From Desulfoscipio sp. XC116 (GTDB taxonomy: Bacteria > Bacillota > Desulfotomaculia > Desulfotomaculales > Desulfallaceae): a DNA stretch of 64,000 nucleotides. Where the stretch lies: assembly GCF_039851975.1 (NCBI RefSeq), contig NZ_CP156660.1:930001-994000 (forward strand), read 5' to 3'. The notes beneath the pieces are model-generated. The model saw nothing but the letters and a program-made list of their open reading frames with translations, was not told where the DNA came from and made no database searches. The position numbers and the translations under genes are program-made. This document shows positions 1-64,000 of the stretch, piece by piece (positions within the stretch are counted from its first letter, which is position 1; the number at the start of each line of letters is the position of its first letter).

Positions 1-63
1 ACCGAAGCCCATTAAGCCGAACATCAATACGGCTGCCAAGGAAACTAATAATGATTTCTTCAT
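1..63 (-). CDS. Secreted protein, N-terminal signal peptide only (runs off window)
   Basis: Only the first 21 codons are inside the window. The start ATG lies at 63 on the minus strand behind a strong GGGGG-type ribosome site. The visible peptide begins MKKSLLVSLAAVLMFG, a basic start followed by a hydrophobic core, as in a Sec signal peptide. The mature protein is outside the window, so function cannot be stated. Such signal peptides are common on S-layer and stalk-domain proteins of Clostridia. Confidence 0.7.
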   Translation of the reverse strand, partial: MKKSLLVSLAAVLMFGLMGFG

Positions 64-347
64 TAAAAGATTTACCCCCTTATTATTTTACTTTTAGTAA
101 CTCGAAAATTGACTCCGCAATTTGGCCGTATCGCTTGGAACATGGCCTGTTTCAGAAATAAAGTTTCATTGCTGAATTTTCATCTACCACCTCCATAAAC
201 AGGCTGCTTGCGAAAATTTGAATACAAATATAAATTTAGCAGAAATTGATTTTATTTCTATCGGCTGGCGGTATGAAAAAATATTTTGTATTATTAGATA
301 AAAATAAACTAAAGTAGTTGTTTGATTAAAGAAAAGAATTAGGCATA

Positions 348-776
348 TTAGTGAGATTTAAGGTCAGTTGGGTGCCAAAAGGTGTGCTTTAAACCCAGAA
401 AAAAGAAGTGGCCTGAGTAACAAGCCAATTCCATTGACTTGAGTAAAAAACCGGGTATAAGCGGGCCTTGCATGTAACCGTCACAGACAGATAAGTACTG
501 TTTTAAGTCTTCTTTGTTTAAAGGTGTGGATGAAAAAAGGATAAGTTTGGTCCAACCACATAGATCCTTGACCTTAATTAATACCTCAAAATTGTTTTTC
601 TCCTCCGGACTTAACTCATACACCAGTAAATCCGGTTGTAGTTCGAATGTTTCTTTAACTACGTCGGCTCCGTTATTACCTATGACTTGAATATTTTCAG
701 CGGAACCTAATATAAGTGCCACGCCGTTCCGAATTACTTTTTGCTTTGATGCGACCATGCATTTTATTATTTGCAA
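348..776 (-). CDS. Degenerate receiver-domain protein (pseudo-receiver)
   Basis: The 142-residue protein follows the receiver (REC) fold of LuxR-type response regulators but has no DNA-binding output domain. The start is a TTG at 776 behind a GGGGGAA site. The acidic pair normally found after the first strand is replaced by Ala9-Ser10. The phosphoacceptor position, in the context PDLLVYEL, is Glu54 instead of Asp, and the conserved lysine region reads GYMQGPLIP. It is therefore unlikely to be phosphorylated in the normal way; a Glu at that position can mimic the phosphorylated state. It lies about 240 nt downstream of a c-di-GMP-I-like riboswitch and a terminator hairpin on the same strand, which suggests second-messenger control. 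The C-terminal 20 residues look unlike a receiver and may come from decay. Confidence 0.6.
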   Translation of the reverse strand: MQIIKCMVASKQKVIRNGVALILGSAENIQVIGNNGADVVKETFELQPDLLVYELSPEEKNNFEVLIKVKDLCGWTKLILFSSTPLNKEDLKQYLSVCDGYMQGPLIPGFLLKSMELACYSGHFFFLGLKHTFWHPTDLKSH

Positions 777-799
777 AATAAATTCCCCCTATAGCAACT

Positions 800-831
800 T
801 AAAGGGACCCCACAATAAAGGGGTCCCCTTA
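800..831 (-). terminator. Terminator-like hairpin between riboswitch and receiver gene
   Basis: An 8-bp perfect stem (GGGACCCC with GGGGTCCC, 8-nt loop) extended by A-T pairs on both sides. On the minus strand it is followed by only three T residues, so as an intrinsic terminator it is weak. Its position between the riboswitch and the receiver-like gene fits an expression platform. Confidence 0.5.
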
Positions 832-1012
832 AATTTACGTTATGTTGAATATTTATAGCAATCCGACCTGGGTATGATTCCGTTTCTGTGTACAGGCTTT
901 AAAAAAATTGAGGTATTGATCCTAAATGGCATTTAGATATTTCATAACCGGCCCCCCAAATAATTATATCGATACGTATTATTGGGTAAGAAATAGTGCT
1001 AAAATATCCCAT

Positions 1013-1119
1013 CTTCGGCAGCCGGCCCGCGACCTCGAATTTTTCCGGGGTAGCCCTGGCTTTGCGTCCTCTAACCGTTTAAATTGTTAAATAATACAGA
1101 CCAAAGGTTGCCCTTTCGG
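1013..1119 (-). promoter_or_regulatory. Cyclic-di-GMP-I (GEMM-I) type riboswitch
   Basis: The minus strand carries the hallmark GGACGCAAAGCC after a long stem. P1 pairs GGCAACC with GGCTGCC (one mismatch). The next stem pairs CCTTTGGTC with GGTTAGAGG by Watson-Crick and wobble pairs. The second hairpin, ACC...GGT around CGGAAAAATTCG, is followed by GGTCGCGGGCC. This order matches the c-di-GMP-I aptamer. The downstream minus-strand gene is the degenerate receiver at 348-776. Recognition is from consensus memory; a covariance search was not possible. Confidence 0.7.
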
Positions 1120-1128
1120 AATAGGACT

Positions 1129-1176
1129 AATACCTTTAAAGTATTAATAAGGTATTAATACTTTATTAATACCTTT
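1129..1176. repeat. Overlapping perfect palindromes built on TATTAATA
   Basis: Two perfect inverted repeats overlap and exclude each other. One has arms AAAGTATTAATA/TATTAATACTTT (1138-1164). The other has arms GGTATTAATA/TATTAATACC (1151-1173). A further TAATACCTTT lies at the left edge. It could be a pair of alternative hairpins or a multi-site operator in an otherwise gene-free stretch. Confidence 0.6.
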
Positions 1177-1221
1177 GAAAAAAACTTCTTGCGCGAAATA
1201 AATTTTTTAGAAAGAGAAGAA

Positions 1222-1251
1222 CGCCTCACGAAGTGAGGCGTTTTTCTCTTT
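1222..1251 (+). terminator. Intrinsic terminator, orphan
   Basis: CGCCTCAC-GAA-GTGAGGCG is followed by TTTTTCTCTTT on the plus strand. It is a textbook Rho-independent terminator, but no plus-strand gene precedes it in the window. It may end a short untranslated RNA or be left over from a deleted gene. Confidence 0.75.
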
Positions 1252-1344
1252 GCAAAATAAATAAAAAAATTTTTAAATCTGAAAAGTGTCAATGCGAACT
1301 TTTTTGAAATGAAATACAGTATAGCCATCAAGTTTAGGAAGGTG

Positions 1345-1501
1345 ATGATAAGCGTACCCGGAAATAATTGAATTTCCAGGGGAAATACCAGCCAAAGTCT
1401 CGGTGCGGAGGATCGACGAATACCCCTACCACTGGCATAATGCCGTGGAGGTCATCCTTGTGCTGGACGGTCAGGCGGAGATGATTTTGTGCTTTTCTTA
1501 A
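1345..1501 (+). pseudogene. Truncated AraC-family regulator (cupin-domain remnant)
   Basis: A ribosome site (GGAAGGTG) precedes ATG at 1345, but that frame stops within eight codons. A shifted frame from about 1358 reads EFPGEIPAKVSVRRIDEYPY and then HWHNAVEVILVLDGQAEMIL before stopping at 1501. The HWHNAVEV...G.aem pattern is the N-terminal cupin start of AraC-type regulators (sugar or effector binding). The rest of the cupin and the HTH domain are missing, and the frame is broken, so it is a 5' remnant. Confidence 0.65.
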
Positions 1502-1544
1502 GTTGACAGCTTAACTTGCATCCTGTAACATATTACTTAACAAT

Positions 1545-1647
1545 TAAAAGCTGAGCGGGTAATCAAGAGAGCAGAGCGGAGAGATTTTTTTGAGACGACT
1601 CGGAGACCTACGGGGTGAGAACCAGCATATTTGTGCTGGTTTTTTTA
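1545..1647 (+). promoter_or_regulatory. pab operon leader with terminator (possible attenuator)
   Basis: The hairpin ACCAGCA...TGTGCTGGT with a run of seven T residues (1621-1647) sits directly before the ribosome site of pabA, so transcription of the operon must pass it. The preceding leader (1545-1620) is rich in GAG triplets; three in a row are spaced by 2 nt (GAG-CA-GAG-CG-GAG), a spacing used by TRAP sites in Bacillus trp leaders. The remaining triplets are irregularly spaced, so TRAP control is only a possibility. Confidence 0.6.
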
Positions 1648-1671
1648 ATGTCCAATGAAAGGAGCGCAGTG

Positions 1672-2262
1672 ATGATCCTGTTAATCGACAACTACGATTC
1701 TTTCGTGTACAATTTGTACCAGTACCTGTCAGAACAGGGTAAAGACGTGCTGGTTTACCGCAACGACCGGATTACGGTGCCGGAGGCGGAGGCAATGGCT
1801 CCGGAATGCATAGTCCTCTCGCCGGGGCCGTGCACGCCGGACGAGGCGGGCATATCGCTGAACATAATCAGGCAGCTGGCCGGCAAAATACCAATCTTCG
1901 GCGTTTGCCTGGGCCACCAGGCTATTGGACAGGCTCTGGGCGGCCGGGTGGTGCGCGCGGGCCGGCCCATGCACGGCAAGGCGTCCCGGGTGTTCCACAA
2001 CGGCCAAGGTATTTTCGCCGGGCTGCCCAATCCCATGCCTGCGGCGCGCTATCATTCCCTGGTTATCGAACGGGAGAGTATTCCCGCTGGTCTGGAAATA
2101 ACCGCCGCCACCGAAGACGGGGTGATTATGGCGGTGCGGCACCGGCAACTTCAGTTGGAAGGGGTGCAGTTTCATCCCGAGTCTATATTAACCACCGGGG
2201 GCAGAAAGCTGCTGGCTAACTATCTGGGTTCCATCAGGGAGGACATGCGCAATGTCGTTTAA
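1672..2262 (+). CDS. pabA: Aminodeoxychorismate/anthranilate synthase glutamine amidotransferase
   Basis: Class I glutamine amidotransferase of 196 residues that releases ammonia from glutamine for aminodeoxychorismate (folate) and possibly anthranilate synthesis in the cytoplasm. The catalytic Cys79 is in GVCLGHQ and the His/Glu pair in QFHPES. The start at 1672 is chosen because AAAGGAG precedes it at the right distance and the protein begins MILLIDNYDSF as in family members; an upstream in-frame codon lies inside the terminator hairpin. It overlaps pabB by 11 bp. No trp genes are nearby, so a shared role with tryptophan synthesis (amphibolic TrpG) cannot be excluded. Confidence 0.92.
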   Translation: MILLIDNYDSFVYNLYQYLSEQGKDVLVYRNDRITVPEAEAMAPECIVLSPGPCTPDEAGISLNIIRQLAGKIPIFGVCLGHQAIGQALGGRVVRAGRPMHGKASRVFHNGQGIFAGLPNPMPAARYHSLVIERESIPAGLEITAATEDGVIMAVRHRQLQLEGVQFHPESILTTGGRKLLANYLGSIREDMRNVV

Positions 2263-3688
2263 ACCGCCGCTATACCGCAATGTTCCCGCTATAGAAGGCG
2301 GAGCGCCGGCAATCTTTGAACGGCTCAAAGCACTGTCGTACCCGTTTCTGCTGGACACAGGCATGCTCGTTCAGCGCCTGGGGCATCACTCATTCGTAGG
2401 GGCCGACCCTTTTCTGGTTTTAAAGGTTAAGGAGCGGCGGATTACGATGATTGAAGGGGGAAGCTCCACTGTTTATTACGGAACCCCTCTGGCTGAACTG
2501 GGCAAATTGCTGGCCCGTTATAGATTGCCCGCCGCGCCTGGTCCGTTTCCCTTTAACGGTGGGGCGGTTGGTTATTTCGCTTACGATCTTGGGCGCGGCC
2601 TGGAAGAGATACCGGCTCTGGCGGCGGACGATTTGGGAACACCGGACCTGTGCTTGGGCTTTTATGATGTTATCGTGGCTGTGGATGTACGGTCCGGGGA
2701 AACCACGGTGATTTCCACCGGCCTGCCCGGGCGTGGTGACGCAGCCGCTGCCAGGGCGCGAAACAGGCTGGACCAGATGATTGAACTGCTGTCTGCCGGA
2801 CCGTCCACCGCAGGCGAGTCGCCACTTGCAGCCGGTGCCTGCAGGCCGGGCGAGCTGGTGGCAAACTTCACCCCGGACGCCTATCGTGAGGCGGTCCGGC
2901 AGGCTGTGGAATACATCTGCGCCGGTGACATATTCCAGGTGAATCTTTCCCAGCGGTTCAGCACGCCGCAAATTATTGACGCCTGGACGTTATACACTAG
3001 GCTGAGAGAAATCAACCCCGCGCCCTTTGCCGCGTTTCTTTCCTGCGGTGACCTGGAAGTGATCTGCGCTTCACCGGAGCGGTTTCTTAAACTGGACGGG
3101 AACAGAGTGGAAACCCGCCCCATCAAGGGAACCAGGCCCCGGGGCCGCACCCCGGGGGAAGATGTCCTTTTGCGGCAAGCGTTGCTGGACAGTGAAAAGG
3201 ACCGGGCGGAATTGATGATGATTGTGGATCTGGAGCGCAACGATCTGGGCCGGGTGTGTGAGGTGGGCTCGGTTAAGGTACCGGAGCTGTACTGTTTGGA
3301 GGAGTACGCCACGGTTTTTCACCTTGTTTCCACCGTAGAAGGCGTGCTGCGCCCGGATAAAGACATTACGGACTTGCTGGCTGCTTCTTTTCCCGGCGGC
3401 TCTATCACCGGGGCGCCTAAAATCCGGGCCATGGAAATTATCGAGGGAATGGAACCGGTGCGCCGGGGCGTATATACCGGCTCCATCGGTTATATCAGTT
3501 TCGATGGCCGGGCTGATTTGAACATTGTCATCCGCACCATTCTGGCCGCCGGGGGGAACTTCTATTTACAGGCGGGCGGCGGTATTACTGCCGATTCGGA
3601 CCCGCACATGGAGTATGTGGAGACGCTGGACAAGGCCCGGGCGCTGGTCAGGGCTTTGGGCCTGGGAAAAAACGCACCCGGTTTTTAA
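2252..3688 (+). CDS. pabB: Aminodeoxychorismate synthase component I
   Basis: A 478-residue chorismate-binding enzyme (TrpE/PabB family). The N-terminal lobe contains FVGADPFLVLKVK-type anthranilate synthase N-domain sequence. The C-terminal catalytic domain has FQVNLSQRF, the ETRPIKGTRPRG loop, DLERNDLGRV and GGSITGAPKIRAMEIIE. It combines chorismate with ammonia from the PabA subunit to give 4-amino-4-deoxychorismate. The PIKGT motif with Lys is typical of PabB rather than TrpE (PIAGT), which supports the folate branch. The length is normal. It starts within the end of pabA and is followed after 18 bp by pabC. Confidence 0.92.
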   Translation: MSFKPPLYRNVPAIEGGAPAIFERLKALSYPFLLDTGMLVQRLGHHSFVGADPFLVLKVKERRITMIEGGSSTVYYGTPLAELGKLLARYRLPAAPGPFPFNGGAVGYFAYDLGRGLEEIPALAADDLGTPDLCLGFYDVIVAVDVRSGETTVISTGLPGRGDAAAARARNRLDQMIELLSAGPSTAGESPLAAGACRPGELVANFTPDAYREAVRQAVEYICAGDIFQVNLSQRFSTPQIIDAWTLYTRLREINPAPFAAFLSCGDLEVICASPERFLKLDGNRVETRPIKGTRPRGRTPGEDVLLRQALLDSEKDRAELMMIVDLERNDLGRVCEVGSVKVPELYCLEEYATVFHLVSTVEGVLRPDKDITDLLAASFPGGSITGAPKIRAMEIIEGMEPVRRGVYTGSIGYISFDGRADLNIVIRTILAAGGNFYLQAGGGITADSDPHMEYVETLDKARALVRALGLGKNAPGF

Positions 3689-3706
3689 ATCTGGGAGGTA
3701 GTATAG

Positions 3707-4540
3707 TTGCAACATTATTTCCTTTGCGACGGAGAATTAAAACCAGCCGGGCAGTTTACGTTACATCCCCGGGATCAGGGGCTGCTGTATGGTTTTTCCC
3801 TATTTGAGACCATGCTGGTGAAACAGGGCCGGATTATTATGCTGCGGCAGCATGTGCAAAGACTGGCGGGCTCCGCCGCAGCGCTGGGCGTTACCGTGGC
3901 AGCGGACGGGGATTTACTGGTTGCCGGCAGCATGGCCGTGGTGAAACAGTCCGGCGCGGCGGACGGGGTTCTGAGGCTTACCGTTACCGCAGGGTCTGCC
4001 GAAGGCGAGCCGGGATTAATATTCTTTTCCATTCAGGAAGGAGTCCCTTATCCGCCCGGGTGTTACGCCAGGGGTTTCTTGCTGCTGACCCTCGGCTGGC
4101 CGCGCAATGAAAAATCCCCTCTGGTCCGCCACAAGACCGCCAATTACCTGGAAAACATCCTGGGCCGCCGGGAGGCGTTGCGGCTTGGTTACGACGAGGG
4201 AATCTTTCTTAATTCCTTGGGTAATGTGGCCGAAGGCACGGTAAGCAACGTTTTCGTGGTCCGTCAAGGCGAACTGCTCACCCCGCCGCCGGGGGCGGGG
4301 CTGCTGCCGGGCACGGTCCGGCAGCTAATTCTTGAACTGGCGCCGGCAGCGGGTTACCGGTGCCGGGAAGGGAATTTCATCACCGGAGACATACTATCGG
4401 CTGACGAGTGCTTTGTGACAAACTCGTTAATGGGTGTTATGCCCGTCACCGGCCTGGACGGCAAGAAGGCAGGCGGCGGCCGGCCGGGACGGATCACCAT
4501 GGAGTTGATGAAGCATCAAACGGCAGCTTTTTTATCTTAA
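3707..4540 (+). CDS. pabC: Aminodeoxychorismate lyase (class IV aminotransferase fold)
   Basis: A 277-residue PLP enzyme of fold type IV that splits aminodeoxychorismate into p-aminobenzoate and pyruvate. The PLP lysine lies in VRHKTANYLENILGRREA. The substrate/PLP loop EGTVSNVFVV and the late TNSLMGVMPV segment are those of PabC/DAAT relatives. The start is TTG at 3707, with GGGAGG 9 nt upstream. It closes the pabABC operon. A D-amino acid aminotransferase is the main alternative, but the operon decides for PabC. The stop codon shares bases with the stop of the convergent small ORF. Confidence 0.88.
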   Translation: MQHYFLCDGELKPAGQFTLHPRDQGLLYGFSLFETMLVKQGRIIMLRQHVQRLAGSAAALGVTVAADGDLLVAGSMAVVKQSGAADGVLRLTVTAGSAEGEPGLIFFSIQEGVPYPPGCYARGFLLLTLGWPRNEKSPLVRHKTANYLENILGRREALRLGYDEGIFLNSLGNVAEGTVSNVFVVRQGELLTPPPGAGLLPGTVRQLILELAPAAGYRCREGNFITGDILSADECFVTNSLMGVMPVTGLDGKKAGGGRPGRITMELMKHQTAAFLS

Positions 4541-4767
4541 TTTTCCTTGTATTTTTCCTTAACGATATTCGAACCAATTCCTGCGGCGATCAATAAAATC
4601 AATGAGCCAAAATTCCAAATAAACGGCCCGCCGTACGAAGTAATATCCAAAGCAGTAAAAGCGGTAAATTTGAAACCGAAGATACCAAGAAAATCAAGTC
4701 TGACAACCAGTTCCTCGGTTATTACCTTATTAAAGCTGCCAACTTGGTGAAAAGATAAGAAAGTCAA
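4537..4767 (-). CDS. Small putative membrane protein, possibly a remnant
   Basis: A 76-residue ORF with TTG start and two hydrophobic stretches (about residues 24-42 and 46-66, the second reading PFIWNFGSLILLIAAGIG), ending in a charged KEKYKEN tail. An in-frame stop directly precedes the start, and no ribosome site is clear. It may be the C-terminal end of a larger, frameshifted membrane protein. It is convergent with pabC and overlaps its stop. I do not recognise the family. Confidence 0.35.
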   Translation of the reverse strand: MTFLSFHQVGSFNKVITEELVVRLDFLGIFGFKFTAFTALDITSYGGPFIWNFGSLILLIAAGIGSNIVKEKYKEN

Positions 4768-4776
4768 CTACCATTG

Positions 4777-4972
4777 CTAATTAGCGTGAAGAATTTGAGA
4801 TTCTGGATTATAGAAGATGAATAGATGTCCATAATCACCAAAACAAATATATTCATCACTAAAAGGTAACCCTACACTCATTTCCTTGTTTCATATTAGT
4901 CTCAGTGAATTCAATGGCTCCAATCTCAGGCGGAGCGTTGGGACCACCGGCACCACTTCCCGTTGGAGATTT
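4777..4972 (-). pseudogene. Frameshifted remnant of an unidentified protein
   Basis: On the minus strand one frame reads GGPNAPPEIGAIEFTETN. A second frame then takes over with a peptide containing DEYICFGDYGHLFIFYN, ending in a stop at 4777. The amino acid composition is protein-like in both parts and they join by one frameshift near 4888. I cannot name the family. The right edge is close to a ten-G tract. Confidence 0.35.
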
Positions 4973-4990
4973 TCAGGCTGTCACGGGTGC

Positions 4991-5000
4991 GGGGGGGGGG
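4991..5000. repeat. Homopolymeric G tract (10 G)
   Basis: Ten consecutive G residues on the plus strand in an intergenic region between decayed sequence and the ArsR/permease operon. Such tracts are prone to slippage and to sequencing error. No intact reading frame crosses it. Confidence 0.8.
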
Positions 5001-5121
5001 TAGACATTCCCGGAAAAGCGAATTAGCATACCGGAAAGGATTTAACTCTTTCGATTATGCAATCATACTCTAACATTGTATAATATAAAGTGTAATTGTA
5101 ACAAAGGAGAGGCGGTGCAAG

Positions 5122-5190
5122 ATGAAGTATATTGACAAAATCCAAGGGGCTCTCGAACAAAAACAACGGAGTGATTGCCGCTTCACAGGT
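5122..5190 (+). pseudogene. 5' stub of a lost gene, with promoter-like sequence
   Basis: AAAGGAG precedes ATG at 5122, and a TATAAT box lies at 5089-5094. The reading frame starts MKYIDKIQGALEQKQ and then runs into DNA that is antisense to the redox-protein gene. This looks like the promoter, ribosome site and first codons of a gene whose body was removed by rearrangement, with the junction near 5190. The family cannot be recognised. Confidence 0.35.
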
Positions 5191-5196
5191 CACATA

Positions 5197-5547
5197 TCAT
5201 CTGGCCTTTTGCAGAATCTTGACGACTTCCTCGGGTTTAAGGACCTTGCCGTAAGATACTACTTTCCCATCTACGACGAGGGCGGGTGTTGTCATCACAC
5301 CATAGGCTGCAATCTGTGAAAAGTCGGTTACATGGTCGATTGTTGTATCCATGCCAAGCTGCTCCAACGCTGCTTTTGTTGCCGTTTCGAGTTGATTGCA
5401 TTTCGCGCAGCCGCTTCCCAGTACCCTGACGCTTGCACCTTTGGTTTTAGCGTTTTCAGTCTTTTCCATGCTTTTGGCATCGCAGTTGCCGCTACAGCAA
5501 CAGCTTGAGGTTTCTTCCTTTTTCTTGCCAAAGTTAAACAGTGACAT
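5197..5547 (-). CDS. Thioredoxin-fold redox-active disulfide protein 2 family
   Basis: A 116-residue protein with a thioredoxin-like fold of the small MTH895/TM0996 type. The active site is GSGCAKC (Cys47, Cys50), and the late VMTTPALVVDGKVV segment contains the cis-Pro typical of thioredoxins. The N-terminal 35 residues are an unusual extension with a Cys cluster (Cys16-18, Cys22) and many charged residues, which could bind metal or metalloid. It lies 59 bp downstream of the permease gene on the same strand, so it probably works as the redox partner of the ArsP-like exporter. Secreted location is unlikely, as no signal peptide is visible. Confidence 0.8.
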   Translation of the reverse strand: MSLFNFGKKKEETSSCCCSGNCDAKSMEKTENAKTKGASVRVLGSGCAKCNQLETATKAALEQLGMDTTIDHVTDFSQIAAYGVMTTPALVVDGKVVSYGKVLKPEEVVKILQKAR

Positions 5548-5606
5548 ATTCGTATTCTCCTTTAGCAGATAATTTTATTACTTTCCTCCCTTAATGAACT
5601 TTGCTC

Positions 5607-6620
5607 CTACAATATAAATGCTTGTAATGCGTTAAACAAATAACCGACCATGATAATTCCTACAGTGCAAATAGCGATAAACAATGCCAGCAACTTCGGT
5701 TTGACCGCTTTGCGAAGCATGATTATGGAAGGCAGGGACAACGTGGTGACCGCCATCATAAAAGACAGAATGGAACCGAGCTGCGCGCCTTTATACAACA
5801 AGACCTCCGCAATCGGGATTGTGCCAAAGATATCAGCGTACATCGGGATGCCGACGAGTGTCATCAATACGACGCCGAAGGGGTTTTCACTGCCGAGTAC
5901 CGTAGCTACCCATTCCTCGGGAATCCAGTTGTGGATCAATGCGCCGATACCCACGCCGATCAGAATATACGGAAATACTTTTTTGAAGGTGGAGAGCATC
6001 TGCTCTTTGGCGTAAATCAGGCGATCTTTTTTTGTCAGGTCGGGTGATTCAATATCCAGGCCGCTTGCGGTCATTATGAATCTTTCAACATACTTTTCCA
6101 TATGCAGCTTCTCAATGGTTATACCGCCGACGACCGCGACGATCAGTCCGACAATTACATAGATAATGGCTACTTTCGCTCCAAAAATGCTCATCAGCAG
6201 GAATAGAGAACCGAGATCCACCATTGGGGAGGAAATCAGAAAAGAGAAAGTAACCCCAACCGGAAGTCCCGCAGATGTGAAACCGATGAACAGCGGGATG
6301 GACGAGCAGGAGCAAAACGGCGTTACCGTACCCAGGAGCGCCGAGACGCAGTTCGCTCCGACACCATGAAATCGCCCGAGTATTCTTTTGCTGCGTTCCG
6401 GCGGGAAATAGCTTTGGATATAGCTGATGATAAACATCAGGAAGCACAACAGCAGCGTGATTTTAATTGCATCGTAGAGAAAAAACTGAATGCTTCCAAT
6501 CCAGCGGCTGTTCAGATCAAGTCCCATTACCGACAGATTTACGCCAATCAGGTCGTTCAGCCACTTCATTCCAAGTATTTGGTTCTGAAAAAAGTCCCAG
6601 ATTGCTTTTAATATTTGCAT
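5607..6620 (-). CDS. Permease of the DUF318/ArsP family (metalloid or metal efflux)
   Basis: A 337-residue polytopic inner membrane protein with about eight hydrophobic segments. It contains the family signature GTVTPFCSCSSIPLF (Cys103, Cys105) and a second conserved half GVVLMTLVGIPMYADIFGTIP. In the ArsP subfamily, paired cysteines bind trivalent organoarsenicals for export; relatives handle other metals. Its placement between an ArsR regulator gene upstream and a small redox protein downstream on the same strand supports a metalloid role. Substrate cannot be decided from sequence. The start ATG at 6620 is followed by an amphipathic N-terminus, as in homologues. Confidence 0.82.
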   Translation of the reverse strand: MQILKAIWDFFQNQILGMKWLNDLIGVNLSVMGLDLNSRWIGSIQFFLYDAIKITLLLCFLMFIISYIQSYFPPERSKRILGRFHGVGANCVSALLGTVTPFCSCSSIPLFIGFTSAGLPVGVTFSFLISSPMVDLGSLFLLMSIFGAKVAIIYVIVGLIVAVVGGITIEKLHMEKYVERFIMTASGLDIESPDLTKKDRLIYAKEQMLSTFKKVFPYILIGVGIGALIHNWIPEEWVATVLGSENPFGVVLMTLVGIPMYADIFGTIPIAEVLLYKGAQLGSILSFMMAVTTLSLPSIIMLRKAVKPKLLALFIAICTVGIIMVGYLFNALQAFIL

Positions 6621-6710
6621 CTATATAAAACCTCACTTTCGAATAAAGGGCAATCATATCAAAAAATATTGATGTATTTCACCCGTAAAAAGCCATCGTT
6701 TTGATGGCTT

Positions 6711-7025
6711 CTATTCTTTGCAGCAGATATCTTCTTCTGTGACTGTGTTTGGCGTTGTCAGTTTCTTCAACAAATCCTCGGCGTAGGCGCTGCCTTTTTC
6801 ACTGATTTTGTAATGCGTCCATTTGCCTTCCTGCCAACTTTCCACAACGCCCGACCTAACCAGAATTTTCATATGGTAGGAAAGCCCTGACTGGCCCAAA
6901 TCCAACTGTTCCAACAGAACACAGGCGCATTTTTCGCCACCGCGCAGCAGCTCGAGTATCCTCAAACGTTTTTCGTCGCAAAACGCCTTGAACACCTTCG
7001 CGTGTTCTTCATAGACCGTTGCCAG
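6711..7025 (-). CDS. arsR: ArsR/SmtB-family repressor
   Basis: Winged-helix metalloregulator of about 104 residues that represses its own operon until it binds trivalent metalloid. The conserved frame extends upstream of the first GTG (6995): residues TVYEEHAKVFKAFCDEKRL match family N-termini, and GAGGTG lies just upstream of a CTG at 7025, so a CTG (or ATT at 7028) start is proposed. The recognition helix is GQSGLSYHMKIL. The cysteines in GEKCACVLLE occupy the metalloid-sensing helix, and a further Cys-Cys pair is at the C-terminus. It is the first gene of the permease-redox operon, and a perfect operator overlaps its start region. Confidence 0.85.
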   Translation of the reverse strand: MATVYEEHAKVFKAFCDEKRLRILELLRGGEKCACVLLEQLDLGQSGLSYHMKILVRSGVVESWQEGKWTHYKISEKGSAYAEDLLKKLTTPNTVTEEDICCKE

Positions 7026-7035
7026 AATATCACCT

Positions 7036-7057
7036 CATATCAAAATTATTTGATATG
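7036..7057 (-). promoter_or_regulatory. ArsR operator
   Basis: A perfect inverted repeat CATATCAAA-N4-TTTGATATG lies 8-10 bp upstream of the proposed arsR start. ATA-TCAA-type half sites with an A+T-rich centre are typical for ArsR proteins. A second imperfect set of CAAAT/ATTTTG half sites follows at 7073-7090. Confidence 0.75.
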
Positions 7058-7173
7058 TTATCAGTATATGCGTCAAATCAAATTTTGTCAATATGAAATA
7101 AAGTAAACACTTCCCTATGTGTTGCCCAGGGCAACAGCATTTACTCTTTATTAACAATGCCGATAAATAGGGT

Positions 7174-7356
7174 ATGAATATACCCAAATTAACGGAAGAA
7201 CTTGAAGGCATGACCGATCCGAGGCGGCAATGGGGGAGCAAGCGGCATTCGCTGGAGCATGGCGGAAACCTCCGCACGAGTGGTACTGTTCTTGGTATTG
7301 AATTTGTTGCAATATTCGGTATGAAGTCCGGCGAGTCATCCCTGCCAAGGCGCTGA
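7174..7356 (+). pseudogene. Remnant of an ISAs1-type transposase N-terminus
   Basis: The reading frame begins with IPKLTEELEGMTDPRRQWGS-KRHSLEH, close to the start of ISAs1/H-repeat transposases (LxxxLxxIPDPRRxxGRRHPL). After the histidine the frame becomes non-homologous and ends at 7356. No catalytic residues remain. The assignment rests on this one motif. Confidence 0.4.
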
Positions 7357-7574
7357 TATTCTAATTGTGCCTTTTGAAGATATGCGTTATGTTTTTAGTT
7401 TCAATAGCGCTCAAGTATAAACATGCCTGGAAATCAAATGAAGTTACATTGTTTATAGGAGTACATATGGATTGCAGGCAGGATTATGACTCCAGATTTT
7501 ACATCGGACACATGAGATAGTATAATAAGCATATAATATGGGTATAAGATTACTCTCCCATGGAGGTGCGTCTA

Positions 7575-7862
7575 ATGATGAATATACGGCCGTCCGCAGC
7601 AATTCGAAAAAACTATAACGAGATATCCGAGCTTTGCAAGCGTACCGGGGAACCTGTCTATCTGACGAAGAACGGGAGCGGCGACCTTGTAGTGATGGAT
7701 GTCGAAGCATTTGCCAGGCGCGAAAGTATGCTGAAGCTCAGAGAAATGCTGCTGCGTTCAGAGGAAGAAAGGATTGCCGGTAACCCTGGGCACTCTATTG
7801 ATGAAACGGCCCAAATGATGAGTCGGGCAATTCGGGAGGTTGCGGATGCCAAGCGAGGGTAG
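7575..7862 (+). CDS. Phd/YefM-family antitoxin, orphan
   Basis: A 95-residue antitoxin. The N-terminal Phd/YefM DNA-binding fold reads MNIRPSAAIRKNYNEI...TGEPVYLTKNGSGDLVVMDVEAF. The C-terminal part, rich in charge, is where toxin contact is expected. The start at 7575 is chosen because GGAGGTG lies 6 bp upstream; an earlier in-frame codon lacks a site. The expected RelE/ParE-like toxin gene would overlap the 3' end, but only a 12-codon stub is present, so this antitoxin is unpaired. It may still repress its promoter (the region at 7510-7550 is A+T-rich). Confidence 0.85.
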   Translation: MMNIRPSAAIRKNYNEISELCKRTGEPVYLTKNGSGDLVVMDVEAFARRESMLKLREMLLRSEEERIAGNPGHSIDETAQMMSRAIREVADAKRG

Positions 7863-7884
7863 GCGATATACTGCCGGCAGCTAA
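7846..7884 (+). pseudogene. Stub of the partner toxin gene
   Basis: An ATG at 7846 overlaps the antitoxin 3' end in another frame, as in Phd/YefM-RelE pairs. The peptide starts MPSEGRRYTAGS and stops at 7884. Toxins of this superfamily often begin with a similar short basic strand. The rest is gone. Confidence 0.45.
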
Positions 7885-7949
7885 ATGAAAGGGACTGCCA
7901 TTGCACATTACCGGAAGCAGTGGTACAACAATTTAAAGGAGGCTGGGAA

Positions 7950-8741
7950 ATGAAGGGCATTGATTGTGCTACACCTATTACCACAATAACTGCAAAGGCT
8001 CTTGCCGCTGCCGGTATGGGTTTTGTTTGTCGCTACCTGGTGCCGGATAAACCATCATATAAATGGAAACGTCTGACTAAGAAAGAAGCGGAAATCATCA
8101 CTGCTGCCGGCATGTTGGTGGTGAGCGTCTTTGAAACTACGGCAAACAGGCCTGCCGGTGGTGCGGCGGCCGGTAAAGAGGACGGACTGCTGGCGCTCAA
8201 AGAAGCGCTGGCTGTCGGGCAGCCGAAGGGCACGACCGTTTATTTTGCCGTGGACTATGATGCCCGGCAAGAGGACTATTCAGCAATTGAGGAATATCTG
8301 AGGGCTGCGGATGACATATTGGATGGCTATGAAGTAGGGGTTTATGGCTCCTTTGCCATCGTGGAGGAGATGGCCAGGAGAGGAGTGGTTAAACATTTCT
8401 GGCAGACCTATGCCTGGTCACGTGGCCAAAAGTGCTCTTGCGCGAATATTTACCAGTATAAGAACGACCAACCTTTGGCGGGAATTCAGGTGGATTTTAA
8501 CGAGTCCTACGGAGATGAAGGCTGGTGGAGTACCAAAACTGAGGAGGTAATTCCAGCTCTGTTTAAAGACATTGTAAACCACTGGGCCAAGGGCGACATT
8601 GAATGGCTGGCCGAACGCGGTTTGGTAGCTAAAACGGAGAATTTCCGCCCCAATGACACTATTACCAGGGCGGAAACGGCGGTGCTGATTAAGCGTACAA
8701 TTGAGTATGTGATTAAGGAGGTTCCAAGTAAAACCTCCTGA
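7950..8741 (+). CDS. DUF1906 glycoside-hydrolase-like protein with SLH domain
   Basis: A 263-residue protein. Residues 1-190 form a DUF1906 (Rv2525c-like, GH25-like TIM barrel) domain with the acidic motif YFAVDYDARQEDY and the closing QVDFNESYGDEGWWS. Residues 197-255 form one S-layer homology motif (FKDIVNHWAKGDIEWLAERGLV...FRPNDTITRAE), which would bind cell-wall polymer. The start at 7950 follows AAAGGAGG. No signal peptide is seen, which is odd for an SLH protein; either export is non-classical or it acts on the wall during lysis or sporulation. The catalytic role of DUF1906 is unproven. It stands alone, with decayed sequence on both sides. Confidence 0.8.
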   Translation: MKGIDCATPITTITAKALAAAGMGFVCRYLVPDKPSYKWKRLTKKEAEIITAAGMLVVSVFETTANRPAGGAAAGKEDGLLALKEALAVGQPKGTTVYFAVDYDARQEDYSAIEEYLRAADDILDGYEVGVYGSFAIVEEMARRGVVKHFWQTYAWSRGQKCSCANIYQYKNDQPLAGIQVDFNESYGDEGWWSTKTEEVIPALFKDIVNHWAKGDIEWLAERGLVAKTENFRPNDTITRAETAVLIKRTIEYVIKEVPSKTS

Positions 8742-8891
8742 ATTGTCTACGTATATTTCAAACTGCGAGACCTGGCTATGATACTGAACGATACGGAAAA
8801 GCATTTTGGGATTACGTGGTACGACGATGGTAAGGAACGTAATGGTTATAATTTACAGGTTAAGCTGTTACCCCAACTTTCTTATACGCCA

Positions 8892-8987
8892 GTGGGCGGA
8901 GAATTATCCGAATTATCTCAGGGTATAAAGGTCATTGCGCATATGTCTTTCTGTGATTTTCATATTGATGACACTCGGATTCCCATG
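8892..8987 (+). repeat. Dispersed repeat A, copy 1 (96 bp)
   Basis: Near-identical to 19171-19266 (only a few substitutions, no gaps). It encodes the VGGELSELSQ...HMSFCDFHI...DTRIPM segment in both places. The flanks differ on both sides, so a small block was moved or two homologous genes decayed to the same block. Confidence 0.8.
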
Positions 8988-8990
8988 AGT

Positions 8991-9053
8991 AATTGCGAAT
9001 TAGTGGCCGTTAATAGCGTCAACGACCGTACCGGTTACGACGCTCAAAAAAAT
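8991..9053. repeat. Dispersed repeat B, copy 1 (63 bp)
   Basis: Matches 28762-28824 with a few substitutions. The block includes the short stretch CAACGACCGTACCGGTTACG. It abuts repeat A here but not at 28.8 kb. Confidence 0.75.
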
Positions 9054-9165
9054 CTTCAAGGGACTTTGACCATATAAATACTGCCACTATAATTAAAAAT
9101 GATAATATTACCACTAAAGATTTTTTGTTTGCAAGATCCAGTAATTTGCAGGTGCGCTCTTGCAT
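9019..9165 (-). pseudogene. N-terminal piece of a small membrane protein
   Basis: ATG at 9165 follows AGGAGAGG. The peptide starts MQERTCKLLDLANKKSL and has one strong transmembrane helix (VVILSFLIIVAVFIW), but the frame then runs into repeat B and stops at 9019 after 48 codons. The natural C-terminus was probably lost at the repeat junction near 9054. Confidence 0.45.
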
Positions 9166-9306
9166 GAGCCAACTCCTCTCCTATTATAGAAAATAAAACT
9201 AAAAGACCTTTTGTATATATATTGCTTTTAAATTTAATGTTCTACTATCTTTATATTATGCTTTTGGTGCAAAGCCTTGGGTAAAATATAAAATCATTTT
9301 GGCCGG
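9166..9306. other. A+T-rich intergenic stretch
   Basis: The stretch between the membrane-protein stub and the lipoprotein gene holds no gene and no clear hairpin. It may contain the promoter of the minus-strand stub. Confidence 0.4.
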
Positions 9307-10401
9307 TTATTTCCATGTCCCGCAAGTATCCATTGGCAATTGTAGTAAATCAGTTGAGGCTTTTAATGGAAGAGGTTTTGTTTCAATTTGTTTATTGGCT
9401 AAATAAGAATCAATTTGATTTCTTAAAATATTTACATGTACCTTTCCCAAAAAAATATTGTCCTTTAAAATCCAAAGCCACTTTTCTTCAGAGTTCTGTA
9501 CAGTCACCAGTAAATAATTCTTGTAAGCTCCAAAATGAGGTTGAATCGGCGCTTCCTGAAATTTGTCGCTAAGCGGTAATAGAAGATCATTTGCAGGTTT
9601 ATATTCTTCAAGCATTGGTGAATCCTTCTGCAGATTGAGTACACTTACATTGCCACCGCAACCCGTAATATAAATATTTTCACCAATTTTCGCTGTGTTC
9701 GAACCTGCACCTGCAATAAAGCTGCCATACTCTCCTCTAACTTCTTGCCACTCTATACGGTCATCTTTTACATTTGCAATAAGCAATTTACCGGCCATCT
9801 CATTTTTCTTTTCGCTGGAGGGTACGTCAAAAGCAATCAATATTCTATAATTATGCTCATCCCCGGACAGTAACAGGGGCTGGGGTTGATTTGCTCCTGA
9901 TGGGAGAGGGGGGGCAAGAATTTGTTTTTCTCCGTTTTCAAATGAGACAATAATCTTATCGTCTTCATTATGGGCTTTTGCTTCACCACTGGTATTTTTT
10001 ATTACTACACCGAAAGTAACTTTGTTAGCTTCCGGTTTTTTAATAGTGTAATCAGTATTTATAGACTCCAATTTAAGCGAAGCTTCAAAGGATGTGGACC
10101 CTATCATAATCTTTTTTTCGCCATCCCAAATCATCCGAAAGTTATAAGGTTCCTGGGTGATTCTTCTAAATAAAGCGGGCTCATCAATGGATATTCTGCC
10201 TGTCAATGTATCAAAACGGCATAAGTATGCGCTGTCAGAATTAATCTGACTTCCCTCCTCAGCATTCTGAAGGAAAATCACAAACGGTATTTGCTCTGGG
10301 GTCATATTGCCTGTAGCCGAAGGGTGTGATGTACCTCGGTTACATCCCGCAACGATAAAAAGCAAAGCAATTAAACAGACTAACAAAAGCTTATTTCTCA
10401 T
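9307..10401 (-). CDS. Lipoprotein of unknown function
   Basis: A 364-residue protein with a lipoprotein signal peptide (MRNKLLLVCLIALLFIVAGC, lipobox IVAGC) so it should be anchored on the outer face of the membrane. The start at 10401 is chosen by GAGG upstream and the signal peptide; the longer frame runs into repeat C. The mature part is rich in beta-strand-like segments (for example GNIYITG, LWILKDNIFLGKVHVN), resembling a beta-propeller or PQQ-like fold, but no family signature is clear. A fragment with related C-terminal sequence lies at 28.2-28.6 kb. The downstream gene-free region separates it from neighbours. Confidence 0.65.
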   Translation of the reverse strand: MRNKLLLVCLIALLFIVAGCNRGTSHPSATGNMTPEQIPFVIFLQNAEEGSQINSDSAYLCRFDTLTGRISIDEPALFRRITQEPYNFRMIWDGEKKIMIGSTSFEASLKLESINTDYTIKKPEANKVTFGVVIKNTSGEAKAHNEDDKIIVSFENGEKQILAPPLPSGANQPQPLLLSGDEHNYRILIAFDVPSSEKKNEMAGKLLIANVKDDRIEWQEVRGEYGSFIAGAGSNTAKIGENIYITGCGGNVSVLNLQKDSPMLEEYKPANDLLLPLSDKFQEAPIQPHFGAYKNYLLVTVQNSEEKWLWILKDNIFLGKVHVNILRNQIDSYLANKQIETKPLPLKASTDLLQLPMDTCGTWK

Positions 10402-10413
10402 AGTAACCTCCAT

Positions 10414-10504
10414 TTCGCTGCCTGCTGCAGGCGACAAATAGTAATGAAGATGGGTTGCATCGGTCATCCCCACGTTACAGTGTTTCCGAGGGAAAGAATA
10501 TTAC
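10414..10504. repeat. Dispersed repeat C, copy 1 (about 91 bp)
   Basis: Shares its sequence with 29856-29948, starting TTCGCTGCCTGCTGCAGGCG and ending near GAGGGAAA. It lies just upstream of the lipoprotein gene on the minus strand; the second copy lies upstream of decayed genes. It contains the palindrome CCTGCTGCAGG. It may be a promoter/leader module or an end of a small mobile element. Confidence 0.75.
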
Positions 10505-10525
10505 AAGTTCTTATGAACTTGGCCA

Positions 10526-10711
10526 TCAAGAGTAATATTTTCTAGGCCGATCATTTTGGGAATTATGAGCTAAAGAGAATAAAACCAAAGGGCTTGAAAT
10601 ACCATCTTCTGTATGCTTCGTCATTTTATGAATTTTTCCTTTGTTGTATTTTGTAACTACAATACCAATAATATCATCTGGCCAATCCGCAGGTAAACGC
10701 CGTCATGAAAG
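10526..10711 (-). pseudogene. Unidentified gene fragment
   Basis: A minus-strand frame reads DWPDDIIGIVVTKYNKGKIH followed by KMTKHTEDGISSPLVLFSLA and a stop at 10526. It has no start codon with a ribosome site. The composition looks like a real protein; the family is unknown. Confidence 0.35.
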
Positions 10712-10739
10712 AAGATTGATCATCATTCTGAATAGTAAC

Positions 10740-12089
10740 CTATATTTGTCCCGAGATCTTCCGGCAATACTCTTTGATCTTGACGCACCGGTAATGGTTC
10801 TTCACGATGCTTTCCAGGTGGAACCTGATTTCCGAGCACTCCGGCTTGCCGCCGTTCATCTTCATGCCCTTGTGGGGACAGCCCCCCATGCACAGGGGCA
10901 AGTATTTGCATTTCCTGCACTGGCTGAAATCAAGGGGATCCCAGGTAAGCCAGTCAATATGGCCGTTTTTTAGCTTCCCGCCCCGGCTCAAATCCACAAT
11001 GTTGCCCACGTTATGCTCTTTGGCGCCGAAATCGCTCCAGCATTTATACAAATAACCCTCCGGGTCCACGGAAAAAGAGTTGATCTGATCGGCACCGCAG
11101 TAATTGGTCCGCCGCCGGGGCAAAAGCTTGCCGTAGTCGGTGGCCAGACCCTTCATAAGCAGCATTTCGAAGAATCTTTTGCTGATCTCCACAAACTCCT
11201 TTTTATTCAGGCAGGATTGCTCGATGGATTTGCAGGCCTCGGTGTAGGGCGCGATCTGGGCGGGGTAGATATTGGCGTTTTTAATCCCTTTGCCCGCCAG
11301 AATATCCAGCAGTTCCTCAATACCGGCCAGGTTCTCGCCGTCTATGTTCACCCGGATATGCACTTTAAGTCCGTTGTTAAGCAGTTCTTTGATGTTGGCC
11401 AGAATTAAACCGAAGCTGTCCCCGCCGCCCGGCAGGTTTCTTTTGCTATTATGCATCTCGGGGGGACCGTCCAGGGTGACCTGAAAAGTACCCACGCCGT
11501 AATCCTTCAGCTTGTTGATTGTACCGGCATCCAGCAGCGCTCCGTTGGTAACCATGAAAGCCGCGTATGAACAGCCGTTCTTCCCGGCCGCGGCGATCAG
11601 TTCCTCGGACAGCCGGTAAATGATCTCCCGCGCCAGCAGCGGCTCGCCCCCGAACCAGGTGATTAGCAGGCGGTTTACCCTGCTGGTGGATCTGGCGGCA
11701 TACTCCACCAGGGCGTCCCGGACTTCCTCAGTCATATCAGTGGCCGGACTGCCGCCCTGGTAACAATAAGGGCATTTAAAGTTGCAGTCCATGGTGGGCG
11801 CGATAGTCAGAGACAATACGTCCCGATTGTATTTCTGACTGTTGGCAGCGTATTTGATCAGCTTCAGCTCATTCACCGGCTCTTCCACCAGAAAACCGTC
11901 CCCAATCAATTCTTCGGCCAGTTTTCTTTCTTGGGCACTCAAAGCTTCCGGGTCCACCTGTTCCGCCTCCAGCAGACGGGCAAAATCGCCGGATATTTCC
12001 GCCAGCCTGGTGGTCAGGCCGTTAAATAACAGCAGGTTATTGCTTTCCTCCAGGGGCCAGACGAAGTTATAGCTGGACGGCTTATACAA
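10740..12089 (-). CDS. Radical SAM/SPASM peptide maturase (second of pair)
   Basis: A 449-residue enzyme. Residues 1-90 form an RRE-like or winged N-terminal part (SSYNFVWPLEESNNLLLFNG...DGFLVEE) typical of RiPP maturases. The SAM [4Fe-4S] cluster motif is CNFKCPYC (Cys102, Cys106, Cys109), followed by WFGGEPLL. The SPASM domain near the C-terminus has CGADQINSFSVDPEGYLYKC, then CRKCKYLPLCMGGCPHKG and a last Cys. It should modify a residue in the peptide made by the nearby precursor gene. The start TTG at 12089 overlaps the end of the first rSAM gene by 8 bp, with GGGGGGAG upstream; a longer frame reaching 12338 is the shadow of that gene. It is the last gene of the cluster. Confidence 0.88.
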   Translation of the reverse strand: MYKPSSYNFVWPLEESNNLLLFNGLTTRLAEISGDFARLLEAEQVDPEALSAQERKLAEELIGDGFLVEEPVNELKLIKYAANSQKYNRDVLSLTIAPTMDCNFKCPYCYQGGSPATDMTEEVRDALVEYAARSTSRVNRLLITWFGGEPLLAREIIYRLSEELIAAAGKNGCSYAAFMVTNGALLDAGTINKLKDYGVGTFQVTLDGPPEMHNSKRNLPGGGDSFGLILANIKELLNNGLKVHIRVNIDGENLAGIEELLDILAGKGIKNANIYPAQIAPYTEACKSIEQSCLNKKEFVEISKRFFEMLLMKGLATDYGKLLPRRRTNYCGADQINSFSVDPEGYLYKCWSDFGAKEHNVGNIVDLSRGGKLKNGHIDWLTWDPLDFSQCRKCKYLPLCMGGCPHKGMKMNGGKPECSEIRFHLESIVKNHYRCVKIKEYCRKISGQI

Positions 12090-13080
12090 CCCGCTCCCCC
12101 CTTTCCCGGAATAAGGAACAGTCTTTCTCGCCGGCGTAAAAAGAGCCGTAAAGCTTTTCGCACACCGCTCGGCAGGTCCGGCAGCGGGGCAGGTGACCGC
12201 AGTCCGAGCAGGGGTAGGCGACATTTTCCTCGGTAGTCCGCAACCGGTCAAGTCCCCGGGAATTATTCCAGTAATCCGCGATACCGGGCCATTTTTCACC
12301 ATGATGATACAGATGTCTGCAGGGCAGGAGTTTCCCATCCGCGCTTATCGCCATGTACTCCCTCCCGGCCGGACAGCCGTTGTACATAACCTTATCGCCA
12401 TACATACTGATCCTCAGCAACGAAAAACATTGTTCAATATAAATCTGCAGTTCTTCGCTGCGGCTTGCTTTGATATATGACCCGAGCCGGGCCAGCTCAG
12501 CGCCGTCCAGAGCGGCGGCGGCGTTCTTTTGGGCATCGGGTTTCAGCCGCAACACGGTAATGGCGCCGATCTTCATCTTTCGGGCCAGTTCGACCAGATG
12601 GGGAAAATCATCGACATTATCTTTTCTGGCCACCCAGTTGATTCCGTGGTTTAAGCCTGATCCCCGCAGCATATGCAGGGCTTCGACGGCATAATGGTAG
12701 CCGTCCCGCGATTGCTCGTGTATTGCCCGGGTTGAGCCGTTTAAAGAAACCCATAAATGGTACAGGCCGGCCTTTTTCAGCTCCCGGATTCGGACCGCGG
12801 ATAACCCGGCGCCGGAGGTGGCCATTAACGAAAACATGCCCAGCGAACTCACCAGCTTAATTATATACTCAAGGTGCGGGTACATGAGCGGCTCGCCCCC
12901 GCCCATGGCAATGGTGCCTACCTTCAGCCCGGCCGCCTCTTTAATGTATCCGGCCAGGATATCCCTGTCTATATCCCTTGGTTCCGGGTCGTTATAGCAC
13001 TGGGGACATTTTAAGGGGCACCGGGAAGTAAGCTCCACCTGAATTGTATCCGGGACTGTTCTTGCCCTATCCTGACGCAT
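12082..13080 (-). CDS. Radical SAM/SPASM peptide maturase (first of pair)
   Basis: A 332-residue radical SAM enzyme with the cluster motif CPLKCPQC (Cys21, Cys25, Cys28), GGGEPLMYP for SAM binding, and a SPASM region (CPAGREYMAISADGKLLPC, then CSDCGHLPRCRTCRAVC and a final Cys). PqqE-like and SPASM peptide maturases share this layout. Unlike its neighbour it lacks an N-terminal peptide-binding extension, so the two may act in sequence or as a complex. The start at 13080 is preferred because AAGGAG stands 7 bp before it; the ATG at 13086 touches the site. It begins 11 bp after the LanM-like gene. Confidence 0.88.
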   Translation of the reverse strand: MRQDRARTVPDTIQVELTSRCPLKCPQCYNDPEPRDIDRDILAGYIKEAAGLKVGTIAMGGGEPLMYPHLEYIIKLVSSLGMFSLMATSGAGLSAVRIRELKKAGLYHLWVSLNGSTRAIHEQSRDGYHYAVEALHMLRGSGLNHGINWVARKDNVDDFPHLVELARKMKIGAITVLRLKPDAQKNAAAALDGAELARLGSYIKASRSEELQIYIEQCFSLLRISMYGDKVMYNGCPAGREYMAISADGKLLPCRHLYHHGEKWPGIADYWNNSRGLDRLRTTEENVAYPCSDCGHLPRCRTCRAVCEKLYGSFYAGEKDCSLFRERGERVV

Positions 13081-13091
13081 GACCATTCTCC

Positions 13092-14678
13092 TTATCCTTT
13101 GTAATAATTTCTGTAAGCGTTGAAAGCGTTTTGCATGACGCCGTGCTGTTTAATCAAATCGTCGCGGCTAAGATGCCTGACTTTTTTCTCTATCCGGTTG
13201 TAGGGAACATTTCTGCCAAGGTCCGTCACCGACAGGCCTTCAAATGACTCAAATTTACCGTCCATAAGATTTATGTAAAACCTGGGGATCACCAATCTGC
13301 CCAGGGACTCGTATTCGTAATTAATGACACTGTTTTTAATTGCCGGATCGGAAACAGCAAGCTCTCCGGCCAGTTGTTCCCAAAGCCCGTTTTTATTTGT
13401 CTCTTTAAGATTAGCGGGCTGCAAAAAGCGGTACAGTATTGAAATATAAAAAGCAACACTTCTGAAGAAAAAACGCACCTTGTCCCCTTTAAACAGCTGC
13501 CTGATCCGGTCCAGGAACTCATCGGAATGGTCCATTATCCAGGCATATACCAGGGTAAAACCCTCCAACACCTGATCGGAGTATTGATATGAAAAGACCC
13601 GGTCGCCGTTTAACTTAACCACGCTTTTAGGGCTGTCAGGAAGGTATTCGAAACCCATACGCATGGCGTCGGTGTTAATATTTGACAGTACCATGTCCTT
13701 GTAATATTTTTCGGTTACCGTTTCCGCCGCCAGGGTGTTGTAGGAGACATAATTGCCGTTTCTTTGGATAAAATGGGCCGGCAGCATGTTAGTGCTCAAT
13801 ATATCCCATTGGTTATTGGTCCCCACCAAGCCTTCCAGGTCGGTCAGCACCGGGTGTTCCCCGCAGGCGATTAAATTGCCGTTATGCATGTCGATACTGC
13901 TGAAAATATAAAGGATGCCCAGTAGCATGCCGCTTTTCAGGTAAAAATTTTTCACCTGTTCTTCTGTTTCACACGGGCGGTGCTGTACAAATTCGGCCCA
14001 GCCATAGTCTTTACGATTTAAAACTTTTACCGCTTTTAATTGTACGCCGCCGACGCTGTTGTTCAACCACTGAATTAATTGATCAAAAGAGTTTTCGATA
14101 TCAATATTCCTGGGCTTGTATACGAGTTTATGGTTTGCAAAGGTTACTATCCCGGTAAAATTGCCGAAATTGGTGGCGTCTTCGAAGGAAACCGAAATAG
14201 AGGAATTATCCACCCTTTGCTGATTGAAAAAAAAACCGGCTATTTCATGCCGGTCCCTTTCCAGGGCGGAAAAGAACCCGGCCATAAAATCCACCCACAA
14301 TATTGCGGTTTCCTTCATTAGTCCGGCCAATAACGGGTACTTGTTAAAAAGATCAATATTCCCCCTGTTTAACATGCCTTGAATAAACCGGTTATACTGC
14401 TCCCTGGAAACACCGGTTTGGTCATCTTCCCGGTCGTCGCCGAGGAACCGGTCAAAGGCGCTCCGGTACTTATACTGTGGATTTAACGCGGAAAACTCGT
14501 AGAATAATACCGCCCGGGAGACCAGGGCAAGCATTTCCCGCAACAGGTCTTTGGCTCCCCCAAGGGCCGCTGTTTCATACATGAAGCCGGATTTCATTTT
14601 TTTAGCCAGGGTTTCTTCTCCGGCCGGTACAAAAGATTCCAGCAGCTCGCCAAAGGGAACGGTTTTAAAGTCGCGCAT
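13092..14678 (-). CDS. LanM-like dehydratase domain protein without cyclase (DUF4135)
   Basis: A 528-residue protein corresponding to the N-terminal dehydratase half of class II lanthipeptide synthetases. Lipid-kinase-like motifs are present: LVYKPR (Lys188, Arg190), DMHNGNLI (Asp263, His265, Asn266, Asn268) and LTDLEGL (Asp280, Glu282). In LanM these residues phosphorylate Ser/Thr with ATP and eliminate phosphate to give Dha/Dhb. The LanC-like cyclase half with its zinc ligands is absent; full LanM proteins are about 1000 residues. A free-standing dehydratase or a peptide kinase is therefore expected. A TTG at 14696 is an alternative start. It lies just downstream of the precursor gene and a strong hairpin. 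Confidence 0.85.
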   Translation of the reverse strand: MRDFKTVPFGELLESFVPAGEETLAKKMKSGFMYETAALGGAKDLLREMLALVSRAVLFYEFSALNPQYKYRSAFDRFLGDDREDDQTGVSREQYNRFIQGMLNRGNIDLFNKYPLLAGLMKETAILWVDFMAGFFSALERDRHEIAGFFFNQQRVDNSSISVSFEDATNFGNFTGIVTFANHKLVYKPRNIDIENSFDQLIQWLNNSVGGVQLKAVKVLNRKDYGWAEFVQHRPCETEEQVKNFYLKSGMLLGILYIFSSIDMHNGNLIACGEHPVLTDLEGLVGTNNQWDILSTNMLPAHFIQRNGNYVSYNTLAAETVTEKYYKDMVLSNINTDAMRMGFEYLPDSPKSVVKLNGDRVFSYQYSDQVLEGFTLVYAWIMDHSDEFLDRIRQLFKGDKVRFFFRSVAFYISILYRFLQPANLKETNKNGLWEQLAGELAVSDPAIKNSVINYEYESLGRLVIPRFYINLMDGKFESFEGLSVTDLGRNVPYNRIEKKVRHLSRDDLIKQHGVMQNAFNAYRNYYKG

Positions 14679-14712
14679 CTGACCGTCTACCCCCAATTTC
14701 CTGAAGTACTCG

Positions 14713-14759
14713 GTAAAAGCCGGTAAGAATATAAAACAAGTAATCTTACCGGCTTTTAC
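14713..14759 (-). terminator. Perfect 16-bp hairpin between precursor and enzymes
   Basis: Arms GTAAAAGCCGGTAAGA and TCTTACCGGCTTTTAC, perfectly complementary, around a 15-nt loop. It lies between the precursor gene and the LanM-like gene. Such hairpins commonly act as partial terminators or 3' stabilisers so that the precursor peptide is made in excess of its enzymes. On the minus strand the arm ends TTTTAC, so read-through is likely. Confidence 0.75.
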
Positions 14760-14770
14760 AAACTAATTAT

Positions 14771-15037
14771 TTACCAGTTAGCGCTAAAGCTAATGCACCA
14801 AAAACCGCCGGCGACATTATCCATCTCATCGTCCGACAATTCTTCAGGGTTCCTGGGGATCTTGATGTAAACCGTATCGGCTGTCTCTTCGACGGCCTTG
14901 ACCACCATGTTTTCCGGCAGAGCCTTGCCTACTTCCTTCTCGACAGCGGCCTTCGGATCGGCCAGAAGCTGCTTTTTAAACTCGCTGTCCGTCCATGCTT
15001 TTTTGATCAGCTTTTCTTCCAGTTCTTTTCTTTTCAT
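14771..15037 (-). CDS. RiPP precursor peptide, NHLP-type leader with 10-residue core
   Basis: An 88-residue precursor. Residues 1-78 form a leader of the NHLP (nitrile hydratase alpha-like) type, with KAWTDSEFKKQLLADPKAAV, a central strand VYIKIPRNPEELSDDEMDNV, and the cleavage site AGG. The core is FWCISFSANW (one Cys, two Ser, two Trp, two Phe). A C39-type peptidase would be expected to cut after GG, but none is found in the window. The start ATG at 15037 follows GGGGGTACC. Ser5 and Ser7 of the core are candidate substrates for the dehydratase; Trp, Cys and Asn are candidates for radical chemistry. Only one copy is present. Confidence 0.88.
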   Translation of the reverse strand: MKRKELEEKLIKKAWTDSEFKKQLLADPKAAVEKEVGKALPENMVVKAVEETADTVYIKIPRNPEELSDDEMDNVAGGFWCISFSANW

Positions 15038-15252
15038 TACTTGGTACCCCCTTTTTTTATTAATCATCGGGTCGGGCAAAACCCTAACCCTTGATTGCCT
15101 ATTAATGTTGAGGCTGTATGTTAATACGCCTGTCCCGGCGATCCATTACATGAAAAGACTAAATGACCACCGGCTAAAGCCTGCTGAAAGCAACCATTGG
15201 CTGAATGCCAACTTAAGCTCATGACTGAAACTCATGTGGTTAGCGTATGGAC
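15038..15252. other. Intergenic stretch, probable promoter of precursor gene
   Basis: This 215-nt gap separates the sigma-factor pair from the precursor gene on the minus strand. No terminator or known riboswitch is seen. It is the likely place for an ECF-dependent promoter of the peptide gene. Confidence 0.35.
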
Positions 15253-15579
15253 TCAGTCCTCGTCCGGCGGTTCAAAATCAGTACCGGCCGCAGCCACCAG
15301 GTCCAATTGGTCGTCGTCCAGCTCATCGCTGTCAATGGGCGCTCCCGGACGGTCGCTTTGATGTCCCAAAACACCGGCCAACAGACGTTTCTTAAGCCCA
15401 TCCCGTATCCCGCACCGGCCGGCCGGATCATCGGCTGCCAGGTACCTGGCCAGGCCGACAGCCCGGTTATATTCCTCCGGCATTCCGGCGGACGATATCT
15501 TCCGGGACGGATTTTCAATTAACTTATCTATATCCCGGCTGAACCGTTCAGCCAGTTCCTGTTCTTTAGTCATTTGCAT
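15253..15579 (-). CDS. Small sigma-factor-associated protein (possible anti-sigma)
   Basis: A 108-residue, soluble, acidic protein encoded directly after the ECF sigma gene with a 14-bp overlap. The central part (NRAVGLARYLAADDPAG...IRDGLKKRLLAG) resembles small proteins that follow ECF sigma genes in several Firmicutes and Chloroflexi. The C-terminal DSDELDDDQLDLVAAAG is curiously like the end of a RiPP leader (ELSDDELDxVAGG), but what follows (TDFEPPDED) has no core-like residues. Either it is an anti-sigma/co-factor or it senses the leader-processing machinery. ATG at 15573 is an alternative start. Confidence 0.6.
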   Translation of the reverse strand: MQMTKEQELAERFSRDIDKLIENPSRKISSAGMPEEYNRAVGLARYLAADDPAGRCGIRDGLKKRLLAGVLGHQSDRPGAPIDSDELDDDQLDLVAAAGTDFEPPDED

Positions 15580-16120
15580 GCCACCCCATGGCTTCCAGTT
15601 CGCCTCTTAACCTCTGCACCGACCGGTATATGATTACGGCCACATTGCTCGTGGTCAGACCGGTCATTTCCGCTATTTCAATATTAGTCAACTGGCAAGC
15701 GAATTTAAGGCCGATAATATCCCGTTCCCGGCCGCTGAGTTTTTCCAGCGCCTGCAGCAGCTTGTCCCGCCTCTCCCCGCGAATCAGGCTCTCCTCGGGA
15801 CTGCTATTGGTACACGCAATCTGCCCTATTATCTCCATCGACATGTGCCTGTCACGCTTCCGGGCGCGGGTATAATCGATCAGAATATTGCGGGCAACAG
15901 CAAAAATCCAACCGTTGAAAGTACCTTTATCCCTTCGGTAGCTGTTGATTTTCACCACTACCCGCTCGAAAATTCTACTGGTGAGTTCGTCAGCCTCTTG
16001 CGGATCCCCGACGCGGTAACGGATGTACTTGTATATGCGGGGCAGGTAGTGATCGTATAATTCCGCAAAGGCAGCCGGGTCGCCGGCGGACCGGGCCGCA
16101 AGATCCTGAATCGAAACCAT
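15566..16120 (-). CDS. ECF-type RNA polymerase sigma factor
   Basis: A 184-residue sigma-70 family protein with region 2 (AFAELYDHYLPRIYKYIRYRVGDPQEADELTSRIFERVV...FNGWIFAVARNILIDYTR) and region 4 (LEKLSGRERDIIGLKFACQLTNIEIAEMTGLTTSNVAVIIYRSVQRLR). It would direct RNA polymerase to the promoters of its regulon, probably including the precursor-maturase operon just downstream. It is divergent from the TetR gene at 16324. No zinc-finger anti-sigma is adjacent; the small downstream protein may play that part. Confidence 0.88.
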   Translation of the reverse strand: MVSIQDLAARSAGDPAAFAELYDHYLPRIYKYIRYRVGDPQEADELTSRIFERVVVKINSYRRDKGTFNGWIFAVARNILIDYTRARKRDRHMSMEIIGQIACTNSSPEESLIRGERRDKLLQALEKLSGRERDIIGLKFACQLTNIEIAEMTGLTTSNVAVIIYRSVQRLRGELEAMGWHAND

Positions 16121-16199
16121 TTTTCTATAAAACCCCTTACTGTTAATACGTTGTCGTCAGCCTTGCATTACAAATTGTTTTGATAAATTACTCGCGTTG

Positions 16200-16288
16200 T
16201 TGACCACTGACAGGTTATGGTATAATTTATGTAAAAAACTTCGGCGACTATAGTCACATACCACAGTCACATACTGTAGTCACTATAC
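16200..16288 (+). promoter_or_regulatory. Promoter and three 13-bp iterons before tetR
   Basis: TTGACC (16200-16205) and TATAAT (16221-16226) with a 15-bp spacer form a promoter-like pair. Downstream, AGTCACATAC at 16252 and 16265 and AGTCACTATAC at 16278 repeat every 13 bp. They are likely the binding sites of the TetR protein encoded at 16324. Confidence 0.6.
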
Positions 16289-16323
16289 ATAAACATGATA
16301 AAATTGTCAATATAGGAGAGAAA

Positions 16324-16947
16324 ATGGTGAAAAAAGAAAAAAACACCTCCCGGAAGGAAAAAGCATTGAAAACAAAACAAAATATTTATCTATGTGCCGA
16401 GCAATTATTTAAGGAACATGGATTTTACAAGGTAAGTGTGGACGCGATTGTGGAAAAGGCAGGGGTATCAAAAGGAGCTTTTTACGTACATTTCGCTTCA
16501 AAAAATGCTTTGATAGTCAATCTGGCCGCTGATTATGTAAAGCATCTGGATTTGGATTATCAGCATTTTTTTGCGTCCTTTTCCGCCGGCGCTGGAACGT
16601 CCGAGATCATTATTTCGCTGGCGGAAAAAATAGCCGATTTGATTGTCCATGACGTTGGCTATGAGCTGATTAAAGTTTTATATGAAGTACAAATAACCAG
16701 AACGCTCAATGCCGACGCAGTGATGGGTTACCAGAGGGAGCTTTACAAATTATTCGGCAGGATTCTGAACCGGGGCATAGAGCGGGAAGAATTCAGGGCC
16801 GATCTGGATTTGGAAACAACCGCCAAACATTTCATCATGGCCAGCAGGGGTTTGATATATGAATGGTGCATCCGGTATCCCGATTTCGACTTAAAAGAAG
16901 CATCCGAAAAACATTACGCATTGCTGCTAACAGGTATAAAAAAGTAA
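16324..16947 (+). CDS. TetR/AcrR-family regulator
   Basis: A 207-residue repressor. The N-terminal HTH is clear: KQNIYLCAEQLFKEHGFYKVSVDAIVEKAGVSKGAFYVHFASKNALI. The C-terminal ligand-binding half is divergent. AGGAGAG precedes the ATG. It sits between the RiPP sigma gene (divergent) and broken genes, so its target could be the sigma promoter, itself, or a lost downstream gene. Tandem iterons in its leader suggest autoregulation. Confidence 0.85.
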   Translation: MVKKEKNTSRKEKALKTKQNIYLCAEQLFKEHGFYKVSVDAIVEKAGVSKGAFYVHFASKNALIVNLAADYVKHLDLDYQHFFASFSAGAGTSEIIISLAEKIADLIVHDVGYELIKVLYEVQITRTLNADAVMGYQRELYKLFGRILNRGIEREEFRADLDLETTAKHFIMASRGLIYEWCIRYPDFDLKEASEKHYALLLTGIKK

Positions 16948-16987
16948 GAAAATGGGACAGGCAGCTATGTCCAAACAATGTTCAGAT

Positions 16988-17148
16988 TCATCTTTTAAGT
17001 TCCCTCAACGCTTCCTCTACATCGCTGTGGCGTTTTGCATTGGGGTCGCGGGAAATACGTTCGGCCTCCTGCATCGCTGCAATGGTTTCCGCATCGGGCT
17101 GGTTGAGTGAAACGTCAAAGGGAATCCGGCCTTCCCGAAGCGATTGAC
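16988..17148 (-). pseudogene. C-terminal half of a RelB/DinJ antitoxin
   Basis: The minus-strand frame reads REGRIPFDVSLNQPDAETIA followed by AMQEAERISRDPNAKRHSDVEEALRELKR and a stop at 16988. This is the C-terminal region of RelB/DinJ antitoxins. The N-terminal ribbon-helix-helix is missing because the frame is cut at about 17148, where the substrate-binding protein sequence begins. No toxin is seen. Confidence 0.65.
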
Positions 17149-17940
17149 GGACGCTTTAGTACTTGTGTTATGTCTTGGCTTGCTGGCCGGCTGCGGACAA
17201 ACCGTAAACCGGCAGAATGCGAAAAACAAAAACAGTGACCCAGTCAAGCAATCAGTTATTACCGTAGTCGCTCCTAAATCACCCGCCTCGATCCCGCTTT
17301 TCCGAATGATTGCAAGCAATTGCCTGGGAAAGGATATTCAGGTCAACCTTCAATTTTACAGCGATATGGAGGCAATGATGGCCTTGGCCTCCGGCGGAAA
17401 TTACGGAGTTTTAATCGTGCCGGTGCATACCGCAGCCAATCTTTACAATAAAGAAATAGGCGTCGAACTGATTAATGTATGCGGCTGGGGCGGAATGTAT
17501 CTGAGTACAACCGACCCGGATTGTAACAGCTGGGGGGATCTCGGGGGCAAGGAACTATATGTTCCGTCAAAAGGTTCTGTTCCGGATATTTTAACCCAAT
17601 ACTTTCTTAATCAACATGGTCTTGTGATCGGGGAAGATGTTGAGCTCGTATATTCATCACATATAGAAATTGCGCAGCTGCTATCGGCGGGAACCATAAA
17701 GTATGCCGTTGACGCGCAGCCATATGTTACATCGAACACAAAAAACGTTCAAAACTATAAGGTTATCTCCAAGTTTGCCGAGGAATGGAGGCTGATACAA
17801 GGAGCCGGATATACCATGCCTGCCAATTGTATGGTGGCAAACTCAGAATACTTAAGCGGAAACGAAGAAATAATCACGGCTTTTAATCAAAAATTTGCAG
17901 AGGCTTCGACCTTACAGCGCATGATTTATCGCCTGCCCGC
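17144..17940 (+). pseudogene. ABC transporter substrate-binding lipoprotein, truncated and fused
   Basis: The frame begins within a lipoprotein signal peptide (LVLCLGLLAGCGQ) and continues as a periplasmic-binding-type fold of the NMT1/TauA kind (LIVPVHTAANLYN, GWGGMYLSTTDP, LGGKELYVPSKGSVPDIL, AVDAQPYV). At about 17940 the same open frame passes into shifted sequence of a different gene, so the C-terminal part is lost. The N-terminal start is also at a junction with the RelB fragment. It probably does not make a working transporter component. Confidence 0.6.
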
Positions 17941-19168
17941 ATGGAGGAAGCGCCGTCAAACGACAGCGAAGACTCTTACAATGAAACGGTGCGCAAGCTT
18001 GTGTTTCAGGATTATATTCCGGAAGCCTCCGCAAAAAGGACGGTGGGTATCCCCCTGGCCCTCTTTACCTATGGGATGTTTTCCCTGTTTAACGCGTTTT
18101 TTAAGGAACTGGGCTTTAACGTGCTATTGTCGGACCCGACAAGCGAAAAAACCGTTGCCCTTGGCCAGCAGTACGCTTTGGATGAAACCTTCCATTGAAA
18201 TCGGCCGCAAGTTTACGATAACCGAAGAATACTTTTCTCTTACGGCTTTGTTGGGCGGCATTTTCGAAGAGTTGAACGAAATCGGCAAACAAGAAGCGGA
18301 TAACATGGTTTTCCTTGTTCCTCAAAACGAGGGGACGGAGACGGACGGTCAATACAGCCGCCTGCTTAGAACAAAGCTTGACGAAGAAGGCTTTGCCAAC
18401 GTGGGTGTATTATCCCCCTTCTGGGAGGATATTCTTGGGGGAGACGAAACGGCCTTCAACACAATCAGCTTGTGCCTGCTTGCCGGGGATATCGTTTGGC
18501 ACGCGCCTTATAAATCGCGGGGAAAGCATCTGCATACGCTGATCGAACTGATCAGAAATGAACGGCTGGACATCAAGCAATTGAAACTGGTTGCGCGGGA
18601 AATATCCAAAGAACTCTCCGGAGTAAGCCTTGCTAAAAAGGTCCTGGCTGTCGGGGAATTCAACATCCTGTTTGACGAGCTGTTAAACAGCGGTATTTTC
18701 CGAGAGCTTGAGAACAAAGGCCACCGGGTCATATACAGTCCTTTCAGCGAGGCAATGTGGATGATGTGGCGCGACTACGCCGACCAGAATCATGATGGAA
18801 ATCCGGAACTGGCTGAAAAAAGACTGGAGCATTTAAAGGAAAATATCAAGGCCGTTTCCAACGCGTTGTCGGATCAAAGCGCTTTTGCGGCGGATACGGA
18901 TATCCTTGTCCGGATTGCGGATAAAACATTGGGCTTCTACTCAGGCGCACACGGAAGGTACAGACAGACCAAGCAGCTTTGCGGCTTGCCGCATATCGAC
19001 AGTGTTATTACCGCCGCTTCCATGTATGAAAACACGGGAATCGTACTTGGCATGCTGCAAAAAGGCTTTGAGAACAAGCAAACGAAGCCTGCCTTAAATC
19101 TTACCTTTGACGGAAATGAAAATAGGAATGACAAAATAAAGGTTGAATCATTTATGTACTATCTTTGA
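17941..19168 (+). pseudogene. Acyl-CoA dehydratase activase-related protein (DUF2229), decayed
   Basis: In one frame (17941-18198) the sequence reads ASAKRTVGIPLALFTYGMFSLFNAFFKELGFNVLLSDPTSEKTV, typical of the DUF2229 part of 2-hydroxyacyl-CoA dehydratase activase-like proteins. From about 18197 another frame continues with FLVPQNEGTETDGQYSRLLRTKLDEEGF, CLLAGDIVWHAPYKSRG and a long helical C-terminus to 19168. A large internal section, including cysteine ligands, is missing and there is a frameshift. It joins without a stop to the preceding lipoprotein frame, creating a 674-codon chimera that is unlikely to be functional. Confidence 0.6.
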
Positions 19169-19473
19169 AAGTGGGCGGAGAATTATCCGAATTATCCCAG
19201 GATGTAAAGGTCATTGCGCATATGTCTTTCTGTGATTTTCATATTGGTGACACTCGGATTCCCATGCGTGCTTACGACCCGGAGCATCCCATTGCCCAGT
19301 TTGAGGACAATCACAGGGTAACGCTTTCAAGTGAAACTTTAGATGGCTTTGACTATCCCGCCGCCAAAGCGCTAATCCGGGCGACACAGCCCGCGGCAGC
19401 GAATGACGATTCCCATGTGGATGAGCTTCATATATACATCATGCTTGCGGATCTCCGCTGCGCGTACGACTAA
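19165..19473 (+). pseudogene. Second ruin containing dispersed repeat A
   Basis: The frame starts inside repeat A (19171-19266) and continues for 69 codons as RAYDPEHPIAQFEDNHRVTL...DELHIYIMLADLRCAYD. No ribosome site precedes it and the frame begins at the junction with the activase ruin. It probably shows the true C-terminus of the protein partly copied at 8.9 kb. Family unknown. Confidence 0.45.
19171..19266 (+). repeat. Dispersed repeat A, copy 2
   Basis: Same 96-bp block as 8892-8987. The right flank differs completely. Confidence 0.8.
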
Positions 19474-19543
19474 TAAAAAGCATGACAGCCGAATGACCAT
19501 TATGCTCACGGTTATATAACTAATCTTTCTTTTCAATATGAGA

Positions 19544-19589
19544 AAAAGCTACATCTTCTTATCTGTTTCGACAAGAAAATATAGCTTTT
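19544..19589. terminator. Hairpin with terminator character
   Basis: AAAAGCTA pairs with TAGCTTTT over a 30-nt loop containing a smaller stem. The A and T runs would let it work on either strand, ending the PIN-domain stub on the minus strand. Confidence 0.5.
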
Positions 19590-19628
19590 AACGCGTAATG
19601 TGTGTCCAATTTAGATGCAGCTTATTTT

Positions 19629-19850
19629 TTATTTAAAATCGTTTATAAACTCTGCCGCCGTTACAATTTTATATGGCGGTTGAGCTGCTTTTGCATAAGC
19701 GGCAAAGGGAGTTCCATTCGGATTGCGGATAGCAGAGATAATTATATTGGTATCAATTATTATCCTCATCTACCCTCAATCTCCTGCCGTACTTCTTTAA
19801 CTAAATCATTTATATATAAGAAAATGGAAGCGTACAGCCCAAATAGCCCT
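19629..19850 (-). pseudogene. Decayed toxin-antitoxin pair: PIN-domain toxin stub and antitoxin tail
   Basis: ATG at 19769 starts MRIIIDTNIIISAIRNPNGTPFAAY, the first strand and catalytic Asp6 of a PIN-domain ribonuclease, but the frame stops after 46 codons (normal PIN proteins have about 130). Overlapping its start, an upstream frame ends YINDLVKEVRQEIEGR, as the C-terminus of a small antitoxin would. Both genes are too short to work. Confidence 0.6.
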
Positions 19851-19940
19851 CCTTTCTTACACTTATATTATCGCGCATTAAGGAAAGAAGTGGAAGTCCA
19901 TGATGCATAAATAATAATTTCGTTGCTGCAAATGGAAAAG

Positions 19941-20183
19941 TTACTTTACTTCCTGTTCCAATTTGGAAAACAAATCGGAATCGAAAAAATCTCGCACACT
20001 AATTTCAAGCCCATCACACAGTTTTTTAATCGTGACAATTCCCGCATTATATGTTTTTCCACTCATAATATCATTGACAGTCGATTGGGTGACACCCGAA
20101 ACGTTGCTGAGAGCATTGGTGGTTAGCTTCCGTTCTTTACACAATTCTTTAATGCGTTTGGTTACTGCTTGAGAAATATTCAT
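19941..20183 (-). CDS. XRE-family HTH repressor
   Basis: An 80-residue protein consisting of a single Cro/CI-type HTH (RIKELCKERKLTTNALSNVSGVTQSTVNDIMSGKTYNAGIVTIKKLCDGLEISVRDFF). It is a small phage- or ICE-type regulator. Matching inverted repeats lie upstream (20203-20253), indicating autoregulation and control of the plus-strand genes that follow. Confidence 0.85.
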   Translation of the reverse strand: MNISQAVTKRIKELCKERKLTTNALSNVSGVTQSTVNDIMSGKTYNAGIVTIKKLCDGLEISVRDFFDSDLFSKLEQEVK

Positions 20184-20202
20184 TTAATCACCTCTAAACG
20201 TT

Positions 20203-20253
20203 ATTCCGTTAATCAAAAGGATAGCAACTTGCTTCACAAAAGATTAACGGAAT
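20203..20253. promoter_or_regulatory. Operator pair for the XRE repressor
   Basis: ATTCCGTTAATC (20203-20214) and GATTAACGGAAT (20242-20253) are exact reverse complements separated by 27 bp, 20 bp upstream of the XRE start. A related palindrome TAACGGTATAACGTTA follows at about 20287-20302. Such arrays are typical of CI-like switches. Confidence 0.65.
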
Positions 20254-20331
20254 ACCGTTGAAATAGAGGTAAAGGAGTCTTATACTAACGGTATAACGTT
20301 AAAAACCCTTAGCCATATGAATAGAACCAAG

Positions 20332-20453
20332 GAGATCGCACCATAAAAAAGAGTCTCTCAATAATAACGAGTTGACAAAGAACACTCTATTTTTATCCAG
20401 CGTAAAATCAGGCAAAGGAAATTTCGGCCATGAAAAAGGAGTCTCTTAATAAA
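20332..20453 (+). repeat. Dispersed repeat D, copy 1 (about 120 bp)
   Basis: Homologous to 31001-31120. It covers a promoter-like region (TTGACA) and the first codons (MKKESLNK) of the ICE-type small gene. The two copies differ by small indels and substitutions. Confidence 0.8.
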
Positions 20454-20627
20454 AGACTGGAAAAAGAAAGGAGAAAGCTCAACAAGCTTGGGGAGGAAGC
20501 CTTGAAAAACGGTATCCCCTTCACCCGGGATGAGGCATTTATGGCACAGAACCACAAGGTTGACGCCTTGGTAGTTAAGGTAACTAAGGAGCAAGAACGG
20601 CACAGAAAAATCCAGCAGGAAAGATAA
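20430..20627 (+). CDS. Small ICE-associated protein
   Basis: A 65-residue, highly charged, helical protein (MKKESLNKRLEKERRKLNKLGEEALKNGIPFTRDEAFMAQNHKVDALVVKVTKEQERH). Similar short proteins occur in conjugative elements of Clostridia; a biochemical role is not known to me. It is preceded by repeat D, which carries its promoter, and followed by a fragment of an ICE CHAP-domain protein. It appears intact but isolated from its element. Confidence 0.6.
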   Translation: MKKESLNKRLEKERRKLNKLGEEALKNGIPFTRDEAFMAQNHKVDALVVKVTKEQERHRKIQQER

Positions 20628-20689
20628 GACCGGCAATTCGATGGCGCTTCGTTAAGAGGCGCTATTTTTTTTGGAGGTGATACAGGGAG

Positions 20690-21009
20690 TGAACAAAGAA
20701 TACAACCAGCAGATAGAGGACATCAAAAACGACAACACATGGGATACCCTGGATGTTCAGTACATCGGCACTGGAGGCAGTCGGGGCAATATCTGGATAG
20801 ACATGCTGGCCGTGTTCGCCGTCAAAACGGCCCTGACCGACGATGGCATAGATGTTTTTACCATTGACCAGACCCGTGCCGACCTTATCCGGGAAGTGTT
20901 TTGGGATATGACGGAAATCGACCACTGGATAGAGATCGTGGTGCATGCCGACAGCGAGGGGGGAACGTGGTACGAGCGCGTTTCGGGAATAATAGTTACT
21001 GTTTCCTGA
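20690..21009 (+). pseudogene. Fragment of an ICE CHAP-domain/lysozyme-type protein
   Basis: The frame NKEYNQQIEDIKNDNTWDTL...DMLAVFAVKTALTDDGIDVFTIDQTRADLIREVFWDM matches the middle part of the CHAP/lysozyme-like proteins encoded next to VirB4 in Tn916/CTn-like elements (NPQIEDIKNDNTYDTL... in relatives). The membrane anchor and the CHAP domain itself are missing. It ends at a stop at 21009. Confidence 0.6.
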
Positions 21010-21065
21010 TAACAATTTGTACAAGCAAAGAAAATATTGACAAAAAAATAATTAATTATTTAATT

Positions 21066-21083
21066 TAACTAAACGGTTAGTTA
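21066..21083 (+). promoter_or_regulatory. TetR operator 1
   Basis: TAACTAA-ACGG-TTAGTTA: 7-bp half sites with a 4-bp spacer, located 13 bp before the tetR start. The same half sites and spacing recur at 21754-21771 after the gene. Confidence 0.8.
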
Positions 21084-21095
21084 GGATGATTTGGC

Positions 21096-21737
21096 GTGGA
21101 TAGCAAACCTGGTAAAAATTCAAAACAGATTATATTAGAGGCAGCTAAGGAATTATTTGCCGAGAAAGGCTTTGACGGGGCGAGGGTAGATGAGATTGCC
21201 AAGCGCGCTCGGGTAAATAAAGCCCTTATTTACTATTATTTTGAGAGCAAGGAAAAAATTCTTGGAGAATTGATGCTGGGGCTGGTAAAGGAATTAAAGG
21301 AATTTAAGGACCAACTGATTGTGGTTCCTGAAGATTCGGATCTTAAGCAGTTTTTTAATGAGGAGCGAAAGGACGCTTTAATTTTCAACTATTTCAAATT
21401 TTTTGAGAAACATAAACTTCTGCTACAGATCATTATGGCTGAGTCCTTAAAAGGTGACGGCAGTAAAGGTGTTCTCTTCGAAATGCTGAGCTTTGCATGG
21501 GAGGATACAATGTGTAGGATAGAACAGATGACCGGAGGGGCGGTCAGCGAGTTTGAAGAATTAAGCACCGCCGCGGTATTCTTTGCACTTCTTCCCATGC
21601 TAAACTTTGTTGCGTTTGGTGAAAAATGGGCTAAATACAACGGCTTGGATTTTTCGGCGGTTGAAGCCGGATATTACCGGATTTTTAAGAAAATTTATCA
21701 TGACTATTTTGTAAATACTGTGCTTCTTGAAGAGTAA
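21096..21737 (+). CDS. TetR/AcrR-family regulator of the RND efflux operon
   Basis: A 213-residue repressor starting at GTG. The HTH is KQIILEAAKELFAEKGFDGARVDEIAKRARVNKALIYYYFESKEKIL. The C-terminal part is all-helical with a hydrophobic pocket (FFALLPMLNFVAFGE). Identical operators lie just before its start and just after its stop, before the MFP-RND genes, so it most likely represses itself and the pump until a drug or lipid-like ligand binds. Confidence 0.9.
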   Translation: MDSKPGKNSKQIILEAAKELFAEKGFDGARVDEIAKRARVNKALIYYYFESKEKILGELMLGLVKELKEFKDQLIVVPEDSDLKQFFNEERKDALIFNYFKFFEKHKLLLQIIMAESLKGDGSKGVLFEMLSFAWEDTMCRIEQMTGGAVSEFEELSTAAVFFALLPMLNFVAFGEKWAKYNGLDFSAVEAGYYRIFKKIYHDYFVNTVLLEE

Positions 21738-21753
21738 AATTTTTAAAGATTAT

Positions 21754-21771
21754 TAACTAACTATTTAGTTA
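21754..21771 (+). promoter_or_regulatory. TetR operator 2
   Basis: TAACTAA-CTAT-TTAGTTA, identical half sites to operator 1. It lies upstream of the MFP gene in a 200-nt gap that should also hold the pump promoter. Confidence 0.8.
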
Positions 21772-21943
21772 GCAAAGTGGTAAAAAGATTTCTTTTGTTG
21801 CTGATGCTGGTGAGGTATGCCTTATGCCCGGCTGTAAAGCAGGAAATGAGGAAATGCCGGCACTGGAAGTTCTGCCCTCGCCATCGCATTTACGGTTATT
21901 CGGGACCCATTGGTGTATTGGACTATGAGACGGGAGGTGCGAA

Positions 21944-23056
21944 TTGAAGAAGCTTAAATTAAACAAAGTTGTAATGAGTATCAGTGCGGTTATTTTATTG
22001 ACTTTCATGGGCAGTTTCATATGGAGAAGCCTGCAAACAGATTCCACGCCGGTAATTGCTAACCATAAGACTTCCGTTCAGGTTGAACAAGCGAGAGAGA
22101 GCGAGAAGATAACGCAAATTACATACAATGCTACTTTGGAGCCTGTTGAGGAAGGAATTGTGAGCAGCAAGGCAACCGGAGAAATTGTACGCATTTTGTT
22201 TGAAGACGGGGACCAGGTTGTTTCAGGCCAGGCTTTAGCGGAGCTTGATGATCAGGATTTGAGGAACCAACTTAATGCAGCTGAGATAGCAGTTCAGAAG
22301 CTAGAAGCAAATTTGCAAACAACCCAGGGGGATTATGATAGGACTAAGGTTCTATTTGAAAATGGCGCCGTGGCCCAAGTGGATTATGAGAATGCGGTAA
22401 CCTCGCTCAAGCTGGTCAAGGCTGATTTGGAAACGGCCAAGATCAGTCGGCAGAGTATTAGCGCTGCTCTTGAAAGTTGTGTTATTCGTGCACCCATTTC
22501 AGGGGTGATGGATGAAAAAAATATTAATATTGGGCAGATGATTTCGCCGGGGCTTATCATAGCCAAAGTCAAAAATATAACTTCACTCTATGCGGTCGTA
22601 CAGATAAAGCAACAAGATATAAACAAGATTCAAATAGGACAAAGAGCGACTATTCGCAATGAGGACTCTGCTGCCGAGGGTCTGGTCAAAGCGCTGGCTG
22701 TCTCGGCAGATTCTTTGACCCGAGTTTTCCGTTGCAAGATAGATGTGGATAACAAAAATAAGCTGTTTCATCCCGGAGATTATGCCAAGGTTGCAATCAT
22801 CTCGGACCAAAAAGCACAAATGATAACGGTTCCCTTAGAAGCCCTGGCCGGTGATGAGGGGAACTATTTTATCATGGTTGATGATACGGGAATTGCGCGG
22901 CGCCGCAGTGTGACCATAGGCGAAATAATGGATAATAACCGGCTAGAAATTAAATCCGGGGTTCGAAACGGGGAGAGTGTTATCTATACCAATATCAATA
23001 TGCTGCAGGACGGCGATGAAATAGCGGTGGTTTCGGGACAGGGGGAAAATCAATGA
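21944..23056 (+). CDS. RND efflux periplasmic adaptor (membrane fusion protein)
   Basis: A 370-residue HlyD/AcrA-family adaptor. The N-terminus has one transmembrane anchor (MSISAVILLTFMGSFIW). It continues with the barrel-sandwich (lipoyl) half GIVSSKATGEIVRILFEDGDQVVSGQALAELD, an alpha-hairpin, and the second half CVIRAPISGVMDEKNINIGQMISPG, then beta-barrel and membrane-proximal domains. It should link the RND pump to the exterior. TTG start at 21944 with GGGAGG upstream. It overlaps the pump gene by 4 bp (ATGA). No outer-membrane channel gene is present, consistent with a monoderm host. Confidence 0.9.
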   Translation: MKKLKLNKVVMSISAVILLTFMGSFIWRSLQTDSTPVIANHKTSVQVEQARESEKITQITYNATLEPVEEGIVSSKATGEIVRILFEDGDQVVSGQALAELDDQDLRNQLNAAEIAVQKLEANLQTTQGDYDRTKVLFENGAVAQVDYENAVTSLKLVKADLETAKISRQSISAALESCVIRAPISGVMDEKNINIGQMISPGLIIAKVKNITSLYAVVQIKQQDINKIQIGQRATIRNEDSAAEGLVKALAVSADSLTRVFRCKIDVDNKNKLFHPGDYAKVAIISDQKAQMITVPLEALAGDEGNYFIMVDDTGIARRRSVTIGEIMDNNRLEIKSGVRNGESVIYTNINMLQDGDEIAVVSGQGENQ

Positions 23057-26000
23057 TTTTAGCGGATGTCAGTATCAAAAGACCGGTATTTACCGTCGTG
23101 ATTATGATCATGTTTCTTGTTCTGGGAATCTCCTGTTATACCTATTTACCTATCAACGAAAATCCTCAGGTGGAATTTCCCTATGTTACGGTTACAGTTA
23201 CCCAGGCGGGAGCCTCGCCGGAGCAACTGGAGATCAATGTAACGAAAAAAGTGGAAGAGGCGGTTGGGCAGATTTCCGGAGTGAATCATATTTCTTCGAC
23301 AATGAGTGAAGGCTTTTCCAATACGATCATTGAGTTTACCCTGGATAAATCTCCGGATGTTGCCGCCCAGGAGGTGAGGGATAAGATTGCCGCGATCCGG
23401 GGCGAGCTGCCGCAAGACATTAATGATCCGGCCATTGCCAAGCTGGACGTTTTTGCCAGCTCTATACTATCCATCGCTGTGACCGGAACGGAAGAAATCA
23501 AAGACCTTTCGGAATTTGTTGACGATAAGATGGTCAAAAGCCTGTATCAAGTCAAAGGTGTAGGAGCCGTAAACATCCACGGTAATACTAAACGGGAAAT
23601 TCAGATCAAGCTGGACCAAAACAAGATGGCATCCTATGGTTTGATGGTGGGAGAAGTAGTTGGCAATTTTCAAAATGGTAATCTGGAAGGTACCGGAGGC
23701 AGGGTTTCCAATGAAAATAACGAGATTTCCCTGCAACTGGACGGCAGTGTTAAAAAAGCTGAGGATTTTAATAACATTCTGGTAGCTGAAAGAAATGGAG
23801 TAGATATAAGGGTACAGGATATTGCCGAGGTCATCGATGGCGTTCAGGAGGTCGACAGTCTTTCCCGGTACCAGGGAAAGCCGGCGATTGGTATTGATAT
23901 CGTCAAGCAATCGGGCGCTAATACCGTGGAAGTAGCTGATGAAGTGAAAAGGACGTTGTCTGACATAAACGCACCCCTGCCTGCCGGGATAAATGTTAAT
24001 CTGGTCCGGGATAATTCGGAGCAGATCCGTGATTCGGTCAACGGGGTGCAGAAAAACCTGCTGGAAGGATGTATCCTGGCTATTCTTATTGTCTTCTTTT
24101 TTTTACATGACTGGAAAAGTACTTTAATCAGCGCGGTATCTCTGACTATCTCAATTATCAGTGCGTTTATTGCTATGAAAGTTATGAACTTCTCCCTCAA
24201 TCACATGTCGCTGATGGCTTTAACCCTGTCAATCGGATTATTGATAGATGATGCGATCATTGTTGTGGAAAACATTGTTCGCCACATACGCTTGGGCAAA
24301 CCTCCATTACTGGCGGCCAAAGAGGCCACTTCCGAAATCGGTCCCGCCGTTCTGGCAACAACCTTGGCCGTTGTCGCCGTATTTCTTCCCACCGCCATGG
24401 TTAGCGGGCTTGTCGGGCGATACTTTATTGAATTTGGGTTAACAGTTGCTTTCAGCATGCTGTTTTCCTTATTCATTTCTTTTACGCTGGTGCCCATGAT
24501 GGTCTCAAAATTACTTAAAACCAGAGAAAAGAGAGAAACATTGTACGGCGGATTTTCGCATGGCTTTAATTACAGGTTTAATCAAATTACGGAGAAATAC
24601 TCCCAATTATTGAAGATGGCCCTTAGTCACAGATTGATTGTTATTATAATGACAATAACGTTATTTGTTGGCAGCATGGGCTTGCTTACAGTCCTGGGCT
24701 TCGAATTAGATATATCGTCAGATACAAGCGATATTAGCATCGCCGTAGGACTTGACTCCGGTTTGCCGTTGGAAAAGGCCGGTCAGAAGGCCGAGAGTCT
24801 GGAGGAGATTATTCGCGGTTATACAGAGGTCGAATCCATTTATACGACGATACAAAAGGATCGGATTTCGTGCTATGTGAAATTATGTGACAAAAAAGAG
24901 CGGAAGGACAGTACCAAAACGGTTGCGGACAAAATGCGGGAGGAGCTGAAAAAGATCCCGGGTGTTGAACTCGCTGTCAGGGCCAATATCCATGAAGCGG
25001 ATGAGTCTAAAGAAGTAGCTATCAGTATTAAAGGCGATAACTATGATCAACTCCGGACCTTTGCTCTGGAAGCCAAAAGGACGATGAACCAAGATTCCAC
25101 GGCCCGGGATGTTAGTATCAGTTATAAAGCCGGGAAACCTGAGGCCAGATTGGTGATCGACCGGGATAAGGCAGCGGATTTGGGAGTGGACACTGCTTCC
25201 GCTCTGAGCACGTTAAATACATTATTGGGCGGTACGGTGATCAGCCATTACGACAGTGCCCAGGATAAAGTGGATGTGCGAATTTCCATGAAAGATGAAC
25301 AACGGACAAGTCTTGACAGTCTGAACGGAGTTTATGTACCCGGTTCCGGCAATCAAATGATTCCTCTCAGCCAGGTGACTAGTCAGGTCTTTGGGACAAC
25401 AGCTTCAACCTTGAACCGTTATGATCGGTCTGGACAAATTGAATTATCAGCTAATGTTGTGGGCATGCCTACTGAAGAGTTCTTGAATACTTATTTGGCT
25501 AAATTGAAGCAGCAAGCTCCGCAGGGGATAACAATCGAAGTAGGCGGGATGAGTGCGGAATTGCAGGAAGGGTTTATCGGATTGCTGATTGCCCTGGGGA
25601 TGGGAGTTCTCTTTATCTTCCTGATTATGGCTGCGCAATTTGAAAGCTTTATAGACCCATTAGCTATTATGGCTTCTCTTCCTTTAGCCTTAATCGGAGC
25701 TATAGCCGGTTTGTTTGTCACCGACAGTAAGATGAATTTCATGGCTTTGATCGGCATTATTTTTCTGATGGGCCTGGTTGCTAAAAATGCCATCCTACTT
25801 ATTGATTTTACTAAACAAAGGTTAAGAGAAGGTGTGGAGATAAACCAAGCCCTGATTGAGGCCGGATTGGTGCGCTTTCGGCCAATAATCATGACCACGC
25901 TGGCCATGATATTTGGAATGATTCCGGTTGCCATGTCAACCGGGCCTGGAACGGAAATGCGCGCACCGATGGCTTATGCGGTTATCGGAGGATTAATTAC

Positions 26001-26124
26001 TTCTACGCTTTTAAGCTTGGTTATTGTTCCGATTGTTTACACGTTACTGAATGATTTTAAACGGCTGTTTGGGAGAAAAAAATTGTTTGTTGAAACAGGA
26101 GAAGATGTAAAGTTTGTGAAGTAA
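23053..26124 (+). CDS. RND-family multidrug efflux pump (AcrB-like, HAE1)
   Basis: A 1023-residue, proton-driven exporter with 12 predicted membrane helices and two large extracytoplasmic loops. TM4 carries the proton-relay pair in GLLIDDAIIVVEN and TM10 the lysine in GLVAKNAILLIDF. The porter-domain start SPEQLEINVTKKVEEAVGQI...GVNHISSTMSEG is typical. The whole length is open. It forms an operon with the upstream adaptor under the TetR regulator. A second, 5'-truncated and frameshifted relative of codons 96 onward is found at 54.6-57.4 kb. Substrates cannot be predicted. Confidence 0.92.
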   Translation: MILADVSIKRPVFTVVIMIMFLVLGISCYTYLPINENPQVEFPYVTVTVTQAGASPEQLEINVTKKVEEAVGQISGVNHISSTMSEGFSNTIIEFTLDKSPDVAAQEVRDKIAAIRGELPQDINDPAIAKLDVFASSILSIAVTGTEEIKDLSEFVDDKMVKSLYQVKGVGAVNIHGNTKREIQIKLDQNKMASYGLMVGEVVGNFQNGNLEGTGGRVSNENNEISLQLDGSVKKAEDFNNILVAERNGVDIRVQDIAEVIDGVQEVDSLSRYQGKPAIGIDIVKQSGANTVEVADEVKRTLSDINAPLPAGINVNLVRDNSEQIRDSVNGVQKNLLEGCILAILIVFFFLHDWKSTLISAVSLTISIISAFIAMKVMNFSLNHMSLMALTLSIGLLIDDAIIVVENIVRHIRLGKPPLLAAKEATSEIGPAVLATTLAVVAVFLPTAMVSGLVGRYFIEFGLTVAFSMLFSLFISFTLVPMMVSKLLKTREKRETLYGGFSHGFNYRFNQITEKYSQLLKMALSHRLIVIIMTITLFVGSMGLLTVLGFELDISSDTSDISIAVGLDSGLPLEKAGQKAESLEEIIRGYTEVESIYTTIQKDRISCYVKLCDKKERKDSTKTVADKMREELKKIPGVELAVRANIHEADESKEVAISIKGDNYDQLRTFALEAKRTMNQDSTARDVSISYKAGKPEARLVIDRDKAADLGVDTASALSTLNTLLGGTVISHYDSAQDKVDVRISMKDEQRTSLDSLNGVYVPGSGNQMIPLSQVTSQVFGTTASTLNRYDRSGQIELSANVVGMPTEEFLNTYLAKLKQQAPQGITIEVGGMSAELQEGFIGLLIALGMGVLFIFLIMAAQFESFIDPLAIMASLPLALIGAIAGLFVTDSKMNFMALIGIIFLMGLVAKNAILLIDFTKQRLREGVEINQALIEAGLVRFRPIIMTTLAMIFGMIPVAMSTGPGTEMRAPMAYAVIGGLITSTLLSLVIVPIVYTLLNDFKRLFGRKKLFVETGEDVKFVK

Positions 26125-26131
26125 GGTTCTT

Positions 26132-26163
26132 GATTCTTATCCTCTATAAGCAAAGATAAGAAT
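26132..26163. other. Perfect 10-bp hairpin after RND operon
   Basis: GATTCTTATC and GATAAGAATC pair around a short loop directly after the pump stop codon. No T tract follows on the plus strand; it may protect the mRNA 3' end. Confidence 0.5.
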
Positions 26164-26207
26164 CGGTAAAAATACAGCATGGTGATTGACCTTTTAGTAC
26201 TAACACA

Positions 26208-26452
26208 TTGATTTGTTATTTGACTGCTAAAATAAAACCGTTGTTTAGGCGACAGTACAATCATACACATACGATAAAGATAACGAATGCCAAGCGGCGG
26301 TTTTGAAATAAAGAAATTCAAAGCTGCCGTTGTCCTTTTCAAAAAATAGGATTCGGAGGGTTGTTAAAGTTGTCCCTTTTTAAGGACACGACGGCACAAG
26401 GAGGATGCCGTCGTGTTTTTTTGTTTTCGATATAATTCGATACTATTCTGCA
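26208..26452 (+). repeat. Structured intergenic element, copy 1, with terminator
   Basis: The same roughly 250-bp sequence occurs at 57394-57660, and a diverged shorter form at 37245-37362. It contains a first stem (GCGGTTTTGAA with TTCAAAGCTGC), a short GTCC/GGAC hairpin, and the terminator CACGACGGCA...TGCCGTCGTG followed by seven T (26387-26422). The terminator loop displays AAGGAGG, a ribosome-site-like sequence. It may be a small RNA or a 3'-end module. Confidence 0.65.
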
Positions 26453-26512
26453 TACCAAAAAAGACTTTTAAAAGCATCAACGCTATATTATGTGGGCTTT
26501 GCTTGTCCCCAA

Positions 26513-27109
26513 TTACTCTAAACGAGTCTTTAATGGGAACCAACTCAAAACGGTTAAGCCTGACTGAACAAGGGAGTCATCTTTTGCGTAATCTGAAGTC
26601 CAATCAGACCAGTTTCCGGATTTATCCCGGTACATTAAGCTTGAAAACGCAGTATCGCTGTATTTGATGGTATTATATGCGTCATCGGCTCCCTGGCACA
26701 TTTTAATAAAAGCGTCGTTGGTAATGTCTTTATTGCAACGGGCCTTATGCCAAAAAGCCCCATTTAAATATAGATGTGCATAGTTGCTAGAATCAACAAA
26801 AAGCTTTAAGTGAAGTGAACTTTTTGACCAAAGTTGAAGCTATACAGAACGGATTTATCGTCAGCGTCGTTGCCGTTTGGGGATAGTTTCCAGTAACCCT
26901 TGCTAGGGTCAGATACATCATCATGAGTTTTTTTTATATAGGAAATACCTTCTTTAACCGCCCAATCGTCAAGAACGAAGTAAAAGTTGAAATAATCAAT
27001 ATTGTTGTTAGCGACGTAACCACTTGACGGCAAAGTAATATGACCTTGTATACCCATAAGGTTCCGCCGTTGATTTAGTTTTTGCTAATTTAGGATTAAC
27101 ATCAGCCAT
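26513..27109 (-). pseudogene. Frameshifted small protein of unknown family
   Basis: AAGGAGG precedes ATG at 27109 (MADVNPKLAKTKSTAEP). A frameshift near 27060 leads to GIQGHITLPSSGYVANNNIDYFNF...YWKLSPNGNDADDKSVLYSF. A second near 26820 leads to LKLFVDSSNYAHLYLNGAFWHK...DDAYNTIKYSDTAFSSLMYRD. All three parts read like one beta-rich protein of about 190 residues. A short piece of a relative lies at 34416-34480. Family unknown. Confidence 0.6.
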
Positions 27110-27138
27110 TAAATATTCCTCCTTAGTATCGGTGTGAT

Positions 27139-28092
27139 TTATGAAGTATATTTTTCAAAAGTCTTTAAGACCTGGCGAAGTTTTTCCTTGTAATTATCCC
27201 GGTAAATCATTCGCCCGTCTTTGCTACAATCAGCTTCCATGTTGTAAATTGCGGTTTCAAACGCTTCATCAAGTTCCTTCAGTTCCTCCATGTCAAAGGG
27301 TTCTTGGAAAGTTTCGTAATCCTCTTGCACACAAACCTTATTTGCATTAAGCGCAAGGTCGGGATCGCCTGAAAGGTGTCCGTTTGCAACTTCGTTAATA
27401 TACTTTGCCGAATGATTAAGGATTTCGTTTAACTTCGCAGCATCCTCGGGCGCAAGGTTGGTGTTTATTTTAGGAGATTCATTCGGTAAAACAGTTCTTG
27501 GCCAAATCATTACGTAATTAAGAGCATCCCCTTTATTTATATCAAAAGGTATTCCTCTTTTTGTAATCTCTCCTACTTTTACATATGGTCTTGGCCTTTG
27601 ATCTCTTGTATCCGTTTCCGCAATAAATGAATTGTTAAGTTTTATCCAGTAGTGAATATCTTCTTCCCCTCCCTGGATATCATATTCCGTTATATTTTCA
27701 GCCGTAAATTCTAACTGCATACGGGTGAACATTTCTTCCTCATGTATTTTTCTTAAAGCGAAGTGCACCATTCGAAAAGCATTTGCATTGCTGACTTTGT
27801 TCCTCCAAACATTGCTTCCCTCAAGGTCTGAAATTTCTTGACCTTTCATTATTCGCTCATCATTAATATCCAATTGATTCCAAGTTGGATTCCATTGTGC
27901 ATTTAAGTTAAAAGTATTAATCAAAATGTAAACGGGTATAAAAAGTGTGTTAATTTTTTCATCATAAACTACTTTTGTATTCATTGAAGAAGGTGTATTG
28001 TTTATTATTACCTTATTTGAATCAGCCGTAAATTTTACTTCTTGGCCGGAAAAGGTTATCTCAGCCGTTTTGGTTTCTTGATTGAATACCAC
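27139..28092 (-). pseudogene. 5'-truncated stalk-domain (copper amine oxidase N-terminal-like) protein
   Basis: About 317 residues. The first 90 form a stalk domain (GADVVFNQETKTAEITFSGQEVKF...IPVYILINTFNLNAQWNPTWNQLDI), a wall-associated repeat found in Gram-positive secreted proteins. The frame continues upstream of the GTG at 28092 (NRFIRVVDDLIGAD) to a stop near 28140, so the signal peptide and first domain half are missing. The remainder (residues 95-317) is a hydrophilic, unknown domain. Probably not exported in this form. Confidence 0.55.
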
Positions 28093-28228
28093 GTCTGCCC
28101 CTATAAGATCATCGACAACTCGTATGAAACGGTTTAATTAAATAATCATTAGATCCCAAATCAAGCCCTTTTACCAAAAAGCCTTCTCAATGAATCGTCC
28201 TTTTGTTTAAAGTTTTTTCTAGCTACAG

Positions 28229-28621
28229 CTAAGTCATGACATGCCCTTTGGGTAAAATTATTAATGTATTTTTCCAAGGTAATGTTTTTTCCATAATTTT
28301 TTCACTCTTATTCCATATTTCTACTTTACCAGGCATAAAAATAAGACTTCCTAATTCTTGCCCATCCTTAAATGCGAGGATATACTCCTTGTTACTGACG
28401 AACATGCTTACAAGGAGTATATCTTGCTGTAGGCCCAGAAATGGTCCTTTGACGCGTTCTTTGACTTTGCTAGTAGTTATGAGTGACCGGAGAGCCTTAG
28501 TGATAGCTATATCCTGTTCTAACTTGCCAGTGGCTAGATCAACTGCTAATAATTCCCCTATCCCACCAAGGTAAACCTGATTATCCATACGTACGGATTG
28601 TGGCACCTGCCACCCGATCAC
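28229..28621 (-). pseudogene. C-terminal fragment of a lipoprotein-like beta-propeller protein
   Basis: 130 codons with repeated blade-like patterns (QVYLGGIGELLAVDLATGKLEQDI, DILLVSMFVSNKEYILAFKDGQELGSLIF). The end (WKNTLIILPKGHVMT) resembles the lipoprotein at 9.3 kb in style. There is no signal peptide or ribosome site, and the right edge coincides with unrelated plus-strand coding debris. Confidence 0.45.
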
Positions 28622-28783
28622 AAGGGTTTCCAGCCCGTGGATGGAAAGCTATGTAATCCATATTTCTGATAACCGCGTGGTTGTGTTCTATGAGAGTAGG
28701 ACCTCCGAAGGATTTACCGGATATCCCATGGATATACTTTCATTTTCGGAGGAAAATGGACAATTGCGAATTAGTAGACGTTA
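28622..28783 (+). pseudogene. Short plus-strand coding remnant
   Basis: One frame reads SYVIHISDNRVVVFYESRTS followed by EGFTGYPMDILSFSEENGQL, which looks like real protein sequence but has neither start nor natural end, and it runs into repeat B. Family unknown. Confidence 0.35.
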
Positions 28784-28824
28784 ATGCCATCAACGACCGT
28801 ACCGGTTACGACGTTCAAAAAAAT
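28762..28824. repeat. Dispersed repeat B, copy 2
   Basis: Matches 8991-9053 with few differences. Confidence 0.75.
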
Positions 28825-29034
28825 TGTGGTTAATCTCTGATTTGGAGATATATTCCTTGCAAAATAGAGTGCCATAACAAGTGAAACTGAGAAGATTTTA
28901 GAAAAGCATTGGGAATATTCCTTACCATGGCTTCAATAAAAAGATTTCTAATTGTTAACACTTTTTTATTTTTAGATTCAATGCCGACAGTTGATATTGT
29001 TCGGGAAAAGTAAATAGCCTTTTTAGGCTATGAG

Positions 29035-29073
29035 ACAAAAAATGACCGTTTCGTATTTGCGAGGATGGTCATT
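29035..29073 (-). terminator. Terminator of the membrane protein gene
   Basis: On the minus strand AATGACC pairs with GGTCATT and is followed by a T run, 8 bp downstream of the stop codon of the 29081-29674 gene. A second smaller hairpin (ATAGCC...GGCTAT) lies at about 29011-29028. Confidence 0.7.
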
Positions 29074-29080
29074 AATATTT

Positions 29081-29674
29081 TTATATATTTTGTTCTTGTT
29101 TATCATTACGCACCATTAATCCTACACCAATGGCAACAAAAAAACCGATGATAGCGTCTATTATAACTATGTGCATATAAAACGAGTCGCTTAACGGCCC
29201 TAAATGTTCACGGAGCCAAATGCATATGTCATTACCAGGTTGAAAGATAAGTATCATTATCTGGCATATTAGAAACCCCAGGGTAGTCATAAACAATAAA
29301 TTTTTTCGTTCAGTCTTTTCGTCGAGTAACTGTCTGAAAAAGAAACCGACCAAAAAACCGGGCAAAATTAATAGTGCATAAAAGAATTGGTTAAGTATAA
29401 GTGCCGGAAACAGGATACCCAGTGCGAAAGCGCCTGTACCTGCCAACCACAATTTGCGGAAAGGATAATGCCTCCGAAGTAAGAAAGCCAAAACGGCCAT
29501 ACCAATGGCAGCCTCCACTAAAAAGCCAAACCAGATAACTATAAAATTTAGCAAGAAACTTTCGGAAAATATCAAGAAGATTCCCAGTGTTTTAAGAAGA
29601 CCACCAATCATAAAAGCAAACCCAGTTAGAATCGATATCACAGGAAGGTTAAATTTTTGGATAGGCTCATTCAT
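29081..29674 (-). CDS. Polytopic membrane protein of unknown function
   Basis: A 197-residue protein with about six transmembrane helices (e.g. ISILTGFAFMIGGLLKTLGIFL, FLLNFIVIWFGFLVEAAIGM, GTGAFALGILFPALIL, FYALLILPGFLVGFFF, HIVIIDAIIGFFVAIGVGLMV) and short loops. The ATG follows AAAGGTG. It is intact, with its own terminator, in a region of gene ruins. No transporter signature is recognised. Confidence 0.7.
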   Translation of the reverse strand: MNEPIQKFNLPVISILTGFAFMIGGLLKTLGIFLIFSESFLLNFIVIWFGFLVEAAIGMAVLAFLLRRHYPFRKLWLAGTGAFALGILFPALILNQFFYALLILPGFLVGFFFRQLLDEKTERKNLLFMTTLGFLICQIMILIFQPGNDICIWLREHLGPLSDSFYMHIVIIDAIIGFFVAIGVGLMVRNDKQEQNI

Positions 29675-29855
29675 AAAATTTACACCTTTCTCTTTATATA
29701 TTCTTTATATATAGATATTTTGCTTTATATTTTACATTATCCTCCCCCGGAGGACTTCCTACTTACCTCACCCATGGGGGCCTCGGCCAGGAACAATAGT
29801 GATTCTGGTGATGAGATCCTCGTGTCCTAGCAGGGTAGTTTTTTGAGAGGTCCTT

Positions 29856-29948
29856 TTCGCTGCCTGCTGCAGGCGACAAATAGTAGCGAAGAGGGAGGTT
29901 GCATCGTTCATCCCCACCTTACAATGTTTTCGAGGGAAAAAATGTTAC
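29856..29948. repeat. Dispersed repeat C, copy 2
   Basis: About 93 bp shared with 10414-10504. No intact gene follows on the minus strand. Confidence 0.75.
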
Positions 29949-30100
29949 GAGGCATGTTGAAGCGAGTTGTGGTCCATTGTACTCCTCCTGATTTTATTGT
30001 ATGTCGCCGCATTCGCTACCTCCTTTACCTAAATTCATATCTCATGGAATAAGTGTACCTTGCGTATGGATGCAAAGTATTCAATATGAAGTCTTTTTTA

Positions 30101-30300
30101 TCAATCGTAGCATTTGACTTGACAATTTAAGATGAAAAGCCAGGTCAAAGCGGGGTGGCCTTTTAATATGTCGCGAATTTCCTTCACACCGGCATGGTCT
30201 AATCTATTCATAGGTTCGTCGAAAATCAGAATCTCTGGATCTTTCATGATGGCTTGTGCGATCCCCAGTTGCTGACGCATTCCCATAAAATATTTTCTAA
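30101..30300 (-). pseudogene. ABC transporter ATPase fragment
   Basis: The frame contains the ABC signature FMGMRQQLGIAQA and the Walker B/D-loop DPEILIFDEPMNRLDHAGV. Walker A and the rest are missing. The upstream edge at about 30300 joins directly to primase debris on the other strand. Confidence 0.65.
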
Positions 30301-30528
30301 AGCACCCTATACGCCGCTTTGATGCAATATCTCAAGGATAACCCGCAAATAACTGAAATTGTCCTGTATTTGGACAACGATGCAGCAGGGCGGCTAGCGG
30401 CAAAGACTATCAAGGCCCTTCTTTCCTCCAACTACGCCGCCGTTTCCGACGAGCCGCCCAAGCACGGAAAGGATTATAATGACTATTTAAAAGTGATGTT
30501 GAGAGGGCGGCACGGGCCGGAGCGATAG
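30301..30528 (+). pseudogene. C-terminal piece of an ICE TOPRIM/DUF3991 primase-like protein
   Basis: The frame reads TLYAALMQYLKDNPQITEIVLYLDNDAAGRLAAKTIKALLS and then DEPPKHGKDYNDYL. The LYLDNDAAG motif is the acidic TOPRIM signature, and the ending is typical of DUF3991/TOPRIM proteins in conjugative elements. The N-terminal zinc-finger and most of the protein are absent. Confidence 0.65.
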
Positions 30529-30707
30529 CAAAGATAGCAAAAAAACAGCAAGGAAGAAAACAAAATAAAAACACATTTGTAAAGAATTGGGGTATAATAT
30601 ATGGCAAGCTTAAATGAATTAATGGTAAAGAGGAAAATTTGCTCAAAATGTTTGCCTGATTTGATGTATACTATATAGTAGTCGGATGATTGAAAGAGGT
30701 GATTCCT

Positions 30708-30893
30708 ATGGCGACCGTTTCATTTGACAAGAACATTGTCGTAAAGGAACCGGAAGCAATAGAAAAACTCGTTGAAGTGCTTTCGTCATCAAAGGAAGCA
30801 AAGCCAATAAACAGGAAACTTGCTTCCGATGAGGCGATGGCAAGGGGTGAGAAATTATTAAAACAGTGCTTATCCCACTCGAAACATTTTTAG
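30708..30893 (+). CDS. Small antitoxin-like protein
   Basis: A 61-residue protein (MATVSFDKNIVVKEPEAIEKLVEVLSSSKEAKPINRKLASDEAMARGEKLLKQCL). Short proteins of this style precede GNAT-type acetyltransferase genes in Clostridia, and here a truncated GNAT-like frame overlaps its 3' end. GAGGTG precedes the ATG at 30708. Likely the antitoxin half of a broken pair; antitoxin status is inferred from context. Confidence 0.6.
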   Translation: MATVSFDKNIVVKEPEAIEKLVEVLSSSKEAKPINRKLASDEAMARGEKLLKQCLSHSKHF

Positions 30894-31015
30894 AAATGAC
30901 TTCCGAAGAAACAGTAAAGGAAGTCATTTCTACTTCTTATTGTTCTAAAGACCATGATATAGAGAGCTTTTTGAAAAATGAAAACAAAGCTATCTTATAC
31001 GAGATCGCACCATAA
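30866..31015 (+). pseudogene. Truncated GNAT-type toxin partner
   Basis: GTG at 30866 overlaps the upstream gene in another frame. The peptide VLIPLETFLEMTSEETVKEV continues as ISTSYCSKDHDIESFLKNEN and then ends at 31015 inside repeat D. The DIESFLKNEN segment is like the start of the first helix region in TA-linked acetyltransferases. The acetyl-CoA site is missing. Confidence 0.5.
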
Positions 31016-31120
31016 AAAAGTCTCTCAATAATAACGAGTTGACTAAGAATACCCTATTTTTATCTAGCGTAAAATCAGGCAAAGGAAATTTTGGCCATGA
31101 AAAAGGTGTCTCTCAATAAA
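31001..31120 (+). repeat. Dispersed repeat D, copy 2
   Basis: Homologous to 20332-20453. It truncates the GNAT-like gene at its left edge and runs into VirB4 debris at its right edge. Confidence 0.8.
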
Positions 31121-31540
31121 AAACCAACATCAGCAACTGGCAGCGGCGGCAAAATGAAAACAACAACTTTTCCGCCGTCGTGCCTTACGATCTGGCGTAG
31201 CAGCGCCGGGAAAGCAAGGAGTTTCTGGACGGTTTGACCACCCGCGACCAGCGCATGATGTTCGACGTTTTAACGATGGTGCATGTGGCGGACAAGCAAG
31301 GGGCAGCTTGACAGCGACACGGAAACCTTGCCGGCCACGGCCAGAAAGCATCTCTGCCAGTTCTCCCCCCTGACCTGGCAGCAGATGGGCGGCCTGAACA
31401 CGGCGCTGCCCTACGGCCTGCGCAAAATCCACGCCATTCGGACCCTGACCACCGAAAGCACGGCGGTGTTCATCCCCTTTCGGGCGCAGGAAATCGCCCA
31501 CAGCGGCAGCAGTTACTATGGACAGAATGTAATTTCCAAA
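31121..31540 (+). pseudogene. VirB4-type conjugation ATPase fragment
   Basis: The frame contains FSAVVPYDLA, a stop, then SKEFLDGLTTRDQRMMFDVL, a frameshift near 31300, then DTETLPATARKHLCQFSPLT, GGLNTALPYGLRKIHAIRTL and TTESTAVFIPFRAQEI...YYGQNVISK. This is the region before Walker A of VirB4/TraE-like ATPases in Gram-positive ICEs. It is broken by at least one stop and one frameshift. Confidence 0.7.
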
Positions 31541-31715
31541 TATGAAAGCGGTAAAGGAAACCACCAAGGGCACATTAAAACGGCGCGGGCGGCAAGAGCC
31601 GCCGCCAGACTTACCATACTGATGGCAAAACTGACCGTCAAAGCTACCACCGCGCTGACCAAGGGACTGATCGTCCTTGTGGGCGCAGGCTAGGCCGTCC
31701 TGGTCCTGCTTCTGT
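31541..31715 (+). pseudogene. Start region of an ICE CHAP-domain protein
   Basis: The frame KTARAARAAARLTILMAKLTVKATTALTKGLIVLVGAG shows the Ala/Lys-rich segment and the beginning of the membrane anchor found before CHAP domains in ICE-encoded peptidoglycan hydrolases. It ends at a stop near 31692 with AVLVLLLFR beyond it. It follows VirB4 debris, the usual gene order. A different part of such a protein lies at 20.7-21.0 kb. Confidence 0.55.
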
Positions 31716-31745
31716 TTCGTTATACAAGCTTCATAATGAAAGGCT

Positions 31746-31949
31746 CTACCAATTCGAATCGCCATTAGCACATCTTTTCCACTCAGCCGACCTAAAAAAG
31801 TAATAACCGTTTTTTGACTCCAGTCCGTACCTTCCAGTAAGTTTTGCATGAGTTCCGCAGTTGTAACAGGTGGTCCGGTTTCCTCTCAGCAGGTGGTTTT
31901 CTTCGTAACAATAAAAAACCACTGGTAAATCATGTTTAACATCTATCAT
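31746..31949 (-). CDS. Small Cys-rich hypothetical protein
   Basis: 67 codons with a CYNC knuckle in NRTTCYNCGTHAKLTGRYGL and single Cys residues before and after, so it could bind zinc. The ribosome site is weak (GGATAGG). The C-terminus passes through decayed ICE DNA. Might be a fragment. Confidence 0.35.
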   Translation of the reverse strand: MIDVKHDLPVVFYCYEENHLLRGNRTTCYNCGTHAKLTGRYGLESKNGYYFFRSAEWKRCANGDSNW

Positions 31950-32049
31950 GACCTATCCACTTAGCTCTCAGTGTTGGGGAATGGATACAATATAGCGCAA
32001 ATCAGGGGGCTTGCAAGCCAGAAATTTGGTTTACAAGCCCCAATCCTTT

Positions 32050-33321
32050 TTATGAATCAAAGGTCGCTGAGGAAAATGACATTTTTCGCATGTAACACTT
32101 ACCCGCACCATTAGTAGAAATTACTTCCGAAAGCGTTCTTATTGCATTACTTGTATGTTGAGCGATTTTAATTTTACTATAGGTAGGCGATGAAGGTACT
32201 GTAATTACATATACAGAATGCCCATAGTTCGTGGAACTATTATTGCCAAACTGCAAAACGTTTCCTTTTGCAATAGAAGAAGGAGACACCCCAGTATACA
32301 ACGACCCATTATTGGACCCTGTAGCTTTTGGACCTTTTGAAGGACTGCCAGTAGCGAAACTCCATAAGCTATTCACGCTTTCCCATGGACCGGAACCGCC
32401 TCCAGGACCTGCAAACCATCCGGCACTATAAGTTCCGTTGACCATTCTTACTTTATTGGAGATATTCGTTTTTATTGTCGAGTTACTTTGACTTGAGTTC
32501 CATCCTCCATACGCAGCCCATATACACTGAGATACGAAATTTGTACAATCTACACCTGCATTATAAAAGAAGGAGGCAGCATTTTCGACGTATTTATTTG
32601 CGTATTCAACTCCGGTTGATGCTGTGTAGCTGTAAGTTGCAGCCGGTATTGCATCTGTTTCCGGGGACGTTCCTTCTTCAACTGACATGTTCCTTGATCC
32701 TTCAATAGCTTTCATTTCTTCGGCCAAATTATACAAATCGTTTATGGCATTCCGAACCCTGGTTTCCAGGGAGGATTTTAACTCAAGTGAGAAAGGTGAT
32801 CTGGGGGAGGCAGTTACATTTATATTCTTTAAAAATCCTGTATACATATCATCATCTGTAGATATACTTGTAATTACGTATCCATTTTCTGTATTCAATA
32901 ACTCAAAATCGTAGATGATATCTTTACAACTTCCTTCTCCAACACTTTCGATCTCATACTCGTAATTGGCGTCAAGACTTGCTTTTACTGTTACAACCCC
33001 ATTAGCCGTGGATATATCCTTATATGCAACATTATAGCTATAATTTTTATATCCAACGTCTAAGGCCTTTGCCATGGCAACACGCCAGTCAATGAATCGC
33101 TGAAATAGGTAAGTCTGATCAGTATCTGCCACAATATCGCTTGTATCCATAGTAATTTTATTTACAATGGAATCAAAATAGCTTTGAAAGAAGCTGTCAA
33201 CTACTTTCTGGATCTGTTCTGTGTTGGCCTGGTTTACAGACGGTTCTGCATACGCTGTTACAGTAAGAGTGAAAAATATAAGACATATAGCAAGTGTGAG
33301 GTGAAGAATTTTGTTTTTCAC
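32050..33321 (-). CDS. Secreted amidase-domain protein (Amidase_6)
   Basis: A 423-residue exported protein. The signal peptide is MKNKILHLTLAICLIFFTLTVTAYA. Residues about 30-215 are an NTF2-like or unknown region. Residues about 235-415 form a putative amidase/CHAP-like domain: YTASTGVEYANKYVENAASFFYN, GVDCTNFVSQCIWAAYGGW with the nucleophilic Cys, and GHSVYVITV with a His. Amidase_6 proteins are thought to act on peptidoglycan or spore-cortex material. It is followed by a lipoprotein gene upstream on the same strand and has its own leader. Confidence 0.82.
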   Translation of the reverse strand: MKNKILHLTLAICLIFFTLTVTAYAEPSVNQANTEQIQKVVDSFFQSYFDSIVNKITMDTSDIVADTDQTYLFQRFIDWRVAMAKALDVGYKNYSYNVAYKDISTANGVVTVKASLDANYEYEIESVGEGSCKDIIYDFELLNTENGYVITSISTDDDMYTGFLKNINVTASPRSPFSLELKSSLETRVRNAINDLYNLAEEMKAIEGSRNMSVEEGTSPETDAIPAATYSYTASTGVEYANKYVENAASFFYNAGVDCTNFVSQCIWAAYGGWNSSQSNSTIKTNISNKVRMVNGTYSAGWFAGPGGGSGPWESVNSLWSFATGSPSKGPKATGSNNGSLYTGVSPSSIAKGNVLQFGNNSSTNYGHSVYVITVPSSPTYSKIKIAQHTSNAIRTLSEVISTNGAGKCYMRKMSFSSATFDS

Positions 33322-33494
33322 TTAGCATCATCCTTTCTTGTTAACTGATTATTGTTAATTTTCATTACTTATAACCCAAAATAATAAACAATCAATAGAA
33401 TCACCCCCTTTGGTCTATCACGGAATGAATAGAATCTTTTGAAGTTCCATTAGTATTAGCAACCGAAATGCTGGCTGGTTTAATGAAATTTTCT

Positions 33495-34181
33495 CTATAT
33501 GTTTGGATAGACAGTATTTTTTACTTTATGTATCCCACCGATATCAGAAAGGATATTTACTGTTTCACCCCTTTCATTGTAAAAATTCATATTGTCTATT
33601 TCTTTATTGCTACCTAAAATGATGATATACCCTGCATCGCCTGATACATCCTCACTTACAGTCTTCCCATCATCCAAAATAACCTTTATATTGGTATATC
33701 CTGTTTTTTTGCGCGTGTCGGTTTCCGGAACCCAGGTATCAGATCTTAAATCCCCAAATACTATGGATGTATTGTCGCAAATTACCATATTAGCGGAAAA
33801 ACCCATGCTGATGGAATATTCTCCTTCAGTGCCGCTGGTTATTTTATATCCGTCATCAACCGTTCCAATTTCAAATAAGGTAAGCCCATAATTTTCTTCT
33901 TGTGTAAAAAGCACCAGTACTAAAAGTTCTTTTTGGAATTCTTTTATTTTTAACACCTTTATATCATTTTCCGTTGCTGTAGTATGCTGGGTGAAACTAT
34001 TTTGTAAGATCAGGGTCTTAATTTCATTGTCATCGGGATATTTTAAGGGAGGGTCAATTTTATTCTCTTGTCTACCGGATAGAGAACAGGCAGTTATAAC
34101 AAGCATGAAGATAAAACAAGCTGCTATCCAAGTTGTTTTTTGCAAGTACTTTTTGTCGGAAGTTTGAAACAATTTTTCCAT
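33495..34181 (-). CDS. Lipoprotein of unknown function
   Basis: A 228-residue protein. After a longer basic N-terminus, WIAACFIFMLVITACS gives a lipobox (ITAC). The mature part is mainly beta and hydrophilic (VLVLFTQEENYGLTLFEIG, GDAGYIIILGSNKEIDNM). No domain is recognised. It is upstream of the secreted amidase gene on the same strand with a 173-bp gap, so a common wall-related role is possible but unproven. Confidence 0.65.
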   Translation of the reverse strand: MEKLFQTSDKKYLQKTTWIAACFIFMLVITACSLSGRQENKIDPPLKYPDDNEIKTLILQNSFTQHTTATENDIKVLKIKEFQKELLVLVLFTQEENYGLTLFEIGTVDDGYKITSGTEGEYSISMGFSANMVICDNTSIVFGDLRSDTWVPETDTRKKTGYTNIKVILDDGKTVSEDVSGDAGYIIILGSNKEIDNMNFYNERGETVNILSDIGGIHKVKNTVYPNI

Positions 34182-34991
34182 TGTAGTTCTCCCTCAATTT
34201 ACTTACATCCAGTAGATTAATTTAAGCCTACACCAATACGTTTTGAAAAAATTTCCCAAAATATAAAAGTCGCAAAATTTATATTTAATGCGCACTTTGA
34301 ATATCTCAAATTAGTCACCATGTTGCAAAATCATACGAAAGCGCACATTAATATATTTCATCCTTTCTTCAATATCTTCTTTAACTCTTCAATATCTTCT
34401 CTTGTAAGATCGCCACATCGGCTCCCTGGCACATTTTAATATAAGTGCCGCCGATAATGTTTTTATTACAACGGGCCTTAGCTGGTTTCCATTGACCATT
34501 TTCCTACAAACAGGATTTAGGTTTGCGTTTAAAAGGTCTAATGAATAATATTTTTAATTTTGGACAGCACCTGCCTTTAAGGAATTAAAATTATTTTGCA
34601 TTGTGAGAAAATTGAGTGGTGCAGATAAAAAAATACGTTATCAGCGACAGGAAAATTTTAAAAAACAAAACATAAAATTTTCCTCTACCTATTACATTGC
34701 ATTTCATTGCTAAAATCACACCTCTGTTTAAAAATTTTTTTTAAAGGTTTTTTTCACACGCCAATATTCTAAGCTCTGACGAAAATATCTTTGCTTGGGG
34801 GAACTCTTGGGCAAAAATGCTGGAAGCATATCCCCACTTATGTTGAGCAGAATTTTTCGAAGGGTTTTCACGTGCTAACTTTTTATAAAAATCTTTTTTA
34901 TTCAGTAATTCACGATATAATAAACTTGAAAAGCATTTCTTTTTTGTAATTATTTGCTTTCTACAAATTGTTATTGCGAGGAGGGTTGTTG
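34182..34991. other. A+T-rich intergenic stretch with a gene crumb
   Basis: No complete gene. At 34416-34480 there is a 65-bp match to 26683-26747, from the decayed protein at 26.5-27.1 kb. The last 120 bp should contain the promoter of the sigma-factor operon. The rest shows only A+T-rich sequence. Confidence 0.5.
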
Positions 34992-35564
34992 GTGGGAGGG
35001 AATGATAAAAATGCCGAAGCTTTTTATGAGCATTTGTGCAATCAATACTTCGAGCAGATCTATTTTTATTGTCAAAGGCTGGTCAAAGGCCAGGAGCAAT
35101 TTATGGATTTTGTAGAAGATTGCACTCAAAATACCTTTCTGGAAGCCCGCAAACAAATCTCACATTTACTGAAACATCCTAACGTAGAAGGCTGGTTGTA
35201 TACCACGGCGCGAAATTTGATCAATCGTTCCTATCGAAGCATGTATGTAAAAAAGAAACATGAAGTAATGATGGATGAAAATATGGCCAATAATTTAATG
35301 AAATTTGATTATGAATTGGAAGAGCTTTTTAATAGTAGCGTGGATTTGGACAGGCTATGCGCTGACATATTGAGTCAACTTAACGCCCATGAATATGATT
35401 TATATAGAGACTATTATAAAAATAACATGTCGATCTTGGAACTCGCTAAAAAATACGATGTCTCAGCTACTGCCATAACGACGAGGATTTACCGGTTAAA
35501 GAAAAAGATCAAAAATTTCGTCTATGATCATTTTAAAGAAAAAAAATTTTTAAAAAATATGTGA
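34992..35564 (+). CDS. ECF-type RNA polymerase sigma factor
   Basis: A 190-residue sigma factor. Region 2 is YEHLCNQYFEQIYFYCQRLVKG...FVEDCTQNTFLEARKQI...VEGWLYTTARNLINRSYR. Region 4 is LCADILSQLNAHEYDLYRDYYKNNMSILELAKKYDVSATAITTRIYRLKKKI. GTG at 34992 is proposed because AGGAGG stands 7 bp upstream; TTG codons at 34968 and 34989 are alternatives. The following gene is a membrane anti-sigma, so an envelope-signal response is likely. Confidence 0.85.
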   Translation: MGGNDKNAEAFYEHLCNQYFEQIYFYCQRLVKGQEQFMDFVEDCTQNTFLEARKQISHLLKHPNVEGWLYTTARNLINRSYRSMYVKKKHEVMMDENMANNLMKFDYELEELFNSSVDLDRLCADILSQLNAHEYDLYRDYYKNNMSILELAKKYDVSATAITTRIYRLKKKIKNFVYDHFKEKKFLKNM

Positions 35565-35609
35565 TTTTGCATGACTTGTGCAATGTCATATATAGAAGGG
35601 AGAAATATC

Positions 35610-36494
35610 ATGGACAAAAGATTAACGGAATCCATCCCTTCCGACACCAATAGCGATAAGGAGATCATCAAGAAGATCCTTTTCGAAAAGGAGCGTGATG
35701 CGGATGTAAAGGATAGAATGTGTGCCATTTTATATGAAGCGTCATCGGCTGATGAGGCAACCATGGATACCGATTTAATTGACGAATGTGTAAAAGCCAT
35801 CGATCTGATTGAAGGCCGTAAAGAGCACCTGGACCCCGAGAAAATGAAGGCCATGCGGCAGAAGGTTGACCAAAAATATGAAAACTGGCTGCGGGCTCAG
35901 CGTAAACAAAGATTAAAAAAGTTAGTGGCCCAAAGCGCCGCCGGTTTGATTCTGGTTTTCTTTATGTCCTCCACGGTAGCTAGTGCCTTAGGTTATAATT
36001 TGGTCCAAACCGTGGTTGATTGGGGAAAAGAAACGTTTTATTTATCGGCGCAAAATCAGCCCAATGTACAGGATGATGATCATAATATTGCCGACAAAAA
36101 GAACTATGGCAATATCGAAGAAATTTTGCAAGACATGGCTGCAAAACCGTTATTGCCAAAGTGGGTTCCTGACGGGTTTGACTTTAAGTATGCCGAAAAA
36201 TTTGTCCGTCTGGACAACACCAATGTTGTGTTATATTACGAAAATAGTGCCCATAAAACCATTGTTTTTGATTTTGAGATTTATACTGATCAAGCGTCAG
36301 CAGATGCGTCTTTTGAAAAAGATGATAATATGGTTGAGGTCTACGAGAAAAACAACATACCGCATTACATCTTTCAAAACATTGATCGGGTGCAAGCGAT
36401 ATGGACCAGTTCAAACGTTATATACAATGTAAGCGGCAATGTTTCGGCAGACGAAATGAAAAAGATTATAGATTCCATGAATGGAGGTTCGTGA
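35610..36494 (+). CDS. Membrane anti-sigma factor with DUF4367 domain
   Basis: A 294-residue protein: cytoplasmic helical part (residues 1-105, rich in Lys/Glu, for sigma binding), one transmembrane helix (SAAGLILVFFMSSTVASALGY) and an extracytoplasmic domain ending in a DUF4367-like sensor (LLPKWVPDGFDFKYAEKF, HKTIVFDFEIYTD, NNIPHYIFQNIDRVQAIWTSSN). It lies 45 bp after the ECF gene. The start at 35610 has AGAAGGGAG upstream. The protein probably holds the sigma factor at the membrane until a signal causes release. Confidence 0.8.
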   Translation: MDKRLTESIPSDTNSDKEIIKKILFEKERDADVKDRMCAILYEASSADEATMDTDLIDECVKAIDLIEGRKEHLDPEKMKAMRQKVDQKYENWLRAQRKQRLKKLVAQSAAGLILVFFMSSTVASALGYNLVQTVVDWGKETFYLSAQNQPNVQDDDHNIADKKNYGNIEEILQDMAAKPLLPKWVPDGFDFKYAEKFVRLDNTNVVLYYENSAHKTIVFDFEIYTDQASADASFEKDDNMVEVYEKNNIPHYIFQNIDRVQAIWTSSNVIYNVSGNVSADEMKKIIDSMNGGS

Positions 36495-36495
36495 T

Positions 36496-36930
36496 ATGTT
36501 GAAAAATAAAATGATTGTGATGGTTTTGGCCGGTATGCTATGTATACTGGCTTCTCCCCTAGCCGTTTATGCCAGTGAGGATGACGCTCAATCTCCCAGA
36601 GCCAGTGAATACATCCGTTCCACAAGTGTTCAAATAGTTCCGCAAGGAAACGGAACCCTTGTGTTGAAAAACAAGCTGGGCGCGACAACCATCGTTGAAA
36701 AACTGGGCATCATAACCTTGGAAGTTCAAAAAAAGATAGGCGGTTACTGGCAGACCATTGATACCCTGGTAACCGACGACTATGACTACAATACCGGTAC
36801 ATATATTTATGACTGCTATTATTATGGAACAGCGGGGACGGAATACCGAAGCTATGTTGAATTTTATGTAGAAAATGATGGAGGTTCAGAAACCAAAATC
36901 GTTACTTCTACTTCTAAAGTTGCAAACTAA
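36496..36930 (+). CDS. Secreted protein of DUF6147 type
   Basis: A 144-residue exported protein with signal peptide MLKNKMIVMVLAGMLCILASPLAVYA and a beta-sandwich-like mature domain (TLVLKNKLGATTIVEKLGIITLEVQKKIGGYWQTID, DYDYNTGTYIYDCYYYGTAGTEYRSYVEFYVEN). The GGAGG site lies within the last codons of the anti-sigma gene, so translation may be coupled. Probably the output or the sensed ligand of the sigma/anti-sigma pair. Confidence 0.75.
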   Translation: MLKNKMIVMVLAGMLCILASPLAVYASEDDAQSPRASEYIRSTSVQIVPQGNGTLVLKNKLGATTIVEKLGIITLEVQKKIGGYWQTIDTLVTDDYDYNTGTYIYDCYYYGTAGTEYRSYVEFYVENDGGSETKIVTSTSKVAN

Positions 36931-37019
36931 GTATAGAATGGACAGTAAAAGATGGAACGGCATCTCAGAGGTAGCAGTGAAACCACAGTTAGAGTAGAGC
37001 CTGAAAGCGACGCGAAGAT

Positions 37020-37185
37020 ATGAAGTTATTGCAAAAATTTTTTAGCATTAACCATGATGGCGGTGCTGCTTGTTACCTTGGGCAGCACCGCTTGTGCCGC
37101 TGGTGCAAGTGATTTTGTAGTTGAAACCAGCGATTTACCACCAGATGACATAGACGTCGGCACGGTCAGTTTCCGCTCTATCTGA
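37020..37185 (+). pseudogene. Small secreted peptide gene with homopolymer frameshift
   Basis: ATG at 37020 starts MKLLQKF, and one base later the frame that makes sense is ALTMMAVLLVTLGSTACAAG (signal peptide with a lipobox-like STAC), then SDFVVETSDLPPDDIDVG and a stop at 37185. Removing one T from the run AAAAATTTTTT restores the frame. It could be a real slippage mutant, programmed slippage or a sequencing error. Confidence 0.55.
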
Positions 37186-37244
37186 TGCGTATTTTTACAG
37201 TAGTACTCACGCCCGGCATAAGGTTGATCTGTTTCAGCGGTTTG

Positions 37245-37362
37245 AATAAAGAATCAAAGCCGCCGTTTTCTTTTTTAAAAGATAGGATTGCGGAGGGTTT
37301 ATTAAGGTACTCTTCTTTAAAAGGACACGGTGGCATTAGGAGGTTGCCGCCGTGTTGCTTGT
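37245..37362 (+). repeat. Structured intergenic element, copy 3 (diverged, short)
   Basis: Corresponds to the right half of 26208-26452: CAAAGCCGCCGTT, ATAGGATTGCGGAGGGTTT, then the hairpin CACGGTGGCA...TTGCCGCCGTG with AGGAGG in the loop and a later T run. Base changes in the terminator stem are compensated relative to the other copies (ACGGTGGCA with TTGCCGCCGT against ACGACGGCA with TGCCGTCGT), which argues for RNA structure. Confidence 0.6.
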
Positions 37363-37588
37363 TTTTTCCCGACATTATTTGATGACATTTGACTATTTAA
37401 AAAAAGCTTAATGTTCCTGCCGCCCTGTAATGCCCGAAAGCTGATGGTGTTGCCTGTCCAGAAGTTGCCATATATAATGACCATATCATGAAGAAAGGAA
37501 AGACGCCCCTTTTTTTGGTGTACTGCTGCAGCAACAGCAATACCAGGGGCGCCACCACGTATGGTCATTTTAACAGAATATGAGCTAA

Positions 37589-38110
37589 TTGAAAACCTTG
37601 AAAAAAGTGTTTTTTGTAAAGAGCGCGGAGCAGATTCCCTGTCCCTGTTGTAACGGGCCACTGGATGTCATCGGCAGCCGGCAACGCAAGTACATAAATG
37701 GCCTTGGCGATCAGATCGTGCTCATCATTCGCCGGCTCCGTTGTGAACACTGCCGTCGGATCCATCACGAACTTCCGGATATACTCGTCCCGTACAAACG
37801 CCACAGCAGAAAAAGCATTGAGGCGGTCATAGCCGGAGACACCGCACTGACCGTCACCGCTGACGAATCCACATTAGGCCGTTGGCGCAGTTGGTTTAGT
37901 GAAATGTATTATCACTTCCTGGGTTGCCTGGCCTCCATCGCTACCTTACTCGGTAACCAATCTGTGAAAGAATCGTCCTGTCTTTCCCAGTCTGCGCTCA
38001 CAAGGATTTGGGACTATGTTGGCAACGCCACCGGCTGGCTGGCCAGAGTTGTCCGATCAGTGGCAAACACAAATTGTTGGGTACATACCCGTTCTGCATT
38101 CCCGTCCTGA
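37589..38110 (+). CDS. DUF6431 zinc-binding transposon accessory protein
   Basis: A 173-residue protein with two CxxC knuckles (IPCPCCNGPL and RRLRCEHCRRIHHELPD), followed by a helical region (RKSIEAVIAG...LGRWRSWFSEMYYHFLG). Such proteins accompany the DDE transposase/ATPase pair and may guide target choice or bind ends. The TTG start at 37589 has no good ribosome site, and the C-terminus (NTNCWVHTRSAFPS) looks natural. It precedes the transposase by 49 bp. Confidence 0.75.
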   Translation: MKTLKKVFFVKSAEQIPCPCCNGPLDVIGSRQRKYINGLGDQIVLIIRRLRCEHCRRIHHELPDILVPYKRHSRKSIEAVIAGDTALTVTADESTLGRWRSWFSEMYYHFLGCLASIATLLGNQSVKESSCLSQSALTRIWDYVGNATGWLARVVRSVANTNCWVHTRSAFPS

Positions 38111-38159
38111 CGGTCAGGATATAAACTCATGCTAAGCCTAAAAATTAGGGGGTTTTAGC

Positions 38160-39512
38160 ATGAAAGACCAACAAAAGGCCGAAGAGATTGCCGCTCAGCG
38201 GATGCAACTACTATCCCCGCTGCTAGCGGACGGGCTTGATGCGGCCAAAATCAGGGAAATTAAGAAAGATATCTGCCAGCAGACCGGACTATCCGAGCGT
38301 ACGCTGCGCAGATACCTGGCCCAGTACCGGGCAGTCGGCTTTAGGGGACTAAAACCTAAAGGCAAAGGCCGGCAAACCGAAGAAGCTATACCATCAAATA
38401 TCCTAACTCAGGCCATCCTGTTGCGTCGTGAGGTGCCCGGTCGCAGCATCGCTCAGATCATTCAGATTATGGAATGGGAAGGGCTGATCCAGGAAGGGCG
38501 GATTAAACGCAGCACCCTGCAGGAGAAGTTGGCCGAGAAAGGCTACAGCACAAGACAGATGCGCATGTACTCCGACAGCGGCGTGGCGGCTCGGCGATTC
38601 CAAAAGAAGCACCGCAACCAGCTCGTACATTCCGACATCAAATACGGCCCCTACCTGCCAATCGGCAAGGATGGCGCTAAAAAGCAGGTCTACCTGGTCA
38701 CCTTCATCGACGATGCCACCCGCTTTGTGCTGCACGGCGAGTTCTACCCGACGCTGGATCAGGTCATTGTAGAAGATTGCTTCCGTAAAGCGATTCACAA
38801 ATACGGAGTTCCCGAAGCGGTATATTTCGACAACGGTAGCCAGTATCGCACTAAATGGATGCATCGCACCTGCAGCAAATTAGGCACCCGGCTAGTATTT
38901 GCAAAACCGTACTCTCCGGAGGCAACCGGTAAAGTAGAAAGGTTTAACCGGGTGGTGGACGCCTTCTTAGGCGAGGCCAAACTGGAAAAACCACAATCGC
39001 TGGACAAGTTAAATGAGCTGTTTTGGGTCTGGCTGGAGGAGTGCTACCACAACAAGCCGCATTCCGGGCTAGATGGTAGCGCCAGCCCGCATGCTGCCTA
39101 CCGCAGTGACAACAAGGCACTAAGGTATTTGGATCCACAAACCATCGCTAACGCCTTTTTGCACTGTGAAAAACGGAAAGTGGACAAGGCTGGCTGCATC
39201 AGCTTTAACGGCAATAAGTACGAAGTCGGGCTGCCGTTTATCGGGTGTAAAGTGCAAGTCATCTACGACCCCGCTAACATCACTGAACTGACTATTGAAT
39301 ATGAAGGGCACGCACCCTGGACAGCTAGGCAGTTAGTAATCGGCCAGCGAGCCGGGAAACGCCCCCCGCTGCCGGAACACCTGCAGCCCAAGCCCGCCGA
39401 ATCGTCGCGACTCCTGGCTGCAGCCGCCCTGAAAAACCAGCAGCGTAAAGAGCAGCAGGCTCCAGCCATTTCTTTTAGAGCCGTGAACAAGGAGGATAAC
39501 AGTCATGTTTGA
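38160..39512 (+). CDS. DDE transposase with integrase core (rve)
   Basis: A 450-residue transposase. The N-terminal HTH is TGLSERTLRRYLAQYRAVGFRGL. The RNase H-like core carries the DDE residues in LVHSDIKYGPYL, AVYFDNGSQYRT and GKVERFNRVVDAFL. A Mu-type C-terminal beta-barrel (GCISFNGNKYEVGLPFIGCKVQVIYDP) follows. It should cut and join the element ends together with the ATPase encoded in an 8-bp overlap downstream. Reading frame is intact. Confidence 0.9.
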   Translation: MKDQQKAEEIAAQRMQLLSPLLADGLDAAKIREIKKDICQQTGLSERTLRRYLAQYRAVGFRGLKPKGKGRQTEEAIPSNILTQAILLRREVPGRSIAQIIQIMEWEGLIQEGRIKRSTLQEKLAEKGYSTRQMRMYSDSGVAARRFQKKHRNQLVHSDIKYGPYLPIGKDGAKKQVYLVTFIDDATRFVLHGEFYPTLDQVIVEDCFRKAIHKYGVPEAVYFDNGSQYRTKWMHRTCSKLGTRLVFAKPYSPEATGKVERFNRVVDAFLGEAKLEKPQSLDKLNELFWVWLEECYHNKPHSGLDGSASPHAAYRSDNKALRYLDPQTIANAFLHCEKRKVDKAGCISFNGNKYEVGLPFIGCKVQVIYDPANITELTIEYEGHAPWTARQLVIGQRAGKRPPLPEHLQPKPAESSRLLAAAALKNQQRKEQQAPAISFRAVNKEDNSHV

Positions 39513-40305
39513 ATCCTTCTACGGCCTGTCTAAAACACCGTTCTCCCGGGACATCCCAACGGATCAGTTGTACCAATCGCTGATGCTAGATGAGACACTG
39601 GGCCGATTGGAATATGCCGCCCGTAGGCAACTTTTCGCCGTGGTTACCGGTGACTGCGGTACCGGTAAAACAACCACCATCCGCCTGTTCAAGGCCTCTT
39701 TAAATCCGGCCATGTTCATGGTGATGTATCTGGCGGACTCCAAACTTACCCCCCGGCATTTCTACAAGGGCCTATTGGAACAGCTAGGCTGTGAAGCCAA
39801 GTTTTATCGCGGCGACGCCAAGCGCCAGTTGCACCGGGAAGTCGAACTCATGCGCGGTATTCAGCAACTGCAGCCGGTTGTTATCGTAGACGAAGCGCAT
39901 CTTTTGGACAAAGAAATGCTGGAAGAGGTACGATTCTTGTTGAACTTTAAAATGGATGCCCAAAGTCCTATGGCCCTGATCTTGGTGGGTCAGAGCGAAC
40001 TGTGGGATAAGTTCCAGCTTCAAGCGTACGCCGCCATCCGCCAACGGATCGACCTGCAGTGTAAACTGCCGCACCTGGACCGTTCCCAAGTCGGGGAATA
40101 TATTAATCGGCACCTGGCTTATGCCGGCGCCGAACACGATATCTTTTCAGATAATGCGGTTGATCAGGTGTTCCGGTATTCCAGCGGTGCAGTCAGGCTT
40201 GTTAACAAAGTCTGCACCCATTGCTTGCTCTATGGAGCTCAAAACGGTCGTCGGATTATTGATGATCACATGGTGAAGTTGGTTATCCAGGGAGAATTGT
40301 TATAA
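39505..40305 (+). CDS. ExeA/TniB-like AAA ATPase of the transposon
   Basis: A 266-residue ATPase with Walker A in TGDCGTGKTTTIR and Walker B in PVVIVDEAHLLD, sensor motif ILVGQSEL and a C-terminal helical lid (SSGAVRLVNKVCTHCLLYG). MuB/TniB-like ATPases select target DNA and activate the transposase. Typical N-terminus FYGLSKTPFSRDI. Intact, last gene of the transposon. Confidence 0.9.
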   Translation: MFESFYGLSKTPFSRDIPTDQLYQSLMLDETLGRLEYAARRQLFAVVTGDCGTGKTTTIRLFKASLNPAMFMVMYLADSKLTPRHFYKGLLEQLGCEAKFYRGDAKRQLHREVELMRGIQQLQPVVIVDEAHLLDKEMLEEVRFLLNFKMDAQSPMALILVGQSELWDKFQLQAYAAIRQRIDLQCKLPHLDRSQVGEYINRHLAYAGAEHDIFSDNAVDQVFRYSSGAVRLVNKVCTHCLLYGAQNGRRIIDDHMVKLVIQGELL

Positions 40306-40474
40306 TTCTCCCTTCCCCGGGCCGGTGGGCACTAAGTCCGTCAATTCACGGACAACTAACACCGTCTATTGCTGGACGTTACAGATCGTCAGTAACAGCT
40401 TAATTCGTAGAGGGCCTTATTGCGTCCAACAAGGTATCTGCACACATTACATAATAAGACGTCTAAACTTTTCT

Positions 40475-40507
40475 GCCCGATTGGATATTGTTCAGTCGGG
40501 CTTTTTT
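40475..40507 (+). terminator. Terminator before ICE sigma remnant
   Basis: GCCCGA...TCGGGC followed by six T. The same type of hairpin stands at the same place before the intact sigma gene at 57.9 kb (57741-57773). Confidence 0.75.
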
Positions 40508-40637
40508 GTGCCCTTTTGCCAAGTGTCATTGAAAAAACGCAACAAACAACCTTTGCCAGTTGGGATAAAGAGTGAAAGGGAAATAGGGACAAATTTAACT
40601 AACTCCCTCCATTTGGAACAGGAAGGAGGTGAACTCT

Positions 40638-40968
40638 ATGGAGCGATCTTCTTCCAATAACAAGGGAAAAACTGTCCAGCATCAGTTTGACAGCTTTTGC
40701 GGGAAAGTCCTGAAAGGCGAAGCCAGCAATTACCGCAAAGCACTTGCCCGGCGCTGGCGGTACGAAGTGACCTTTTCCGAGCTATCAGAGAAGGAGTTGA
40801 ACTAGCTTTATGCTATGGATGAATATGCGACTGATTATTACTTGTTCCAGGTAATGGGCTACGATGTCGAGGTCAAGGACGCGTTGATAGGTGAAGCGTT
40901 GGAAGCGCCTGGACCTCAGCTCCAAGGTCGCTTCGGCCAACGCCATCATCGGCATATATCCCTCCTGA
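40638..40968 (+). pseudogene. ICE sigma-like gene fused by deletion to the integrase 3' end
   Basis: From ATG at 40638 the frame matches the intact sigma protein at 57.9 kb (HQFDSFCGKVLKGEASNYRKAL...FSELSEKELN), then meets a TAG where the intact copy has Gln, then continues (MDEYATDYYLFQVMGYDVEVKDALIGEALEA). At about 40911 it joins the last 18 codons of an integrase gene identical in style to the one ending at 60930 (SSKVASANAII...YPS, stop at 40968). So everything between sigma and the integrase end has been deleted here, and the sigma part has a nonsense mutation. Confidence 0.75.
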
Positions 40969-41138
40969 CATCCTTACAAAGCGGGCGAAATGCCAGTAGA
41001 AAGGGCGATGAGAGCATCCGCCAATATGCGCTAAAACGTGTCATGTGACGGGTATGTGGGATGGCTAACAGAAGGTGTCGCCAGAAAAGAAAAAAGCCCT
41101 CGAATCCGCTTATATCACGGTTCAAGAGCGATTGTTTC

Positions 41139-41197
41139 TGGTGCCGATGGCCGGAGTCGAACCGGCATGGAGGTTATCCAACGGTTTTTGAGACCCT
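41139..41197 (-). other. Attachment site: 3' part of tRNA-Leu(CAA), copy 1
   Basis: The minus strand reads CTCAAAA (anticodon loop, anticodon CAA), a short variable arm, the T arm GCCGGTTCGACTCCGGC and the acceptor end CATCGGCACCA. The 5' half of the tRNA is absent: upstream sequence is element DNA with no GCCGATG partner. This is the pattern of an att site left by an element that integrates in a tRNA gene. The same segment recurs at 61097-61155. Confidence 0.8.
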
Positions 41198-41471
41198 TCA
41201 CATTACCGGAAGCATCGGGAATGTAACGTACTCTACCGGAATCCTTAGACCCCAAAAAACCTTGTATAATGCGGGTTTGCGGCACTTAAAACCCGGAAAC
41301 CCATGTCACTCCAAGGCTCTCTCAAAAGAGCGGTTTTGACATGAATTTTGGACGTTGGAGGGATATTGGAGGGATATCCGGACCGTCTGCTGTCGGAACG
41401 TTGAACGTGTGGCAATCAAAATCCGATATTGTAACAGTCATCCTACCATTGACAAAGATTTTTAGGAGCTG

Positions 41472-41720
41472 ATGACTGTGAAAAATCAAGAATATTACGA
41501 GCAACTTTTTGAGCCGTATCCTGATGTCGTTACACTGGATGAATTCAGAGCCATGTTGGGCGGCATTGGGGAGACCACAGCACGAAAGATTTTGCACGGG
41601 AAACATATAAAGTACTTTTTCATCCGTAGTGCCTACAGGATACCAAAGGTATGGGTTATCGAGTATGTATTAAGCGACCATTACGCCCAATACCGGCAAG
41701 AGCTAAAAGTACAGGTTTAG
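41472..41720 (+). CDS. Excisionase-like HTH protein, copy 1
   Basis: An 82-residue protein with a winged-helix excisionase pattern (YPDVVTLDEFRAMLGGIGETTARKILHGKHIKYFFIRSAYRIPKVWVIEYVL), where a short HTH is followed by a basic wing. AGGAGCTG precedes ATG. It lies 275 bp from the att site. It is nearly identical to the protein at 61443-61691 and its last codons recur at 48130-48181. It would direct integrase toward excision. Confidence 0.82.
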   Translation: MTVKNQEYYEQLFEPYPDVVTLDEFRAMLGGIGETTARKILHGKHIKYFFIRSAYRIPKVWVIEYVLSDHYAQYRQELKVQV

Positions 41721-41884
41721 TACCTCTATGGAAAGCACCTGCAAAGCCTTGATATTTGGCATTCGTATATTTGAAAGTTTCAAAGAAGTTAAACCATCAA
41801 AAAGTGGATCAAATTTTTCTTGGCATTTTCTTTATATTGGATCACTTTTTTCTTGACATTCGCAAATTCTGGTTACCTTTGTGC

Positions 41885-42210
41885 TTATAAAGCCAAATAA
41901 TCACTTAGGCTTTTTACAAATTCAACGGAAAACATCGTGCGTTCTGCAGCTACTTCAATGCTAAGGCCCTGTGCCAAAAAAACCTTTGCGACGCTTACCT
42001 ACTTCTTTGACACCTCAACGATAATCCGTCATAATCGTAAAAGCGCATAACACGCTGACCCCACATGTATTCTTTATCATTCGTATTTGTGATTTGGTCC
42101 TTCCAAAAGTCCAAATCTTCCACTTCGAAATAGAGTTGAAAATTGTTGGGATGCGCTTTTGAGTGGAGCTTATCGGCAAAAAGCTCCTCATAATAGGAGC
42201 AATCTTTCGG
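41885..42210 (-). pseudogene. VOC/glyoxalase-family protein, decayed
   Basis: The minus-strand frame reads EELFADKLHSKAHPNNFQLYF, then EVEDLDFWKDQITNTNDKEY and MWGQRVMRFYDYDG, the typical second half of a small VOC (bleomycin-resistance-like) protein. After a frameshift it continues VAKVFLAQGLSIEVAAERTM...EFVKSLSDYL to a stop at 41885, also typical of the family's C-terminal helices. The N-terminal half is cut at the foldback hairpin near 42210. Confidence 0.65.
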
Positions 42211-42227
42211 TTGCTCCTATTATGAGG
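42186..42227. repeat. Perfect 17-bp foldback repeat
   Basis: CCTCATAATAGGAGCAA pairs perfectly with TTGCTCCTATTATGAGG around an 8-nt loop. One arm is part of the decayed VOC gene (CSYYEEL), so it probably arose as an inverted duplication at a rearrangement point. A further palindrome AGTGTCG-T-CGACACT follows at about 42234-42248. Confidence 0.7.
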
Positions 42228-42326
42228 AATGTTCAGTGTCGTCGACACTCGACATGGTGCGGATCATCCATAAGGAGCATAGAAAATATATTATAATGCG
42301 GTTTTGCAATCAATAAGCAATGTCAT

Positions 42327-42356
42327 ATTCTTTCTTATTATTTAATAAGAAAGAAT
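42327..42356. terminator. Bidirectional terminator-like palindrome after vsr
   Basis: ATTCTTTCTTATTA-TT-TAATAAGAAAGAAT is a perfect 14-bp palindrome 27 bp downstream of the vsr stop on the minus strand. It is A+T-rich with T stretches next to it, so it probably ends the defence operon. Confidence 0.6.
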
Positions 42357-42382
42357 AATTTTAGTTTTTAAACTTCGCTCGT

Positions 42383-42802
42383 TCAGATATTATTTTGAAG
42401 TAAAGGGGATAGCTTTAGCAGCAAAATCTCTTTGTTTTTCTTCTGTAGTTCACATTCCCAAATACGAATAACTGTCCAGCCTCGTCCTGAAAATAACTCT
42501 GTTATTTCCTTATCGTGAATTATGTTTCGTTCCCGCTTCCTATTCCAATAATCTTCGTTCTGTTTTGGAGAGGTATTTCTGCAATCATGGCCATGCCAAA
42601 AACAACCATCAACAAATATAGCAATACGTTTACTCAAAAAAACAAAATCCGGATGCCCTTTCACAGGATAATTTCGATTCCATCCTGTAATTTGCATTGC
42701 GCGTAACATTTCAATCAACTTTAACTCTGTTGATTTATTACCTTTAGATCTCACTTTTTTCATTATGTCGGAACGTTTTTGTTTATCAAATATATCAGGC
42801 AT
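42383..42802 (-). CDS. vsr: Very short patch repair endonuclease
   Basis: A 139-residue PDDEXK-like nickase that starts repair of T:G mismatches formed by deamination of 5-methylcytosine. The start MPDIFDKQKRSDIMKKVRSKGNKSTE and the motifs GHPDFVFLSKRIAIFVDGCFWHGHDC are typical of Vsr, as is the late GWTVIRIWECEL. It is the last gene of the methyltransferase operon, 10 bp after the GHKL-TIR gene. Length is normal for the family. Confidence 0.93.
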   Translation of the reverse strand: MPDIFDKQKRSDIMKKVRSKGNKSTELKLIEMLRAMQITGWNRNYPVKGHPDFVFLSKRIAIFVDGCFWHGHDCRNTSPKQNEDYWNRKRERNIIHDKEITELFSGRGWTVIRIWECELQKKNKEILLLKLSPLLQNNI

Positions 42803-42812
42803 AGCTTATCCC

Positions 42813-44891
42813 TCAAACCGTATTCCGGATATGATCCTTATCAACATCTTCAGTGCCAAAGTATTTTTCTAATTGTTCGACAACATAGGTCTGCCAATAT
42901 TGATAAACGTCACTATCCATATAATCTTTTAATTCTTTCCCTTCTGCTTTTCTTTGAACTAAATCCTTAAATTCTGGCTCAGGAACAAGATCGATTTCAA
43001 CCAATCCGTTTTGTTGCCGATTGCGGTTTAGGTGTGAAATCAAGCGATTCAATATAGTAACTATATTAGTGTAGCTCTGTTCATTAAGAACAAAAGAATC
43101 TCTACTTCTCGTACTAAACGAAAATTCAGGTTTGCCATTTGTCAAGAATTTTGGAATATTATTATAATCAAGGGTAATTAAGCTATATTCCAAGACAGAT
43201 CTTGTTGCCCAAGCGGCACCTCCTTCAAAAAGGCAATATTCACTATTCATAAAGTTTTGCGAGGTTAAAAAGAGTATATCGGTGTTATCATCTATAATCA
43301 TCTTTTTAATAATTTCAGCCAAAGGAGTAGCATTAGTAATATCAGTTCCATCTGATGAATAAAAAATATCTGTTTTCGCTGGATCTTTATCCCATTGAAA
43401 CCCACGATGCTGTAGATAATGAGAGATAAAATCAGTAAATATTCGATCTTTATAAGCGTGAGATATAAATACCTTATACGAGGTTTTTAAGTCGTATTCT
43501 CCCCGCAATTTATTCGCAATTATATAGCTTAATTCATCAGCCTTTTCTGTTGAGATACCTGCAGAAAGTAGATCTCGATGTGTTTCTTTTGCAAAGCCAC
43601 TCTTTTGTTTAGATTGAATCTTGATATCGATCTGATTTTTTTGGACATTAATTTTATCAGCAAGCTCCTGCCTACGTGTTAACAATTGACGACATAAACC
43701 TCTGAGGATTTCAAGCAAAAGATTTACGCGATCATCGACAATAGAAAAATCCTGACGGTTCGCTGTGGCGATATCTTCTAAGTCATTGTCATCAAGAATA
43801 TCAAATGAAACTTCGCCTTCAATATAGTTTCCATACGTTCCAGTCAAATTAAGTCGGCTTAGGATATTTTCGTTCGCTAATTTATTACGAACATATACCC
43901 TTATTTGATTCGGATTATAAAAAGAATTTCGCACGAATCTGTCATCGTTCTTTAAGGCAGTAATGGTTTCTATTGAAGAATGGACGCCTATCCAACCTTC
44001 TAATTTATACGCCTTTGTTTGACCGTAAAAGGTGCCAACGCCGGAAACTGAGACTCTGTTCCCTGGTTGAATACCTGCGACATCATCGGGAAGCCCTTCA
44101 ATAACTCTATCGACAAGCATAGTTTGTCTTGCTTTAGCTTTATCAAAAAATTCTACTTCAAACTGCTTCTTATGAATATCGAGCGATTTTATATCGGAGT
44201 AATAAATATGTGACATATTATCGAACGCTATTTGTTTTTCTACTCTTTTAAAAGCTAAAGAATCATCGGTTTTTCGAATAATGCAAATATATAAAGAACT
44301 TTCCAATGAATCAAAAAGGAAATAGTTCGATAGCCTATGCTTCAATGCGTCAATGGCTCTATCTCCAATACGAGTTAAATCAACATTTAACAACCGCAAC
44401 ATTGTTCCTTGAACTCGTTTTTCACTGTCCCAAATATCGGCACAAGTAGGCGAAGCATCGGTAAGACTAATTGCCTCAAGACTGGGAATATCTTCGTCAC
44501 CTTTATTTGCAACGTTAACACTCCATGCTGTAATCTGGCCATTTTTCTTAGAGATAATCTGATATTCATCAGATAGATATAATGCGGCTAATTTGCCTAT
44601 ACCTTTTCGTCCTGCAGCTTTATCATCTGGATTATCGTTTCTTCGGTTGCGTCCAATAACGGCGTATTTCTTTTGAAGATCGTTCTCATCCATACCGATT
44701 CCGTCATCAATAATTTCAATAGTAGAGTGACGCTTGTCCCTCATATTTATGTATAAGCAGACATTTGCAGCCCCAGCATCAAAGCCATTGGCAACCAACT
44801 CTGATAAAGCAGCCCATGCATTGGAATACTGTTGCTTCCCAAAAGTTTTGAGGGCGTAATAATTCATGGTAAAATTTATCGCCTTACTCAT
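42813..44891 (-). CDS. GHKL (MORC/Hsp90-like) ATPase fused to a TIR domain
   Basis: A 692-residue protein. Residues 1-200 form a GHKL ATPase: N box ELVANGFDAGA (Glu31, Asn35), G1 box IEIIDDGIGM, G2 box GRKGIGKLAALYLS. Residues 200-460 are a transducer-like middle part with a coiled region (LCRQLLTRRQELADKINVQKNQ). From about 470, a TIR domain (SYKVFISHAYKDRIFTDFISHYL...) with the catalytic-type Glu in SEYCLFEGGAAWA near residue 551. TIR enzymes in defence cleave NAD+. It overlaps the methyltransferase gene by 4 bp. MORC-like ATPases next to m5C methyltransferases are known in restriction-type systems; a fused TIR effector suggests abortive infection instead of, or besides, DNA cleavage. Confidence 0.85.
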   Translation of the reverse strand: MSKAINFTMNYYALKTFGKQQYSNAWAALSELVANGFDAGAANVCLYINMRDKRHSTIEIIDDGIGMDENDLQKKYAVIGRNRRNDNPDDKAAGRKGIGKLAALYLSDEYQIISKKNGQITAWSVNVANKGDEDIPSLEAISLTDASPTCADIWDSEKRVQGTMLRLLNVDLTRIGDRAIDALKHRLSNYFLFDSLESSLYICIIRKTDDSLAFKRVEKQIAFDNMSHIYYSDIKSLDIHKKQFEVEFFDKAKARQTMLVDRVIEGLPDDVAGIQPGNRVSVSGVGTFYGQTKAYKLEGWIGVHSSIETITALKNDDRFVRNSFYNPNQIRVYVRNKLANENILSRLNLTGTYGNYIEGEVSFDILDDNDLEDIATANRQDFSIVDDRVNLLLEILRGLCRQLLTRRQELADKINVQKNQIDIKIQSKQKSGFAKETHRDLLSAGISTEKADELSYIIANKLRGEYDLKTSYKVFISHAYKDRIFTDFISHYLQHRGFQWDKDPAKTDIFYSSDGTDITNATPLAEIIKKMIIDDNTDILFLTSQNFMNSEYCLFEGGAAWATRSVLEYSLITLDYNNIPKFLTNGKPEFSFSTRSRDSFVLNEQSYTNIVTILNRLISHLNRNRQQNGLVEIDLVPEPEFKDLVQRKAEGKELKDYMDSDVYQYWQTYVVEQLEKYFGTEDVDKDHIRNTV

Positions 44892-45895
44892 GTTGGTCCT
44901 CCTTCAAGAGCTTTAATTGCTTCAATGATGATTCGTTGCACAACGTCAACTACCACGCTGTTGCCAAATTGTCGATATGCTTGATTTGCAGTTTCTGCAA
45001 CTTGAAACTTGTCTGGGAACCCCATTAATCGGGCACATTCTCGTGGTGTTAGCTTCCTTATTTTCCCGTTGATTAAATAGATTCCGGTTCTACCACCTAA
45101 GCCCCCTCCAGTAGATGAAAGAGTCGACGCACATCCCTTTATGCTATAAATTCGTTCGCCTTGTCTTCCAAGCCCTATCTCACCGATTCTAATATAAGGA
45201 TTTTTACAACTTTCTTCTAATGCCTGATATCCAGAACGAATTGCGTACTCTCTGTTAATTATGTAGTTTTTTATATGTTCTGCATTTGAATCTTCGAGTA
45301 TATTCTGTAGTTTCTTTTTCAAAATAATTTTTTCTGGAAAAGAAAAATTATTAGCCTTTAAATCATTTAGGAATGCAATAATATATATTCGTTTTCGGCA
45401 TTGGGGCACATTATAATCTGTTGCACTTAATACCTGTTTATATACATTATACCCAATGTCCTCAAGCGATGTTATTATCGTTTTTATTGTTTTTCCTTCA
45501 TCGTGAGCGTCCAAATTCGCTACATTTTCCAATAAAATTATTTTAGGTTTATGGTGCTTTGCGATTCGGACAATCTCAAAAAACAGTTTCCCAGTTTTTT
45601 CATCGTCAAAGCCAGATTGCGTTCCTGAAATGCTAAAAGATTGGCATGGAAAACCGCCACATAATATTTCATGCTTTGGAATATCCGTGTTTTTTATAGT
45701 TTTAATGTCGCCTTTAGGATCAAGCCTAAAATTTGCGTTGTATATTTTTCGGGCTTCGTTGTCTATATCTGAAGCAAAAACACATTTTGCGCCAAAAGAC
45801 TTTAATGCTAAATGGAATCCTCCTATACCACAAAAAAGATCAACAAATTTATAATCATTCAGAGCCGTTTTATATTGTTTTGGCATTCGTATCAT
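44888..45895 (-). CDS. DNA (cytosine-5) methyltransferase
   Basis: A 335-residue m5C methyltransferase with all main motifs in order: I FVDLFCGIGGFHLAL, IV GGFPCQSFS with catalytic Cys84, VI ENVANL, VIII QCRKRIYIIAF, and IX-X LTPRECARLMGFPDKF...QFGNSVVVDVV. The target-recognition region lies between about residues 185 and 275; its site cannot be read from sequence. It overlaps the upstream XRE gene by 4 bp and the downstream GHKL-TIR gene by 4 bp, so translation is probably coupled. It would mark self DNA for the operon. Confidence 0.93.
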   Translation of the reverse strand: MIRMPKQYKTALNDYKFVDLFCGIGGFHLALKSFGAKCVFASDIDNEARKIYNANFRLDPKGDIKTIKNTDIPKHEILCGGFPCQSFSISGTQSGFDDEKTGKLFFEIVRIAKHHKPKIILLENVANLDAHDEGKTIKTIITSLEDIGYNVYKQVLSATDYNVPQCRKRIYIIAFLNDLKANNFSFPEKIILKKKLQNILEDSNAEHIKNYIINREYAIRSGYQALEESCKNPYIRIGEIGLGRQGERIYSIKGCASTLSSTGGGLGGRTGIYLINGKIRKLTPRECARLMGFPDKFQVAETANQAYRQFGNSVVVDVVQRIIIEAIKALEGGPT

Positions 45896-46134
45896 CTATC
45901 TGTATTCCCAATTTGTTTGTATATTTCATTCTGCTCCCGCACAATTTCCATGACTTCTTCAATGTCACACTCAAGAACTGTACATATTTTATCAAGCACC
46001 TCGGTGGTTACATAGCCGTTCTTCCCCATTTTTGTAATGGAAGCCGTGCTGATGCCAGCTTTCTTACATAGCTCACCCTTTTTCATATCTCTATCAATTA
46101 GCAGCTTCCAAAGTCTTTTATAACTTACTGCCAT
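45892..46134 (-). CDS. XRE-family controller protein
   Basis: An 80-residue Cro/CI-type HTH protein (YKRLWKLLIDRDMKKGELCKKAGISTASITKMGKNGYVTTEVLDKICTVLECDIEEVMEI). It is the first gene of the defence operon, like C proteins of restriction-modification systems, and probably times expression of methyltransferase and effector. The start has AAGGAG at a usual distance on the minus strand. Confidence 0.85.
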   Translation of the reverse strand: MAVSYKRLWKLLIDRDMKKGELCKKAGISTASITKMGKNGYVTTEVLDKICTVLECDIEEVMEIVREQNEIYKQIGNTDR

Positions 46135-46723
46135 TAAAGTACTCCTTTATAATTAGCAAAAAATTAAAGCTGTATAGCATCGACAGGGCCTTCCGTAAAT
46201 ATCAACCTCCCAAAGCATGAACATGGCTTTAGCAGCGTTGTTTCTAATAACGTTGTTTCCAATAATATAACAAAATAACCCCAAATTCAACAACAATTGA
46301 TGTATTAGCATTATTTTTCTTATTGAGATGCGAAATCTTCTCTGTGTTACCTTAAAGTAAGCCGATGCCTGTTATTGATCTTGCGGCATATTTTTTAAAA
46401 AAAGGAAGAAACATGGCATCAATCATAAAAGGGGGAAGAGCTACAGTGTAATGTATTTACTATTGTAGAGAGGAATACGCAAACAAAAGTGGGAGACATA
46501 TCATACTTCCCAAGAAGCCGAACACCGAAAGCAGTAAGTGGAAATATATTTGCGGCACATTCGTGTTCGGTTAAGTCCCGCATATTCCAGTATCAGCAAG
46601 CGATAGCATTTTGTCCCTGGAAAATAGATAGCGAAAATTGTTGTATTGTTCTATAACAAGAAGGAATGCACCCTTTTCTTTGTGGAATTCTTCTCCAAAC
46701 ACTATTCACGAGGAGGTTTCACA
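46135..46723. other. Gap between defence operon and IS4 transposase
   Basis: The first 150 bp should carry the promoter of the XRE gene. Further on there is an inverted repeat CCGAACAC...GTGTTCGG (about 46519-46576) over a 40-nt loop. The left end of the IS4-type element must lie here, but I cannot define it; the right-end sequence near 48103-48120 has no obvious mirror copy. Confidence 0.4.
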
Positions 46724-48103
46724 TTGGCTCCAATACCCGGAAAAATCAATCCTTACGAGATAGAAAACATCCTAAACAAGATGTTCCCACCAGAGTGGCT
46801 GAGAGATACAGCCGCTAAAACCGGTTACGTTCAGCGTAACCGTAAGATCGACCCGGTCACCTTTTTCTGGGTTGTTGTGCTTGGCTTCGGTGTTGGTATG
46901 CAGCGCACCCTTGCTTCATTAAGAAGGGCTTACGAGACGGCATCAGCTGAAACACTCGTCCCATCCTCTTTTTATGACCGTTTCAATAATGGATTGATTG
47001 CCTTTCTCAAAGAGTGTCTGGCCCACGGGATAGCAGAGCTTTCCAGCCACAACAGTCTTATGGTTTCAGATAAGCTAAAAGGGTTCAAGGATCTGATAGT
47101 GTCAGACGGAACCGTCATCAGACTGCATGATAAATTAGCTAAAACATTTCCGGGGGCAAGGGGCAAGGCCGAACTCAAAATACATCTTGCCACAGGGATC
47201 ACCGGCAATACAAAGAGCATTGCCCTCTATTCCGGCAAAACCGCTGAAATCAAAACCATGCGCATTGGAACCTGGGTGGAAGACAACGTCCTCCTGTTCG
47301 ATCTCGGATATTTCAAGTATGAGCTATTTAGCAGAATTAGAGACAATGGTGGCTACTTCGTAAGCAAGCTTAAGCAATCAGCTAACCCTACCATAGTTTC
47401 GGTGCTGCATACCCACCGGGATAATACGATCGATATTGCCGGCAAAAAGCTTAAGGATATACTCTCCCAACTGAAGCAGGAAATGCTTGATATCGAGATT
47501 GAGGTCTCCTTCAAAGGCCGTACACCTAAGAGCAAGAAGGCCGAGAAAGACGGGACGTTCGAAATATATCATCCAAAAAATGGAAAACCTAAAGTTAAAG
47601 AGACCTTCCGGCTGGTAGGGGTGCTGAATAAGGAAACCAATAAGTATCATCTCTACCTCACCAACATCAGCCCTCAGCAGCTTACGGCGGAAGATGTGGC
47701 GCTTCTTTACAGGGCACGCTGGAGTGTGGAACTGCTTTTCAAGGAACTGAAGAGCCTCTACCAGTTGGACGTAATATCCAGCGGGGTGCCCGCCGTGGTG
47801 GAGTTACTGGTGCTGGTGGCCATGCTGACCCTGGTGGTAAGTCACCGGTTGCTTAACCATATGCGGCTTCTGGCTCCCGAGAAAAGCGCCCGTTTTACCC
47901 CATTACGTTGGGCTGAGTCGTTTTACGCTATTGCGCCGGTTATTATGGGTCGTGTACTTAAGGTTGCCGGCATTGACGAGGATCCTCTCCAGATTATTAT
48001 TTACTTCATGGGTGAGGGTATCGATCCCAACGTCAATAGAGAGAGACTGTTGTCGCCTTGGGTAACACCGGTTAATTCCCAGGTTCTAAATACCATTGAT
48101 TAA
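46724..48103 (+). CDS. IS4-family transposase
   Basis: A 459-residue DDE transposase. Catalytic residues: Asp in LIVSDGTVIRLHD, Asp in VLLFDLGYFKYELF, and Glu in YRARWSVELLFKELKSLYQLD (the YREK-like signature of IS4). The TTG at 46724 is preferred because GAGGAGG precedes it; the longer frame back to 46646 lacks a site. It is intact. The element landed beside, or within, an older excisionase gene: the sequence right after the transposase contains the tail of such a gene. Confidence 0.88.
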   Translation: MAPIPGKINPYEIENILNKMFPPEWLRDTAAKTGYVQRNRKIDPVTFFWVVVLGFGVGMQRTLASLRRAYETASAETLVPSSFYDRFNNGLIAFLKECLAHGIAELSSHNSLMVSDKLKGFKDLIVSDGTVIRLHDKLAKTFPGARGKAELKIHLATGITGNTKSIALYSGKTAEIKTMRIGTWVEDNVLLFDLGYFKYELFSRIRDNGGYFVSKLKQSANPTIVSVLHTHRDNTIDIAGKKLKDILSQLKQEMLDIEIEVSFKGRTPKSKKAEKDGTFEIYHPKNGKPKVKETFRLVGVLNKETNKYHLYLTNISPQQLTAEDVALLYRARWSVELLFKELKSLYQLDVISSGVPAVVELLVLVAMLTLVVSHRLLNHMRLLAPEKSARFTPLRWAESFYAIAPVIMGRVLKVAGIDEDPLQIIIYFMGEGIDPNVNRERLLSPWVTPVNSQVLNTID

Positions 48104-48129
48104 TGTTTTTGGTAAACCGATCACCTATG

Positions 48130-48181
48130 ATTAAGCGACCATTACGCCCAATACCGGAAAGCGCTAAAAGTACAGGTTTAG
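48130..48181 (+). pseudogene. Tail of an excisionase gene, copy 3
   Basis: The last 17 codons (LSDHYAQYRKALKVQV-like) and the stop match the 3' ends at 41720 and 61691. The rest is replaced by the IS4-type element. It is followed by the same hairpin that follows the 61.7-kb copy. Confidence 0.75.
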
Positions 48182-48205
48182 CAGTAATAAAATATGGAAT
48201 GAACA

Positions 48206-48239
48206 AGAGGACATAGGTTTGCGCTTATGTTCTCTTTTA
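48206..48239 (+). terminator. Terminator after excisionase tail
   Basis: AGAGGACATA pairs with TATGTTCTCT and is followed by TTTTA. An almost identical hairpin stands at 61715-61748. Confidence 0.7.
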
Positions 48240-48460
48240 TATATAAATATAAGATCCATGTCATTGGTGTCATGTTCACAAAATAAGGTGACTCATAATA
48301 TGGCTTAAAGACGCTATTTACATAGATTCTCAAGCATTGTGACAGAACTGAATTGATTAAAGTTTTCCTAACAACCACGTATAGCGTATACTTCTGACGA
48401 CAGATTGTGGTCAAAGTATGACCACAAGATACCTTGAATTGGAAACAAAGAAAATGAGTA

Positions 48461-48496
48461 AAAACCGAGGTAAAAGCACATTTTTACCCCGGTTTT
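48461..48496. terminator. Strong bidirectional terminator
   Basis: AAAACCGAGGTAAAA pairs with TTTTACCCCGGTTTT (one mismatch). It separates the excisionase tail from the STAND genes; the promoter for the latter must lie between 48500 and 48720. Confidence 0.75.
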
Positions 48497-48720
48497 CTAT
48501 CATAAATGATATAAAGATTTTGAAGGATAGTAGGTGAAAGGAAAATTATCCTAACTGCACCAATTAGTTGCTTGGTTTTCCAATACTGGCCACGGCGGAC
48601 CTCCCTGCGCCCGTTCGCCACGTGGTTTTTAGGAATATTTTGGAGGAAATAAAAAGAAGATGTGGAATTCTCAATTATAATTGCTACAGATGTGTTCGAA
48701 AGATGTAGAGGAGAAAGGTT

Positions 48721-51700
48721 ATGGACTTTGACTTTTCAAAAATAAGAATTCATGACGGTAGCCAGGAAAAGGGATTTGAAGAGTTGATCTGTCAGCTTGC
48801 CCACCTGCAAAAACCTGATAATGCCGACTTTTTTGTCAGGAAAGAAGGAGCGGGCGGGGATGCCGGGGTGGAATGTTTCTGGAAGCTTAAAGATGGTACG
48901 GAGCATGCTTGGCAGGCAAAGTATTTCCTTCAGGAAATGAATTCCAACCGGTGGGACCAGATATCAGAATCAATTGAGACTGCCCTCCAAAAACATCTGG
49001 AGATAAAGATATATTATGTAGCCCTTCCTTTTGACAGAACCGACAGCCGTAAGATCGGTAGAGGTGGGAAACAAATCGTATCTATCTATGATGAATGGTG
49101 TTTACATGTTGAGAATTGGAATAAGCTTGCGGCCGATAAAGGAATGCAGGTTAAGTTCGAATTTTGGGGCAAACATGAAATATGCCAAATGCTGCAGACA
49201 GATAATCCCCATTATACTGGACGGGTGCTTTACTGGTTTAATGAACCTATTTTGGGACTAGAACACTTTGCTAGGATTGCTGAGCAGTCTAAACGGGTCC
49301 TTGGTGAACGTTATACTCCGGAGTCTCACCTTGATTTACCGATTGCCAATACTTTTGACGGAATTGGCTTAACTCCTAATTGGTGGACGAAACTTGAATC
49401 AGTTATTAATTCCTGGATTAATTCTAAAAGCAAACTGGAGATCAATTGTTTTAACTTAGAAGAATATAAAACCCGAAGTGAATGGGTACAATTAGAAAAA
49501 CATATAGAAATTTTCTATGACCGATTTTGCATCGGCCTAAAAGAGAGACGTTTTCTGGATATACTGGAAGAATTAAAAATAACAGCTAATAAATTAGTAG
49601 AAAAAACGCAAGCATGTCTAAAAATATTGCCACACCAATCCAAGGCAACAGAAAAAGAAAAGGATTGCCAAAGTTCTCTTTATGATTTTGATTCAGAAAT
49701 GGATAAATTGTTATCGTTCTTCAGCGGGAAAAATGTATCGGCAGCGGTGAGCAGAACTGCTTTACTTCACGGCGATGCCGGTATCGGGAAATCCCATTTA
49801 TTATGCGACATTGCTTTACAACGACTGCAACAGAGCCTTCCGACCGTCTTCCTTCTTGGACAGCATTATACAGGTGCTAACCCGCTTGACTTCCTCCTCG
49901 AATCGCTTGACTTAAAGGGACTACGATATCAACAAGTCCTTGGGGCATTGGATGCGGCGGGGGAAGCGAAGGCAACGAATACATTGATTATCATCGATGC
50001 CATTAATGAGGGGATAGGCCGGGATGACTGGTATGATCAGCTTGCCAGATTTGTTGCGGAACTGTCCGATTACCCGCATCTTTCTTTGGTTTTAAGTTGC
50101 CGGAGCACCTATTTGAACTATATGATCCCCGCAGATTTTGGTGCTGACAGGTTGGTGCGAATAGAGCATCATGGGTTTCGGGGGTATGAGCATCGCGCTG
50201 CAGCAAAGTATCTTTCTCAGCAAGGCATTGCCAAACCAAGTGCTCCCATAACGGCTCCGGAGTTTTCCAACCCTCTGTTTGTTAAGACCTGCTGTAAGGC
50301 TCTTAAGGCCCGGGGAGAGATGTCCTTTCCAAAGGGGCTGCAAGGTATCGATACGCTATTCGATTTTTATGTTGAAAGTATAGAGTATAATATCAGTTTA
50401 AAAAAACGTTACCGGCCCGGAGAGACAGTGGTGAGGGACGTATTATTGCAGTTTGCTTCCTGCTTATATCCCGATCATTTATTTGGTATTCCTTTACGGG
50501 AGGCCAGGGAACTGATCAATGCGTTTGATCCCAATCCTACGGTTGGTGCAGGCTTGCTCGATGGGTTGATTTATGAGGGGGTACTGGCTGAAGATATCCT
50601 TCCGGCTAAAGAAAACGGTAAGAGAGGACAACCGGTTGTGCGTTTTACTTATGAGCGGTTCAGTGATTATTTTGTTGCTAGGCAACTGATTGAACAACAC
50701 GTAACAAACGGTGATATTCAATCTGCTTTTAAGACTGGCCAGCCGCTTGGTAATCTCTTCAGCGAAACTTATAAGTACGGCTTAGATGGGATTTTAGAAG
50801 CCATGGCCATTTGCATAGCAGAACAATATCATGCAGAATTAATAGATCTTGTTCCTAAACAGGCCCGTAAGGAAAACAGTTGGCTGTTTGAACAGCTCTT
50901 TACGCAAACTTTGCTACGTCGTTCCGCAGCTTCTTTCACGGAACGAACCATAGATTTGCTGAACCATATCTCAAAATACGGACATCATTCTACCCGACTG
51001 GATATTTTGCTTTCCTTGTCAACAGAACCCGGGCATCCCTGGAACGCAGATTTTCTTCATAAAAACTTGGTTCGCCGGAGCCTACCCGAGCGCGATGCCT
51101 TCTGGTCTATTCATCTTGCGGTCTCGGATTTTGAGGAAGATGAAAATGAGCCGGAATCGATTGTCCGCACACTTATTGACTGGGCACAATTCGGGAATTT
51201 CGATGATATTGAACCTGAGCGGTTACGCTTAGCTGCTGTAACATTGCTATGGTTTACAACCTCAACCAACAGAAAAGTCCGCGACCAGGCGACCAAATCG
51301 TTAGTTCGGACTTTATCGTTATGTCCCGTTTACCTGCCGCAATTAATAGAAGAATTTTATGACATTGATGATTTATATTTACTGGAAAGGCTTTATGCGG
51401 TTGCCTTTGGCGTTGTAAGCAACATTCAAAATCCCGAAAATATTGCTGCGATCGCCCAAAAAGCATATGATAAAGTCTTTCGTGCAGGACAGCCTGTTCC
51501 CCATATTTTATTACGGGACTACGCGCGCGGTACCTTGGAGTATGCACTGGATCGTAATTTATTGCCGCCAGATATTAACCCTCAAAGCTTTCGTCCCCCA
51601 TATAAAAGTGAATGGCCTATAGAGATTCCTACGAAAGCTGAGCTGGAAAACCTGGAAGGAGATGAATACTCCTCAGATATTAAAAGTTCGCTTATGGGCT

Positions 51701-53277
51701 TTCCCGGTGATTTCGGCAACTATACCATGGGTTGTGTTGAAGAGTGGTCGTTAACGTCGTTATCGGAACCGGTGCAAGCAACTTGGCATGAGCTTCAGAA
51801 ACAGTTCGCACAGGGCTTAAGGGACGATTTAAAAGAGCGCTTTTTGGATTACCTAAATGGGATAACTGATGAAGATGAAAACGGAAATTTTGATTGGCCC
51901 GCATTAATAAAAGAGTTAGAGGAATTCGATAATGAGGAGTTAGAGCAAATAGCTGAAGAAGATGAAGAGCAAGAAGACACAGATGTCGAAGAAGCAAGTT
52001 GGGATAGTCTAAAAAAAGAAATTGAAGCATCATTGGATGGTGAAACCGAAAAGCTGGAGTATTTCAGACGGATATCCGGTATACCGGGAGACAAGAATCC
52101 CGCTTTATTTAGCAAGAAATGGGCGCAGCGCTGGGTTTGCAAACGCGCTTATGAACTGGGCTGGAAGAAGGAACTTTTTGATGGTTTCGAGTCGCATTGT
52201 TCCAGAGGACGGGACAGGGGTTCAAACCTGATGGAGAGAATCGGGAAAAAGTATCAATGGATAGCGCTCCACCAACTTTTGGCTCATCTGGCGGATAATC
52301 TGCACTGGGTTGATAGGGGATACAGTGATGTTGATGATTCCAGATACTTTGGCCCCTGGCAGTCCGGGAACCGTGATATCGATCCCAGTCATTGGCTCCG
52401 GAATACGGAGAGAAAATATGAAAACTGCCAATGGTGGCAACCTTATCAGTTCCCTTTGGCAGAAGACAATTTTGATGAACAGCTTAATTGGATGTGGTCC
52501 GAGGATATCATTCCGCCTTTTGAACAACTTTTGCAGGTAATAGCTCCCCAGGATGGATTACATTGGACAGTACTCCATGGGTTTGCCAATCAAAGCAAAC
52601 GCTTTTTCAGGGGGACTGACAATAATGCTATTTCTCGACAAACTGGCTGGTTTAGAATTAATTCCATCATTATAGCCAAAAAGGATTGTGCGGAAATAAT
52701 TAAATCCACTGCCGAGCAAAACCTCTGCGACCCTTATTTATCTGGCATAAGTACTACAGGCCATCAGGTTTTCCTGCGGGAATATCCGTGGTATGAATCT
52801 TGTCAAGATATGAAAGACTGGCGGGTATCCTCACGGTTTGAAAAAATTATTGGGGTCAAGCAGTTGATTCCTGTAGCTCAATACGAATGGGAAGCGGGCA
52901 ATGAGGATCATTCCATGACTGATAGTATTTCTTTCTATTTGCCTTCCAAAACGCTTATCAAGGGGCTCAACCTATCAGCGGCATCCGGAGAAAAAGTTGG
53001 ACAGTGGCTGGATACGAACGGTAAGCTAGCATTTTTCGATCCCAGTATTTCTGAACAGGGTCCAACATATGCGCTTATGCGGACTGAGTTATTGCTGCCC
53101 TGGCTGGAAGAACAAGGGCTTCAATTGATCTGGTTAGTTGGAGGAGAAAAATATCTGAGTGCCGACAGAACGACGAAGTTCAATGGCCGTCTTGTGTTTA
53201 GCGGAGCCTATATACTTACAGAGCATGGACCAAAGGGAAAACTGTGGTTTATTAAGGAAAAGCCAAGGGAAAGATGA
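48721..53277 (+). CDS. Nuclease-STAND NTPase (Mrr-like N-terminus), candidate phage sensor
   Basis: A 1518-residue protein. Residues 10-70 show a PDDEXK/Mrr-like nuclease: Glu20 (KGFEEL), GAGGDAGVE (Asp47, Glu51) and the QAK of AWQAKYF (Gln65, Lys67). Residues about 345-520 form a P-loop STAND/NACHT-type NTPase: Walker A GDAGIGKS (351-358), Walker B LIIIDAINEG (about 421-430), sensor LVLSCRSTYL. The remaining 900 residues are helical repeats with a highly acidic stretch (about 1063-1095), likely the sensor part. The architecture resembles Avs4 (AVAST type IV), in which an Mrr-like nuclease is released on recognition of a phage protein. Assignment to Avs is by architecture only. It is followed after 20 bp by another nuclease-NTPase gene. 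Confidence 0.8.
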   Translation: MDFDFSKIRIHDGSQEKGFEELICQLAHLQKPDNADFFVRKEGAGGDAGVECFWKLKDGTEHAWQAKYFLQEMNSNRWDQISESIETALQKHLEIKIYYVALPFDRTDSRKIGRGGKQIVSIYDEWCLHVENWNKLAADKGMQVKFEFWGKHEICQMLQTDNPHYTGRVLYWFNEPILGLEHFARIAEQSKRVLGERYTPESHLDLPIANTFDGIGLTPNWWTKLESVINSWINSKSKLEINCFNLEEYKTRSEWVQLEKHIEIFYDRFCIGLKERRFLDILEELKITANKLVEKTQACLKILPHQSKATEKEKDCQSSLYDFDSEMDKLLSFFSGKNVSAAVSRTALLHGDAGIGKSHLLCDIALQRLQQSLPTVFLLGQHYTGANPLDFLLESLDLKGLRYQQVLGALDAAGEAKATNTLIIIDAINEGIGRDDWYDQLARFVAELSDYPHLSLVLSCRSTYLNYMIPADFGADRLVRIEHHGFRGYEHRAAAKYLSQQGIAKPSAPITAPEFSNPLFVKTCCKALKARGEMSFPKGLQGIDTLFDFYVESIEYNISLKKRYRPGETVVRDVLLQFASCLYPDHLFGIPLREARELINAFDPNPTVGAGLLDGLIYEGVLAEDILPAKENGKRGQPVVRFTYERFSDYFVARQLIEQHVTNGDIQSAFKTGQPLGNLFSETYKYGLDGILEAMAICIAEQYHAELIDLVPKQARKENSWLFEQLFTQTLLRRSAASFTERTIDLLNHISKYGHHSTRLDILLSLSTEPGHPWNADFLHKNLVRRSLPERDAFWSIHLAVSDFEEDENEPESIVRTLIDWAQFGNFDDIEPERLRLAAVTLLWFTTSTNRKVRDQATKSLVRTLSLCPVYLPQLIEEFYDIDDLYLLERLYAVAFGVVSNIQNPENIAAIAQKAYDKVFRAGQPVPHILLRDYARGTLEYALDRNLLPPDINPQSFRPPYKSEWPIEIPTKAELENLEGDEYSSDIKSSLMGFPGDFGNYTMGCVEEWSLTSLSEPVQATWHELQKQFAQGLRDDLKERFLDYLNGITDEDENGNFDWPALIKELEEFDNEELEQIAEEDEEQEDTDVEEASWDSLKKEIEASLDGETEKLEYFRRISGIPGDKNPALFSKKWAQRWVCKRAYELGWKKELFDGFESHCSRGRDRGSNLMERIGKKYQWIALHQLLAHLADNLHWVDRGYSDVDDSRYFGPWQSGNRDIDPSHWLRNTERKYENCQWWQPYQFPLAEDNFDEQLNWMWSEDIIPPFEQLLQVIAPQDGLHWTVLHGFANQSKRFFRGTDNNAISRQTGWFRINSIIIAKKDCAEIIKSTAEQNLCDPYLSGISTTGHQVFLREYPWYESCQDMKDWRVSSRFEKIIGVKQLIPVAQYEWEAGNEDHSMTDSISFYLPSKTLIKGLNLSAASGEKVGQWLDTNGKLAFFDPSISEQGPTYALMRTELLLPWLEEQGLQLIWLVGGEKYLSADRTTKFNGRLVFSGAYILTEHGPKGKLWFIKEKPRER

Positions 53278-53297
53278 GCTTGGGGTAGGTGGTTAGC

Positions 53298-54638
53298 ATG
53301 ATGAAGGATCTTAATAATGAGTTGGTAAGATACTCAAGAGCTGGTGATGCTTTTCATTATCGGTGGGCGGCCCGCCGTTGTCTGAAGATGGTATATCCTT
53401 CCTCACCGGTGAAATATATTATCATAGAAGGTTCTAAAGAACGAAAACTAGCCGGAGAATATATTATTGATGTTTCAGAATACTTCGGGAAAGATGAGAA
53501 TAAGGAAACTCATTATTTTCAATTAAAGCACACGACTGTCCGGAAAGAAAAACCATTTACTCTAAGTGGTTTAAAGGATACCAGCACTGGTTTTGCTGAA
53601 CGGTATAAAGAACACCTTAAGGGAAAAACAAATAGATATATACAATTTTATCTTGTAACCAATAGACCCATTGCCGAAAAATTAAAGAAAAATATGAAAA
53701 GCCTGCAAAATAGACAACCCTGTGAAAAAAGTTTTTTAAATACAATGGAGCAGTATACGAAGTTAAAGGGAAAAAGGTTAGTTGATTTTTGTAAGTGTTT
53801 TATATTCATGGATGGGATGGGTGATTATAATGAACAGTTGTTGGACTTGCAGGTTGAAATTTCCCAACTGCTTGCAGGAACCGCTGACCATCCTCAAATT
53901 GACACCATTACTTCATTAGTTGGCGAAAAGGCGCTTCCAAATTCGGATGGCGTGATTTATCCAGAGGACATATTAAAGCGTTTTGGTTGTACATCAGTAG
54001 GGGATATGTACCCAGCTCCTACTGAATTTGAGACAAACGATGATATCATTTGGACAAAACAGCAGCAGGAGTTGATAGAACTCATTTTAAAATCCCAAGA
54101 GGCAATTATAATTCACGCAGCCGGCGGTGTGGGGAAGTCCGTTTTTGCCAGAGAGATCCCCCGCTTCTTGACGGATGATTCGATTGCCGTTATCTATGAT
54201 AGTTTCGGTGCCGGTAAATACAGAAACCGTAGCCAGCCCAGACACCGATATCGTGATGGCTTGATTCAAATTGTTAATGAATTGGCTGGAATAGGGCTCT
54301 GCGATCCGTTAATTGCTCAATCGGCTGCTCTTGAAGATGAAATACTGAGAAAGTTCTTATACAGATTGCAGACTGCAATTGATAATCTTAAGAAAGTTAA
54401 TCAAAATGCGCAAATCGCTATTGTGATTGATGCTGCAGACAATGCAGAGATGGCGGGAAAAGAATTTGTACAGGCTTGTTTTGTCCATGAATTGTTGCGT
54501 GAAAAGTTGCCGGATGATTGTCATCTGGTCATGTTATGCCGAACAGAACGCATAGAGCTTTTACAACCTGACAGTTCCGTTAAAACATCATCGCTTTTAC
54601 TCTGGATAAATCTCCGGATGTTGCCGCCCAGGAAGTGA
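53298..54638 (+). pseudogene. Second nuclease-STAND NTPase (Cap4/DUF4297-like), truncated by recombination
   Basis: About 434 natural residues. The N-terminus looks like the DUF4297/Cap4 nuclease: GDAFHYRWAARRCLKMV, GEYIIDVSEYF and THYFQLKHT. The P-loop is IIHAAGGVGKSVFARE with Walker B IAIVIDAADN and sensor HLVMLCRTERIE. At about 54600 the frame leaves this gene and enters out-of-frame RND pump sequence, ending at 54638. The whole sensor half is lost. ATG at 53298 has AGGTGG upstream. The pairing with the upstream gene suggests a two-component system whose second part is broken in this strain. Confidence 0.75.
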
Positions 54639-57387
54639 GGGATAAGATTGCCGCGATCCGGGGCGAGCTGCCGCAAGACATTAACGAGCCTGTCATTGCC
54701 AAGCTGGACATTTTTGCCAGCCCTATGCTATCCATCGCTGTGACTGGAACGGAAGAAATCAAAGACTTTTCGGAAATTGTTGACGATAAGGTGGCCAAAA
54801 GACTGTACAAAGTCAAAGGTGTAGGAACCGTGAACATCTACGGTAACGCTAAACGGGAAATTCAGATCAAGCTGGACCAAGACAAGATGGCATCCTATGG
54901 TTTAACGGTGGGAGAAGTGGTTGGCAATCTGCAGAATGGTAATCTGGAAGGGGCCGGAGGCAGGGTTTCCGACAAAAATAACGAGATTTCCCTGCAACTA
55001 GACGGCAGTGTAAAAAAAGCTAAAGATTTTAATAACATTCTGGTAGCTAAAAGAAATGGGGTAGATATAAGGGTACAAGATATTGCCGAAGTCATTGATG
55101 GCATTCAGGATGTCGACAGTCTTTCCCTGTACCAAGGAAAGCCGGCGGTCGGTATTGATATCGTCAAACAGTCGGGCGCTAATACTGTGGAAGTAGCCGA
55201 TGAGGTGAAAAGGGCGTTGTCTGACATAAACGCATCCCTGCCTTCCGGGATAAACGTTGATCTTGTCCGGGACAATTCGGAGTCGATCCGTGATTCGGTC
55301 AACGAGATGCAGAAAAGCATGCTGGAAGGATGCATCCTGGCTATTCTTATTGTCTTCCTGTTTTTAAATGAATGGGAGAGCACTTTGATCAGCGCTGTAT
55401 CCCTGCCTATCTCAATCATCAGCTCGTTTATTGCCATGAAAGTTATGAACTTCTCCCTCAATCTCATGTCACTGATGGCTTTATCCCTGTCTATCGGATT
55501 ATTGATTGATGATGCGATTGTTGTTGTGGAAAACATTGTTCGCCACATGCATTTGGGCAAACCTCCCTTGCTGGCGGCTAAAGAGGCTACTTCTGAAATC
55601 GGTCTTGCCGTCCTGGCAACAACCATGGCCGTTGTCGCCGTATTTCTTCCCACAGCCATGGTTGGCGGGCTTATCGGCAAATACTTTATTGAGTTTGGTC
55701 TAACGGTTGCCTTCAGCATGTTGTTCTCTTTATTCGTTTCTTTTACCCTTGTGCCCATGATGGCCTCAAAATTACTTAAAACCAGAAAGAAAAAGAGGAA
55801 AACATTTTATGGCAGATTTTTGAATGGCTTTAATCACACGTTTAATCAAATTGCGGAGAAATACTCCCGATTATTGGAGGTGGTCCTTAAGCAAAGGTTG
55901 ATTACCATTATATTGACAATGACGTTATTTGTTGGCAGCATCGGCTTGCTTTCAGTTCTGGGCTTCGAATTAGATATGTCATCAGATACGAGCGATATTA
56001 GCATTACCGCAGGACTTGACTCCGGTTTGCCTTTGGAAAAGGCCGGTCAGAAGGCCGGAAATCTGGAAGATATTATTCGCCGTTATACGGAGGTCAAATC
56101 CATTTACACGACGGTACAAAAGGATCAGATTTCGTGTTATGTGAAATTGTGTGACAAAAAGGATCGGAAAGACAGTGCCAAAACGATCGCGGCCAAAATA
56201 CGGGAAGACCTGAAAAAAGTCTCGGGTGTTGAACTCGCTGTCAGTGCCAATACCAATGAAGCGGCAGATTCTAAAGATGTGGCCATCAGTATTAAAGGAG
56301 ATAACTATGGTCAACTCCGGACATTTGCTCTGGAAGCAAAAAGGGCGATGAGCCAGGAACCTGCGGCTCGGGATGTCAGTGTCAATTATAAAGCCGGAAA
56401 ACCTGAGGCTAGATTGGTGATTGACCGGGATAAGGCAGCGGACTTAGGAGTGGACACGGCTTTGCTTCCGCTCTGAATACGTTAAATACGTTATTTGGCG
56501 GTACGGTGATCAGTCATTATGACAGTTCAAAAGATAAAGTGGATGTACGAATCTCCTTGGAAGATGAGCAACGGACAAATCTTGACAGCCTGAGCGGAGT
56601 TTATGTACCCGGTTCGGGCAATCAAATGGTCCCTCTTGACCAAGTGACCAGTCAGGTCTTTGACACAACAGCTTCAACCTTGAGCCGGTATGATCGGTCC
56701 GGTCAAATTGAATTATCGGCCAATGTCGTGGGCATGCCTACAGGAGACTTCTTGAATACTTATTTGGCTAAATTGAAGCAGGAAGCTCCACAGGGGATAA
56801 TAATCGAAGAAGGCGGCATGAATGCAGAAATGCAGGAAGGGTTCACCGGATTGCTGATTGCCCTGGGGATGGGTATTCTTTTTATCTTCCTGATTATGGC
56901 TGCTCAGTTTGAAAGCTTTATAGACCCGGTAGCTATTATGGCTTCTCTTCCTTTAGCCTTGATCGGGGCGATAGCCGGTCTGTTTGTCGCCGGCAGTAAG
57001 ATGAACTTTATGGCTTTGATCGGCATTATTCTTCTGATGGGCCTGGTTGCCAAAAATGCCATCCTACTTATTGATTTTGCTAAACAAAGGTTAAGAGAAG
57101 GTGTGGAGGTAAACAAAGCCCTGATTGAGGCCGGTTTGGTGCGCTTCCGGCCAATACTCATGACCACGCTTGCCATGATCTTTGGAATGATTCCTGTTGC
57201 CGCAGCGAACGGGGCTGGAACTGAAATACGTGCACCGATGGCTTATGCGGTTATCGGAGGATTAATTACTTCTACGCTTTTAACCCTGGTTATTGTTCCG
57301 ATTGTTTACACGTTACTGTATGACTTTAAACGCCTGTTTGAAAGAAAAAAATTTCTTGTTCAAACAGGAGAAGAAGTAAAGCAATAA
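54603..57387 (+). pseudogene. RND efflux pump, 5'-truncated and frameshifted second copy
   Basis: Begins at the codon corresponding to residue 95 of the pump at 23053-26124 (LDKSPDVAAQEVRDKIAAIRG) and follows it to the end with many substitutions, so it is a diverged relative rather than a recent duplicate. A 5-bp insertion (TTGCT) at about 56463 shifts the frame in VDTASALNTLN, splitting it in two. The first 94 codons, the adaptor gene and tetR are missing. The proton-relay motifs GLLIDDAIVVVEN and GLVAKNAILLIDF are kept. Confidence 0.85.
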
Positions 57388-57393
57388 CAAGGT

Positions 57394-57660
57394 TGGTACT
57401 AACACATTGATTTGCTATTTGACTGCTAAAATAAAACCGCTGTTTAGGTGACAGTACAATCATACACATATGATAAAGATAGCGAATGCCAAGCGGCGGT
57501 TTTGAAATAAAGAAATTCAAAGCCGCCGTTGTCCTTTTCAAAAAATAGGATTTCGGAGGGTATGTTAAAGTTGTCCATTTTTAAGGACACGGCGGCACAA
57601 GGAGGATGCCGTCGTGTTTATTTGTTTTCGACATAATTCGATATTATTCTGCATGCCAAA
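57394..57660 (+). repeat. Structured intergenic element, copy 2, with terminator
   Basis: Same sequence as 26208-26452, again directly downstream of an RND gene. Terminator arms CACGGCGGCA/TGCCGTCGTG at 57588-57616, loop with AAGGAGG. Confidence 0.65.
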
Positions 57661-57740
57661 AAAGACTTGACGCTTTATGGGACTATTGCGGTCATCAAGT
57701 TACCCACACACATTACACGTTAAGATATACAAGCTCCCAC

Positions 57741-57773
57741 GCCCGATTGGTTTTTATCCAGTCGGGCTTTTTT
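57741..57773 (+). terminator. Terminator before ICE sigma gene
   Basis: GCCCGATTGG...CCAGTCGGGC followed by six T. Matches the hairpin at 40475-40507; may act as attenuator of the integration module. Confidence 0.75.
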
Positions 57774-57898
57774 GCATTTCACAGCAAATTATTTTTTACT
57801 TCTTGCCGTTTGCTTTGCCAAAATTTTCATCCTGACCGTAGTAGTGGCGAAAGGGGAAGCCATCACCCGCCTTTGCGGACGCGAAGGGAGGTGAGAAC

Positions 57899-58324
57899 AT
57901 GAAGCCTCATTCCCACGAACAACATAAGCGGCACGCCTTTGACAGCTTTTGCAAAAAAGTATTGAAGCATGAAGCCCGCGACTATTACGACGCGCTGAAA
58001 AGACGCAGAGAGCGGGAGATATCTTTGGACGAACTGTCCGAAAAGGAATTGGAGCAGTTGACCGTAATGGACGAATATTTCAAGGATCTATACAGCTTTA
58101 ACGTGCTGGGCTATGACATTTCAGTGTCGGATGGGCGCATAAGCGAAGCCTTGAACGCTTTGCCGACGGACAGACGCGATATTATCCTGCTGTCTTATTT
58201 TCTTGACATGACGGACAGGGAAATCGGGGAACTCTTGACCCTTGTCCGGCGCACCGTTGCTTATCGTCGGACAGGCACTTTGCGGGAATTAAAAAAAATC
58301 ATGGAGGGAAAAGCGGATGAATAA
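57899..58324 (+). CDS. Sigma-70-like regulator of the integrative element
   Basis: A 141-residue protein of the type found before HTH, xis and int genes in Tn916/CTn elements. N-terminus FDSFCKKVLKHEARDYYDALKRR...ISLDELSEKELEQL, and a C-terminal sigma region 4-like HTH (LPTDRRDIILLSYFLDMTDREIGELLTLVRRTVAYRRTGTLRELKKI). Start ATG at 57899 with GGGAGGTGAG. It overlaps the next gene by 8 bp. A broken copy with a nonsense codon lies at 40.6 kb. Confidence 0.85.
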   Translation: MKPHSHEQHKRHAFDSFCKKVLKHEARDYYDALKRRREREISLDELSEKELEQLTVMDEYFKDLYSFNVLGYDISVSDGRISEALNALPTDRRDIILLSYFLDMTDREIGELLTLVRRTVAYRRTGTLRELKKIMEGKADE

Positions 58325-58568
58325 CACACGAAACGCCAAAACCGGTAACACCGGTTTGCTTCCTTTTCCCGTCATTGCGGCTGCGGCTGGCGGCGACATC
58401 AACGCTATCAGCACCGTTCTAAAGCATTATGAAGGGTATATTGCTGCGTTGTTCATCAGGCGGCTTTATGACAAAAGCGGCAACCCCCATCTCTGCGTGG
58501 ACACTGAATTGCGCCGCAGATTGGAAACCAAGCTCATAACAAGAATCCTGGCATTCAGGGTAGCATAA
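58317..58568 (+). CDS. HTH-domain protein of conjugative transposons (HTH_16 type)
   Basis: An 83-residue protein (LLPFPVIAAAAGGDINAISTVLKHYEGYIAALFIRRLYD...VDTELRRRLETKLITRILAFR). The pattern is that of small Tn916-type regulators encoded next to the sigma-like gene. It likely helps control excision. Intact, translationally coupled to the preceding gene. Confidence 0.82.
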   Translation: MNNTRNAKTGNTGLLPFPVIAAAAGGDINAISTVLKHYEGYIAALFIRRLYDKSGNPHLCVDTELRRRLETKLITRILAFRVA

Positions 58569-59122
58569 CGAAAAGCCTGTCACGGGAGCGCGCCCCCCTT
58601 TCCGCGCTTCCTATGCGGGCTTTTTTCGCTTGTCATTCTGCAAAAGTATATCCATAGCCAATGTGCTTTTGCAGGCTGACAAACGCCTTTTGTTCTTTAA
58701 CAAAGAAAGCGTTCTAACCACGCGCAGCATAGGGCAAATCGGATACTTTCGGTCTACGCCGAGCCGGACGGCGGGTGCGCCACGACTTCCCCAAGGGAAC
58801 GAGCGACAACCACCCAGCCGCAAAATGAGCGTGGCAGCTTGTGGGGCGACGACGCATAGACCGGTATAATGATACTTCCGTCCAGCCACAGTCCGAGCGT
58901 TAAAAGCGTCGCAGGCAATGGGGGCGGCCCGCCGACAGGGGGGAGGTGAAAGTCCTATGAGGACGGTGAGCCGCCGTCCGCCGATAAGCCCATGAAACGA
59001 TAGAACTGGAACAGAAATGCAGGTCAGGGGTGCGCACCTTGGTGCGAGCTGTATGCGTACCCAATCATGGGCGCGCCCCTGTTTTCTGCATTTTTATTTT
59101 TAAGCTGAGAGGAGCTGATACC
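58569..59122 (+). other. Long leader between HTH and xis genes, probable structured RNA
   Basis: No coding frame is convincing. The part from about 58915 to 59020 is G+C-rich, with GGCGGCCCGCC, GGGGGGAGGTGAAAGTCC and GACGGTGAGCCGCCGTC-like pairings. A further hairpin GGGGTGCGCACC...GGTGCGAGC is followed by GGGCGCGCCCC at about 59070. This suggests a folded untranslated RNA, or the DNA sites used by excisionase. Confidence 0.45.
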
Positions 59123-59344
59123 TTGCTCAAAAGCAATGAAGCATATAAGCTGATTTTTCGGGAATACCCGGATGTGGTCGATGTGGCGCAAATGTGTGAA
59201 ATGCTGGGCGGTATCAGCACAAAAACCGCATACCGCCTTTTGCGGCAAAATCAGATCAAGCACTTTAAGATAGGCCGAACGTATAAAATCCCCAAGTTCC
59301 ATATTTTCGAATACCTGGCGGTCGCGCAGGAATCCGATGCGTAA
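59123..59344 (+). CDS. Excisionase-like HTH protein of the intact integration module
   Basis: A 73-residue protein with TTG start and GAGAGGAG upstream. The HTH YPDVVDVAQMCEMLGGISTKTAYRLLRQNQIKHFKIGRTYKIPKFHIFEYL is like MerR-type excisionases of Tn916-like elements. It lies 104 bp before the integrase gene. It is only moderately similar to the two nearly identical excisionases at 41.5 and 61.4 kb, so it belongs to another element lineage. Confidence 0.82.
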   Translation: MLKSNEAYKLIFREYPDVVDVAQMCEMLGGISTKTAYRLLRQNQIKHFKIGRTYKIPKFHIFEYLAVAQESDA

Positions 59345-59448
59345 AACATCGTTCGCACCTTTGCAAGATATTTTGGAGAACTGTTACACTAAAGCCGTCA
59401 ATGGTAGGTGAATATGGACTGTTACTGATTTAAAGGAGGCAAGAATTC

Positions 59449-60930
59449 ATGGTAACAGGACACCTGCGAGAAAAAAACGGCTATTTCCAGATGATTCTCA
59501 CCTACAACAACAAGGATATGAACGGAAAGCGCCAAACCAAGTCCTTCAGCACGGGGCTTCCCGTCAAGGGAAATAAAAAGCGCGCTGAAGCGCTGCTTTG
59601 GAAAACCAGGCAAGAGTTTAATCCCGACACGGGGATGAGTTGCAAAGACGCTTTGTTTGCCGACTTCCTGAAAAAATGGCTGCAGGACGCTATCAACAGA
59701 GTGGACGCCGACACCTACGCCCTTTACACATACGACGCCAAAGCCTTCATCATCCCTTACTTTAAGGATACCGCCGTTACGGTGGCGAAAATAAAGCCGG
59801 GGGACATCGAAGGCTACTATCAGTACGAGAGAACGGAAAAAAACGCCTTGAACACCGCCCTGCTCCAATATCACGAGGTCATTGAGGAAGCCTTGGCCTA
59901 CGCCGTGGAGCTTGAGCTGATCCGGGACAATCCGGCCGACAAGGTAAACCCGATCTCCGGCGAGGTGCGGATACTGTTTACCGACTTCCTGCTGGAATGG
60001 CTGGAGATGATCAAGCACAATGTGGAAATGACCACCTACGCCTCTTACGCTATGTCCATCAAGAGCTGCATTATTCCTTACTTTAAGGAATTCAGGCTTA
60101 CATTGAAGGATGTTACGCCGAAGCACATCCAGGACTATTATCAGTACGAGCTGAACGAGAAAGGCGTAAGCGCCTGCACGGTGATCCACCGCCACGCCAA
60201 CATTCGCAAGGCGTTGCAGTACGCTTACAAGGTGGGCTTGATTGCCTTTAACCCCGCCGACCGGATCGAGCGGCCCAAAACCGCAAAATTCGTGGGCAGC
60301 ATTTACGATGCCGGAGAGCTGGAAGCCCTGTTCGCCGTGGTGAAAAACAAGCCGATAGAGCTGGCCGTTATCTTAGGCGCGTTTTACGGACTGCGCCGCA
60401 GCGAGATCGTGGGGCTGAAATGGGACGCCATTGATTTTGGAAAAAAGACGCTGACCATCAAGCACACCGTAACCGAGTTAAGGGTGGACGGGAAAGCCAT
60501 CATCGTGGAAAAGGACCGCGCCAAAACCAAGTCCAGCCACCGCACCCTGCCGCTGGTAGAGCCCTTTGAAAAGCTACTTCAGCGGCTAAAGGAAGAGCAG
60601 GAGCGTAATCAACAAGTATGCGGCAGCGCCTATTGCCGGGAATATCTCGGCTACATCTACGTGAACGAGCTGGGAGAACGGATCAAGCCGGGTTATGTCA
60701 CCCAGAATTTCGCGCTCACCCTGAAAAACCACGGCTTGAAGAAAATCCGTTTCCACGACCTGCGGCATAGCTGCGCCAGCCTGTTGTACGCCAACGGCGT
60801 CAGCCTGAAGGAGATCCAGGAGTGGTTGGGGCACAGCGATATTTCCACCACCTCGAACATTTACACTCACCTGGATTTCAGCTCCAAGGTCGCTTCGGCC
60901 AACGCCATCATCGGCGTATATCCCTCCTGA
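59449..60930 (+). CDS. Tyrosine site-specific integrase with duplicated core-binding domain
   Basis: A 493-residue integrase. The arm-binding N-terminus is VTGHLREKNGYFQMILTYNNK. Two consecutive SAM-like core-binding domains follow: residues about 68-165 (FADFLKKWLQDAINRVDADTYALYTYDAKAFIIPYFKDT) and 176-273 (FTDFLLEWLEMIKHNVEMTTYASYAMSIKSCIIPYFKEF), clearly related to each other. The catalytic domain has Arg in GLRRSEIVGLKW, HDLRHSCASLL, LGHSDISTTSNIYTH with the nucleophilic Tyr. Normal relatives have about 390-400 residues and one such domain. The gene ends 167 bp from an att site in a tRNA-Leu 3' end, its likely target. Confidence 0.9.
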   Translation: MVTGHLREKNGYFQMILTYNNKDMNGKRQTKSFSTGLPVKGNKKRAEALLWKTRQEFNPDTGMSCKDALFADFLKKWLQDAINRVDADTYALYTYDAKAFIIPYFKDTAVTVAKIKPGDIEGYYQYERTEKNALNTALLQYHEVIEEALAYAVELELIRDNPADKVNPISGEVRILFTDFLLEWLEMIKHNVEMTTYASYAMSIKSCIIPYFKEFRLTLKDVTPKHIQDYYQYELNEKGVSACTVIHRHANIRKALQYAYKVGLIAFNPADRIERPKTAKFVGSIYDAGELEALFAVVKNKPIELAVILGAFYGLRRSEIVGLKWDAIDFGKKTLTIKHTVTELRVDGKAIIVEKDRAKTKSSHRTLPLVEPFEKLLQRLKEEQERNQQVCGSAYCREYLGYIYVNELGERIKPGYVTQNFALTLKNHGLKKIRFHDLRHSCASLLYANGVSLKEIQEWLGHSDISTTSNIYTHLDFSSKVASANAIIGVYPS

Positions 60931-61096
60931 CATCCCTCCAAAACGGCGGAATGCCAGGTAAATAGGGGGCTGAGAGCACTGAAATATGCGCTGGAATGGT
61001 TCATGTGACGGTATGACGGACGACAAATAAATGTGTCGCCAGAAAAGAAAAAAGCCCTCAAATCCGCTTATATCACGGTTCAAGAGCGATTGTTTC

Positions 61097-61155
61097 TGGT
61101 GCCGATGGCCGGAGTCGAACCGGCATGGAGGTTATCCAACGGTTTTTGAGTCCCT
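61097..61155 (-). other. Attachment site: 3' part of tRNA-Leu(CAA), copy 2
   Basis: Same minus-strand segment as 41139-41197 (one base differs next to the anticodon loop). It is part of a longer direct repeat running from about 61040 to 61691, matched by 41080-41720. The 5' half of the tRNA is again missing, so the intact tRNA gene should lie beyond the window on the right. Confidence 0.8.
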
Positions 61156-61442
61156 TCACATTACCGGAAGCATCGGGAATGTAACGTACTCTACCGGAAT
61201 CCTCAGACCCTCAAAAACCTTGTATAATGCGGGTTTGCGGCACTTAAAACCCGGAAAGCCACGTCACTCCAAGGCTCCCTCAAAAGAGCGGTTTTGACAT
61301 AAATTTTGGACGTTGGAGGGATATTGGAGGGATATTCAGGAGGGATATCCGGACCGTCTGCCGTCAGAACATCGAACGTGTAGTAATCAAAAATCAATAT
61401 TGTAACAGTCATCCTACCATTGACAAATCTTTTCAGGAGTTG

Positions 61443-61691
61443 ATGACTGTGAAAAATCAAGAATACTACGAACAGCTTTTTGAGGCGTATCCCGATGTCG
61501 TTACGCTTGATGAATTCAGAGCTATGTTGGGCGGCATTGGAGAAACCACGGCACGAAAGATTTTGCATGGAAATCATATAAAGTACTTTTTCATCCGCAG
61601 TGCCTATAGGATACCAAAGGTATGGGTTATCAAGTATGTGTTAAGCGACCATTACGCCCAGTACCGGCAAGAGCTAAAAGTACAGGTTTAG
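61443..61691 (+). CDS. Excisionase-like HTH protein, copy 2
   Basis: An 82-residue protein differing from that at 41472-41720 in about four residues (for example Ala for Pro after FE, Asn for Lys in HGNHIKYFF, Lys for Glu in VIKYVL). It stands just past the att site on the far side of the 20-kb segment. It belongs to a neighbouring accreted element and may work with that element's own integrase. Confidence 0.82.
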   Translation: MTVKNQEYYEQLFEAYPDVVTLDEFRAMLGGIGETTARKILHGNHIKYFFIRSAYRIPKVWVIKYVLSDHYAQYRQELKVQV

Positions 61692-61714
61692 TATTGAATA
61701 AAAATGAATGGACG

Positions 61715-61748
61715 AGAGGACATAGGTTTGCGCTTATGTTCTCTTTTT
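61715..61748 (+). terminator. Terminator after excisionase copy 2
   Basis: AGAGGACATA and TATGTTCTCT with a following T run; same as at 48206-48239. Confidence 0.75.
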
Positions 61749-61827
61749 ATATGGAAATAAATCCATATGGCTGATATAATTTATATTGATAACGTTGTTT
61801 TTATTGATATTGTATGGAGATTTTTTG

Positions 61828-62067
61828 ATGCCAGATGTGAATGAACTTTTAAACAATGCAATTAAAGAAACAGAGAACTTGAATCAAGAGGAAATTTTCC
61901 TTGTAAGAGATTTATTCAAAGGCTATGAATGGAACCGCATTTCTCGTAGTGAACGGCTTCTGCTTGGTACATTATTTTTAAACTATGTGAACACATCAAA
62001 GGCTTCTATACAAGCGATTGAGAAGACTTCTTCCGGACAGCAGAAATATAGGGTTAAAACGGAATAG
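61828..62067 (+). CDS. DUF1413 family protein
   Basis: A 79-residue protein. The middle EEIFLVRDLFKGYEWNRISRSERLLLGTLFLNYVN is characteristic of DUF1413, a small family found on plasmids and mobile elements of Firmicutes, function unknown. The start at 61828 has GGAGA upstream; a longer frame begins in a promoter-like A+T-rich stretch. It is the only cargo gene behind this excisionase copy before the IS91-type element. Confidence 0.8.
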   Translation: MPDVNELLNNAIKETENLNQEEIFLVRDLFKGYEWNRISRSERLLLGTLFLNYVNTSKASIQAIEKTSSGQQKYRVKTE

Positions 62068-62111
62068 TCTAGTGAGGCTAATAATGTCAAGCTACTTGAG
62101 TTGTCTAGCAA

Positions 62112-62215
62112 ATTATCCGAAGTTAGGCGTAAAAAAACTCAAACCCACTCCAGAGTTTGAGTAAAGTTAGCTGCAGATTATGGTGAAGAAGCTGCTAGCC
62201 CTAACTTTGGATAAT
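62112..62215. repeat. 104-bp element with imperfect terminal inverted repeats
   Basis: ATTATCCGAAGTTAGG at 62112 and CCTAACTTTGGATAAT ending at 62215 match in 15 of 16 positions. Inside are a hairpin CTCAAAC...GTTTGAG and the pair GTTAGCTGC...GCTGCTAGC. It could be a MITE-like remnant or the structured end of the adjoining IS91-type element. Confidence 0.6.
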
Positions 62216-62387
62216 TACATTGCACGAAACCGCGTTGATTGATGCTCTCGCTATGGGGATTAAATAGCTATTTTCCCGTCTAACTTTAGATGGCATTAAG
62301 GGAAACTTGATAGCAAAATGTATCAAAGCAGCGTTAATCATGCTGAAATAGACATAGCTTCCCCCTCCCCATGACAGGGCAAATTTT

Positions 62388-63584
62388 TTAAACATATACA
62401 GTTTTGTTATTGATAGGGGGAGATTTACCCAAGCTCATATACCGTCTGGGTTTTTCCGATCCGCAGTTAGGGCATTTAGATAAATCTATTCCAGTTAGTT
62501 TTAGGATGAGTTGAAGCGTAGAGTATTTTTCTCTGGTTAAAAGAGGTGTATGGGTTAACTGTTTGCAAATCTTCAGTTTGGCTGTCTTGTTACGATTGCC
62601 TAGCAAACCGTAGTGTCTGATTTTCATAAAGCCACTCGGTAGGATATGAATAAGAAATCTGCGGATAAACTCATCGGCGGAAATCGTCATCACCTTATGT
62701 TTACTGTTATCCTTGTAGTCCCTCCATTTGAAGGAAACTGTATTCTTTTCAATGCTAACGATACGTTTATTAGATATAGCCACTCGGTGAGTATATCGAC
62801 CCAGGTATTCAACAACACAACCAGCATTTTTAAATGGTGGTTTGCAGTAAACAATCCACTCTTTGCTATAGAGAGAGGAGAGCAGCTTTTCAAATTCCTT
62901 ATCGTCAGAAAGATAAGTTTGATTACCGTGGAATTCAAGCTTATTTTGACCGTAGAGTTGTTTTAGGTAGTACAGGAATTTGCCTCTGAACTTTCGGGAT
63001 AAAACTTTAACTGGAATGAAAAATTTTTTCCTACTATTTACCCATTTCCCAATGGAGGATAATCCGCCGCCGGGTACAATGCAGTGAATATGCGGGTGGT
63101 GCATGAGGTTTTGTCCCCATGTATGCAGAACAGATGTAAAGCCAATCTTGGCACCGAGATATTTTTTGTCAGAAGCTAATTCAGTAAGTGTTTCAGCAAC
63201 GGCCTTAAACAAAAGGGTGTAGACTACTTTTTGATTCTGATAGGCTATTGAATTGAGCGTATCGGGGATTGAGAAAACTACATGGAAGTATCCAACGTCG
63301 AGCAGATTGATTTTCTGGTTTTCAATCCAGCGTTCTTTGGCAAGAGCTTGGCATTTAGGACAGTGCCTATTGCGACAAGAATTGTAAGAAATTCGGATAT
63401 ACCCACAACTGTCACAAACCTCCTTATGGCCGCCTAACTCTGATGTTCTACATTTTTGAATGGCTGACATCGCTTTATGCTGCACAAGAGTAAGCTTGTG
63501 GTTGCTTCGATAGTTATTGCCGTATTTTAGGAAGATATCTTGAACCTCAGTCATTGGCTTTTTCCGATTCAGCCATCTGATCAA
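62388..63584 (-). CDS. IS91-family transposase
   Basis: A 398-residue HUH rolling-circle transposase. The N-terminal zinc-binding region has CGYIRISYNSCRNRHCPKCQ. The HUH motif is HPHIHCIVPGGG. The Tyr region includes YLGRYTHRVAISNKRI. The C-terminal DLSKCPNCGSEKPRRYM adds another zinc knuckle. It moves by single-strand transfer from an ori end to a ter end. It overlaps the upstream tyrosine recombinase gene by 38 bp, a known arrangement in some IS91-type elements. Intact. Confidence 0.9.
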   Translation of the reverse strand: MIRWLNRKKPMTEVQDIFLKYGNNYRSNHKLTLVQHKAMSAIQKCRTSELGGHKEVCDSCGYIRISYNSCRNRHCPKCQALAKERWIENQKINLLDVGYFHVVFSIPDTLNSIAYQNQKVVYTLLFKAVAETLTELASDKKYLGAKIGFTSVLHTWGQNLMHHPHIHCIVPGGGLSSIGKWVNSRKKFFIPVKVLSRKFRGKFLYYLKQLYGQNKLEFHGNQTYLSDDKEFEKLLSSLYSKEWIVYCKPPFKNAGCVVEYLGRYTHRVAISNKRIVSIEKNTVSFKWRDYKDNSKHKVMTISADEFIRRFLIHILPSGFMKIRHYGLLGNRNKTAKLKICKQLTHTPLLTREKYSTLQLILKLTGIDLSKCPNCGSEKPRRYMSLGKSPPINNKTVYV

Positions 63585-64000
63585 GGGGACTCGTTACGTT
63601 GAGGGATTCAATCTTGACCAAATGCAAATAAACGCAGGTCGTGTTGATATTTGAGTGACCAAGCAGTTGCTTGATGTGGTAAATACTTGTGCCGGATTCA
63701 AGCAGATGAGTTGCAAAACTATGCCTCATCGTATGGACTGTCACGTTTTTATTGATTTTAGCTTTCTTTACATATTTATGGAAGAGATTTTGTACAGCTC
63801 TGGGAGTTATGTGAGTGTCGGTATGATTTCGGCTGTAAAAAAGCCACTCTTTGGGGCGGTAAGCTTTCCAGTAAACTCTAAGAATCTCAAGATTAGCTTC
63901 AGAAAGCAGGGCATAACGATCTTTACCCCCTTTGGCATTGCGAATGAACAGTTGCATTTTATCGCTATGAATATCTGAAACTTTAAGGGAGGCCACTTCA
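63547..64000 (-). CDS. Tyrosine recombinase of the IS91-type element (runs off window)
   Basis: At least 151 residues of the catalytic domain are visible, with NAKGGKDRYALL, VHTMRHSFATHLLESGTSIYHIKQLLGHSNINTTCVYLH including HxxRH and the nucleophilic Tyr. The frame is open to the right edge (EVASLKVSDI), so the N-terminal part lies outside. Its gene overlaps the transposase gene. It may resolve cointegrates or assist transposition. Confidence 0.88.
   Translation of the reverse strand, partial: EVASLKVSDIHSDKMQLFIRNAKGGKDRYALLSEANLEILRVYWKAYRPKEWLFYSRNHTDTHITPRAVQNLFHKYVKKAKINKNVTVHTMRHSFATHLLESGTSIYHIKQLLGHSNINTTCVYLHLVKIESLNVTSPLDQMAESEKAND

Follow-up and report, generated by a model that had tools for sequence, protein, structure and literature searches.

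A Proteusin-Type Gene Cluster of Desulfoscipio sp. XC116 Predicted to Combine a Kinase-Like LanM Half with Two Radical SAM Enzymes

Introduction

The window analysed here, a stretch of 64,000 nucleotides from Desulfoscipio sp. XC116, contains a cluster that raises a question of product chemistry: what becomes of a very short core peptide when the genes beside its precursor encode the dehydratase half of a LanM enzyme, devoid of a cyclase, and two radical SAM enzymes? An earlier note on this DNA had proposed that the serines of the core are converted into dehydroalanine (Dha), and that the cluster comprises an NHLP precursor, the LanM half, two radical SAM proteins (rSAM A and rSAM B), and an ECF sigma factor on one strand. 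The whole of this gene set was found within 10740-16120, where open reading frames with refined starts define six genes, all on the minus strand.

Organization of the Gene Cluster

The genes and associated elements are, in the order of transcription:

16142..16172, minus strand: promoter-like element, copy upstream of the sigma gene
16120-15566, minus strand: ECF sigma gene, 184 aa
15579-15253, minus strand: 108-aa gene, absent from the earlier note, sharing 14 nt with the sigma gene
15120..15150, minus strand: promoter-like element, copy upstream of the precursor gene
14771..15037, minus strand: NHLP precursor gene, start ATG 15037, 88 aa
14713..14759, minus strand: 16-bp hairpin in the gap between the precursor gene and the LanM half, -26.2 kcal/mol
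13092..14678, minus strand: DUF4135-only LanM half, start ATG 14678, 528 aa
13086-12082, minus strand: rSAM A gene, 334 aa
10740..12089, minus strand: rSAM B gene, start TTG 12089, 449 aa

For rSAM B, the start originally listed (ATG 12338) was replaced by TTG 12089, which has GGGGGGAG upstream of it.

The precursor matches the NHLP model TIGR03793 with 93.5 bits (cut-off, 50.9), confirming the proposed leader type, and nothing else in the genome matches this model at E <= 0.001; its score with the Nif11 model (18.2 bits) lies below the cut-off of 32.3. The leader ends in DNVAGG and is followed by the 10-residue core FWCISFSANW, which has one Cys (Cys3) and two Ser (Ser5 and Ser7), located at +2 and +4 from the Cys, with none at +3. 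This NHLP leader places the cluster among the proteusins. The NHLP export system is a frequent companion of proteusins, albeit not a strictly defining one, and its components are encoded elsewhere in this genome, at a locus about 2.9 Mb off in contig coordinates (L065), where the matches to NHLM ABC1 (TIGR03796, 1092 bits), ABC2 (TIGR03797, 956 bits), and HlyD (TIGR03794, 359 bits) all exceed their cut-offs. A DUF7005 gene is also located outside the cluster.

The LanM Half: Kinase or Dehydratase

The LanM half matches PF13575 with 264 bits (cut-off, 29) and the LanM model TIGR03897 with 333 bits (cut-off, 304), although the latter match covers just positions 1-524 of 932. The LanC-like zinc cyclase domain is thus missing, as the earlier note had claimed, and since just 5 nt lie between the LanM half and the following gene, a cyclase is neither fused nor adjacent. 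The AlphaFold model (pLDDT 82.7) adopts the LanM dehydratase fold, with Z scores of 29.6 against LicM2 and 27.6 against CylM.

In the alignment with CylM and LicM2, all five kinase residues (K274, D347, H349, N352, and D364 in CylM numbering) are kept, so that the earlier description of the kinase-like residues as intact holds; what it overlooked are the elimination residues, two of which (D252 and R506) are kept while the other two are replaced, H254 by Thr and T512 by Val. Both replacements are exceptional in a survey of 36 homologs, 35 of which have each of the two positions: His occupies the first in 35/35, and the second is filled by Thr (32), Ser (2), or Asp (1), and in none by Val. In CylM, the T512A substitution abolishes elimination and leaves no dehydrated product, whereas H254A slows elimination, which still proceeds.

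A precedent is provided by the phospeptin pathway (EmbA/EmbM) of 'Ca. Eudoremicrobium malaspinii', for which the passages concerned in PMC9259500 and PMC9505594 describe EmbM as a LanM half that lacks the cyclase and is mutated at elimination residues, and its product as remaining phosphorylated (phospho-Thr), a result that the phospeptin authors termed unexpected. Considering the Thr and Val in place of H254 and T512, the loss of elimination in CylM T512A, and the example of EmbM, the LanM half is more likely a kinase than a dehydratase, predicted to generate phospho-Ser5/Ser7 instead of Dha. Hence, Dha at Ser5/Ser7 is no longer the product to be expected by default.

That the LanM half is nonetheless a working dehydratase, so that Dha at Ser5/Ser7 would accompany the radical modifications, appears unlikely. 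Its LanM-like fold, its kinase residues, and the retained D252 and R506 are compatible with such an activity, and so are the slow elimination by CylM H254A and the dehydration assigned to the cyclase-less PoyF in accounts of polytheonamide biosynthesis, but the Val at the T512 position, seen in none of the homologs, and the behaviour of CylM T512A argue against it.

Searches for close homologs of the LanM half found none among 100 relatives (seven genomes match, including its own; best foreign match, 32%) or among 398 genomes of the phylum (three match, including its own), and a single-protein search of genome_contigs and a search of viral_contigs gave no match. Phages yielded one record at 25%, and plasmids 188 records, all below 60% identity, the 15 listed showing 23-30%. 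The Thr/Val pair therefore has no ortholog to be compared with, a point that tells against the kinase reading. In a family search, DUF4135 occurs in 7/113 genomes of the order, and a protein under 600 codons only in this window. A DNA search of the same number of genomes (113) gave no complete counterpart of the cluster; ten genomes match, including its own, mostly over short stretches. The two best matches are an rSAM B fragment (81%) at a contig end in G019 (L023) and a precursor leader (75%) with a different core in G092 (L069); no NHLP match was obtained in G019, which does not show absence.

Sigma Factor, Promoter-Like Element, and Integrity of the Cluster

The sigma protein matches TIGR02937 with 108 bits (cut-off, 42.9), and its nearest equivalog model is the BldN family (TIGR02952), whose cut-off of 206 is above the 157 bits obtained. 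The neighbouring 108-aa protein is acidic, has no Pfam match, and carries a C-terminus, ELDDDQLDLVAAAGTDFEPPDED, similar to the end of a double-glycine leader. It belongs to an aligned family of eight members, the other seven of which show VAGG and a short tail at the end. Given that an ECF sigma gene adjoins six of the eight, the idea of a second precursor was dropped, and the protein is regarded as a candidate sigma regulator, which is a guess.

One promoter-like element, TGTAATG-N15-CGTATTAACA, stands upstream of both the sigma gene and the precursor gene; the sigma-gene copy reads TGTAATG-N15-CGTATTAAC, the precursor copy is the same element, and the two are identical over 17 bases. Its core recurs upstream of NHLP/Nif11 precursors in related genomes; allowing one mismatch, it shows no genome-wide enrichment (27 places versus 30 for the control). 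The hairpin between the precursor gene and the LanM half (z -7.7) is possibly a terminator or attenuator, and it is unlisted by a consensus terminator scan that admits loops of 3-8 only.

These features also bear on the improbable case of a decaying or partly acquired cluster, in which the LanM half would no longer be a working enzyme. Two replacements in its active site, a G+C content lower than that of the neighbours (0.46 versus 0.49-0.57), and the location of the exporter and DUF7005 genes elsewhere would fit this explanation. However, none of the six frames is interrupted and each has a plausible start, the kinase residues are fully conserved, and the promoter-like copies have kept their identity.

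A Second LanM Enzyme in the Genome

The genome encodes another LanM, equipped with a cyclase domain, at ~3.86 Mb (G000:C1), about 2.9 Mb from the cluster in contig coordinates. It retains 9/9 kinase and elimination residues and adjoins a radical SAM-like gene, with a Nif11-like precursor ~7 kb off, both recognized by eye. Its cyclase domain reads GWG where 4/5 other aligned LanM proteins have CCG, the zinc site.

This enzyme could in principle eliminate phosphate in trans after phosphorylation by the LanM half, an arrangement supported by its complete set of residues and by the finding that CylM with ADP eliminates phosphate from a phosphorylated peptide; its distance from the cluster and its position beside other genes make such a division of labour very improbable. 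Help in trans, like the residual activity of CylM H254A, is a point that weakens the kinase reading. An ordinary lanthipeptide cyclized by a LanC supplied from elsewhere in the genome is hardly credible: one Cys and two Ser could form a single ring and the second LanM has a cyclase domain, but its GWG motif and the doubtful elimination speak against this.

Radical SAM Enzymes

The presence of two SPASM radical SAM proteins, also claimed earlier, is borne out by rSAM B, with 60 bits against TIGR04085 (cut-off, 27), and by rSAM A, whose 21.0 bits with Pfam SPASM are slightly under the cut-off of 21.5. The latter contains the motif CPLKCPQC and is a PqqE-like radical SAM enzyme with a SPASM-type C-terminus. 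Its group spans five of the 113 genomes searched, the four others at 41-44%, and short cores with a terminal Trp are found beside two of its relatives.

The motif of rSAM B is CNFKCPYC (CxxxCxxC). Its top model, TIGR04334, gives 416 bits, below the cut-off of 600, and no equivalog cut-off is reached in the best 25 of 76 model matches. The nearest solved structure is CteB (5wgg, 2.8e-12), and the sulfatase maturase 4k37 fits nearly as well (3.7e-11). In sequence, rSAM B is closest to thioether-forming maturases. A same-strand NHLP-like precursor lies within 400 nt at 13/17 loci with an rSAM B relative, and the nearest core has a Cys in 13/13 of them; since Cys cores are common at these loci, this association is an uncontrolled comparison. 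Several of these cores contain Cys-x-x-Asp, a spacing that differs in the core of the window. Models for PoyD-type epimerases or cobalamin-dependent methyltransferases are absent from the best 25 NCBIfam matches of both rSAM A and rSAM B.

Proposed Biosynthetic Pathway

On balance, a proteusin-type operon in which the LanM half serves as a kinase together with two radical enzymes, with export by the distant NHLP system, is the probable arrangement. The sigma and precursor genes would be transcribed from their matching promoters, and the NHLP leader would guide the enzymes, as is known for this class. Based on its residues, the LanM half would phosphorylate Ser5 and/or Ser7 of the core, and the phosphate would be retained. 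By analogy with its relatives, rSAM B would use the lone Cys3 to form a thioether or a related bond, and rSAM A might modify the core as well, perhaps at its Asn-Trp end through PqqE-like oxidative chemistry. Finally, the leader would be cleaved after Gly-Gly and the product would leave through the exporter. A mature decapeptide bearing both phosphoserine and radical-made bonds, for which the literature searched offered no precedent, is a tentative proposal. In its boldest form, phosphorylation may ready the substrate for rSAM B, with phospho-Ser replacing the acidic residue found after the Cys in the cores of several relatives, albeit at a different spacing; alternatively, the phosphate may depart during radical C-S bond formation.

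Comparison with Known Systems and Implications

The literature searched contains no equivalent cluster in which a LanM half of kinase type is combined with two radical SAM enzymes, one Cys-thioether-type and one PqqE-like. The statement of the earlier note that it could name no matching standard class was too strong, because its NHLP leader assigns the cluster to the proteusins and polytheonamide already joins a cyclase-less LanM to radical SAM enzymes; what is unmatched is the enzyme mix. The cluster is best described as proteusin-type, with a predicted phospeptin-like kinase and radical chemistry, in which known parts seem newly mixed.

Among the ranthipeptides and sactipeptides (CteB, PapB) are the nearest sequences to rSAM B, including its nearest solved chain, CteB, whereas the leader and the LanM kinase differ and the bond made by rSAM B is a prediction. 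Landornamides contain lanthionine rings and depend on a full LanM and an epimerase. They resemble the present cluster as proteusins with a LanM and a radical SAM enzyme. Both PMC9259500 and PMC9505594 mention landornamides by name. Polytheonamide shares the NHLP leader and, in the passages of PMC9505594 on it, the cyclase-less PoyF working alongside the radical SAM enzymes PoyB/C/D, but these are described as an epimerase and putative cobalamin-dependent methyltransferases, unlike the thioether-type and PqqE-like SPASM enzymes and the ten-residue core found here. Dehydrazoles and carnazolamide also combine an NHLP leader, a DUF4135 enzyme without a zinc cyclase, and a radical SAM enzyme; according to the portion of PMC10676384 that treats them, the DUF4135 enzyme of these pathways carries a class III-like cyclase domain as a fusion and acts only after azole formation by YcaO, and neither that domain nor a YcaO occurs in this cluster.

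The phospeptin pathway is similar in its cyclase-less LanM half, changed elimination residues, and double-glycine leader, EmbM being compared here by description only, and its phosphopeptide has been demonstrated while that of the present cluster is predicted. As described in those parts of PMC9259500 and PMC9505594, EmbA differs by a Nif11-type leader, the lack of Cys, and a phospho-Thr installed by a sole maturase, in contrast to the NHLP leader, one Cys, Ser as the only hydroxyl target, and two radical SAM enzymes of this cluster. Apart from phospeptin, the literature searched yielded no pathway with a cyclase-less LanM kinase. If the proposed function is true, this would be a second case, turning a check of the Thr512 and His254 positions into a rule that separates kinases from dehydratases among DUF4135 proteins, and one in which phosphorylation and radical chemistry are used together. 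The LanM half passes the NCBI model 'LanM lanthipeptide synthetase' and would receive that label. Moreover, the shared promoter-like element offers a handle on the timing of NHLP cluster expression in this bacterial order.

Cluster Organization and Precursor

The cluster occupies the minus strand, with two promoter-like elements, one upstream of the sigma gene and one upstream of the precursor:

16142-16172, promoter-like element upstream of the ECF sigma gene
16120-15566, minus, ECF sigma gene
15579-15253, minus, 108-aa gene overlapping the end of the ECF sigma gene
15120-15150, promoter-like element upstream of the precursor
15037-14771, minus, precursor passing the NHLP model
14678-13092, minus, DUF4135 protein (LanM half) matching the first part only of the LanM model
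13086-12082, minus, radical SAM gene rSAM A
12089-10740, minus, radical SAM gene rSAM B, TTG start

The NHLP-leader precursor with the core FWCISFSANW, as read in the earlier note, scores well over the model cut-off, ends in DNVAGG-FWCISFSANW and is the sole match at E <= 0.001 in the 4.26-Mb genome. The gap of ~215 nt upstream of it contains the promoter-like element, while the 92-nt gap downstream contains a strong hairpin (z -7.7). The lack of a LanC cyclase, also claimed there, is borne out by the LanM half covering only the first 524 of the 932 LanM model positions, with rSAM A starting 5 nt after its gene ends. The TTG of rSAM B overlaps the rSAM A stop and has GGGGGGAG upstream, and rSAM B relatives, e.g., in loci L031 and L042, start at matching residues. 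G+C is 0.46 in the LanM half gene (13092-14678), 0.49 in the precursor and 0.53–0.57 in the other four genes, against a window mean of 0.44, and from this unevenness the cluster may have been pieced together. Nearby, a 674-aa frame (17144-19168) resembles substrate-binding proteins only weakly and only over its first third, and it is overlapped by other frames; it may contain a frameshift.

The LanM Half as a Likely Kinase

The LanM half matches LicM2 (2.7e-40) and CylM (1.1e-21) in phmmer searches. Its AlphaFold model, built from the alignment A3, has a pLDDT of 82.7 and a pTM of 0.87 and aligns to LicM2 (Z 29.6, rmsd 2.8, 453 residues) and CylM (Z 27.6, rmsd 2.4, 428 residues); therefore, the LanM fold is kept. 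According to the excerpted text of Dong et al. 2015 (PMC4550811), the LanM-conserved active-site residues K274, D347, H349, N352 and D364 (CylM numbering) are required for dehydration and D252, H254, R506 and T512 for phosphate elimination, the T512A mutant of CylM showing no elimination and H254A a slower one. All five residues of the first set are kept in the LanM half, in agreement with the claim of intact kinase-like residues, and in the elimination set D252 and R506 are kept, H254 is replaced by Thr and T512 by Val.

These replacements were set against 36 homologs, namely seven from the order Desulfotomaculales (one being the second LanM of the same genome), two from the phylum, two from plasmids and 25 from a genome_contigs scan of 26 loci, whose remaining locus encodes the L024 protein again; the streptococcal sequences L086 and L087 are apparently identical. 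The H254 position is His in all 35 homologs having it, and the T512 position is Thr in 32/35, Ser in two and Asp in one. In A3, which holds 18 of the 26 scan loci (L082, L087, L088, L089, L091, L095, L096 and L099 omitted), both positions are invariant (His 18/18, Thr 18/18). The window protein is the only one aligned that keeps the whole first set while lacking both His and Thr. The Asp belongs to a LanM-like protein of Ktedonobacteraceae (L082:7905-10562), in which three first-set residues are replaced as well (D347 by Asn, H349 by Thr, N352 by Gln) and which is possibly a non-catalytic LanM; L076 has Phe at the H349 position.

Judged from its residues, the LanM half likely phosphorylates without elimination, and the dehydroalanine product proposed in the earlier note is disfavored by the changes at H254 and T512. 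Such an activity has precedent, since, in the portions of the sources consulted, EmbM is a lone LanM dehydration domain with key elimination-site residues mutated that yields phospeptin, a linear, diphosphorylated peptide (PMC9259500), from EmbA, whose leader is Nif11-type and which lacks Cys (review PMC9505594). The likeness, compared by description, lies in the lone domain and the altered elimination site. PoyF of polytheonamide also lacks a cyclase, yet it dehydrates (PMC9505594, in part), unlike the prediction for the LanM half. Thus, cyclase absence alone cannot choose between the two activities, and it is the residues that favor a kinase over a dehydratase. Phospho-Thr is also described on salivaricin-type lantibiotics (PMC13219514, excerpt).

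In the portions retrieved of open-licence PubMed Central literature, no cluster of this composition was found (comparison papers PMC10676384, PMC4550811, PMC9259500, PMC9505594, PMC13219514, PMC10783134 and PMC2887384), nor was anything in that literature joining proteusin, phosphorylation, radical SAM, thioether and SPASM, or linking NHLP, ECF sigma factor and RiPP.

Second LanM and Export

A cyclase gene elsewhere, acting on the same peptide to give an ordinary lanthipeptide, had been named as the refuting case. The second LanM of the genome (L025:6582-9740; contig C1 ~3.86 Mb) has a LanC-like domain and keeps all nine dehydratase residues. In alignment A1, four of the five other full-length proteins have CCG in the cyclase domain, at the zinc site; L025 has GWG, and L040, from the genus of the host, SWG. 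Cyclization in trans by L025 therefore looks unlikely.

An NHLP exporter is encoded at C1 ~3.876-3.882 Mb (L065), with all parts over the cut-offs (ABC1 with peptidase 1092 bits, ABC2 956, HlyD 359), and we infer that it cleaves the window peptide after Gly-Gly. L065 also holds another ECF sigma, another small gene, its own precursor (Nif11-like by eye) and a DUF7005 protein sharing 73% identity with its L070 counterpart, which matches PF22541.

Radical SAM Enzymes

The best solved chain for rSAM A is PqqE (2.4e-19). Relatives of at least 41% identity occur in 5 of the 113 genomes of the order, own included (next best 28%), and the other four loci (L070, L112, L113 and L114) adjoin genes of a GNAT-like protein, whose Pfam matches in L070 are under cut-off, and a substrate-binding protein. 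L070, L112 and L114 carry ABC transporter genes 69–88% identical to the exporter of the host; L113 ends early at a contig end. The cores are HSVNIDINW (L070), GINININFDTSRW (L114) and a longer one in L112, VSAKPLIAGYLAYGVPIHGRLGWKIPK, with no Trp at the end; a possible second L112 precursor lies in an antisense frame. The FWCISFSANW core shares with HSVNIDINW a terminal Asn-Trp and a pattern in which hydrophobic residues alternate; from so small a set of cores this is no more than a hint. Between precursor and rSAM A genes, L070:5706-6764 and L114:10422-11681 encode proteins of 352–419 aa, 49% identical to each other, the L070 copy having no Pfam or NCBIfam match.

The best NCBIfam models of rSAM B are peptide maturases, all under cut-off (Clo7bot 416 bits, TIGR04463 286, CefB 257), and its nearest solved chains are 5wgg (2.8e-12), the thioether-forming CteB, and then an anaerobic sulfatase maturase (3.7e-11). 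Relatives were collected from 17 loci (33–43% identity across most of the protein; L023 contributes a fragment at 85%). At 13 of the 17, an NHLP-like precursor is encoded on the same strand no more than 400 nt away, and the nearest core contains Cys in all 13, e.g., GACKGFCVHDVI, DTYSCFCYKKIHS, SCRVIF, SCKDFCVHDIF (L027, L035) and CSCTMGQIAIEPPLR (L037, L041); L042 has three Cys cores. Gly-Gly is not clear in the L036 precursor, and the L028 rSAM B gene contains a stop. The nearest recognised precursor in L031, with a Cys core, is 6.7 kb away; none was seen near the relatives in L023 (contig end), L038 and L039, and L165 has a core without Cys 1.5 kb away on the opposite strand. Five of the six precursors seeding the search profile had Cys cores, and cores with Cys are frequent at such loci; the pairing is thus support rather than a controlled test.

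Promoter-Like Element and Small Gene

Both upstream regions share, by eye, TGTAATG-N15-CGTATTAACA with identical spacing; recovering them is no test, because the pattern derives from these two sites. With two mismatches allowed, the window contains no further site, against 0.16 expected from shuffles. Exact matches to the core TGTAAT-N16-CGTATT number three in the genome, two being those of the window, and with one mismatch no excess is seen there (27 vs 30 in the reversed control). In 30 fetched sources (497 kb) picked for holding such clusters, TGTAAT-N16-CGTAT gave 27 sites, the two window sites counted, and the reversed control none. Read by first plausible downstream frame, these precede 15 precursors, one broken precursor, one precursor-like Nif11-type protein, two sigma genes, one small gene, three GNAT-like genes, one rSAM B and, in three cases, another or no clear target. 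Across 14 genomes picked likewise the count was 72 vs 27 in the control; G022 has 15 (control 2), all inside one 106-kb stretch, and no excess was found in G013 (6 vs 5), G070 (4 vs 4), G076 (2 vs 2) and G085 (2 vs 2), with none in G006. L065, L070, L112 and L114 are without the element, and their sigma factors are 32–40% identical to the window sigma, whose nearest model is BldN-like, under cut-off. The element stands upstream of NHLP/Nif11 precursors, ECF sigma and GNAT-like genes across several genomes of the order (L026-L042, L068, L069).

The eight aligned members of the 108-aa gene family, window copy included, have related N-terminal sequences and a C-terminal double-glycine-like end with a short tail; the window copy has VAAAG where the others have VAGG. 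An ECF sigma gene adjoins six of the eight; at L034 it lies 12 kb off, and none was seen at the L067 locus. The members beside sigma genes are:

L026:10993-11379
L065:6038-6334
L070:4867-5154
L112:5189-5431
L114:13341-13631
window 15253-15579

At a guess, the 108-aa protein could be an anti-sigma factor that mimics a leader and senses the exporter.
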